Origin: Deltaproteobacteria bacterium
GTDB lineage: Bacteria > Desulfobacterota > GWC2-55-46
Assembly: GCA_016234405.1 (NCBI GenBank)
Contig: JACRCC010000101.1
Coordinates: 1 to 36,603 of the forward strand
Reading direction: 5' to 3'
DNA: 36,603 bases
Below are positions 1 through 36,603 of the stretch, one piece after another. Under the pieces are notes generated by a model. The model was given only the letters and a program-made list of their open reading frames with translations. It did no database searches and was not told where the DNA came from. Both the position numbers and the translations under genes were made by a program. How positions within the stretch are numbered: position 1 is the first letter of the stretch; each line of letters opens with the position of its first letter.

Positions 1-705
1 AAAGGCGCGGGAGAATAGTTCCTTATTGTCGGCCGCGTTTACAAGCCTTACCTTGAGCTTCATGTACATCGAGAGGTCGGGCTGTATCTCGCCCTTGCCG
101 TCCAGGCCGAACTCCTCAACCGTCATCTCCTGAACGGTCTTGACGCCCTTTTCAACGAGGGGACGGTAATCGGCGGGCGCTCCGGCGGACGCTGGGCCGG
201 AACCCTCGACGGATGCGAATTTAAAGATTGGAACCGCCGTTGCGCCGCCTACGAACTTGTCGCGCATCGCCTCCTGCATCTTAAGCTCCGACACGGACGC
301 CCGTATGGCCGTTTCCCTGTCATTCACGTCCTTGGCCGAATCGGCCATGACGGCCCCTGCAACCGCCCCGACCGTCGCGCCGACGGGCAAAAGCGCTACC
401 CCTAAAAGCGCGGCGCCCGCGCTGGTCGAGTCCTTTGCGCCCTCCAACATCATTGACCCGCCGGCTCCGGCGCCCTTGCCCATGCCCGCGAGCGCGCCCT
501 TGGCCGGCGTCTTTAAATAGGTTTTGGGGAGAAAACCTGCCGAAACGACGCCGATCGTGCCGAGGCGCGCATTGAGCGCATCAGCCTCGTTTTGCGTCAT
601 CAACGCCGGGGTGGTTACGCCCGCGCAGCCCGAGAACGATACGATAAGGGATAAGGAGAGTAAAACGATGAACCCCCCGGCGAACCGCCTTAGCTGCCTT
701 CTCAT
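1..705 (-). CDS. Gly/Ala-rich lipoprotein, 3' end outside window
   Basis: An open frame of 235 codons runs from an ATG at 705 down to the window edge, so the C-terminus is missing. GGGAGG lies about 7 bases before the ATG. The N-terminus is a lipoprotein signal: MRRQLRR, a hydrophobic stretch, then a lipobox-like SFSGC with the Cys at about residue 27. The mature part starts with a polar region. Residues about 65-120 form a Gly/Ala-rich segment (GALAGMGKGAGAGG, then GAALLGVALLPVGATVGAV) that resembles glycine-zipper stretches of outer-membrane-associated proteins. The rest is soluble-looking and mentions no known catalytic motif. I do not recognise the family. It is encoded downstream of accA on the same strand but separated by a palindromic repeat, so it may be its own unit. 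Signal and reading frame are clear; function is unknown. Confidence 0.75.
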   Translation of the reverse strand, partial: MRRQLRRFAGGFIVLLSLSLIVSFSGCAGVTTPALMTQNEADALNARLGTIGVVSAGFLPKTYLKTPAKGALAGMGKGAGAGGSMMLEGAKDSTSAGAALLGVALLPVGATVGAVAGAVMADSAKDVNDRETAIRASVSELKMQEAMRDKFVGGATAVPIFKFASVEGSGPASAGAPADYRPLVEKGVKTVQEMTVEEFGLDGKGEIQPDLSMYMKLKVRLVNAADNKELFSRAF

Positions 706-753
706 CTGCCGCCTCCCGTTGTTTAGCCGGCGCTGATTGCTTGAATTACCACT

Positions 754-778
754 CGTTCCCAAGCTAAGCGTGGGAACG
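754..778. repeat. Dispersed palindrome, GTTCCCA/TGGGAAC family, copy 1
   Basis: CGTTCCCA at 754-761 pairs with TGGGAACG at 771-778 around a 9-base centre. The same palindrome, better preserved, is at 28172-28197, and a decayed copy starts at 36547. It lies between accA and the lipoprotein gene. No T-run follows it on either strand, so I call it a dispersed repeat and not a terminator. Confidence 0.65.
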
Positions 779-819
779 ATAATTCACGAGGACTGCTTCT
801 CCTTTTCTTGTTTACTTCC

Positions 820-1779
820 TTAATCTATAAACACGCCGATAGCCCTGAATTTTCTGTAGCGTTTGTCCACGAGGTCCGCGACGCTGAGCGTCTTGAGTTC
901 CTTAACTGCGGAAGAAAAGGCGGTCTTGAGGTTTTTATAAGCGGTCTCCGGTTCCCTGTGCGCGCCGCCAACGGGTTCTTTGATTATCTTGTCAATTATG
1001 CCGAGCCTTAAGAGGTCGTCCGAGCCGACCTTCAACGCCTTTGCCGCGAGCCCGGCCTTTCCCGCGTCTTTCCAGAGTATTGCAGCGCATCCCTCAGGGG
1101 ATATGACCGAGTAGGTTGCGAACTCCATCATAAAGACCTTGTCGGCCACGCCTATGGCGAGCGCCCCGCCGCTTCCGCCCTCGCCTATCACCGTCGCTAT
1201 CACGGGGGTCTTGAGGTTTGACATACGCAGGAGGTTTTTGGCTATGGCCGTGCCCTGACCCCGCTCCTCGGCCCCGATGCCGGGATACGCGCCGGGGGTG
1301 TCAATGAAGGTAAATACCGGTCTGCCGAACCTCTCGGCCATATCCAAAAGCCGCAGGGCCTTTCTGTACCCCTCAGGGTGCGGCATCCCGAAGTTCCTGC
1401 GTACCTTGTCTTTGACGTTTCTTCCCTTTTGATGCCCGATGACCACGACCGGCTCTCCCTCGAAGCGGGCCAGTCCGCCGACAATGGCGTGGTCGTCTTT
1501 GAATGCCCTGTCCCCGTGGAGTTCAATGAATTCGTCGAATACATGATGCAGGTAGTCGAGCGTATAAGGCCGGTCCTGATGGCGCGCCACGAGCGTTATC
1601 TGCGCCGGCGTGAGCTTCGAGTAAATGTCCTTCAAGAGGTTGCGGGTCTTCCGTTCCAACCTTGCTGTCTCTTCGGGCGCGGGGGAACCCCCTTTATCGG
1701 AGGCCTTCAACTCCTCCGCTTTTTTCTCCAACGCTTCGACGCCTTTTTCAAATTCAAGCCAGTGTCTGCCCGTAATCAA
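820..1779 (-). CDS. accA: Acetyl-CoA carboxylase carboxyltransferase subunit alpha
   Basis: This is the alpha subunit of acetyl-CoA carboxylase carboxyltransferase. With AccD it moves the carboxyl group from biotin on AccB to acetyl-CoA, the first committed step of fatty acid synthesis, in the cytoplasm. The 319-residue length is normal for AccA. Family landmarks are the N-terminal LEFEKGVEALEKKAEEL helix, HDRAFKDDHAIVGG-like core (here GDRAFKDDHAIVGG), the GEGGSGGALAIG crotonase-fold oxyanion region at about residues 200-210, and SVISPEGCAAILWKD. The start is TTG at 1779: AAGGAG precedes it by 7 bases and no better start lies nearby. The gene follows dnaE on the same strand after 68 bases, an order seen in many proteobacteria, and is probably co-transcribed with it. 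Confidence 0.96.
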   Translation of the reverse strand: MITGRHWLEFEKGVEALEKKAEELKASDKGGSPAPEETARLERKTRNLLKDIYSKLTPAQITLVARHQDRPYTLDYLHHVFDEFIELHGDRAFKDDHAIVGGLARFEGEPVVVIGHQKGRNVKDKVRRNFGMPHPEGYRKALRLLDMAERFGRPVFTFIDTPGAYPGIGAEERGQGTAIAKNLLRMSNLKTPVIATVIGEGGSGGALAIGVADKVFMMEFATYSVISPEGCAAILWKDAGKAGLAAKALKVGSDDLLRLGIIDKIIKEPVGGAHREPETAYKNLKTAFSSAVKELKTLSVADLVDKRYRKFRAIGVFID

Positions 1780-1847
1780 GAGGATGCTCCTTAATCAATC
1801 ACCGCGTAATTAAAACATAAAAAACATGAAAAACCAATAGTTGAGTC

Positions 1848-4800
1848 TTAGACGAGTTTTATCTGCGCGCCCGCGAAACCCGCCATCATCTCCTCGAAGA
1901 CGCTCGATGTTGGGTCTATCCTGAGGTCATCGGGGAGCGCGATAAACGCCTCCGCACCTGCAGTCGTCACCACGCAGAGCACCACCGGCGATTGTCCGGG
2001 ACAGGATTTAAGAATGTTCTTAAGCTCAATGAGTCTTCCCTCCCTTTCCACGTCGAAGGACTCGGCCGTGACGGTTATCTCGCAATATTTCGGGCGTTTA
2101 TTTGACAATGGCTTCGCGTCTTCAAGCGGCAATATCTCCGCGGCTATGATCTTTACGGACTTTTCTCCCTTGTCCAGCCTGCCTGAAATCACGATGGGCC
2201 TGTCGGATTTTACGAGGTCCACAGTCTTTTTGTAGATGTCCGAGAATATGACCGCCTCGATGCAGCCGGTCATGTCTTCGAGTTTGGCGAATGCCATGCG
2301 CTCCCCTCTTTTTGTCACCGTCTCCTTGACCTCCGTAACGATGCCTCCGAGCGTAACCGCGCTCTCGTCCCCTTTTTCCTTTACCGAATTTATATGACAA
2401 GTGGTGCGGGCGTCGAGCTCCTTTTTCAGCGCGGCGAGCGGATGAGAGGACAGATAAAAACCGAGCGTCTCTTTCTCGAAGGCGAGAAGTTCCTTTTCGC
2501 TGAAGACGGACGGGGGAATCCCCCCGTTCACCGGAGTCCGCGGGGCGCCGGTGCTTACCGTCGTCCGCGCCCCGGAATGGGCCGCGCCGAGCATGTCGAA
2601 AAATGATTGCTGGCCGAATTCCCTGTCCCTTTGCATGACCTCCGCGTCGCGCATCGAGGACTCAAGGGAAGAGAGCATCCATCCCCTCGGCGCATCCGTA
2701 AAGTCGAAAGCCCCGCACTTTATAAGGCTCTCGACGACCTTTTTATTTACCTTCCTCGCGCCAAGCCTGCTCAGAAAGGCGATGAGCGAGTCAAAAGGGG
2801 CAACTTGGCGCACGGCCATTATCTCGGCGATGGCCGCGGCGCCTACGTTTTTCACCGCACCGAGACCGAACCTGATTTTGCCGTTGTCAACGGTGAATTC
2901 CATCGAACTTTTGTTGAGGTCGGGCGGGAGTATGGTTATGCCCATCTCCTTGCACACTGACACGTACTTCACCACGTCGTCGGTATTTCCGAGCACCGAG
3001 CCGAGGAGCGCGGCCATGTACTCGACCGGGTGATAATATTTTAGATACGCGGTCTGATACGATATCAAGGCGTAGGCCGCGCTGTGGCTCTTATTGAAAC
3101 CGTACTCCGCGAAGTAAACCATCTGGTCGAATATCTTTTCCGCCTTTTGCGCGGGGATGCGTTTTGTTTTCGCGCCGTCGAGGAACTTATGCTTCTGCTC
3201 GACCATGACGTCCATCTTCTTTTTGCCCATCGCCTTTCTGAGCAAATCCGCCATGCCCGGCGTGAAACCCGCGAGCACGTGCGCTATCTCCATGACTTGC
3301 TCCTGATAGACCATTACCCCGTAGGTGTTTTCGAGCACCGCCTTAAGCTCCGGCGGATCGTAATGCACCGGCACCCTTTTATGCTTCCTGTTTATGTAGT
3401 CCTCCATCATGCCGCTTTTGATGGGGCCTGGTCTGAAAAGCGCTATGGCGGCCACAAGCTCCTCGAAGTTTTCGGGCTTGAGCCTTCGCAGCAGATCCTT
3501 CATGCCTGAGCTTTCAAGCTGGAATACCCCGTCAGTGGCCGCGGACGATATGAATGCGTAAATCTTAGGGTCGTCAAGGCTGAGGTTTTCAAGTTCAACG
3601 GCCTTGGGGGCATTACCCCCGACTACAGCCGTGTTTTTCATGAGCAGGAGCGTCTTATCCATGACGGTGAGCGTCTTTAAGCCGAGAAAATCGAACTTCA
3701 CAAGTCCTATCTTTTCGATGTCTTCCATATCATATTGAGTCGTTACCACCGGGTCTTTCGGGGACATATACATGGGGGCATACTCGACAAGCGGTTTGTT
3801 GGCTATGACGACTCCGGAGGCATGGGTGGAGGCGTGTCTTGGAAGTCCTTCAAGGGCAGCGGCGACTTCCATCAAGTCCTTTACCCTCGGGTCATCCTGA
3901 GTGAGTTTTAAAAGCCGCGGCTCCCTTTCAAGGGCCTTTTTCAGCGTGATGTCAAGCTCTTCGGGGACGAGTTTTGCAATCTTGTCAACCTCAGCGTAGG
4001 GTATGTCAAGGGCGCGCCCAACGTCCCTTATGCACGCCCGCGCCTTCAATTGCCCGAAGGTGATTATCTGGCTTACGTTATCCGCGCCATATTTGTCCGT
4101 TACGTATTTAATGACCTCATCCCTTTTCTCGAAACAAAAGTCCACGTCAATATCGGGCATGCTTATCCTATCCGGGTTAAGGAACCTCTCAAAGAGGAGG
4201 TTATGCTTAATGGGGTCGAGGTTCGTTATGCCGAGGCAGTAGGCCACAAGGCTGCCTACAGCCGAGCCTCTGCCAGGGCCGACCGGAATGTTTTGACTCT
4301 TCGCGTAGGCGATAAAATCGGCCACGATGAGAAAATAACCGGGAAACCCCATCCCTTTTATCACGCGCAGTTCCCTTTGCAGCCTTTCAAAGTAATGCAG
4401 CCTCTCGGACTCCGCGTCAACGCCTTTTGAGGCAAAGACGCGCAGGCGCCGTTCAAGGCCGTCCTTTGCCATGCCGTCTATCAGGCTTTCGAGCGTTTCC
4501 CCTTCGGGGGCCGGGAATTCCGGCAGATGATATTCTCCGAACTTCATCTCAAGGTTGCACCTCTGGGCAATCTCGATGGTGTTTGCGACGGCCTCCGGGG
4601 TATCTTTGAACGACTCCTCCATCTCCTTAGGCGGTTTGAAGTAAAGCTCATCCGTTGAAAACTTCATCCTTCCCGGCGTGTTGACCGTCGCGCCGGTCTG
4701 GATGCACAGGAGGATATCGTGCACGCGGCAGTCTTGCCTGTCGAGATAATGGCAATCGTTGGTCGCAACCACGGGTATGTCTTGGGCGCGGCTTATCTCC

Positions 4801-5384
4801 AAAAGCCCGGCATTGACCTTCTCCTGCTCAGGTATGCCGTTATGCTGGAGTTCCAAATAAAAACGTTTTCCGGAAAACATCTCCTTATATTGGGCGGCTG
4901 TTTTTTTTGCGGCGTCCATCTGCCCCATCGAGATTAGATGCCCCACCTCGCCGTGCAGGCAGGCGCTCATGGCTATGAGGCCTTCGTTGTGTTCGGCCAA
5001 AAGCGTCTTGTCCACGCGCGGCTTGTAGTAAAAACCCTCGAGATATGCCTTCGTAAGGAGCTTGCAGAGGTTATGATAGCCAACGGCGTTTTTCACGAGC
5101 AGGACGAGGTGATACGCGTTCACCTCTCCTTTCGAGGACGGGGTCTTATCCGTGCGGAGTCCCGGCGCCACGTAGACCTCGCACCCGATGATGGGCTTTA
5201 TCCCCTTTGACATGGCCGTCTGATAAAAATCTATTGCCCCGAAGAGGTTTCCGTGGTCGGTCATGGCCACGGCGGGCATCTTGTATTCAAGTGCCCGCGC
5301 GATAAGCGCGTCAGGGCGTATGGCCCCGTCAAGGAGACTGTATTTGGTGTGCAGGTGCAGGTGCACGAAGTTGGAATGCTGCAT
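1848..5384 (-). CDS. dnaE: DNA polymerase III subunit alpha
   Basis: Catalytic alpha subunit of the replicative DNA polymerase III holoenzyme, 1178 residues, a typical DnaE1 length. In order: an N-terminal PHP domain (FVHLHLHTKYSLLDG, residues 6-20, histidines kept); the polymerase palm with PDIDVDF at 410-416, giving catalytic Asp411 and Asp413; the third Asp in KFDFLG at 563-568; the GRGSAVGSLVAYCLGI fingers/palm segment at 371-386; the beta-clamp/helix-hairpin-helix region (FNKSHSAAYALISYQTAYLK); and a C-terminal OB fold around residue 1000 (VTLGGIVTEVKETVTKRGER). It lacks the zinc and 3'-5' exonuclease features of PolC. ATG at 5384 is the only sensible start because the PHP motif begins at once; I see no clear Shine-Dalgarno sequence. 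It heads a likely dnaE-accA unit and is divergent from the HD-GYP gene. Confidence 0.97.
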   Translation of the reverse strand: MQHSNFVHLHLHTKYSLLDGAIRPDALIARALEYKMPAVAMTDHGNLFGAIDFYQTAMSKGIKPIIGCEVYVAPGLRTDKTPSSKGEVNAYHLVLLVKNAVGYHNLCKLLTKAYLEGFYYKPRVDKTLLAEHNEGLIAMSACLHGEVGHLISMGQMDAAKKTAAQYKEMFSGKRFYLELQHNGIPEQEKVNAGLLEISRAQDIPVVATNDCHYLDRQDCRVHDILLCIQTGATVNTPGRMKFSTDELYFKPPKEMEESFKDTPEAVANTIEIAQRCNLEMKFGEYHLPEFPAPEGETLESLIDGMAKDGLERRLRVFASKGVDAESERLHYFERLQRELRVIKGMGFPGYFLIVADFIAYAKSQNIPVGPGRGSAVGSLVAYCLGITNLDPIKHNLLFERFLNPDRISMPDIDVDFCFEKRDEVIKYVTDKYGADNVSQIITFGQLKARACIRDVGRALDIPYAEVDKIAKLVPEELDITLKKALEREPRLLKLTQDDPRVKDLMEVAAALEGLPRHASTHASGVVIANKPLVEYAPMYMSPKDPVVTTQYDMEDIEKIGLVKFDFLGLKTLTVMDKTLLLMKNTAVVGGNAPKAVELENLSLDDPKIYAFISSAATDGVFQLESSGMKDLLRRLKPENFEELVAAIALFRPGPIKSGMMEDYINRKHKRVPVHYDPPELKAVLENTYGVMVYQEQVMEIAHVLAGFTPGMADLLRKAMGKKKMDVMVEQKHKFLDGAKTKRIPAQKAEKIFDQMVYFAEYGFNKSHSAAYALISYQTAYLKYYHPVEYMAALLGSVLGNTDDVVKYVSVCKEMGITILPPDLNKSSMEFTVDNGKIRFGLGAVKNVGAAAIAEIMAVRQVAPFDSLIAFLSRLGARKVNKKVVESLIKCGAFDFTDAPRGWMLSSLESSMRDAEVMQRDREFGQQSFFDMLGAAHSGARTTVSTGAPRTPVNGGIPPSVFSEKELLAFEKETLGFYLSSHPLAALKKELDARTTCHINSVKEKGDESAVTLGGIVTEVKETVTKRGERMAFAKLEDMTGCIEAVIFSDIYKKTVDLVKSDRPIVISGRLDKGEKSVKIIAAEILPLEDAKPLSNKRPKYCEITVTAESFDVEREGRLIELKNILKSCPGQSPVVLCVVTTAGAEAFIALPDDLRIDPTSSVFEEMMAGFAGAQIKLV

Positions 5385-5434
5385 GAAAAAAGGTTAGCAC
5401 ATCCGGGGGGAATTTTGAATAGACTTTTCCATCA

Positions 5435-5461
5435 TTGACAAACAGCCGCGCGCTTTATTAC
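5435..5461 (+). promoter_or_regulatory. Putative promoter of the GAF/HD-GYP gene
   Basis: A perfect -35 hexamer TTGACA is at 5435-5440. Possible -10 hexamers are TATTAC (5456-5461, spacing 15) or the weaker TTACAA (5458-5463, spacing 17). Either would start transcription only a few bases before the ATG at 5473, and no Shine-Dalgarno sequence is present there. The -35 is convincing; the -10 is not. Confidence 0.4.
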
Positions 5462-5472
5462 AATGGCTTCAA

Positions 5473-7149
5473 ATGGCCAACGACAAGGGCAAAAACATAG
5501 ACCCCGCCTCTGTCCTTCAGTATCTGACGCTCTCGGACGACAAGAACCTGAACCGCCTGCTGGGCAGCGTCATTACCGAGGTCAAGGGCTATGCGGACAT
5601 CCTCATCTCCCAGATAAAGCGCTTGTCCGAGATTGGCATAGCCCTGTCTGCCGAGCGCGACCTCGACAAGCTCCTCGAGATGATAGTGGACGAGGCGAGA
5701 AGGTTCACTAACGCGGACGCGGGCACCCTCTACATCCGCGAGGGCGCGGTCCTCAAATTCAAGATACTCCAGAACGACACCCTTAAAACCCGCTTGGGCG
5801 GCACGTCGGGCAACCCCATAACGCTTCCCCCCGTCGAGATGAAAGAAACAAACGTCTCGGCCTACGTCGCCATAAAGGCGGTATCCGTGAACATCCCGGA
5901 CGTCTACGACTCGGTCCTCTTCGACTTCACCGGCCCGAAAAAATTCGACGAGGCCACTGGCTACAGGTCGCGCTCCATGCTCGTCGTGCCCATGAAAAAC
6001 CACGAGAGCGACATCATCGGCGTCTTGCAGCTATTGAACGCAAAGGAGATAAAAACCAACACGGTCGTTCAGTTCTCGAAAGACTTCGAGCTTTTGATCG
6101 AGTCGCTCGCCTCTCAAGCAGCGGTGGCCGTCACCAACGTGATGCTCATCAGGGACATAGAGAACCTCTTTGAAAGTTTCGTCATGTCAATGGCCGCGGC
6201 CATTGACGCCAAAAGCCCTTATAACGTAAGCCACACGAAAAGGGTGGCCGGGCTGACGCTCGCGGTCGCCGAGACCATAAACGCCAAAAACGACGGGCCG
6301 TTCAAGGACGTCCGCTTCACGCCGGAAGAGTTGAACGAGCTAAGGATGGCAGGCTGGCTCCACGACATCGGCAAGATTACGACCCCGGAGTGGGTGGTAA
6401 ACAAGGGGACGAAACTCGAAAAGATTATAGATAGGATAGAACTCGTGAAGACGCGCTTCGCGCACATCTCCGGTTTAAAACGAATCGCCGCGCTTTCCAA
6501 AAAGGTTGCCCTGCTCTCGTCCAAGAATAGCTCAAGCGCCGCCGAGCTTGAGAGTATAGATAAAGAACTTGAGGCCGACATTGCCCAGTTGAGAGACGAC
6601 CTTGAGTTCATCGAAAAGTCTAACAGACCCGGCGAATTCATGGAAGACGATAAACTCGCGCGTCTCTACAAAATCGCGGGCCAAACCTTCGTCGAGGACA
6701 ACGTCGAGAGGCCGTATCTTGAAAAGGACGAGTTGAAGAATCTCTCCATCCGCAAAGGCAGCATCACCGAAGAAGAACGCCTTATAATGCAGGACCACGT
6801 CTCGGTAACGGCCAAGATGCTGCGGGAAATCCCGTTCATCAAAAAACTCAAGAACGCCCCGAAGTACGCCTCCGAGCACCACGAGTGCATGAACGGCAAG
6901 GGATACCCAAAGGGGCTTAAGGCCGAAGAGCTTGACATACGCTCGCGGATACTCGCGTTGGTGGATTTCTGCGAGGCCCTCACGGCCAAGGACAGACCCT
7001 ACAAAAAGGCCATGCCCCTTGAAGTGGCCTTTAAGATTATGGGTTCAGCCGCCAATGACGGCCATCTTGACAAAGAACTCTTCGCGCTCTTCGTCGAGGA
7101 AAAGGTCTACGAGAGATACGAAAAGGCATTTGAGGGGGAAAAAAAGTAG
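5473..7149 (+). CDS. GAF and HD-GYP domain phosphohydrolase (probable cyclic-di-GMP phosphodiesterase)
   Basis: A 558-residue soluble protein. Residues about 55-225 form a GAF sensor domain. From about 235 on is an HD-GYP domain that in this family hydrolyses cyclic-di-GMP. Visible motifs are HTKR at 254-257, HDIGK at 297-301, HVSVTAKML at 442-450 and the GYP signature HHECMNGKGYP at 469-479. The usual HHER has become HHEC, but the metal-binding histidines remain. Between the HDIGK segment and the helix that normally follows it (here RKGSITEEER, about 427-436) sit roughly 110 extra residues, Lys/Glu/Ser-rich and helical in character, possibly a coiled coil. No membrane segment or response-regulator domain is seen. 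The gene is divergent from dnaE and convergent with the DtxR gene. Its TAG stop lies inside a dispersed repeat. Confidence 0.88.
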   Translation: MANDKGKNIDPASVLQYLTLSDDKNLNRLLGSVITEVKGYADILISQIKRLSEIGIALSAERDLDKLLEMIVDEARRFTNADAGTLYIREGAVLKFKILQNDTLKTRLGGTSGNPITLPPVEMKETNVSAYVAIKAVSVNIPDVYDSVLFDFTGPKKFDEATGYRSRSMLVVPMKNHESDIIGVLQLLNAKEIKTNTVVQFSKDFELLIESLASQAAVAVTNVMLIRDIENLFESFVMSMAAAIDAKSPYNVSHTKRVAGLTLAVAETINAKNDGPFKDVRFTPEELNELRMAGWLHDIGKITTPEWVVNKGTKLEKIIDRIELVKTRFAHISGLKRIAALSKKVALLSSKNSSSAAELESIDKELEADIAQLRDDLEFIEKSNRPGEFMEDDKLARLYKIAGQTFVEDNVERPYLEKDELKNLSIRKGSITEEERLIMQDHVSVTAKMLREIPFIKKLKNAPKYASEHHECMNGKGYPKGLKAEELDIRSRILALVDFCEALTAKDRPYKKAMPLEVAFKIMGSAANDGHLDKELFALFVEEKVYERYEKAFEGEKK

Positions 7150-7217
7150 CTCAGGCCTGAGTTTTTGTAGCTCAGGCCTTCAGGCCTGAGGTTATCAGGG
7201 CTAAAGCCCTGAGCTGC
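7146..7217. repeat. Tandem palindromes of the TAGCTCAGG family at a convergent gene junction
   Basis: Three palindromes follow one another: GTAGCTCAGGCCTGAG (7146-7161), TAGCTCAGGCCTTCAGGCCTGAGG (7168-7191) and TCAGGGCTAAAGCCCTGA (7195-7212). They occupy the gap between two convergent genes and run into both. The HD-GYP stop codon (7147-7149) is the TAG of the first palindrome, and the DtxR stop and last residues (SSGL) come from the third. A TTTTT run after the first palindrome could give weak termination on the plus strand. Relatives are at 17998-18103 and, partly, at 28253-28265. Confidence 0.75.
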
Positions 7218-7878
7218 CCCCCACCCTCTTCACGTAAATCTCCTTTATTATCTCAGGGTCTAACGCCAACGTCGTTTCTCCAATTTGTATGACGAAGGCC
7301 GGTCTTTTCTGGTGCACCCGGACTACGCTTCCGGGCACGATGCCCAACGTGGCGAGCCTGTCCATACGCATGTGCGAGTTCGACACGATGAATATTATCC
7401 TGCACGATTCGCCGATGCCGAGTTCGTTTATCGGCTGCACTATGGGCCTTAAATCGTCTTTCTCTTTTTTGCAGCAGGCCCCTTTCGGTATCGGAAGACC
7501 GTGAGGACAGGTCGGCGGGTGTCCGAGGAGCGTGCAGATGCTCTCCGTAACCTCCGGCGAAAGCGTATGCTCGAATCCGCATGCGCTCTCCTCGACCGAA
7601 TCAGGGTCCATTGCAAGGACTTCCGTTAAAAGCCTCTCCGCGAGCCTGTGCCTCCTTATGACGGACTCCGCGGCCAGCTCGCCCTCCGGCAAGAGGACTA
7701 CCGTGTCTCCGTTTAAGGTGACAAGCCCGTCTTTCTCCATGCGCTCAAGGGTCTTGATGTCGGCCTTTTCATCGGCCACTTCCTTTATGCCGAAAAGACC
7801 CTTTATGGAATTGCTGCCGCGCTCCCTCTCGGACCATATAAACTCCAACACTTCCTCCACCGCCCTGTCGTGCGTCAT
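7201..7878 (-). CDS. DtxR/MntR-family metal-dependent regulator with C-terminal FeoA-like domain
   Basis: A 225-residue iron- or manganese-responsive transcriptional regulator. Residues about 1-70 are the winged-helix DNA-binding domain. The dimerisation/metal-binding domain follows (VIRRHRLAERLLTEVL, then CGFEHTLSPEVTESICTLLGHP) with the family motif CPHGLPIP. Residues about 150-222 form a FeoA-like SH3 domain (INELGIGESCRI, RLATLGIVPGSVVRV, TTLALDPEIIKEIYV). The gene starts 15 bases after the feoB stop, and its GGAGGG ribosome site overlaps that stop codon, so the two are surely one transcript. No separate feoA is present here, so this domain is the only FeoA-like module beside FeoB. The last few residues are encoded by an invading palindromic repeat. 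Iron is the likely co-repressor because of the neighbours. Confidence 0.88.
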   Translation of the reverse strand: MTHDRAVEEVLEFIWSERERGSNSIKGLFGIKEVADEKADIKTLERMEKDGLVTLNGDTVVLLPEGELAAESVIRRHRLAERLLTEVLAMDPDSVEESACGFEHTLSPEVTESICTLLGHPPTCPHGLPIPKGACCKKEKDDLRPIVQPINELGIGESCRIIFIVSNSHMRMDRLATLGIVPGSVVRVHQKRPAFVIQIGETTLALDPEIIKEIYVKRVGGSSGL

Positions 7879-7893
7879 AAATAAAATTCCCTC

Positions 7894-9870
7894 CTAAAGC
7901 GTTAAGTTCAAAGCGCGCAAAATAAAATTAACTACCCCGCCGACGAATACCGCAAACGGGAAGATAAAGGCCGTCATCCACAGCGCGGACTTCAACCCCC
8001 TTTCCTTTATCATCATAAAGAGGTTGGCCACGCACGGCACAAAAAGCGTTATGGTAACGAGGCTTACCACCGTTTGCGCGTGGTCGAGTTTGCCCTGCTG
8101 CTGCAGAGCAAGAAGTCCGGCGGCCCCGTAATCCCTCCTTAAAAATCCGACTATGAATGCCTGAGTCGCCTCGATGGGCAGACCTAAAAAACCCTTTATG
8201 AGAGGCGCGGTAACCGCCTCAAGATAATAAAGCGCATGAGTCTTGTCGAGCGCAAAAAGGGTCAGGGTGCCGAGGATAAAAAGCGGCACCGCCTCCTTCA
8301 GATACCACTGCACCCTAACGAGGGTCTTTAAAACGATGTTGGAGAGCTGCGGCATCCGTATCGGAGGTATCTCAAGTATAAAGTCCGACGCCTCTCCCTG
8401 AACGACCTTTGACGCGAGAAAACCAACGATGAACATGACGGCGACCACGACCGTTGCCCAGACGACGGTCGCCGACAGGGATAAGCTGCCGAGCATACCG
8501 AGTATCACGCCAAGCTGCGCCGAGCACGGCACACCGAGGGCAAGAAGGAGCGTTACAATCATCCGTTCTTTTTTGGTTTCGAGTATGCGAGTGGTCATCG
8601 TGGCCATCGTGTCGCAGCCGAGGCCCAAGACCATCGGAAGGACAGCCTTACCGTTTAAGCCCATGAGTTTAAAAATCCTGTCCACCATGACGGCGAGACG
8701 GGGAAGATACCCGGAGTCCTCCAAAAAACTGAAGAATATAAAGAAAAAACCGACCACCGGCAAGATGATGGCGATGGCGTAGGTCAAGGCCATTGTAACG
8801 ATGCCGTATTGCCCCACGATGAGGTCGTGTATCAGGCCAGAGGGAAAAATGAGTTCAACGACTCGCGTAGCCCACGGGTTCAAGTATTTTCCGAATACGA
8901 TATTCTGGAGTATGTCCACGCTCACGCCCGCGCCCAATACGCCCACGAACTCATACATTAAATAAAGAACGGCAAGCAATATTGGCCAACCCCAGACAGG
9001 GTGCATGGTAACGGAACCGATGAAGGACGCGGCGCGGCCCTTTGAATTTCCCTCCTTGCTGACGGACTTTTGAAGAAGGGCGTCAACCGCCTTGAGCCTC
9101 CACTTATTGATGAGATAACCGAGAGGCTCGCCGAACTTGGACTGCACGCTTAAAATTATTTCACCCGTTTTTTTCAAGGCCGCAGCGTCGAGCCTCGAAG
9201 AGAACCATGCCCTGATGGTTGTATCTCCACAAAGCGCCATTACCGCTAAAGACCGCGCGAAAATCCGCGCTTGAGGCAATAGCTTTATTATCTCCCCAAT
9301 GCCGTCTTCAATGGCGGCATGATAACGGATTTGATATTGAGATATGCGCGGGCGGATGAGTGAGTCCTTGAGCTTATCGAGGTTCCATCCCTGAGTGGCT
9401 ATGGTCGGGACGCATTCGACGCCAATGGCGTCCGAGAGCCATGCCGCGTCTATCTTGATTCCCCTCTCGCCCGCCTCGTCGTACATGTTGAGCGCCAAGG
9501 TCAGGGGCAGACCCATCTCGATGAGCTGCAGGGTTATAAGGAGGCTGCGTCTCAGGTTCTTTGCGTCCATTACCTGAACGGCGCAGAAAATATCATCGTT
9601 TAAAAGGATGTCTCGCGTAACCCGCTCGTCTTCGGACATGGGCACAAGGGAGTTGACGCCGGGCGTGTCTATGACGCCAAGCGTGTCCCCGCCGGCGCGC
9701 AAACTTCCGCGCGATACCTCAACGGTGGTGCCGGGGTAGTTGGATACGGTCGCATATCTGCCCGTGAGCGCGCCGAAGACGACGCTTTTACCGACGTTGG
9801 GATTTCCCACGAGCGCGATGGTGCGCCGCGCCTTATCTCTATCAGGGGTGCGTTTGCCGTGATGCATCAC
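7894..9870 (-). CDS. feoB: Ferrous iron transport protein B
   Basis: Inner-membrane Fe(II) importer with an N-terminal G domain, 658 residues, on the short side for FeoB. G1 is GNPNVGKS (22-29), G3 is DTPG (68-71), and G4 is the NMYD motif near 128-131; the SNYPGTTV switch is at 43-50. A GDI-like helical region follows, then from about residue 290 the membrane domain with two Gate-like repeats carrying the family motifs GCDTMATM and VPCSAQLGV, and later VPCVANLF. The start is GTG at 9870 followed by ATG at 9867; no Shine-Dalgarno sequence exists, because a Fur box and the promoter occupy that place. It is followed directly by the DtxR/FeoA gene. Regulation by Fur is strongly suggested by the operator. 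Confidence 0.95.
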   Translation of the reverse strand: MMHHGKRTPDRDKARRTIALVGNPNVGKSVVFGALTGRYATVSNYPGTTVEVSRGSLRAGGDTLGVIDTPGVNSLVPMSEDERVTRDILLNDDIFCAVQVMDAKNLRRSLLITLQLIEMGLPLTLALNMYDEAGERGIKIDAAWLSDAIGVECVPTIATQGWNLDKLKDSLIRPRISQYQIRYHAAIEDGIGEIIKLLPQARIFARSLAVMALCGDTTIRAWFSSRLDAAALKKTGEIILSVQSKFGEPLGYLINKWRLKAVDALLQKSVSKEGNSKGRAASFIGSVTMHPVWGWPILLAVLYLMYEFVGVLGAGVSVDILQNIVFGKYLNPWATRVVELIFPSGLIHDLIVGQYGIVTMALTYAIAIILPVVGFFFIFFSFLEDSGYLPRLAVMVDRIFKLMGLNGKAVLPMVLGLGCDTMATMTTRILETKKERMIVTLLLALGVPCSAQLGVILGMLGSLSLSATVVWATVVVAVMFIVGFLASKVVQGEASDFILEIPPIRMPQLSNIVLKTLVRVQWYLKEAVPLFILGTLTLFALDKTHALYYLEAVTAPLIKGFLGLPIEATQAFIVGFLRRDYGAAGLLALQQQGKLDHAQTVVSLVTITLFVPCVANLFMMIKERGLKSALWMTAFIFPFAVFVGGVVNFILRALNLTL

Positions 9871-9873
9871 TAT

Positions 9874-9902
9874 ATGATAATAATAATCATTTTCAATTGC
9901 AA
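9874..9902 (-). promoter_or_regulatory. feoB promoter with overlapping Fur box
   Basis: GATAATAATAATCATTTTC at plus-strand 9876-9894 matches the 19-base classical Fur box (GATAATGATAATCATTATC) at 17 positions by my count. On the minus strand a promoter overlaps it: TTGCAA (9902-9897), 17 bases, TATCAT (9879-9874). The -10 ends 6 bases before the ATG at 9867, so transcription could begin at the start codon itself. A bound Fur dimer would cover the -10 element and spacer. Confidence 0.8.
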
Positions 9903-9938
9903 GGGAAATTTAAAGGTTATCGGTTATCCGTTAACCCG

Positions 9939-10370
9939 TCAGGCGCAATCCGGACAATACCCGTACAGTTCGAGCTTATGGTTGAGGACGGTGAACCCGT
10001 GTTTTTTCGCGCTCTCGGATTGGAGCTGCTCTATCTTTTGATTTTGAAACTCGACTATCTTAGAGCACTTGATGCAGATCAGGTGGTCGTGGTGGCCGTC
10101 TTCCGGGATATTTTCGTAGCGAGACTGACCGTCGCCGAATTGTCTGTCTATGGCAAGGCCGCATTCGTTCAGGAGCTTCATGGTGCGATAGACCGTCGCG
10201 TACCCTATGCTTGAATGTTTTTTCCTCACCTTGCCGAGGAGTTCCTCGAGGCTTATGTGCGTGGTGGTCTTGAAAAAGGTCTCGGCGATAAAATCCCTTT
10301 GGGTGGTGGACTTCATCCCCTTCGCGTCGAGATAGGCCTTGAGGGTTTCGTTTTTTTTGGAAAAGTTCAT
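9939..10370 (-). CDS. fur: Fur-family ferric uptake regulator
   Basis: A 143-residue Fur-family repressor. The N-terminal winged helix ends with the recognition region SSIGYATVYRTMKLL (about 53-67). The metal-binding and dimer domain has GHHDHLICIKCSKIVEF, giving the HHDH metal ligands and the first CxxC. A second CxxC, CPDC, closes the protein, so the structural zinc site looks complete. Length and layout fit Fur better than Zur or PerR, but sequence alone does not fix the metal. The gene lies just upstream of feoB on the same strand, with 68 bases between them that hold the Fur box, which supports an iron role. The zinc-type ABC genes nearby leave Zur as a weaker alternative. Start ATG at 10370 has no strong ribosome site. 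Confidence 0.88.
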   Translation of the reverse strand: MNFSKKNETLKAYLDAKGMKSTTQRDFIAETFFKTTTHISLEELLGKVRKKHSSIGYATVYRTMKLLNECGLAIDRQFGDGQSRYENIPEDGHHDHLICIKCSKIVEFQNQKIEQLQSESAKKHGFTVLNHKLELYGYCPDCA

Positions 10371-10449
10371 CTGCGCACCAAAGACGCCGGTCAGACGCGA
10401 GTCGCGTGTCAGCGGGGTTTTGCGGGTAGATTCTCGGCCTTGAATATAC

Positions 10450-10525
10450 TGGAGCGGGAGACGGGTCTCGAACCCGCGACCTCAACCTTGGCAAGGTTGC
10501 GCTCTACCAACTGAGCTACTCCCGC
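10450..10525 (-). tRNA. tRNA-Gly (GCC)
   Basis: A 76-base cloverleaf read on the minus strand. Acceptor stem GCGGGAG pairs with CTCCCGC; the D-arm contains AGCTCAGTTGGTAGAGC; the anticodon stem CAACC/GGTTG encloses TTGCCAA, giving anticodon GCC; the T-arm has GGTTCGAGACC. The 3' CCA is encoded (10452-10450). A TTGACA hexamer on the minus strand at 10571-10566 is a likely -35, but the matching -10 (around 10543-10549) is weak. Confidence 0.95.
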
Positions 10526-10578
10526 AATGCGAATGGTCTTGAGATTTATCATAACGGCAAAAACGTGTCAAGGGATTA

Positions 10579-10654
10579 TTCCACAGCGCCACTTTGCATC
10601 ACGAAAGCATGTCGTTTAATAAATCACACCGTGCAGCAAAGTGGCGCTGGGGAA
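10579..10654. repeat. Inverted repeat CAGCGCCACTTT family, copy 1
   Basis: CAGCGCCACTTTGC (10584-10597) is matched perfectly by GCAAAGTGGCGCTG (10636-10649). The match continues outward to TTCC/GGAA with one mismatch. The loop is about 38 bases. The same arm sequence forms a longer hairpin at 12964-13047, and a lone half is at 31975-31990. It sits between the tRNA gene and the ABC transporter, with no coding frame, so it looks like a small non-autonomous palindromic element. Confidence 0.7.
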
Positions 10655-10728
10655 AAAAACCCTTGACCGCGATTTCGGAATATAGGATATATTACAGGAT
10701 ACGGTTATTTCAACGGCATCGTCACACT

Positions 10729-11421
10729 ATGAAAAACATACTCGACGTTAAACACCTGCACATTGAATTCAACGGCGCGAGCATCCTCGAGGACATCAGT
10801 TTCAGCGTCGAGGAGGGGTCCGTGCTCGCCGTCATAGGGCCGAACGGCGCAGGCAAGACGATGCTCTTAAAATCCCTCATCGGCCTCATCCCCTGCAGGG
10901 GCGAAATAACGTGGAGGCGGGGCGTAAGGATTGGCTACGTGCCGCAGCGCATGGACATCGAGACCGACGTGCCTCTCACGGTAAACGAGTTTTTCAGCTT
11001 GAGAGGTTCCGAGGTTACCGGCGACAAGATAAAAAAAGCCCTCGACTCCGTCCAGTTGAACCCCAAGATATTGACCTCCGGTCTCGGAGAAATATCCGTC
11101 GGGCAGAGGCAGCGTGTGCTTGTCGCGTGGGCGGCTCTGGGCGAGCCGGACGTCCTCCTCTTCGACGAGCCGACGGCTGATATTGACATCACGGGACAGG
11201 AATCCATTTACAAGATGCTCTACAATCTCCAGAAGGAAAAAGGCCTTACCATGCTCATCGTATCCCACGACCTGAACGTCGTATATAAGCACGCGCAGAG
11301 CGTCCTTTGCCTCAACAGGAAAAACCTTTGTTACGGGCCGCCCCGGACAGTGCTCGATTCGGAGACGCTGCAGGGCCTTTACGGCGGAGACAAGGCGTTT
11401 TTTCAGCATAAACACGGATAA
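10729..11421 (+). CDS. znuC: Zinc/manganese-type ABC transporter ATP-binding protein
   Basis: A 231-residue ATPase of the metal-cation ABC family (ZnuC/MntB type) that powers import of zinc or manganese at the inner membrane. Walker A is GPNGAGKT, the Q-loop region is YVPQRMD, the signature is ISVGQRQRV, Walker B is LLFDEPTAD and the switch His is in IVSHDLNVV. A longer frame runs upstream to 10594, but it crosses the inverted repeat and has no ABC character, so I start at ATG 10729 (MKNILDVKH). No Shine-Dalgarno sequence is visible. The permease gene follows after 131 bases of repeats. No periplasmic binding protein gene (znuA) is next to it. The symbol is by family; zinc versus manganese cannot be decided here. 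Confidence 0.85.
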   Translation: MKNILDVKHLHIEFNGASILEDISFSVEEGSVLAVIGPNGAGKTMLLKSLIGLIPCRGEITWRRGVRIGYVPQRMDIETDVPLTVNEFFSLRGSEVTGDKIKKALDSVQLNPKILTSGLGEISVGQRQRVLVAWAALGEPDVLLFDEPTADIDITGQESIYKMLYNLQKEKGLTMLIVSHDLNVVYKHAQSVLCLNRKNLCYGPPRTVLDSETLQGLYGGDKAFFQHKHG

Positions 11422-11428
11422 AATAACC

Positions 11429-11450
11429 ACCCTGCAGCAAGCTGCAGGGT
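11429..11450. repeat. Perfect palindrome ACCCTGCAGC/GCTGCAGGGT
   Basis: Two 10-base arms with an AA centre, between the ABC ATPase and permease genes. As RNA it would form a tight hairpin. No T-run follows, so complete termination inside the operon is unlikely, though it could lower downstream expression. Confidence 0.6.
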
Positions 11451-11458
11451 ATCAAAAT

Positions 11459-11541
11459 TTCCCCTCCCTTGATGGGAGGGGAAAAAGGGGAGGGTGAAAA
11501 AATCCACCCCCACCTAACCTCCCCAATAAAGGGGAGGGACT
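11459..11541. repeat. CCCCTCCC/GGGAGGGG dispersed repeat, copy 1
   Basis: TTTCCCCTCCCTTGATGGGA and its mirror GGGAGGGG form one hairpin (11459-11482). A related one, CCTCCCCAATAAAGGGGAGG (11518-11537), follows after GGGGAGGGTG and CCCCCACC. The second half closely matches 18033-18076. It separates the two ABC genes and carries no frame. Confidence 0.6.
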
Positions 11542-11552
11542 GATAAACAAAA

Positions 11553-12326
11553 ATGCGAGAACTCATACTTCCCATGCTTGTCGCGGGTTTTGTCGCGGCG
11601 AGCGCAAGTCTTCTCGGCTCCTTCGCCATCTTGAAGCGGATGGCGCTTGTCGGAGACGCGCTCTCCCACGTGGCGCTTCCGGGCATGGCCATCGCGCTCC
11701 TCTTGAAGATAAACCCGTTTGCCGGGGCCATCGCCTTCCTCGGGACGGCGGTAATCGGCGTCTGGGCCGTGGAGTACAAGAGCTCGCTCTCCCTTGAAAC
11801 CGTCGTCGGAGTTTTTTTTACGGCCTCGCTCGCCGTCGGCGCGCTCGTCATGCCGGAACACGAACTTATTGAGGCGCTCTTCGGCAATATCACGGCGCTA
11901 ACGCCGCTTGAATCGGTCATATCCATCGCGCTTTCCATTTTCCTTATCGCGCTTCTTCTGGTAATATATAAAAAGCTCACACTGAGCATGGTGTCCACGG
12001 AGATGGCCCAGTCCATTGGGATACGGAATAAACGCCTTGATCTTATTTTCCTCTTGGGTTTTGCGCTCTCCGTGGCGCTGGGCATAAGGTTCGTAGGCGC
12101 GCTCCTTATGGGGTCGCTCGTGATAATACCGGCCGCGTCGGCCAAAAACACGGCGCGGAGCCTAAAATCCTTCATGGCGCAATCCGTGGTCTTCGGCGTG
12201 GCCGCCGCGACCGCGGGCATATATTTTTCGTCGCGTTACGCGCTGACGCCGGGGCCGGTATTTATACTTATAAGCGTTTTGATATTCATCACGACTTTAT
12301 TCGTCCGCCGAATGCGCGCCGTTTAG
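11553..12326 (+). CDS. znuB: Zinc/manganese-type ABC transporter permease
   Basis: A 257-residue polytopic inner-membrane protein of the ABC-3 (ZnuB/MntC) permease family. I count about seven to eight hydrophobic segments. Family features are GSFAILKRMALVGDALSHVALPG near residues 22-45 (the H-A-x-x-PG segment is characteristic), the long helix pair after it, and GIRFVGALLMGSLVIIPAASA near 185-205. It pairs with the ATPase at 10729 to form the membrane part of a metal importer. The gap between them holds two palindromic repeats and the nearest GGAGGG is 14 bases before the ATG, too far for a normal ribosome site. The binding protein must come from elsewhere. Confidence 0.87.
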   Translation: MRELILPMLVAGFVAASASLLGSFAILKRMALVGDALSHVALPGMAIALLLKINPFAGAIAFLGTAVIGVWAVEYKSSLSLETVVGVFFTASLAVGALVMPEHELIEALFGNITALTPLESVISIALSIFLIALLLVIYKKLTLSMVSTEMAQSIGIRNKRLDLIFLLGFALSVALGIRFVGALLMGSLVIIPAASAKNTARSLKSFMAQSVVFGVAAATAGIYFSSRYALTPGPVFILISVLIFITTLFVRRMRAV

Positions 12327-12370
12327 AAAAAACCGCGGCATAACGTTCCATAAACCAAAGGAGGTTTAAA

Positions 12371-12943
12371 ATGAACACGGTATTAAAAAAAAGCAGGGCT
12401 GTATGGATGTTTTTGGCCGTTGCAACGGCGTTCTTTTTTTCCGCTGCGCCGGTTGAGGCCAGAGGGGTTAAGGTGAATGTGACGGACGATCCGTCGTCCC
12501 ATTATTTCAGGGCCGCTGGAGCGGACTTCACGGGCTACGACGTGGCGGTTATAGATATTGAAGAGGTAAAGACCAATAACGATAAGGGGGTTGACGAGGT
12601 AAAATCCGCAGCCTACCAATCCCTTGAAACGTGGCTCAGGCAATCCGGGATGTTCAAAGAGGTAAAGGACAAAACCGAAAAATACACGGGCAAGGCTTTG
12701 ATAATCAAGGCCAAAGTGAGCGTCAACTGGGGCAGCCGCGCTGCAAGGGCCTTTGGCAGCTTCGGCGCCGGGTCAGCGCGGATCAACATCATCTATAACG
12801 TTTACGCAAAAGGCTCCGATAAGCTCCTTGCAAAGATGGACGCCGATGACGCGACAAGCCAGAACGTGGATGCCAGAGTGATGGTCAGCCGCGCAGCCGA
12901 GAAGTGGAACAAGGTCTTCATTGATAAGATACTCTATAAGTAA
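12371..12943 (+). CDS. Exported DUF4410-like protein
   Basis: A 190-residue exported protein. The start has a strong AAAGGAGG ribosome site 6 bases upstream. Residues 1-31 are a signal peptide ending in PVEARG. The mature protein has a beta strand segment DVAVIDIEEV, a helical SLETWLRQSGMFKEV, then SRAARAFGSFGAGSARINI. This last motif, a Gly-rich turn followed by alternating hydrophobic residues, recalls the GFGAGxA signature of DUF4410 proteins, many of which are lipoproteins; this one lacks a lipobox Cys. It probably acts in the periplasm or at the outer membrane. Function is unknown. It follows the ABC permease by 44 bases and may be transcribed with it, but the strong separate ribosome site does not prove either way. 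Confidence 0.72.
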   Translation: MNTVLKKSRAVWMFLAVATAFFFSAAPVEARGVKVNVTDDPSSHYFRAAGADFTGYDVAVIDIEEVKTNNDKGVDEVKSAAYQSLETWLRQSGMFKEVKDKTEKYTGKALIIKAKVSVNWGSRAARAFGSFGAGSARINIIYNVYAKGSDKLLAKMDADDATSQNVDARVMVSRAAEKWNKVFIDKILYK

Positions 12944-12963
12944 CGGTGGTAATGTTTTATGGC

Positions 12964-13047
12964 GCGGAGCGCCCAGCGCCACTTTCCGTTGTCGAGGTTG
13001 TGCAGGTTAATAAGACCAGCGCCGGAAAGTGGCGCTGGGCGCTCCGC
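12964..13047. repeat. Long inverted repeat CAGCGCCACTTT family, copy 2
   Basis: Perfect 25-base arms at 12964-12988 and 13023-13047 flank a 34-base loop. The inner part of each arm (CAGCGCCACTTT/AAAGTGGCGCTG) is shared with the element at 10579-10654; the outer part (GCGGAGCGCC) is not. There is no reading frame. The element ends 5 bases before the -35 hexamer of the MntA/HepT promoter, so it may insulate that pair from the upstream gene. Confidence 0.75.
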
Positions 13048-13052
13048 CTTGT

Positions 13053-13080
13053 TTGCAAAGCCTCCATGTGCTATTATCAT
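13053..13080 (+). promoter_or_regulatory. Putative promoter of the MntA/HepT pair
   Basis: TTGCAA (13053-13058), 16 bases, TATCAT (13075-13080). The -10 ends 4 bases before the ATG at 13085, so the transcript would be leaderless or would start inside the first codons. No Shine-Dalgarno sequence is present. The layout is close to that of the feoB promoter. Confidence 0.55.
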
Positions 13081-13084
13081 AATC

Positions 13085-13552
13085 ATGACAAAAGAGATAA
13101 ACGATATCGCGGCGAGATACGGATGCAGTTTTATCTATCTATTCGGTTCTCAGGCTGACGCCGGAGGGGAGTTTCTTGACGAGAAAACGATTTATGCGGA
13201 GACTTCAAGGGAATTACACTCTTCATCCGATCTTGACATAGCCGTTGCCTTCAATGAAATACCTTCCAAACCGGATGAAACGTCTGCAAACCTTTACAGG
13301 GATCTCTCCGAAATATTCGACCCGTTTACAGTGGACGTCGTGTTCATGCACGAGGTGGACTCGCTCTTTAACTACGAAATCATAAAGGGCCGCAGGATAT
13401 ACGCCAAAGACGAAGACGCAGCCGATGAGTTCGAAGATTCAATTGTCAAAAGGGCATCGGATCTTTATTTCAAGAAAAAAATCTATGACAATGAAGTCAT
13501 GGGGGCGATAGAAAATGGTTATTTCGCGTTTGAATACAGCCCGCGTCCTTGA
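13085..13552 (+). CDS. mntA: MntA-like nucleotidyltransferase antitoxin
   Basis: A 155-residue minimal nucleotidyltransferase of the MntA type. In known MntA/HepT systems this protein adds AMP to a tyrosine of the HepT toxin and silences it. The fold signature is present: FGSQ at about 19-22, SDLDIAV at about 48-54 for the first two metal-binding aspartates, and VDVVFM near 86-91 for the third. The spacing between GS and DLD is about 26 residues where most family members have about 10, so there is an insertion (roughly EFLDEKTIYAETSRELH). I start at ATG 13085 because the upstream frame crosses the inverted repeat. The end overlaps the hepT start by 38 bases, so translation is coupled. Confidence 0.82.
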   Translation: MTKEINDIAARYGCSFIYLFGSQADAGGEFLDEKTIYAETSRELHSSSDLDIAVAFNEIPSKPDETSANLYRDLSEIFDPFTVDVVFMHEVDSLFNYEIIKGRRIYAKDEDAADEFEDSIVKRASDLYFKKKIYDNEVMGAIENGYFAFEYSPRP

Positions 13553-13973
13553 CCTTGTCAGGTTCATAGAGTCTTGCATCGCGGAGTTGCGCCCTTTTTC
13601 GAGGATGACGGAGGAAGACTTTCTTTCGGATAAAAAGAACCCGCCCTTTGTCGAAAGTTATCTCAGACGGGCGTTGGAAGCGGTCTTTGACGCGGGCAGG
13701 TATATATTAGCTAAAACATCCGGCGCCAAAGAAGTCGAATATAAGGCCGTAGCAAAAGAACTCGGCAAAAAGGGAATTGTCACCGGGGAGATGTCGTCCG
13801 CCCTTTATCTGATGGCTGGATACAGGAACCGCATGGTTCATTTTTACAAGGAAGTTACGCCGGAGGAACTTCACCGGATTGTCGTCAATAACATAAACGG
13901 CCTTGAGAGGTTCAATAAAGAGACCGTCGCATTCATCAGAGAATATGAGAAGAGGGTAAAAGAAGGCCAATAA
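13515..13973 (+). CDS. hepT: HepT-like HEPN ribonuclease toxin
   Basis: A 152-residue, mostly helical HEPN protein of the HepT (DUF86) family. These are RNases that cut RNA and stop growth unless neutralised by MntA. The catalytic motif is RNRMVHFY at residues 104-111: Arg104, four residues, His109, then Tyr111. The RxxxxHxY form is exactly the one in which the tyrosine is the target of MntA modification, so the pair looks intact. The gene overlaps mntA by 38 bases in another frame. Family knowledge gives the mechanism; the motif is seen directly. Nothing suggests decay. Confidence 0.85.
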   Translation: MVISRLNTARVLDLVRFIESCIAELRPFSRMTEEDFLSDKKNPPFVESYLRRALEAVFDAGRYILAKTSGAKEVEYKAVAKELGKKGIVTGEMSSALYLMAGYRNRMVHFYKEVTPEELHRIVVNNINGLERFNKETVAFIREYEKRVKEGQ

Positions 13974-14008
13974 CAACGCCTTTTGAATTTAGCCGGCGCT
14001 GCATTCAT

Positions 14009-16714
14009 TTACCTCACCATTACCCTCGCGTCAACGGCCACGCACCCCTGCCCCGCGGAAAGCACGAGCAGCGGGTTTATCTCCAACTGTTCTATCTCCG
14101 GGAAATCCTCCACGAGCGCCGAGAGCCTCAAAAGCGCATCTTTGAGCGCTGCAACGTCGCATACGCTTTTCCCCCTCCAGCCCAAAAGAAGCGGCACACT
14201 TTTTAAACGCCGCAGCATCTTTTCAGGGTCAACGTCGAGGAGCGGGTGTATCGAGAACGTAACGTCTTTTATAAGCTCGACCGAGACCCCTCCAAAGCCC
14301 GTCATTATAACCGGCCCGAAGACCGGGTCAAGGCTCATGCCGACTATCATCTCGGTTCCGTCCTGATACATCTTCTGCACGAGAACGCCTTCCATCGCCG
14401 CCCCAAGACCTTGAGACTCCAATCCTGCCTTGATGCCGGCAAAAGCAGTCCTCACCTCGTCCGGGTTCATAAGCCCCACCACCACGCCCTTGACGTCGGT
14501 CTTGTGCGTAATGGCCCCTGAGCGAAGTTTAACCACCACCGGAAATCCCAACTCCTGCGCGGCGGCGGCGGCCTCATCGGGCGAAAACGCGACCCTCGTC
14601 TGCGCTGATTTTAAGCCGTAATCGTTGAGCATCCCAAGCGCGGCCTCGGGCATAAGCCATCCGCTTTTTACTGCCTGCGTTATTCTTTTTTTTACGCCCG
14701 TCGAGTCCGTATCCGTAAATTTTACAACCCTTCCCTCCTCGGCCTCCCTGTATTTAGCGTATTCGTAAGAAAGGGCTAACGCATACGCGGCGTCCTCAGG
14801 GAATATAAAAGGCCTTAACTGCACCCCCTCGCCTTTTCTGAGACCTGAGAGCATCTCCGCCGACATCATAAAACAGGTCAATACGGGTTTGCCGCTTTTC
14901 TTCTCCGTAAGCGTTTTTTTAATGGCCTCGGCGACGTCCGCGGGTTTTGTGACGAGCGGCGGGATGTATATGACCATGACCGAATCAATCTCCGGGTCGT
15001 CGAGCATTATGGCCAGCGCCTTTCCGAAAGACTCGGGCCGCGCCGAGGCTATCATGTCAACCGGGTTTGTAACCGCGGCTGACGCGGGGAGAAATTCCTT
15101 CAGTTTGGCCTGAGTCTCTTTTGACAGGGGGAGCACCTTGAGACCAAGTCCGTCGCATGCATCCGCGGCCATTACGCCCGGGCCTCCGGCGTTGGTGAGT
15201 ATCCCGACTCGAGGCCCCTTTGGAAGCGGCTGGTTCGTGAGCACCTCGGCGGCGTTGAACATGGCCTGAATGGAATTTACCCTGATGACCCCGGCCTGCC
15301 TGAATAGCGCGTCAACCGCCGCGTCAGGGGCGGCCAATGCGCCGGTGTGAGACCCGGCGGCCCGCGCCCCGGCCGCGCTCCTGCCGGATTTGACGGCGAT
15401 TATAGGTTTCTTCCGCGTAACGCGCCTTGCTATGCGGGCGAATTTTCGGGGATTGCCGAAGGACTCAAGGTAGAGGACTATCACGCCCGTATTCGCGTCG
15501 TCCTCCCAAAATTCGAGGAGGTCGTTATTTGAAATATCTGCCCGGTTGCCGATGCTGACGAAGTCCTCTATGCCGAGGTTGATGCTGTTGGCGTGGTCAA
15601 TGAGCGCAAGCCCGAGCGCCCCGCTCTGGCTCCCGATGCTCAGGTTTCCCTGCGGGGCCGCAACCGGCGAAAAGGTCGCGTTTAGGCGCACGGCCGGATT
15701 ATTCGACATCACGCCGAGGCAGTTCGGGCCGACGAGCCTCAACCCGTAAGAGGCGGCCGTGTCAATAAGCCCTCTTTCAAGTTGAACGCCCTGTGCGCCC
15801 GCCTCGGAAAACCCGGCGGATATTATCACGGCTGCGTGCGCCCCTTTTTTTGCGCACTGCTCAACCGCCTCCATTACCTTTGCCGCGGGCACTATTATCA
15901 CGCCGAGGTCTATATTTCCGGGTATATCCATGACGCTTGGATAGCAGAGCACCCCCGCGATGGAATCCGCGTTCGGATTCACGGGAAAGACGACGCCGTT
16001 AAAGCCCTCCTTGAGCATATTTCTAAAGACCGCCCCGCCCACGCTCTCCGGATTTCTCGACGCCCCTACGACCGCCGCCCTCTTGGGGGAGAGGAGTTTT
16101 CTGACGCCTTCGCTCCTTGCGACGTGCTCCCGGTAAGCCTGCCGTTTTTGAAATCCATCCTGATCCGTCAGGTCAACGTCAATGACGTAGAGACTCTCTT
16201 CCATACGCTTTGAAAACTTGAAGCCGCTTTCCTCGAAGACCTCGAGCATCCGGGTGTTCTCCGGCAGCACCCGCGCGATAAAACGGCTTATGCTAAAACC
16301 GAGGGCCGCCCTAACGAGTTCTTCAAGAAGTATGGTGCCGATGCCTTTTATCTGGGTCTGGTCTTCGACCGTAAAGGCTATTTCTGCGGATACGGATTGT
16401 GCTGCGCTTGAAGCCGTCATGTCCCATCTGCCCACCCCTGTGATGCGCTCATCCTCACCTGTCCCCGCCACTGCCACGTATGCGAACCTTTCCGGCGGCG
16501 TTACCTCCGTTAAGAGTATCAGATCCTCCTCGGTTATCCGCTCCTTTGCGTAATGAAACCTGTAGTAGCGCGTGAGAGGCGTCATGCGGTAGAAAAACCC
16601 CTCGAGCATCTTTTTGTCGGACGGCCTGATGGGGCGAATCCTCACGATGAGGCCGTTTCGCATAACGGCCTCGATATGTTCCGGGGGATTTTTCCTCTCG
16701 TCAATAATCGCCAT
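14009..16714 (-). CDS. GNAT acetyltransferase fused to ADP-forming acyl-CoA synthetase
   Basis: A 901-residue fusion. An N-terminal GNAT domain (about 20-180, with the acyl-CoA loop QIKGIG near 121-126) precedes an ADP-forming acetyl-CoA-synthetase-like unit: CoA-binding domain (AAVVGASRNPESVGG, about 213-227), succinyl-CoA-ligase-like flavodoxin domains (SQSGALG; SHTGAL near 455-460) and a C-terminal ATP-grasp half (FPVVVKLRSGAITHKTDVKGV). Relatives include the protein lysine acetyltransferase Pat, where the GNAT domain is C-terminal and the synthetase part is inactive. Here the SHTGAL histidine that carries phosphate in active synthetases is kept, so both activities are possible. The frame opens at a TTG (16744), but ATG 16714 has AAAGGGAC 4 bases before it and I prefer it. 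It is divergent from rlmI and has its own promoter. Confidence 0.88.
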   Translation of the reverse strand: MAIIDERKNPPEHIEAVMRNGLIVRIRPIRPSDKKMLEGFFYRMTPLTRYYRFHYAKERITEEDLILLTEVTPPERFAYVAVAGTGEDERITGVGRWDMTASSAAQSVSAEIAFTVEDQTQIKGIGTILLEELVRAALGFSISRFIARVLPENTRMLEVFEESGFKFSKRMEESLYVIDVDLTDQDGFQKRQAYREHVARSEGVRKLLSPKRAAVVGASRNPESVGGAVFRNMLKEGFNGVVFPVNPNADSIAGVLCYPSVMDIPGNIDLGVIIVPAAKVMEAVEQCAKKGAHAAVIISAGFSEAGAQGVQLERGLIDTAASYGLRLVGPNCLGVMSNNPAVRLNATFSPVAAPQGNLSIGSQSGALGLALIDHANSINLGIEDFVSIGNRADISNNDLLEFWEDDANTGVIVLYLESFGNPRKFARIARRVTRKKPIIAVKSGRSAAGARAAGSHTGALAAPDAAVDALFRQAGVIRVNSIQAMFNAAEVLTNQPLPKGPRVGILTNAGGPGVMAADACDGLGLKVLPLSKETQAKLKEFLPASAAVTNPVDMIASARPESFGKALAIMLDDPEIDSVMVIYIPPLVTKPADVAEAIKKTLTEKKSGKPVLTCFMMSAEMLSGLRKGEGVQLRPFIFPEDAAYALALSYEYAKYREAEEGRVVKFTDTDSTGVKKRITQAVKSGWLMPEAALGMLNDYGLKSAQTRVAFSPDEAAAAAQELGFPVVVKLRSGAITHKTDVKGVVVGLMNPDEVRTAFAGIKAGLESQGLGAAMEGVLVQKMYQDGTEMIVGMSLDPVFGPVIMTGFGGVSVELIKDVTFSIHPLLDVDPEKMLRRLKSVPLLLGWRGKSVCDVAALKDALLRLSALVEDFPEIEQLEINPLLVLSAGQGCVAVDARVMVR

Positions 16715-16761
16715 AAAAGTCCCTTTGAAATCAAATTGGTTCAAGTTATACTCTAAGACTC

Positions 16762-16789
16762 ATTATATCGGCAAACCGGCGCATTGCAA
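16762..16789 (-). promoter_or_regulatory. Promoter of the GNAT/acyl-CoA synthetase gene
   Basis: On the minus strand TTGCAA (16789-16784), 16 bases, and a perfect TATAAT (16767-16762). Transcription would start near 16755, leaving a leader of about 40 bases before ATG 16714. This also argues that the start codon lies downstream of the TTG at 16744. Confidence 0.7.
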
Positions 16790-16808
16790 CGCTTAGGATT
16801 TTTGCGGA

Positions 16809-17975
16809 ATGGAAAAGGTAGTTTTAAAAAGGACTTCGAGGATAATCGCGGGACACCCGTGGGTATTCTCAAACGAACTTTTACGCTCGCCCAAAATCTT
16901 CGAGTCTGGCGCGCTTGTCGAAGTTTATGGTAAGGACGGCGTATTTTTTGGCATCGGATACGTCAACCCGCAAACCTTAATCGCCATAAGAATCCTTACG
17001 CGCAAGAGAGAGGAAATAGACGCCGGATTTTTTAAAAGACGCATATCGGCTGCGCTCTCATACAGACAGCGATTTTTCGAGGACCGGGATTCATTCCGCG
17101 CGGTATTCAGCGAAGGGGATTTTCTTCCGGGTCTGATAGTTGACAAATACGCAGGGTGCGTCTCGGTTCAGATGCTGACCGCCGGCATGGAAAAACTCTC
17201 GGAAATAGCGCTTGAGGCAATCGCAGACGTCTTAAAACCTTCCGTTGTTGTTTTGCGGAACGACTCGAACTCGCGCGGCCTCGAAGGGCTTCCGCTCGAA
17301 AAAAAGGTCGTATTGGGTTCCATCGAGACGTTACCGGTCATTAAAGACAACGACGCGGTCTTTGAGGTTGACCCCATGTCAGGGCAGAAGACCGGCTTTT
17401 TCCTTGACCAAGCGGCCAACAGAAGGGCATTTGCGGAATTGGCCGGGTCAGGGACGACTGCGCTTGATCTGTTCTGTTACACCGGCGCATGGGCAGTAAC
17501 CCTCGCTAAAAAAGGGGTCTCGGTAATCGGCGTTGACTCTTCCGTTGGCGCGATAGCCCAAGCGCAAAGGAACGCGGAGTTGAACGGGGTAAACGGGAGA
17601 TGCTCTTTTGTCAAGGCGGATGTCTTTGATTTCGTAAAAAACGAGGTTAAGGAAAACCGTAGATACGACTGCATAGTCCTCGACCCTCCGGCCTTCGTTA
17701 AAAGCAAGGCAAATCTCAGGGAGGCCGCGCGCGCATACAGGGAGATAAACGCCGCGTGCATGAAACTCGTGAAAAAAAACGGCCTCCTTGCCACGTCGTC
17801 CTGCTCATATCACATGGATAAGGCGTTGTTTACGGATACGCTGCGTTTGTCCGCAAAGGACGCGGGCAAAACCGTGAGGCTGATAGAAGCCCGCTCCCAA
17901 TCCCCGGACCATCCCATCCTTCTCCGCTGCCCTGAGACCGAATACTTGAAGTGTTTCATATTGGAAGTTTCGTGA
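16809..17975 (+). CDS. rlmI: RlmI-like 23S rRNA (cytosine-C5)-methyltransferase
   Basis: A 388-residue SAM-dependent methyltransferase of the RlmI family, whose E. coli member makes m5C1962 in 23S rRNA. An N-terminal PUA domain (about 1-75, with GHPWVFSNEL) is followed by a linker and the Rossmann methyltransferase domain: motif I DLFCYTGAWAVTLAKKG, motif IV VLDPPAFVKSK, and TSSCSYHM with the Cys expected of m5C enzymes. The C-terminus DHPILLRCPETEYLKCFIL is typical. ATG 16809 gives the full PUA domain; AGGA lies about 10 bases upstream. The gene is divergent from the acyl-CoA synthetase fusion. The exact target base is inferred from the family. Confidence 0.9.
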   Translation: MEKVVLKRTSRIIAGHPWVFSNELLRSPKIFESGALVEVYGKDGVFFGIGYVNPQTLIAIRILTRKREEIDAGFFKRRISAALSYRQRFFEDRDSFRAVFSEGDFLPGLIVDKYAGCVSVQMLTAGMEKLSEIALEAIADVLKPSVVVLRNDSNSRGLEGLPLEKKVVLGSIETLPVIKDNDAVFEVDPMSGQKTGFFLDQAANRRAFAELAGSGTTALDLFCYTGAWAVTLAKKGVSVIGVDSSVGAIAQAQRNAELNGVNGRCSFVKADVFDFVKNEVKENRRYDCIVLDPPAFVKSKANLREAARAYREINAACMKLVKKNGLLATSSCSYHMDKALFTDTLRLSAKDAGKTVRLIEARSQSPDHPILLRCPETEYLKCFILEVS

Positions 17976-17997
17976 GTCGTTGCTATAACACAAGCCT

Positions 17998-18103
17998 GCA
18001 GCTCAGACCTTTAGGTCTGATTATATCAGGGCAGCCCCCACCCTGCCCTCCCCCATAAAGGGGGAGGGGAAAAAGGAATTGCTCATCTAAGCCCTGAGCT
18101 ACA
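17998..18103. repeat. TAGCTCAGG-family palindromes with a nested CCCTCCCC repeat
   Basis: GCAGCTCAGACCTTTAGGTCTGA (17998-18020) is one palindrome. Next, TATCAGGGC (18024-18032) and TAAGCCCTGAGCTACA (18088-18103) are the two halves of the palindrome seen whole at 7193-7217, separated here by 55 bases. Those 55 bases contain CCCCCACCCTGCCCTCCCCC, ATAAA and GGGGGAGGGG, closely similar to 11505-11541. So one repeat appears to have landed in another. The stop codon of the permease gene (TAG, 18101-18099) lies in the right half. Confidence 0.7.
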
Positions 18104-19361
18104 TACTACCCGCTAACGTGAGGTATATCCAGTAGACAAACGTATTTATTATCGTTATCGGTATCCCTGCCCTTGCGAATTCCAAAAACGTCAGCGTATG
18201 ACCCCTCTTCTCCGCGTTCTGGATGACGATGATATTGCTGGCTGCCCCGAGGATAAAAAGATTTCCGGCTATGGTGCTGCCTGCGGCAAGGGCCATCATC
18301 GCGGAAGGGGCGGCCGTCCCTCCGCCTGAGAGCGCCGGCAGATACAAGGAGACGAACGGGACGTTAGAGAGGATTTGACTCAAAACCACGCTCGATATAA
18401 GAACCACTCCGGTTGAATTCACGCCCCCCTTCCAAACAGCCATTAAAGACTGAAACGCGCCGGACGTCCAAACCGAATCCATCAGAACGAACATGGCCGC
18501 AAAAAAGACGAGCGTGTGCCAGTCAATCGCCTTTACGACCTCGAACCTCCTCCTGCTGCCAATGAGTATCGGCATGGCCGCGGCTATTGCAATGTAGCTG
18601 AGCCTTATATCAAATGGGATAATCCCTTGAAACGCGGTCTTTACGATTATAAGGACGGCCAAGACAATAAGAGATACCTTGCAAAGAAACGCCGTCTGCG
18701 GGTCGGACAACGCGTCTTTCGAGGTGTCAAGCGGGTTTGAGTGAAAATCGGATTTATAGATGAGCCGCAATGCGGCATAGACCACGCCGAGGTTTATAAC
18801 CGTCGGGACCGCTAAATATTTCAAAAACGTCGTAAACGGGTCTGCGATATTTCCGTCAAGGGCGATAATAAGATTTTGCGGGTTGCCTATCGGACTCATC
18901 ACGCTGCCAGTTGTTACGGCGAAACAAAGCGTCAAGAGGAGAAGTTTGGCTGAAATCCGTTGCCGTTCGGCGTAAAATAACGCAAGCGGCGCGCCGATTA
19001 CGGCGAGCGTGTCGTTCATGAGGATGGCCGAGAGAAAACCGATTACAAAGAGCATCAGAAAGACAAGCTCTCCGGTGCTGCGCGCGTCTTTGAACGCCTC
19101 ATGGAATACGTGATAGAGATAACCGCTTTTGACCATCGCCTCTCCGACCACGAACATCCCCAAGAGAAAAACCATCACGTCGGGGTTTATGGAATGGAGC
19201 GCCTTTTGCGGAGAACTGACGCCGGTGAATAAGACCGCGCACGCGCCCCCGAGCATTATCTGTGAGAGTTTTAGCCTTATGCCGCCAATCTGCCTGAAGG
19301 CGGTAAGGGTGAATACGCAGGCAAGGACTATGAGGGGGAAATAATTATTGAAAAAAGGCAC
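18099..19361 (-). CDS. ArsB/SLC13-like anion permease
   Basis: A 420-residue inner-membrane protein of the ion transporter superfamily (ArsB, NhaD, CitMHS and SLC13 groups). I count about ten to eleven hydrophobic segments in two halves. The helical-hairpin signatures are visible: LSAILMNDTLAVIGAPLAL and SPIGNPQNLII in the first half, and the mirrored SNVPFVSLYLPAL and ILGAASNIIVIQNAEKRG in the second. Such proteins move organic or inorganic anions, or exchange sodium and protons; substrate cannot be read here and no ars genes are adjacent. The start is GTG 19361, chosen because the first membrane helix begins at about residue 8. The stop is supplied by a palindromic repeat. Confidence 0.8.
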   Translation of the reverse strand: MPFFNNYFPLIVLACVFTLTAFRQIGGIRLKLSQIMLGGACAVLFTGVSSPQKALHSINPDVMVFLLGMFVVGEAMVKSGYLYHVFHEAFKDARSTGELVFLMLFVIGFLSAILMNDTLAVIGAPLALFYAERQRISAKLLLLTLCFAVTTGSVMSPIGNPQNLIIALDGNIADPFTTFLKYLAVPTVINLGVVYAALRLIYKSDFHSNPLDTSKDALSDPQTAFLCKVSLIVLAVLIIVKTAFQGIIPFDIRLSYIAIAAAMPILIGSRRRFEVVKAIDWHTLVFFAAMFVLMDSVWTSGAFQSLMAVWKGGVNSTGVVLISSVVLSQILSNVPFVSLYLPALSGGGTAAPSAMMALAAGSTIAGNLFILGAASNIIVIQNAEKRGHTLTFLEFARAGIPITIINTFVYWIYLTLAGSM

Positions 19362-19484
19362 GGGTCTTTATCTTAATAATTGAATTGCTTCGCAATAGAG
19401 AGCAGGTCTGCAAGAAGTTCTGAATCACTCGCCGGGATTGCCGGAGACTCGTTGTAATTCAAAAGTTGCTTTTGACATTTCTGA

Positions 19485-19793
19485 CTACCATGCCTTCTTT
19501 ATCGTCTTCAAACTTTTAAGATAATCCTCTTCTTCAAGATTAGCCGTAACGCCGTGCTCTTTCATTATGTCGAGCATCTTTGAGATGGACACGCCGGCTA
19601 TGCGCGCGGCCTTTTCTATTGACGCCTCTCCGTCCTTGTATTTTTCTATGGCAAGCATCGTTCGTCCGAGACCAACAAGTTCGCGCACCGTCTTTGAGAC
19701 GTCCTCCTTCCCCTCTTTGGCAAGAGATACGAGGGAACGGTAGTCGTTCTCGTCCATGCGTATGCTCAGAGTCTTTACGGACACCCTAATCAC
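19485..19793 (-). CDS. UPF0175-like antitoxin with ribbon-helix-helix-like start
   Basis: A 102-residue protein likely to be the antitoxin for the overlapping PIN protein. The N-terminal part (TLSIRMDENDYRSLVSLAKEG, split here as strand plus two helices) resembles a ribbon-helix-helix DNA-binding domain. The middle, SIEKAARIAGVSISKMLDIM, is the helix-turn-helix-like UPF0175 signature. The C-terminus (EEEDYLKSLKTIKKAW) would be the toxin-binding tail. The GTG at 19793 overlaps the toxin stop by 8 bases. An alternative GTG at 19784 sits 8 bases after a GGGGGG ribosome site and may be the true start. The antitoxin comes second in the operon, which is the less common order. Confidence 0.72.
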   Translation of the reverse strand: MIRVSVKTLSIRMDENDYRSLVSLAKEGKEDVSKTVRELVGLGRTMLAIEKYKDGEASIEKAARIAGVSISKMLDIMKEHGVTANLEEEDYLKSLKTIKKAW

Positions 19794-20286
19794 CCCCCTT
19801 TATCCGTCTTCTCGCATCGCCGATTATCGCCCCCTTATACCTTCCGACGGACTCTAATTTTTCCAACTTCAAGACGGCCTCGTTTTTACTTAAAAGCCTC
19901 TTTTCGACCGCCCTTATCAATATGGATACGGCGGTTACAAAATTAATCTTTAAAAACTTACATGCCCTTATAGCGTTCCTGTCGTCGGCGGCAACAATCG
20001 CAGTTTTTTTATTCAAGGCAAGCGCTATCGCCTCGGCCTCGCCTGAATCTATGTTGAAATCATCTATGAGTTTTTGGAGCAATTTCCCGTCTTCGACTTT
20101 CAAAATATTGATTTTTTCATCTGCGATCAGCCCGGCTATTTGAGGGGTCTCAACGCAGCCTTTTTCCAAAACTTCCTCTTTGACTTTTTCAGGTAAAAAG
20201 ACATGCCCCCTGTAATCGGAGACAAACAACGCCAGAATATCTATCTTTGCAAGCAGGATTAACGTGGAGGCGTCGAAAACTACCAT
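19786..20286 (-). CDS. PIN-domain toxin (DUF3368-like)
   Basis: A 166-residue PIN-domain protein, a probable Mg2+-dependent RNase toxin of the VapC-like group, DUF3368 subgroup. Acidic active-site residues appear at the expected places: Asp5 in VVFDAST, the Glu of DSGEAEAIALAL (about 78-89) and the Asp of VAADDRNAI (about 98-106). The C-terminal KYGAIIGDARRR-like end (here RYKGAIIGDARRRIKGG) is also common in this subgroup. It is the first gene of a two-gene unit with the UPF0175-like antitoxin, overlapping it by 8 bases. A perfect 22-base hairpin lies just upstream, between it and apt. Target RNA is unknown. Confidence 0.78.
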   Translation of the reverse strand: MVVFDASTLILLAKIDILALFVSDYRGHVFLPEKVKEEVLEKGCVETPQIAGLIADEKINILKVEDGKLLQKLIDDFNIDSGEAEAIALALNKKTAIVAADDRNAIRACKFLKINFVTAVSILIRAVEKRLLSKNEAVLKLEKLESVGRYKGAIIGDARRRIKGGD

Positions 20287-20332
20287 ATATGACGATTATA
20301 TGACAAACGCAATACGCCGTCAAGGGAATACC

Positions 20333-20378
20333 ATTTACACCTACGCCCCCTCTCAAGAGAGGGGGCGTAGGTGTAAAT
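20333..20378. repeat. Perfect 22-base inverted repeat with AA centre
   Basis: Arms at 20333-20354 and 20357-20378 are exactly complementary around AA (core CGCCCCCTCTC AA GAGAGGGGGCG). A T-rich run (TCTCTTTATCTTTTT) follows on the plus strand only, but no plus-strand gene ends here. Apt (minus) ends just before it, and in that direction no T-run follows. I classify it as a repeat that might act as a boundary. Confidence 0.75.
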
Positions 20379-20398
20379 CTCTTTATCTTTTTAAACGC

Positions 20399-20917
20399 CT
20401 AATACTTTATCAGCGAAAAGACCGGGTGCGGGGCTATCTTTCTCCTGCCCTTGAGGTCTTCAAGCTCGACTATGAATGCGCATTCGTGTATCTTGCCGCC
20501 CATCTTTTTGACGAGTCCGGCCACGGCCCCGGCCGTGCCTCCGGTCGCAAGGAGGTCATCGGCTATGACGACGCGCTGTCCTTTTTTGATGGCGTCCTTG
20601 TGAATCTCAAGGGAATCTTTGCCGTATTCCAGCGAGTAGCTCGCCTTATGGGTCTTGTGCGGGAGTTTGCCCTGTTTTCTCACGAGCACGACCCCTGCCC
20701 CGAGTTTATAGGCGAGCGCCGCGCCGATAATGAATCCGCGCGCCTCGATGCCGACGACGAGGTCAATCCCCTTTCCGATGTACCTGTGGCTCAGCAGATC
20801 AACCATCCTCTGAAAGAGGAACGGGTCTTTGCAAAGCGTGGTGATGTCCTTGAAGATAATCCCTTTTTTCGGAAAGTCCGGCACGTCCCTGATTGATTTC
20901 TTGAGTTCTTGCACCAT
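20399..20917 (-). CDS. apt: Adenine phosphoribosyltransferase
   Basis: A 172-residue cytoplasmic salvage enzyme that makes AMP from adenine and PRPP. The PRPP loop is [14 protein letters not shown] (about 117-130). Other family marks are the N-terminal [18 protein letters not shown] segment, [18 protein letters not shown] and [11 protein letters not shown]. Length is normal. The start has TAGGAG 7 bases upstream of the ATG. It lies 162 bases downstream of rpoS on the same strand; the gap contains two small palindromes and a dispersed repeat, so it may or may not share the rpoS transcript. Confidence 0.96.
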
Positions 20918-20962
20918 GGGCGTCTCCTAAGTTGTTTTTTGGCGGCGTACCGCCCGTTCACG

Positions 20963-20995
20963 GTCGTTGCGAGGCGAAGCCTAAGCAATCTCGTC
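20963..20995. repeat. GTC(A/G)TTGCGAG...GAAGCAAT dispersed repeat, copy 1
   Basis: GTCGTTGCGAGGCGAAGCCT followed by AAGCAATCTCGTC. A related segment, GTCATTGCGAGCGCGGCGAA followed by GCAATG, is at 35910-35934. Only two copies occur here and neither is a perfect hairpin. It lies in the rpoS-apt gap. Confidence 0.45.
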
Positions 20996-21051
20996 TTTAT
21001 TATTACCACCCTGTAAGACGTCCTTGCAAGTATTTTTTATATCGCATCCGT

Positions 21052-21066
21052 TGGAGGCAATGCCTC
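21052..21066. repeat. Small palindrome downstream of rpoS
   Basis: GGAGGCA-A-TGCCTCC is a perfect 7-base-arm palindrome that extends imperfectly to ATCC/GGAT (21046-21074). It begins 6 bases after the rpoS stop. In the direction of rpoS no T-run follows, so a classical terminator is not supported. Confidence 0.4.
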
Positions 21067-21079
21067 CGCTGGATTGTCC

Positions 21080-22057
21080 TCATACCATGTCATGTTTCGC
21101 GGCGCCCGACTCTTCGATGAGCCTTCTGAGTTTTCCGAGCGCCCTCATCTCCAACTGCCGGATTCGTTCACGCGTTACGCCAAAACTCTTTCCGATGGCT
21201 TGGAGCGTAACTGGGCCTTTCTTCTCGAAACCGAATCTCAGCCTTATTATCCTGCGTTCGTTATTGTCGAGCATTTGCAGCCACTCGGCAATCCTATCCG
21301 ACCTCCGCGCAAGCTCTATAACCTCAAGGGGCGTATGTCCAGCGGTATCAGGTATCTTTTCAAGGAGCGTTATGCCTCCTGCGCCGGCCTCCGGCGTCGC
21401 CGCGTCGAGGGAGTATGTCTTTCTGTTTATGATATCGAGCCTCTTGACGTATCTGCCCGAAAAACCCGTCCCGCCGGCGACCTCCATGATGTCCGGCTCC
21501 CTGCCAAGGGTTAATCTCAAATCCCTCTGCACCCTGCCCATCCTGTATATATCCGCGCTTACGTGTATGGGCAGCCTTATGGTGTTTACCTGATTCGCTA
21601 TCGCCCTCTCGACCGACTGGCGTATCCAATACGTGGCGTAGGTGGAGAATTTGCAGCCCTTCGAGCCTCTGAACTTTTCAACGGATTTAATAAGCCCGAC
21701 GTTACCCTCCTCTATAAGGTCGAGAAGAGGCATACCCCTGCCCGCGTATCTGCGGGAGATGCTTATCACGAGGCGCAGATTCCCCTCTATCATCCTGCGG
21801 CGGGCATCCTTATCGCCGGATGTGATCTTCTTTGCGAGGAGTTTTTCTTCTTTGGGGGTGAGGAGCTGGAATTTTCTGACGTTGCTGAAGTATGCGGTTA
21901 CTGCGTCATCCGCCGGCGCGTTAGAACCTGTGAACGGCGGACTGTGATTTTCCCGGTTGCCTGTCGCGTTGAATGAATCCCGCTCCCGCGCATTAAGGGG
22001 CAGACCCCTAACCGGGGGATACCCCCTTTCGCGGTTGAATCCATCCGGACTTTGCAT
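21080..22057 (-). CDS. rpoS: RNA polymerase sigma factor RpoS-like (group 2 sigma-70)
   Basis: A 325-residue sigma-70-family factor lacking the large region 1.1, as in RpoS. Regions are clear: 1.2 (AVTAYFSNVRKFQLL), 2.1-2.4 (NLRLVISISRRYAGRGMPLL, LIEEGNVGLIKSVEKFRGSK, KFSTYATYWIRQSVERAI), 3 (IHVSADIYRMGRVQRDL) and 4 (RRIIRLRFGFEKKG, then TRERIRQLEMRALGKLRRL). I use ATG 22057 because GGAGG sits 4 bases before it; the frame continues upstream to a TTG at 22123 without a ribosome site. The surE-pcm-nlpD genes immediately upstream on the same strand match the RpoS locus of many proteobacteria and support RpoS over RpoD. It would direct stationary-phase and stress transcription. Confidence 0.87.
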   Translation of the reverse strand: MQSPDGFNRERGYPPVRGLPLNARERDSFNATGNRENHSPPFTGSNAPADDAVTAYFSNVRKFQLLTPKEEKLLAKKITSGDKDARRRMIEGNLRLVISISRRYAGRGMPLLDLIEEGNVGLIKSVEKFRGSKGCKFSTYATYWIRQSVERAIANQVNTIRLPIHVSADIYRMGRVQRDLRLTLGREPDIMEVAGGTGFSGRYVKRLDIINRKTYSLDAATPEAGAGGITLLEKIPDTAGHTPLEVIELARRSDRIAEWLQMLDNNERRIIRLRFGFEKKGPVTLQAIGKSFGVTRERIRQLEMRALGKLRRLIEESGAAKHDMV

Positions 22058-22167
22058 ATCGCCTCCGTGAGGGTAATTTCCCATATAGGGGTAATTCCCT
22101 CTTCCTACTGGAATGGAGCGCAACCGAGTTGAATTTTCTAAACGTTATTATTACAATAAAATAGGGG

Positions 22168-22926
22168 TTATGGCAAGAAAAAAATGGGGTTTCGCGCCTT
22201 TTGTCCGTGACGCACCTCGAAATGCAGATGCGGGTTGGACGCATTACCCGTGGAGCCAACCGTGCCGATAACATCTCCCCGCGACACCTTATCCCCGTCT
22301 TTTACATGGTTAGTTTTGTTATGGGCGTAGGCGGTATAAAAATCATCTTTGTGTTTAATGATGATGAGATTGCCGTATCCGCGCATCTTGGAATTGGAAT
22401 AGACCACGCGGCCATCGTCAGCCGCTTTTATCGGCGCGCCTTCATCCGCACGGATGTCTATACCGTCGTGTTTTGTGCCGCTTCTCATGCCGAATTGTGA
22501 CTCGATTTCCCCTTGAACGGGCCAGATAAACCGCCATTTTTCGATTACTAATTTTTCATCCGCGTCTTTTTCCATCGAGGCGGCTTGTTTGCCGTTGTTG
22601 TCGCGATTGTTTTTATGATTGGCGGCCGGAGGCGGCGTTACCTTGTCGTGAGAAGAAGTTGGTAATCCCCCCGAAGGAGGGACATACGGCTTGACCTTGC
22701 GAACGCGCGTAACGCCGGGGATAAAAACCTTCGCGCCTGTTTTCATTTGGGAGGGGTCTTTGATGCCGTTTAACTCAGCCACCTCCTGCGGGTCAACCTC
22801 GTAAGTCTTGCATATCCGCCAGAAGGTCTCTCCCTTGCCTACGGTATGGAAAACCCCCTTGGCTACAAAACAGCCCGGTAGAATGAAGGACGCCAAAATT
22901 GAGATGAAAAGAAGTTTTAGTTTCAT
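22168..22926 (-). CDS. nlpD: NlpD-like lipoprotein: LysM plus LytM/M23 peptidase
   Basis: A 252-residue lipoprotein. The signal MKLKLLFISILASFILPGC has its lipobox Cys at residue 19. A LysM domain follows (HTVGKGETFWRICKTYEVDP to VFIPG, about 27-72), then a Pro/Asn/Lys-rich linker and a C-terminal LytM/M23 domain from about residue 135. Zinc and catalytic residues look complete: KHDGIDIRA, YAHN and NPHLHFEVR. E. coli NlpD has a degenerate LytM site and only activates an amidase; this copy may cleave peptidoglycan itself. The open frame starts at 22974, but that start lies inside a hairpin, so I use ATG 22926, which begins the signal peptide. It is between pcm and rpoS; as in E. coli, an rpoS promoter inside this gene is possible. 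Confidence 0.85.
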   Translation of the reverse strand: MKLKLLFISILASFILPGCFVAKGVFHTVGKGETFWRICKTYEVDPQEVAELNGIKDPSQMKTGAKVFIPGVTRVRKVKPYVPPSGGLPTSSHDKVTPPPAANHKNNRDNNGKQAASMEKDADEKLVIEKWRFIWPVQGEIESQFGMRSGTKHDGIDIRADEGAPIKAADDGRVVYSNSKMRGYGNLIIIKHKDDFYTAYAHNKTNHVKDGDKVSRGDVIGTVGSTGNASNPHLHFEVRHGQKARNPIFFLP

Positions 22927-22942
22927 CGCGGCGTTTGCTACA

Positions 22943-23009
22943 CGGTTATCGGTTATCGGTAAAATGAAAAACACCTTAACCGATAACTGATAACAGATAA
23001 CGGATTACC
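22943..23009. repeat. GGTTATCGGTTATC repeat and inverted copy
   Basis: GTTATCGGTTATCGGT (22945-22960) is nearly complementary to ACCGATAACTGATAAC (22979-22994), and more GATAAC units follow to 23009. It fills the gap between pcm and nlpD. A short relative, GGTTATCGGTTATCCGTTAA, is at 9914-9933 between fur and feoB. Confidence 0.55.
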
Positions 23010-23011
23010 GA

Positions 23012-23674
23012 TTATTCCTCCCAGCCGTGCCTGCCTATGAGCTTAACAAACCTGCATCCGCATAGGCGCTCTTTTAAAACGCCTGTCTCCTTTTTGGTTA
23101 TCCTAATAAGTTCTTGATTTTCGCCGCCTCCGACGGGCATCACTAATCTTCCGCCGGTCTTCAGTTGGTCAATCAAGGGCTGCGGCGCGTCCGGCGCGCC
23201 CGCTGATACGATTATGGCGTCAAAGGGCGCTTCTTCGGGCAGCCCAACGGTTCCGTCACCCATCCTTATAATCACGTTAGGGCAAAACAGCTCATCGAGC
23301 GTTCTTCGAGCGCGAGCGGCAAGCGTTGAGAGCCGCTCAATCGAGAAGACCTTGTCCGCAAGGAGCGACAGCAGAGCGGTCTGATAGCCCGACCCTGCTC
23401 CGACCTCAAGGCATTTTTCCGCGCCCGTTAGTTTCAGGGATTCGAGCATGAGCGCCACGATGTAGGGCTGCGAGATGGTCTGCTTCTCGCCTATTGGCAG
23501 GGCAACGTCCGCATAAGCCTGACCGATGAACCCCGTGTCCACAAAAAGGTGCCTTGGAACCCTGCCCATGGCGTCGAGCACCGCCGGGTCTTTTATGCCG
23601 CGAGCCAACAGATGTTCTTCAACCATCTTTTTCCGCGAACGCGCATAGACGTCTTTGGAAAGGACGAACGCCAT
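23012..23674 (-). CDS. pcm: Protein-L-isoaspartate O-methyltransferase
   Basis: A 220-residue cytoplasmic repair enzyme that methylates isoaspartyl residues in aged proteins so that they can return to normal aspartate. SAM motif I is [14 protein letters not shown] (about 82-95). Other family marks are [29 protein letters not shown] (the TISQP segment), and a C-terminal [12 protein letters not shown]. The ATG at 23674 follows the surE stop TAG with no gap, so the two are translationally linked. It is part of the surE-pcm-nlpD-rpoS unit linked to stationary-phase survival. Confidence 0.95.
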
Positions 23675-24436
23675 CTATTTCAACCTCCAGCGGCGCATCT
23701 CCTGCATGGACGAATAATTCGTGAGGTCGAGGTGGAGCGGGGTGATGGAAATTTGCCCCTTGCTTATGGCGTAAAAATCCGTGTCCGTGCCCCCTTCCCA
23801 TCGCAGCATGTCCCCGCCTATCCAGTAATATTTCTTTCCGCGCGGGTCGAGTTTTTCCACGACCGTGTCGCTGAAGTGGCGCTTGCCCTGCTTGGTTATC
23901 CTGACGCCTTTTATAACCTTGACGCCCGGTATGTTTACGTTAAGGAAGGTGTCCTTCGGAAGTCCCTTTTTAAGTATGATGCGCGCAATCTTCGCGCTGA
24001 ACGCGGCGGCAGCGGCAAAGTCGAAGTCGCCCGGCGCAACGAGCGAAACGGCGATAGACGGTATGTTCATTAGCGTCCCTTCCATTGCCGCGGAGACGGT
24101 CCCCGAGTACGTGATATCCTCGCCGAGATTGCCGCCCTTATTGACGCCTGATACGATGAGGTCGGGTCTGACTGGCAGGAGTTTGTTTACCGCGATGCTT
24201 ATGCAATCAGTCGGGGTGCCGTCAACCGCATACATCCGTGCGGCTATCTCTTCCACGCGCAAGGGTCTGTGCAGCGTCAGAGAATGTCCCGCGGCGCTGC
24301 GCTCCCTGTCCGGCGCCACCACGTAGACGACCCCTACGCGCCTCAATGCCGAGGCGATTTTCTTGATGCCCTCTGAGCGTATGCCGTCGTCGTTGGAGAT
24401 GAGGATGACCTTGTTTTTTTCGGCGGGTTTTTTCAT
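23675..24436 (-). CDS. surE: 5'/3'-nucleotidase SurE
   Basis: A 253-residue SurE phosphatase that removes phosphate from nucleoside monophosphates and helps stationary-phase survival. Motifs: ILISNDDGIRSEGI with the metal-binding Asp pair (about 10-24), APDRERSAAGHSLTL, and DLIVSGVNKGGNLGEDITYS followed by GTVSAAMEG. I begin at ATG 24436 (MKKPAEKNK) since the longer frame to 24526 would precede the apparent promoter. There is no Shine-Dalgarno sequence, and the promoter would leave a leader of only about 6 bases. It heads the cluster with pcm, nlpD and rpoS and is divergent from glgB. Confidence 0.94.
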   Translation of the reverse strand: MKKPAEKNKVILISNDDGIRSEGIKKIASALRRVGVVYVVAPDRERSAAGHSLTLHRPLRVEEIAARMYAVDGTPTDCISIAVNKLLPVRPDLIVSGVNKGGNLGEDITYSGTVSAAMEGTLMNIPSIAVSLVAPGDFDFAAAAAFSAKIARIILKKGLPKDTFLNVNIPGVKVIKGVRITKQGKRHFSDTVVEKLDPRGKKYYWIGGDMLRWEGGTDTDFYAISKGQISITPLHLDLTNYSSMQEMRRWRLK

Positions 24437-24448
24437 GGGGTAATTTAA

Positions 24449-24477
24449 AATATAGACTAATGCCGCCGCAAGTTCAA
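24449..24477 (-). promoter_or_regulatory. Putative surE promoter
   Basis: On the minus strand TTGAAC (24477-24472), 17 bases, TATATT (24454-24449). Expected transcription start is near 24442, about 6 bases before the surE ATG. Confidence 0.5.
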
Positions 24478-24488
24478 CACAATTCGTC

Positions 24489-24516
24489 TTGAAAAACCGC
24501 TTGATTAGGATAGAAT
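24489..24516 (+). promoter_or_regulatory. Putative glgB promoter
   Basis: TTGAAA (24489-24494), 16 bases, TAGAAT (24511-24516). Transcription would start near 24523, which excludes the in-frame ATG at 24515 as the start codon and supports ATG 24539 with its AAGGAG site. Confidence 0.55.
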
Positions 24517-24538
24517 GAAGGTTCATAAGGAGTCACCG

Positions 24539-26488
24539 ATGAGGCCAAAAGAGACCGGCAACGCAATATCCGGGGCAACCTCCAAAGGGGGAAACTCCCC
24601 CCTCACTGACCACGACGTATATTTTTTCAAGGAAGGAACTCACTGCAAGCTCTACGGCAAGTTCGGCTCTCACCTGACGGAAGTTGAGGGCGTTGCAGGC
24701 GCGCGCTTCGCGGTCTGGGCGCCCAACGCCAATACGGTCTCGGTCGTCGGGGACTTCAACGACTGGGATACCAAGTCGCATCCCCTCAAGGTGCGCGACG
24801 ATTGGTCGGGCATCTGGGAAGGTTTTATCCCGGGCATTAAAGAGGGCGAGATTTACAAATACCACGTCGAGTCGCGCTATAACGGATACAAGGTTAACAA
24901 ATGCGACCCCTTCGCCTTCCACCATGAAACGCCGCCCAAGACCGGGTCAAAGGTCTGGACGCTCGATTACGAATGGAAAGACCGGGAGTGGATGGAGACC
25001 AGAAAAAAACACAACTCCCTCAATGCCCCAATATCCATCTACGAGGCGCACATAGGGTCGTGGCGCAGGGTCCCCGAAGACGGAAACCGGCCGCTCAACT
25101 ATAGAGAAATGGCGCACTGGCTCGGCGATTACGTGAAGGACATGGGTTTTACGCACGTCGAGTTCCTCCCCCTCACCGAATATCCCTTTTACGGGTCATG
25201 GGGCTATCAGGTCACGGGGTATTTCGCGCCCACGAGCAGGTTCGGCGCACCTCAAGATTTTATGTATTTAGTGGACCACCTGCACCAAAACAACATAGGC
25301 GTCATACTCGATTGGGTGCCCTCTCACTTCCCCACGGACGAGCACGGACTCGGGTACTTCGACGGCACGCATCTATTCGAACACGCTGACACCCAAAAGG
25401 GCTTCCACCCGGACTGGGGCAGCTATATCTTCAACTACGGCAGAAACGAAGTGCGGTCATTTCTCATAAGCAGCGCGCTTTACTGGCTCGACAAATACCA
25501 CATAGACGGCATCAGGGTGGACGCGGTCGCGTCCATGCTCTATCTCGATTACTCAAGGAAAGAAGGCGAATGGATACCGAATGAATTCGGCGGCAGGGAA
25601 AACATCGAGGCCATAAACTTCATCAAGAAGTTCAACGAGGCCGTCTACGCCGAGTTCCCGGACGCGCAGACGTTCGCCGAGGAATCCACGGCGTGGCCAA
25701 TGGTCTCAAAGCCGACATACGTCGGAGGGCTTGGCTTCGGCATGAAGTGGAACATGGGCTGGATGCACGACACGCTTAAGTATTTTTCCAAAGACTCGCT
25801 CTACAGAAAATTTTGCCACAACCAATTGACGTTCAGCATCTGGTATGCGTTTTTCGAGAACTTCGTCCTGCCCCTGTCCCACGACGAGGTTACGCACGGC
25901 AAGGGGTCGCTGCTGGGCAAGATGCCCGGGGACGAGTGGCAAAGATTCGCCAACCTGCGCCTCCTCTATGGATACATGTTCGCACACCCCGGCAAAAAAC
26001 TTCTTTTTATGGGGTGCGAATTCGGACAGGTCAGAGAGTGGGGGCACGAGGAGAGCCTCGAGTGGCACGTCCTCGATTTCAGTTTTCACAAGGGGGTGCA
26101 ACTCTGGGTCAAGGACTTGAACCGTCTCTACAGAAATGAACCCGCGCTCTATGAGCTTGATTTTGAAAATGAAGGTTTCGAGTGGGTGGACTTTCACGAT
26201 TGGGAACACTCGGTGGTGAGTTTCATCAGGAAAGGACGCGACACCAAAGACATAATCCTTGCGGTCTGCAACCTCACGCCCGTTTTGCGCGAGCGCTACC
26301 GCGTGGGAGTTCCGGCCGGCGGCTGGTGGCAAGAGGTTTTAAACAGCGACGGAGTAGAATACGGCGGCAGCGGCAAGGGTAATTCCGGCGGAGTGAACGC
26401 CCAAGACCTGCCATCCCACAAACGCCCTCATTCGCTCAACGTAACGCTCCCGCCGCTGGGGATCGTGGTGTTCAAGAGGAAGGGGTAG
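24539..26488 (+). CDS. glgB: 1,4-alpha-glucan branching enzyme
   Basis: A 649-residue GH13 glycogen branching enzyme that cuts alpha-1,4 glucan and rejoins the piece as an alpha-1,6 branch. An N-terminal CBM48 module ([20 protein letters not shown], about 50-150) precedes the TIM barrel. Catalytic residues are the Asp of [18 protein letters not shown], the Glu of TFAEESTAW and the Asp of [13 protein letters not shown]. The C-terminal all-beta domain ends with [24 protein letters not shown] lies 6 bases before ATG 24539. The N-terminus is the short form without the extra N1 module of E. coli GlgB. No other glycogen gene is adjacent, so the other enzymes must be elsewhere. Confidence 0.95.
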
Positions 26489-26549
26489 GGAATGTAGCAA
26501 GAAAAACCCTACTGAACTGTGTAGAATTGAAAAGCGCTGGTCATTCCGC

Positions 26550-27614
26550 CTATCTAGCGATTAGTAAAACTTCCTCCGTACGATTTGCACTCAGGACATA
26601 TTTATAAGTTTTTCTATCGAATTCTTCAACCTTAGCTTTGTATTTTTTTAATAAGGTGATTAACTCTTCAATAGACGGGATCCCATCAGATCTGTAAGAA
26701 ACCACTAAAACGCTATTCTTAAATTTCTCAAAAAGTCTATCAAAAGCGGCGTGGATGTTTTTCTTATCAGTCCAGACAGACCCCTCACCTTTTAATCGTC
26801 TATTTATCGTATCGTAATCAATCAATTCATTCCAACTCGAATAATTTACGATACCCTCTAAAAAGTGATAGAAACCAAAATAATCCACTCCCGCGCCTTT
26901 TTTAGAGATGTAAGGTGTATCAATATACACCAAGTCAAAGTTTCCTTTCACGTCAAAAATGTCAAGATTTAAAGCCATATTTTTTTGGCCATTAGAAAAC
27001 ACTGATCGGTTTGCTTCCATAACAAATTTTTTAAAATGAGCCTCAAAAGTCTTGTCCCATGTGGCCTTGTTCCCAAAATTTCTTTTTACATCAGCAAAAC
27101 GTATATAAAGATTTTTTCTATGGAAGAGATTGAATGGTCTTTTAATTATGCAGGATTGAAAAAGTGCAAAGTAAGCGATTGCTTTTTTATACGGATCATC
27201 AATATGGCCAATATTTGTTACTACCGTGTCAATCCAATGGTTTTCCTCGTCCGTAAAATAAAAATTTTTAAAAGTGTCGTAAGCAAAGGTTGGATATTTT
27301 ATTTTTTCATGTTTTTTTAGTATAAAAACAACATCTTTGTCGGTCAATTTTATACTATTATTTTCTATAAGAGCACATCCTACAAACCAATTAAATTTTA
27401 ACGTATCGTTATAGGTGACCATCTTTCCTTTCTGCTTCAACATATAGCCAACGCTTCCGGTGCCCCCAAATGCGTCAAGCACGGTAGAGAACTGAAGGTG
27501 TTTTATCGCATCCCAAATCCAATCTACAATTTTCAACTTACTCCCCTGGAATCTCGTAGCAGGGAATACTGGAGCATCATCTATGAAGGTCAGTTGACGC
27601 TGAGTCTGTCTCAT
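26550..27614 (-). CDS. D12-class DNA adenine-N6 methyltransferase, orphan
   Basis: A 354-residue DNA adenine methyltransferase. Motif order fits the alpha/D12 class: TRFQGSK (20-26), SAM motif I DAFGGTGS (47-54), then catalytic motif IV as IDTPY (231-235). The usual motif IV is DPPY; DTPY is an uncommon form. A target-recognition stretch lies between about 80 and 225. The gene is visibly AT-rich against its neighbours and its codons differ (many AAA, TTT, ATA), which suggests recent transfer. No restriction enzyme, helicase or specificity gene is next to it, so it is either solitary or the survivor of a restriction-modification pair. Recognition sequence is unknown. ATG 27614 has no clear ribosome site. 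The fragmentary frames just upstream (27624-27795) mark a disturbed border. Confidence 0.85.
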   Translation of the reverse strand: MRQTQRQLTFIDDAPVFPATRFQGSKLKIVDWIWDAIKHLQFSTVLDAFGGTGSVGYMLKQKGKMVTYNDTLKFNWFVGCALIENNSIKLTDKDVVFILKKHEKIKYPTFAYDTFKNFYFTDEENHWIDTVVTNIGHIDDPYKKAIAYFALFQSCIIKRPFNLFHRKNLYIRFADVKRNFGNKATWDKTFEAHFKKFVMEANRSVFSNGQKNMALNLDIFDVKGNFDLVYIDTPYISKKGAGVDYFGFYHFLEGIVNYSSWNELIDYDTINRRLKGEGSVWTDKKNIHAAFDRLFEKFKNSVLVVSYRSDGIPSIEELITLLKKYKAKVEEFDRKTYKYVLSANRTEEVLLIAR

Positions 27615-27794
27615 TTGTTCAGATTACCTAAGTTTTTTGTATTCTTCATATTCAGAAAGGTTCCTGTAGGGCGGTTTTCTTAAATCGACACTTTTCACGA
27701 GGGGCAGCCTCAGCAAAGAAGCAACATTCCGGCCCCATTCTCCGGGACGTTTAACGGGGTTGAATACGTCGTCGAGAGCCTTGACAGCGAGACC

Positions 27795-28064
27795 ATGACC
27801 GTCTGGATAGGACTACCTAAACTCCTGCCCAAGCGTTTTGATTTTTTTACAAAAAAAATGCCGCAGTTTGGAAACATCGAGATAGAAACCGAGGTCAACG
27901 CCCTTGTAAGGCTCGGCGCCGTTTACGTTGACATCAGCGGAAACACCAACTGGGTTGCCGCGAATTTTCCGTTTGACGTGAAGATTGACAAGAGGGCGGC
28001 GGAAGACGTCGCGGCGCATCTCATAAAACTGCGCGACCTTTGCTCAAACTGGGTTGTCGGTTAA
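27795..28064 (+). CDS. Hypothetical protein, probably 5'-truncated
   Basis: Eighty-nine residues from ATG 27795. I do not recognise the family. The same frame stays open upstream to 27684 with protein-like, host-like codons (PAPFSGTFNGVEYVVESLDS), but has no ATG, GTG or TTG there, and the ATG itself has no ribosome site. The C-terminal part has alternating hydrophobic strands (ALVRLGAVYVDISG) and a final helix (RAAEDVAAHLIKLRDLC). Codon choice is GC-rich, unlike the methyltransferase island that abuts it near 27690-27710. The simplest reading is a gene whose 5' end was lost when the island arrived. Confidence 0.5.
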   Translation: MTVWIGLPKLLPKRFDFFTKKMPQFGNIEIETEVNALVRLGAVYVDISGNTNWVAANFPFDVKIDKRAAEDVAAHLIKLRDLCSNWVVG

Positions 28065-28081
28065 TCAGCTTAATGGAATTA

Positions 28082-28252
28082 TGCAGGATGGGTGAAGCCC
28101 ATTCGCTAAGTTTATCCTGAAGAGTTGCGAACGGGATCAGGGTAAACTCCGCGCACCCATCAAAACATTATCGTTCCCACGCTCCGGCGTGGGAACGCAG
28201 TGTTGAGTCTGTTGCCCGCGTCGCCGCGAGGCGCGCGCTTGACCCAACCTAC
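28082..28252. repeat. Composite repeat with GTAGG(A/T)TGGGT-like ends, long copy
   Basis: Starts GCAGGATGGGTGAAGCCCAT and ends GACCCAACCTAC, whose complement GTAGGTTGGGTC mirrors the start. The short copy is at 29701-29792. The long copy has extra palindromes inside: TTTATCCTGA/TCAGGGTAAA (28111-28146) and CGTTCCCACGC/GCGTGGGAACG (28172-28197). The latter has perfect 11-base arms and is the best copy of the family at 754-778. So this is a repeat with other repeats inserted into it. Confidence 0.7.
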
Positions 28253-28264
28253 AGCCCTAAGCTA

Positions 28265-28349
28265 CAAATATTTTTTGAACCACGCTGCGGCGAGTTTCGC
28301 GGTCTCTTCAAGCGCGCCGGGTTCCTCGAATAGGCGCGGCGGCGCCGGG
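28265..28349 (-). pseudogene. Copied 3' fragment of the dienelactone-hydrolase-like gene
   Basis: About 85 bases match the 3' end of the hydrolase gene at 28995-29079 with a handful of differences and one extra base. Read on the minus strand they encode a PGALEETAKLAAAWFKKYL-like end and then stop at TAG. Upstream of the match the frame does not continue. It follows directly after the composite repeat and a scrap of the TAGCTCAGG repeat, so it looks like a recombination relic. Confidence 0.75.
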
Positions 28350-28387
28350 GAGGGAATGGAGGGAGGGACATATTTTCTGATCCTCTG

Positions 28388-28522
28388 TCAAATGACCAGA
28401 TAATCCTTCAAACTTATAATTCTTATTCCTCCATGCTTCCCCAATTTAGGCATCTCCTTATTGCCGGTAACTATGGCATCGGCTTTTCCGGCTGCAGGTT
28501 CAAAATCACCTGCTTTCAGCAA
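28388..28522 (-). pseudogene. Remnant of a PIN-domain toxin (C-terminal piece)
   Basis: A 44-codon frame ends at TGA 28390-28388. It reads AGKADAIVTGNKEMPKLGKH, then GGIRIISLKDYLV, which matches the C-terminal signature of COG1569-type PIN toxins (AD-IVTGDK-L-L, G-I-I-T-EFL). The N-terminal half with the first active-site Asp is missing; upstream the frame meets a stop near 28540. Its start overlaps the end of the DUF2442 gene in another frame. A TTG could start it, but a 44-residue PIN protein would be inactive, so I call it a relic. Confidence 0.6.
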
Positions 28523-28736
28523 ACAGCAGTTCAGGGTCTAAATCCGCTCCGTTATCCCATTCTATGGTATCGAAGCAGACATGGACTGTATTGAAAAGCC
28601 TCTCGTCCTTCAACTCCCTAAAAATGCCGTTCTCAAGATAAGGTTTTGCATCAAATAGTTTTTCTGTGCCGTCTTCAAAGGTAATGGCAAGCTTGAAATC
28701 CGATAAAGGGCGTACGTTTTTTACACCGATATACAT
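28506..28736 (-). CDS. DUF2442-family protein
   Basis: A 76-residue protein of the DUF2442 type. Motifs: FKLAITFEDGTEKLFDAKPY, then GIFRELKDERLFNTVHV and the final TIEWDNGADLDPELLF, which is the family's W-x-N-G-x-D-x-x-P-E-x-L signature. GGAGG sits 7 bases before ATG 28736; a longer frame to 28769 has no such site. DUF2442 genes often pair with DUF4160 genes in toxin-antitoxin-like operons; no DUF4160 gene is here. Its 3' end runs into a PIN-toxin remnant. Biological role is unproven. Confidence 0.75.
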   Translation of the reverse strand: MYIGVKNVRPLSDFKLAITFEDGTEKLFDAKPYLENGIFRELKDERLFNTVHVCFDTIEWDNGADLDPELLFAESR

Positions 28737-28982
28737 ACCAGCGCCTCCACGCTTAAAGGTTATCAGCACAATGCTTTAGTTGTCAAGAATTTCGATGCCC
28801 CCAAAATCCTAATGGATTAGAATGGCTCAGGAACGCTCTGCCCTAACCTTCCCACGGCCTGCCCTCGCGTTGCGGTGAGCCGGAGTCGCGATCGAAGCGC
28901 GCACGGGAAGCGCCTGCCTGCTGCAGACAGGCGGCAATCTCGTATTTAAGGGGGGGGCAACGTGGAAACGATAAAATCAAGT

Positions 28983-29675
28983 TTACAAAGGCGTCAAATA
29001 TTTTTTGAACCACGCTGCGGCGAGTTTCGCGGCCTCTTCAAGCGCGCCGGGTTCTTCAAATAGGTGCGTGGCGCCGGGCACTATAACGAGTTCTTTTTCG
29101 GCGCGCAGGAGATTATAGGCGCGCCTGTTAAGCTCTATCACAACGTCGTCCCTTCCGCCCACGATGAGCAGCGTTGGAGCAGTTACCTTGGGCAGATACC
29201 GCTCGGCCAAGTCGGGTCTGCCTCCCCTTGAGACAATCGCGCCTATCGCGTCTCCCGCGGAGACCGACGCCTGCAGGGCGGCTGCCGCGCCGGTGGACGC
29301 GCCGAAATACCCAATCTTCAGCTTTTTAGTCCTGTCGTCTTCCATGAGAAAGTCCGTTGCGGTCTTGAGCCTTGCCGTAAGAAGATTTATGTCGAAGCGC
29401 GTCTCGTAGTCAATGTCTTCATCCCGTGTAAGTAGATCAATGAGGAGCGTGGCAAGTCCGGCTTTTTTCAAAACGTCCGCCACGTAGTTATTCCTCGGGC
29501 TGTGGCGCGAACTTCCGCTGCCGTGGGCAAATAACACAATGCCCTTTGCGCCGGCAGGGACGCATAGAGCCCCTTCAAGCCTGACCGTCGCGGAGGGGAT
29601 GACCCTCCCTGCCCCTGCCATTATTGAAGCGGCCTCGATGAAGACAATATCTTCAGTTGCGCTTACGAGTCTCAT
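28983..29675 (-). CDS. Dienelactone-hydrolase-like alpha/beta hydrolase
   Basis: A 230-residue alpha/beta hydrolase of the dienelactone-hydrolase/DeoC-associated type. The oxyanion turn is LFAHGSGSSRHSPRN; the nucleophile elbow is GYFGASTGAAAAL, with Ser in GASTG; the acid is in VGGRDDVV; the catalytic His is in GATHLFEEPGAL. All three are present, so the enzyme should be active on an ester or lactone. The start ATG 29675 lacks a clear ribosome site; an ATG 18 codons later is possible. Such genes often accompany phosphoribosyltransferases, but none is adjacent. The 3' end of this gene has been copied to 28265-28349. Confidence 0.82.
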   Translation of the reverse strand: MRLVSATEDIVFIEAASIMAGAGRVIPSATVRLEGALCVPAGAKGIVLFAHGSGSSRHSPRNNYVADVLKKAGLATLLIDLLTRDEDIDYETRFDINLLTARLKTATDFLMEDDRTKKLKIGYFGASTGAAAALQASVSAGDAIGAIVSRGGRPDLAERYLPKVTAPTLLIVGGRDDVVIELNRRAYNLLRAEKELVIVPGATHLFEEPGALEEAAKLAAAWFKKYLTPL

Positions 29676-29700
29676 AACCGTACCGTTTTCTTACAAGGCC

Positions 29701-29792
29701 GTAGGATGGGTGAAGCCCATTCGCAACGCTTCCACGTAAACTCCGCGCACCCATCAAAAATTGTTGGGTCCGCTGCGCTTGACCCAACCTAC
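29701..29792. repeat. Composite repeat with GTAGGATGGGT/ACCCAACCTAC ends, short copy
   Basis: Ninety-two bases starting GTAGGATGGGTGAAGCCCAT and ending GACCCAACCTAC. The ends are inverted with one mismatch. Inside are TTGGGTC/GACCCAA (29764-29787) and the shared block GTAAACTCCGCGCACCCATC. It lacks the extra palindromes of the copy at 28082-28252. It lies between the hydrolase gene and wrbA. Confidence 0.75.
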
Positions 29793-29811
29793 AACTTTTG
29801 TCAAACCCGCG

Positions 29812-30426
29812 TCATTTGCCCGCGAGTTTTTTGGCTATTGTCGCCACGTGTTTGCCTTGAAAACGCGCCATAGCCAATTCGTTTTCGCTCGGCATCCTGC
29901 TCCCGTCGCTGCCCGCTATGGTCGCTGCTCCGTACGGGCTTCCGCCCGATATCTCGCTCACCGTCATTTGACGGCCCTCGGAATACGGCAGCCCGACTAT
30001 GACCATCCCATGATGCAGGAGCGTAGTATGGAAACTCAGGATGGTGGATTCCTGACCTCCGTGCTGGGTCGCGCTGGAGGCAAATACGCTTCCAGCCTTT
30101 CCAATGAGGCCGCCCTTTTGCCAAAGCCCTCCGGTAGAGTCAAGGAACGTCCTCATCTGGGCGCACATGTTGCCGAAGCGGGTCGGGGCGCCGAATATCA
30201 CTGCATCGGCCTCCGCGAGGTTGTCAACCGTTGCAATCGGTATATGAGAGAACTTCTTTTTCGCCTCGGCTGCGCCCATCTTGGCGATTACATCCGGGGC
30301 AAGGGTCTCGGGGACTTGATACAATGCAACGTCCGCGCCCTTTACTTCTTTTGCGCCCTCGGCCACTGCCTCGGCCATCTTGTAGATATGCCCGTACATG
30401 CTGTAGAAGATTACGTTGAGCTTCAT
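29812..30426 (-). CDS. wrbA: NAD(P)H:quinone oxidoreductase WrbA-like flavoprotein
   Basis: A 204-residue flavodoxin-fold enzyme that binds FMN and reduces quinones by two electrons, a guard against redox cycling. Motifs: [14 protein letters not shown] (FMN phosphate loop), [32 protein letters not shown] and [11 protein letters not shown]. Length is typical of WrbA. GGAGG lies 6 bases before ATG 30426 (MKLNVIFYS), so I prefer it over the upstream ATG at 30441. It follows sthA by 58 bases on the same strand. In E. coli wrbA depends on RpoS; whether that holds here is not visible. Confidence 0.93.
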
Positions 30427-30484
30427 CAGAGCCTCCTTCATTGTTTGATGTAATCTGTCAACAATTTAACTCAACCAATTAAAT

Positions 30485-31894
30485 TCATAGCTTATTTAGG
30501 CCGTTCATTGCGGCCTCTTTATATGCGTCAGATAGGGTCGGATAGTTGAATACCACGTCCTTGAAGTAATCAACGCTCCCGCCGAAATTCAGCACCGCGT
30601 GCCCTATGTGGATAAGTTCCGAGGCCTTCTCTCCGATGATGTGAACGCCCAAAAGTTTGCGACTCTCCCTGTGGAATAGGAGCTTAATCATGCCGTGGGT
30701 GTCTCCGATTATCTGCCCCCTTGCGACCTCTTTGAAAAACGCGCAGCCCACCTCGTAAGGGATGCCCTGGGCGGTCAGCCCCTCCTCGTTCTCGCCCACC
30801 ATAGAAATCTCAGGGATGGTATAGATGGCGTAAGGCATGGCCCCCAAGGGCACGTCGCAGGTTATGCCGCTCACTAAAAAGGCGTGGCACACAGCGCGCC
30901 TGCCCTGCTCCATCGAGGTGCTTGCTAAGGACGGAAACCCGATGCAGTCCCCGATTGCGTAGACCTGCGGGGCTTGAGTCTGAAAATTCTCGTTTACCAA
31001 GATGTGCCCCCTATCGTCCGTCTTTACGCCTATTGCGCTAAGATTCAGTCCGCCGGTGTTGCCCACCCTTCCCATCGTATAGAGAAGTTTTTCCGAGGTG
31101 ATGACCTTGCCGCTTTTCAGTTTAGTCACAACGTCGGGGGCGACATCCTCCTTGCCCTCGGCCTCTACCCTTATGCTCACGACTTCCTCATCGAGGCGCA
31201 GCGTAATTCCCGATTGGCGCATCCAGTAGACAAGGCTTGAGACAATCTCTTCGTCTGCAAATGTCAAAAGCCTTTTTTTCTTCTCAACGAGGGTTATCTT
31301 TATTCCGAGCGCGGCGAATACGCAGGCATACTCGCATCCGATGACCCCGCCGCCGATGATAGTCAGCGACAGGGGAAGATTTTCGATGCCGAGTATGGAA
31401 TCGCTGTCATAGATATGATCTTTGTCGAAAGGCACGTCCGCCGGACGCGCGGGCATCGAGCCTGTGGCGATGATGATGACTGATGCGCTTAACTTCTCGA
31501 TTTTTCCGCCCCCGTCAGTTACGGCGAGCCTGCCCTGCCCGGTAAAAGCGGCGTCCCCGTAAATTATCTCTACGTTGTTGCGCGAGAACTGCTCGATTAT
31601 GACCCCCATCTGCTTGCGGATGACCTCGGTCTTGCGGTACATAAGTTCCGATAGGGTCAGCTCCCTGCCGGGCGCGAACTGATACCCGAACACCGCCCTC
31701 TGTTTAAAACCGGATAAAAAAACGGCCGTCTCGCGCAGGGTCTTACTTGGGAGCGTTCCAGTGTGAAGCCCGGCCCCCCCAAGGAACGGATTTTTTTCTA
31801 TGACCGCGACGCTTTTGCCGAGTTTCGAGGCTTGGATCGCGGCCTTCTGCCCACCGGGGCCCGTTCCGATTACAAGGACATCAAATTTTCTCAT
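30485..31894 (-). CDS. sthA: Soluble pyridine nucleotide transhydrogenase (Si-specific)
   Basis: A 469-residue FAD enzyme of the dihydrolipoamide-dehydrogenase fold that exchanges hydride between NADPH and NAD+. The FAD motif is VLVIGTGPGGQKAA; the redox-disulfide region reads GGAGLHTGTLPSKTLRE and has no cysteines, which separates SthA from lipoamide dehydrogenase. The NAD motif is TIIGGGVIGCEYA, followed by the second FAD contact AIGDCIGFPSLASTSMEQGRRA. I start at ATG 31894 because the frame upstream to 32014 covers the promoter and repeat DNA. A strong promoter lies 52 bases upstream. It is probably transcribed with wrbA, giving a small redox unit. Confidence 0.9.
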   Translation of the reverse strand: MRKFDVLVIGTGPGGQKAAIQASKLGKSVAVIEKNPFLGGAGLHTGTLPSKTLRETAVFLSGFKQRAVFGYQFAPGRELTLSELMYRKTEVIRKQMGVIIEQFSRNNVEIIYGDAAFTGQGRLAVTDGGGKIEKLSASVIIIATGSMPARPADVPFDKDHIYDSDSILGIENLPLSLTIIGGGVIGCEYACVFAALGIKITLVEKKKRLLTFADEEIVSSLVYWMRQSGITLRLDEEVVSIRVEAEGKEDVAPDVVTKLKSGKVITSEKLLYTMGRVGNTGGLNLSAIGVKTDDRGHILVNENFQTQAPQVYAIGDCIGFPSLASTSMEQGRRAVCHAFLVSGITCDVPLGAMPYAIYTIPEISMVGENEEGLTAQGIPYEVGCAFFKEVARGQIIGDTHGMIKLLFHRESRKLLGVHIIGEKASELIHIGHAVLNFGGSVDYFKDVVFNYPTLSDAYKEAAMNGLNKL

Positions 31895-31945
31895 AGAGTT
31901 TTTTCGTGTTGCATACGAATGGGGATGACCCTCCGTTATATCTCG

Positions 31946-31973
31946 ATTATAACCCCTGCCCTGCGGTTTGCAA
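31946..31973 (-). promoter_or_regulatory. sthA promoter
   Basis: On the minus strand TTGCAA (31973-31968), 16 bases, perfect TATAAT (31951-31946). Expected start near 31939, about 45 bases before the sthA ATG. Same hexamers and spacing as the promoter at 16762-16789. Confidence 0.72.
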
Positions 31974-32370
31974 GCCCAGCACCACTTTCCTGCGCCACCT
32001 TTATTGTCCTGCACGCCCTCAACACGCCGGCAAGCTACCCCCTCTTTTTTTCGAGGATGGGGTAAACAGCGTTGGTAATGCAGGAATTTATCCTCTTGAG
32101 ATTCGTCAAAACGTTGCGGTCAATAAAAAACCGCGCAACTTCCCGCCGCCGACCTTTTGCAGACCATCACCCGCAGGCCTCATCCAATAGAGAATGAGCA
32201 TAACCGCCTCAAAAAGCGTTAGCATTATTACAGTATGTGTCATCGTTTTGACGTAGCATTGAAACTTACATTTGACAGCATTTTCAAAATACGCAACGGG
32301 ATCTCACTACATTCTAAGTATACACCACACAAGGGTTTTTTGCTCTTGTCTTAAAATATCAACGTTTAGC

Positions 32371-32398
32371 TTGCATTTTCCACGTCAAAAAGTATAAT
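32371..32398 (+). promoter_or_regulatory. eno promoter
   Basis: TTGCAT (32371-32376), 16 bases, perfect TATAAT (32393-32398). Expected start near 32405, with AAAGGGGG forming the ribosome site 9 bases before ATG 32433. Confidence 0.72.
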
Positions 32399-32417
32399 AA
32401 GACCAATTTATTGATAA

Positions 32418-33731
<1,314 letters not shown>

Positions 33732-33756
33732 AAAAATATATTTTGTCGCATCGGGT

Positions 33757-34524
33757 ATGTTTGAAAAAATATCAATAAGGTTTTCAAAACTCAACGGGGG
33801 GCATCTGCTTTGGATTGCAGTTCTCTTTTCCGAGGCGTTGACCTTCGTGATTGTCTCCTCGATGAGCCTTTTCTACAACGAAAGGATTACGCGCGAATTC
33901 GTCATAACGGGCGCAATAACGGCCTTTATCGTCTCTCTTATCATCACTGCGGTGCTTGTCGCCCTCATAAAGGAATTGAGGGTCAACGAAAAAACTTTAA
34001 GCGAACTGACAAGCCGACTGCACGCCCTCTCGATCAAAGACGAGCTTACGGGGCTTTACAACTTTAGATATTTCAACGAGCGCATTGACGAGGAGATTGA
34101 TCGTGCCGTGCGCCACAGGCACGCCGTGTCGCTCATAATGGGAGACATTGACCACTTCAAAAACTATAACGACACGCACGGACACCCCGCGGGCGATTAC
34201 GTCTTGAAACGCGCGGCAACGTGTTTCACCAACTCTCTGCGCACGCACGACGTAATCGCAAGGTACGGCGGGGAGGAATTCGCCATAATACTCCCTGAGA
34301 CGGGCAAACCCGCGGCGCACGAGCTGGCCGAGAGGCTCCGTTACATGTTCGAAATCGAAAAATTCCCCGACGAAGAGACTCAGCCGGGGGGGATGATAAC
34401 CATCAGTCTCGGGGTGGCGGAATTCCCATCGGACGCGGTGGACAAGACAAGCCTCATAAAGATGGCCGACGACAACCTCTACATCGCCAAAAAGACCGGC
34501 AAAAACAAGGTAATCATCACATGA
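33757..34524 (+). CDS. Membrane-anchored GGDEF diguanylate cyclase
   Basis: A 255-residue protein that makes cyclic-di-GMP from two GTP. Two membrane helices (about 16-38 and 48-72) are followed by a short coiled linker (ELRVNEKTLSELTSRL) and a GGDEF domain from about 90. The active-site signature is GGEEF at 171-175, with MGDIDHFKNYND upstream for metal and substrate. The inhibitory I-site RxxD is present as RTHD at 162-165, five residues before GGEEF, so product inhibition is likely. The ATG 33757 lacks a ribosome site; a perfect GGAGGT at 33724-33729 is 6 bases from an in-frame ATA at 33736, so initiation may be unusual. It is probably co-transcribed with eno. Confidence 0.88.
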   Translation: MFEKISIRFSKLNGGHLLWIAVLFSEALTFVIVSSMSLFYNERITREFVITGAITAFIVSLIITAVLVALIKELRVNEKTLSELTSRLHALSIKDELTGLYNFRYFNERIDEEIDRAVRHRHAVSLIMGDIDHFKNYNDTHGHPAGDYVLKRAATCFTNSLRTHDVIARYGGEEFAIILPETGKPAAHELAERLRYMFEIEKFPDEETQPGGMITISLGVAEFPSDAVDKTSLIKMADDNLYIAKKTGKNKVIIT

Positions 34525-34568
34525 GGGGTAATCCCCGACGGGGCATATAACCCCCCTCCTCTATAACT

Positions 34569-35900
34569 ATGCCATCTGACGCCCTCATATTGGAAGCGAT
34601 TATAATCTTCATCCTCATCCTCGTTAACGGTTTTTTTTCAAGCGCCGAGATAGCCATCATCACGGCGCGGCGGAGCACCCTTGAAAAACTCTCCAAAGAC
34701 GGCAACGCCGGCGCAAGTTTGGCCACGAAACTCAAGGACGACCCCGAACGGCTCTTGGCGACCGTGCAGGTAGGGGTAACGATAGTAGGCACCCTCGCCT
34801 CGGTCATAGGGGGCGTCACTGCGATTGAATACCTGAAACCAGTCTTCAAGTCCGTGCCATTTGCGCCGGTTCAGAACGCGGCCGAGGTCTTATCCGTGGC
34901 CGTGGTAGTCGCCGCTATTTCTTACGTTACGCTCATTATAGGGGAACTCGCGCCCAAATCCATAGCGCTGCGTAACGCGGAAAAAATCGCCTGCCTTTCG
35001 GCCAAACCCATTGATTTTATCTCACGGTTTTCGCGCTTCGTCGTGAAGGCATTGACCCTTTCCAACAGCGCCGTCCTCAAGGTCTTGGGGGTCGAGGGTG
35101 AAGAAAAAAGACTCTTCGTTTCTGAAGAGGAGATTAAATACTTCATAAAAGAAGGCAGGGCAACCGGCGTATTCGAAGAAACCGAGGCCGCGCTCCTGCA
35201 CGGGGTCTTCGAGTTCGCCGACACTTCCGTAAAGGAAGTGATGGTCCCCAAGCATAAATTCAGCGCCATAGAGATTGAAACGCCGCATAACGAACTCTTA
35301 AAATTCATCACGGAAACCGGTTTTTCGAGATACCCGGTCTACAAAGAAACGCTTGATAAGGTCGTTGGCGTGCTCTTCAACAAGGACATATTCCGCGCCA
35401 TCGAGCAGGGTAAACCCATCGTGGCGAGCGAGATCCTGCGCCCGCCGTACTTCGTCCCATCCTCCGTGATGATAAGCAGGCTCCTGCGCGAGATGCAGAG
35501 GAGAAAGGTCCATATCGCCATAGTCGTTGACGAGCACGGAGACGTTGACGGACTCGTTACCATCGAGGACATCCTCGAGGAGATAGTCGGCGAGATTGAA
35601 GACGAGTACGACACAGGCAAAGGCGGGGTAGTCGAGAAACTCAAGGACGGCACGATGGTGATAGACGCCTCGGCGTCTTTGCGCGATATCGAGGACGCTG
35701 GCGTGGTCATAGACGAGGACGGCGAGGAGTTTCACACGTTGGCCGGTTTCATGCTCTCGAAACTCCAACGGATACCGAGGGGCGGGGAATTCGTGGTCTA
35801 CAAGAACATGCGGTTTACGATAGTTGACGTGGAACTAAACAGGATTGTAAAGGTGAAGGTGGAGCCGCTTGCAAAGGAGAAACAGACGGCAGGCGGGTAG
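34569..35900 (+). CDS. CNNM/CBS/CorC-domain membrane protein (hemolysin C family)
   Basis: A 443-residue inner-membrane protein of the TlyC/CorC/YtfL group. A CNNM transmembrane domain with three to four helices fills residues about 1-190 (NGFFSSAEIAIITARRSTL at 19-37 and IIGELAPKSIALRNAEKIA are family marks). Two CBS domains follow (VKEVMVPKHKFSAIE, then VHIAIVVDEHGDVDGLVTIEDILEEIVGEI), and a CorC_HlyC domain closes the protein (VIDEDGEEFHTLAGFML). Members are linked to Mg2+ or Co2+ export and to regulation of cation balance; the hemolysin name is historical. It follows the cyclase gene by 44 bases. A ribosome site is not evident. Confidence 0.88.
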   Translation: MPSDALILEAIIIFILILVNGFFSSAEIAIITARRSTLEKLSKDGNAGASLATKLKDDPERLLATVQVGVTIVGTLASVIGGVTAIEYLKPVFKSVPFAPVQNAAEVLSVAVVVAAISYVTLIIGELAPKSIALRNAEKIACLSAKPIDFISRFSRFVVKALTLSNSAVLKVLGVEGEEKRLFVSEEEIKYFIKEGRATGVFEETEAALLHGVFEFADTSVKEVMVPKHKFSAIEIETPHNELLKFITETGFSRYPVYKETLDKVVGVLFNKDIFRAIEQGKPIVASEILRPPYFVPSSVMISRLLREMQRRKVHIAIVVDEHGDVDGLVTIEDILEEIVGEIEDEYDTGKGGVVEKLKDGTMVIDASASLRDIEDAGVVIDEDGEEFHTLAGFMLSKLQRIPRGGEFVVYKNMRFTIVDVELNRIVKVKVEPLAKEKQTAGG

Positions 35901-35906
35901 ATTTTT

Positions 35907-35934
35907 GTCGTCATTGCGAGCGCGGCGAAGCAAT
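35907..35934. repeat. GTC(A/G)TTGCGAG...GAAGCAAT dispersed repeat, copy 2
   Basis: GTCGTCATTGCGAGCGCGGC then GAAGCAAT, similar to 20963-20995. It begins just after the stop of the CNNM gene. Confidence 0.45.
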
Positions 35935-35975
35935 GTCGGCGCTTATATATACTAAATCGCATAAGGAGAACTATT

Positions 35976-36539
35976 ATGAAAAGGGCCTTGTTGCTCTTGG
36001 CGTTTTGCGGCGCGTTTATCCCGGCCGTGTCTTTTGCCGGGGAAGGGACTCAGACGAAACTCGAATCATCCCTTGAAAGAAAAGACGTCGTCATAACCAC
36101 GGAGTGGAAAGACCTCGGGGACGTCTGCGCGGAGCCGGGCGGCGACTGCATAAGATTCACGGCCGCAACCGTCAGCTTGGAAGACGGAAAAAAGACAAAG
36201 GGTCTAAGGATCGAACTTACGACCGGAGGCGAGCGCCCCAAATCAGCCGCCGCCCTCATTGACGGCGACGAGCTTGAAAGACTCTCCGTTGCAATAACGG
36301 ACATGCTAAATATCGCCGAGACGTGGAAAGACACAAACAAAGAATACTCGGAGGTGTTTTTCGCGGCCAAGGGTTTCTTCGAGATAGGGTTTTACCAGAA
36401 GGGGTTAGAGAGAAAGGCCTTTGCCGCGGCGGCGTCCGACCGCCTGGCAAAACTGCAAATCCTCCTCAAAAACCTCGACAAACTGAAAGACGTGAAGAAG
36501 AAGATTGACGACGGGATAAGGACGCTGAAGGAGAAGTGA
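35976..36539 (+). CDS. Exported protein of unknown function
   Basis: A 187-residue protein with a strong AAGGAG ribosome site before ATG 35976. Residues 1-21 are a signal peptide with a likely cut after SFA (AVSFAGEG). The mature protein has two cysteines in DVCAEPGGDCI, perhaps a disulfide, a strand-rich first half (KGLRIELTTGG) and a helical, Lys-rich C-terminal half (LAKLQILLKNLDKLKDVKKK). I do not recognise the family. It probably acts in the periplasm. Upstream is a dispersed repeat, so it likely has its own promoter, with TATATATACT near 35943-35952 as a possible -10 region. Confidence 0.72.
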   Translation: MKRALLLLAFCGAFIPAVSFAGEGTQTKLESSLERKDVVITTEWKDLGDVCAEPGGDCIRFTAATVSLEDGKKTKGLRIELTTGGERPKSAAALIDGDELERLSVAITDMLNIAETWKDTNKEYSEVFFAAKGFFEIGFYQKGLERKAFAAAASDRLAKLQILLKNLDKLKDVKKKIDDGIRTLKEK

Positions 36540-36546
36540 GGGGGGT

Positions 36547-36576
36547 TATCGTTCACATGAGTGGAGCGTGGGAAGG
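36547..36576. repeat. Decayed copy of the GTTCCCA palindrome
   Basis: TTATCGTTCACATGAGTGGA followed by GCGTGGGAAGG keeps the outline of the palindrome at 28172-28197 with several changes in the left arm. It follows the last gene and runs toward the window end. Confidence 0.45.
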
Positions 36577-36603
36577 AGGGGGCGCTTATCAAAAATCACT
36601 TAT

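Follow-up and report, generated by a model that had tools for sequence, protein, structure and literature searches.

Palindromic repeats on TAG stop codons: GTAG-tagged REPINs that seem to have landed on existing gene ends

In the window, by which we mean the whole stretch of 36,603 nucleotides analysed, two palindromic repeat arrays adjoin the 3' ends of four genes, and three of these genes end inside repeat sequence, which raises the question of whether the repeats supplied the stop codons or came to rest on stops that were already there. The first array follows a GAF/HD-GYP gene (5473-7149, + strand; Pfam HD_5, HD and GAF), whose stop codon TAG (7147-7149) opens TAGCTCAGG and is the TAG of a GTAG tetranucleotide, the foot of the repeat. 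This foot (7146-7149) and CTCAGGCCTGAG make up a shortened REP (7146-7161, +), which is separated by TTTTT from a complete 51-nt REPIN (7167-7217, +) composed of a left foot GTAG (7167-7170), the hairpins CTCAGGCCTTCAGGCCTGAG (7171-7190) and TCAGGGCTAAAGCCCTGA (7195-7212), and a degenerate right foot, GCAG on the - strand (7217-7214). A DtxR-like repressor gene (7201-7878, -; Pfam Fe_dep_repr_C and FeoA) enters this REPIN from the other side, its last codons, AGC TCA GGG CTT TAG (7215-7201), being repeat sequence. The second array is a REPIN on the - strand (17998-18102) with the foot GTAG at 18102-18099 (-) and the foot GCAG at its other end (17998-18001, +). A CitMHS-type permease gene (18099-19361, -; Pfam CitMHS) ends on its GTAG foot, the stop TAG (18101-18099) opening TAGCTCAGGGC, while on the opposite side a gene that is presumably methyltransferase-like, judging by its sequence (16809-17975, +), is not fused and carries its own TGA stop 22 nt before the REPIN. 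About 56 nt of a different palindrome (approximately 18033-18088; TTAGATGAGCAATTCC...CCCTCCCCC) split one hairpin of the second REPIN, and the beginning of this palindrome also comes after the REP foot elsewhere in the genome, at several sites. The sequence-only reading of this DNA had located the HD-GYP and permease stops correctly and had rightly placed the DtxR terminus (...GGSSGL-TAG) inside the first array, but the DtxR stop is a TAG inside the hairpin and not that of the foot, which is GCAG there; likewise, three gene ends do lie in repeats, but its "three of three junctions" leaves out the methyltransferase-like gene.

These repeats belong to the GTAG-tagged REPs and often occur in head-to-head pairs, as 51-nt REPINs with GTAG pointing outward. 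In the genome of the window (G000; 2,041,213 bases in 106 contigs), TAGCTCAGGSC was found in 155 copies, compared with 10 for a reversed-pattern control, and merging copies no more than 300 nt apart gave 98 sites, a high copy number and a dispersal typical of GTAG-tagged REPs. A G precedes the TAG in 152 of the 155 copies, so the "TAG" is part of a GTAG foot. The same tetranucleotide emerged beside the short stem-loop from a hairpin scan blind to the foot, which reads each hairpin on both strands: GTAG led with 165 of 388 strand readings, followed by GCAG with 17. Regarding placement, 118 copies were intergenic, 6 overlapped or lay inside a gene, and 31 coincided exactly with the stop codon of a called gene, whereas at the level of sites 71 lay between co-directional genes, 12 between convergent genes, 4 between divergent genes, and 11 at contig ends, again the mostly intergenic, co-directional or convergent placement of this class of repeats. 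Among the 44 REPINs found in the fetched stretches of G000, two REPs face each other at a near-constant distance, 51 nt being the commonest length (21/44); the remaining copies occur singly, in tandem, or with an interruption. Behind the gene ends at L082, L109, L128, and L138, half-REPs are repeated in tandem with a period of 12, 13, or 19 nt, and at L082 the period of 12 puts a second TAG in frame, the last residues of the gene, QLRP, being coded by the repeat. Two other origins were considered and rejected. A classical transposon with target duplication does not fit, as no excess of 2-5 nt direct repeats was found at the ends of 44 REPINs in G000 and 32 in a related genome, G010. A tRNA origin was discarded as well: the window match of TAGCTCAGG at 10510 lies in a tRNA-Gly gene, and the repeats are not tRNAs. 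The window additionally holds another palindrome family with AGCGCCACTTT arms (10576-10657 and 12964-13047), and two arms of this kind enclose a REPIN at L153; two 74-nt direct repeats (28265-28338 and 28995-29068), 95% identical, suggest a duplicated gene fragment.

The fusion of repeat and stop codon is confirmed as a real and genome-wide feature. Fused stops account for 31 of the 98 sites (32%), and a further 39 copies begin 0-57 nt after a same-strand stop, a background of 0.67 per nt that is over-estimated because the inner copies of arrays are included; against this background the Poisson probability of 31 fused copies is about 1e-40. The earlier proposal that the fusions are not random is thus upheld, and the distances from copies to the nearest stop that it had called for show a sharp spike at the stop itself, 31 copies compared with at most 0.67 per nt over the following 58 nt. 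The foot-blind hairpin scan gave the same picture at gene ends, with 22 gene ends falling precisely on the foot, 6 lying in the second frame, and 0 in the third. That the spike merely reflects short-word chance or wrong gene calls is extremely improbable: the genes around the copies were predicted with our own dicodon-scoring caller, which is non-standard, and a small number of the fused genes encode only 60-66 aa, yet the caller agrees with the open reading frame list for the three window gene ends, the reversed pattern reaches only a small fraction of the true count, and fused genes with relatives end at matching residues. The sequence-only reading had offered, as one option, that selection removed insertions elsewhere in genes, and this part fits the data: divergent gaps are avoided (4 of 98 repeat sites compared with 17 of 126 repeat-free gaps of at least 40 nt), and the two REPINs found inside called genes of G000 cause no stop, both being read in their sole open frame. 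One of these two genes is the large L121:175-2233 (G000 C63), where the REPIN codes ...TQAFRPDSIRAKALSYV... and for which the sampled stretches contained no useful relative.

Whether the stop was supplied by the repeat or already present was addressed by comparing gene ends with those in sampled stretches of relatives. The 39 other genomes searched for the repeat include no congener of the window's genome, and so offer no empty site of a fused copy from within the genus. To count as fused, a gene had to end in a TAG that leads into a REP stem with no more than one mismatch, which gave 35 genes, 15 of them with a sampled relative (two of the 15 relatives, L150 and L141, being doubtful); L092, with one mismatch and no hairpin seen, was dropped, and including it the numbers are 36 and 16. 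Unfused genes with a 3' gap of at least 40 nt served as controls (n = 57). All 15 fused genes end within 3 residues of their relative, compared with 44 of the 57 controls (P = 0.057), and the compared relatives carry no REP at the fused sites. Truncation or extension as the general cause is rejected for these 15 genes, and the idea that the repeat provided the stop or altered the gene end found no support for most fused genes. Since the fused genes with relatives mostly keep normal ends, the repeats seem to have come down on pre-existing stops. For two genes this can be followed to the nucleotide: in L148 the last 19 nt, GTAG included, are identical to L291 of genome G003, and in L126 the last 9 nt are shared with L293 of the same genome, which belongs to another genus and has 0 matches to GTAGCTCAGGSC. 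Repeat-free relatives ending at the same residue with the same TAG are the very observation that the sequence-only reading had named as evidence against its idea.

The codons used by the relatives are only suggestive. TAG was found in the relatives of 7 of 15 fused genes and 13 of 57 controls (P = 0.068), and GTAG in 4 of 15 and 4 of 57 (P = 0.053), with the TAG comparison having been run several times under changing filters; earlier versions against all unfused genes gave 6/14 compared with 17/91 (P = 0.05) and, with another filter, 8/16 compared with 16/89 (P = 0.009). The excess of TAG is not specific, because TAG is also frequent, at 9 of 19, in the relatives of genes that have a repeat close by without fusion. 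A different reading, to which we give a clear minority of the probability, is that the REPIN always brings its own GTAG and inserts regardless of any GTAG at the target, copies at gene ends surviving through the clean TAG of the foot, so that the repeat supplies the stop. Consistent with it, the relatives of L151 and L096 close with AAG-TAA at an unchanged final residue, L094 falls short of its relatives by 2-3 residues, and the permease and DtxR stops derive from repeat sequence. However, if entry were random and only one of the three frames yielded TAG, reaching 31 cases at the observed density would require truncations spread over tens of codons, and none of the 15 relatives exceeds its fused gene by more than 3 residues; entry in the second frame would cost only 4-6 residues, yet it accounts for 6 cases compared with 22; and the stops of L148 and L126 are older than the repeat.

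The C-termini of the three window genes were likewise compared with relatives, an alignment that the sequence-only reading had proposed, and small shifts were found in two of them. For DtxR, 22 of 23 other loci reach the end, a set that includes L319 and L320 with inner stops and L301, for which a nominal difference of -8 arises because its alignment overruns the stop; 21 of the 22 stop 5 residues before the window protein and one stops 3 before. Their stop is TAG in 16 of 22, 10 of these being GTAG. The relatives stop at the start of the repeat. Where their genes end, the window reads GTG GGG GGC AGC TCA GGG CTT TAG; the site of their stop codon lies 2 nt ahead of the damaged foot, and the predicted protein runs 5 residues into the repeat. 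Of 23 permease relatives, 22 could be followed to the end: 16 are 2-3 residues shorter there than the window protein, 1 ends at the same position, and 5 continue for two more residues, with TAG as the stop in 8, 6 of them GTAG. In the permease, a GGGTAG precedes the foot TAG by 6 nt in another frame, and the foot may therefore act as a back-up stop. For the HD-GYP gene, a search of 29 other family genomes gave no full-length relative; of 43 distant loci read to the end, the full-length ones show differences of -9 to +19, a spread that favors neither reading, and loci of Syntrophomonas and Pelotomaculum share 47-50% identity with it. The combination of this identity with the missing full-length family relative suggests that the gene was transferred.

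The element can nevertheless carry GTAG with it. The other gene with an internal REPIN, presumably rlmN-like, judging by a sequence motif (L136:1562-2635; G000 C76:3490-4563), contains an in-frame REPIN of 54 nt, or 18 codons, between the flanks AAT and AAC, coding VAQGFSPENLRPKGLSCN. The insert is absent from all 22 readable relatives (of 23 loci), and GTAG or CTAC occurs within 36 nt in only 2 of the 22, in none of them at the insertion site, so at least this copy brought its own GTAG inside the 54-nt insert. The rule that GTAG is a target only is excluded by this case, with which a mere preference for sites already holding GTAG is compatible and which also argues for the reading that the repeat supplies the stop, as does the report that RAYTs need the foot (PMC8266576). 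A model in which every non-coding GTAG, stops included, is equally likely to be hit predicts about 15% of sites at stops in G000, where the observed 31 of 98 is about twice that share (P = 4e-5); in G010, 12% is expected, and the 3 fused in about 65 sites seen are less than half of it (P = 0.03). The model gives the right order and not the exact share.

A second GTAG-REP family, GTAGGWTGGGTS, is present in 51 copies in G000 with another hairpin and the same GTAG foot, and 3 of its 43 examined copies are fused with a TAG stop; as a family with a different hairpin is also fused, the effect follows the foot. Copies of this family also occur in the window at 28241-28252 (-), 29701-29712 (+), and 29781-29792 (-), as well as in L031. 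The one RAYT (Y1_Tnp) gene found in G000 (C2:27727-28089; 204.4 bits with NCBIfam REP_Tyr_transpos, cut-off 80) is flanked by GTAGGWTGGGTS repeats; the CTCAGG family does not flank it as in a REPtron, its nearest copy being about 2.8 kb away. Such an arrangement was found in G010, of the same family and another genus, where a RAYT gene (C88:23476-23805; 98.5 bits with the same model and cut-off) has GTAGCTCAGGGC / CGCAGGCC repeats on both sides. Among the 39 other genomes, only G010 holds many matches to GTAGCTCAGGSC (87), the rest having 0 to 5; the three matches in G018, a congener of G010, have no second arm and look like chance words. Of the 79 copies examined in G010, 3 were fused, 3 overlapped genes, and 73 were intergenic.

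The fused copies might also be kept by selection, if a hairpin on the stop tuned the gene through disturbed termination or mRNA protection, an explanation that we find improbable. The RNA of the first array is predicted to fold stably (-31.4 kcal/mol, z -4.62 for 7164-7217; -37.9 kcal/mol, z -4.37 for 7147-7217, from the HD-GYP stop onward), E. coli REPs lying no more than 15 nt from a stop reportedly reduce translation (cited in PMC12306157), and by analogy a hairpin placed directly on the stop could slow termination. Against such a role, the host genes are unrelated, the compared relatives have no REP at the fused sites, copy number varies widely between genera, and feet and hairpins decay at some sites.

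The explanation that we favor somewhat is that these are ordinary REPINs which often join existing GTAGs, stop codons included. The repeats are of the kind moved by RAYT single-strand transposases, their movement here being putative, and we infer that REPINs would join the chromosome preferentially at a pre-existing GTAG, through either guide pairing or a microhomology of four bases. Where the last codon ends in G and a TAG stop comes next, a GTAG site would be ready-made in one of the few places within a gene where insertion is harmless, and such stops would consequently fill up. If the foot later decayed (GTAG to GCAG) or a small frameshift arose, translation would continue for a few codons into the hairpin, as may have happened in DtxR and probably in the permease. 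Several points count against this explanation: the GTAG of the rlmN-like insert came with the element, the relatives of L151 and L096 use TAA, the TAG excess is unspecific, the shares of the free-GTAG model are inexact, and published RAYT work puts GTAG in the element as a guide (PMC8266576). The broader proposal, that insertion is drawn to chromosomal GTAG and makes NNG-TAG a safe harbor inside genes, with elements colonizing one class of stop codons over time and decaying feet adding short repeat-coded tails to proteins, is put forward tentatively, at somewhat less than even probability.

When compared to known systems, our repeats resemble the GTAG-tagged REPs of Di Nocera et al. 2013 (PMC3733652) in their short, GC-rich hairpin with a one-sided GTAG, their high copy number, the occurrence of head-to-head dimers, and a mostly intergenic location between co-directional or convergent genes, the CTCAGGCC / CTCAGGGC hairpin being likened by description rather than by a match to the 24 families of that paper. 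The relevant section of PMC3733652 states that GTAG-REP ends "often provide" the TAG stops of flanking ORFs (the paper calls TAG opal), REPs inside genes are reported as well, and the section itself includes neither a count of fused stops nor a comparison with repeat-free relatives, both of which are given here. In the limited literature collection searched, no title or abstract treated stop codons as landing sites of REPs. As in the REPINs described by Bertels and Rainey in 2011 (PMC3116915), two inverted REPs form one unit, here of 51 nt, and a REP family lies beside a RAYT gene, here in the related genome; unlike them, the one RAYT gene in the window's genome is flanked by another GTAG-REP family. 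With IS200/IS605 elements and RAYT (TnpAREP) (PMC6006769, PMC8266576), our repeats share a tetranucleotide beside the hairpin foot, here GTAG, that occupies the place of the guide, whereas the parts of those papers drawn on here place cleavage at CT or CA and describe no preference for chromosomal GTAG. The REPIN in the rlmN-like gene, an in-frame insert in a conserved gene, recalls the rickettsial palindromic elements mentioned in PMC3733652, from which it differs in its tag, GTAG and not CGTC. The kind of arrangement is thus already known, as GTAG-REPs that provide TAG stops (PMC3733652), and the new point, on its cause, is modest: a remark in the literature becomes a counted effect, a stop brought by the repeat is separated from a repeat landing on a stop, and stop codons would offer a readable record of where RAYT-linked repeats choose to insert.
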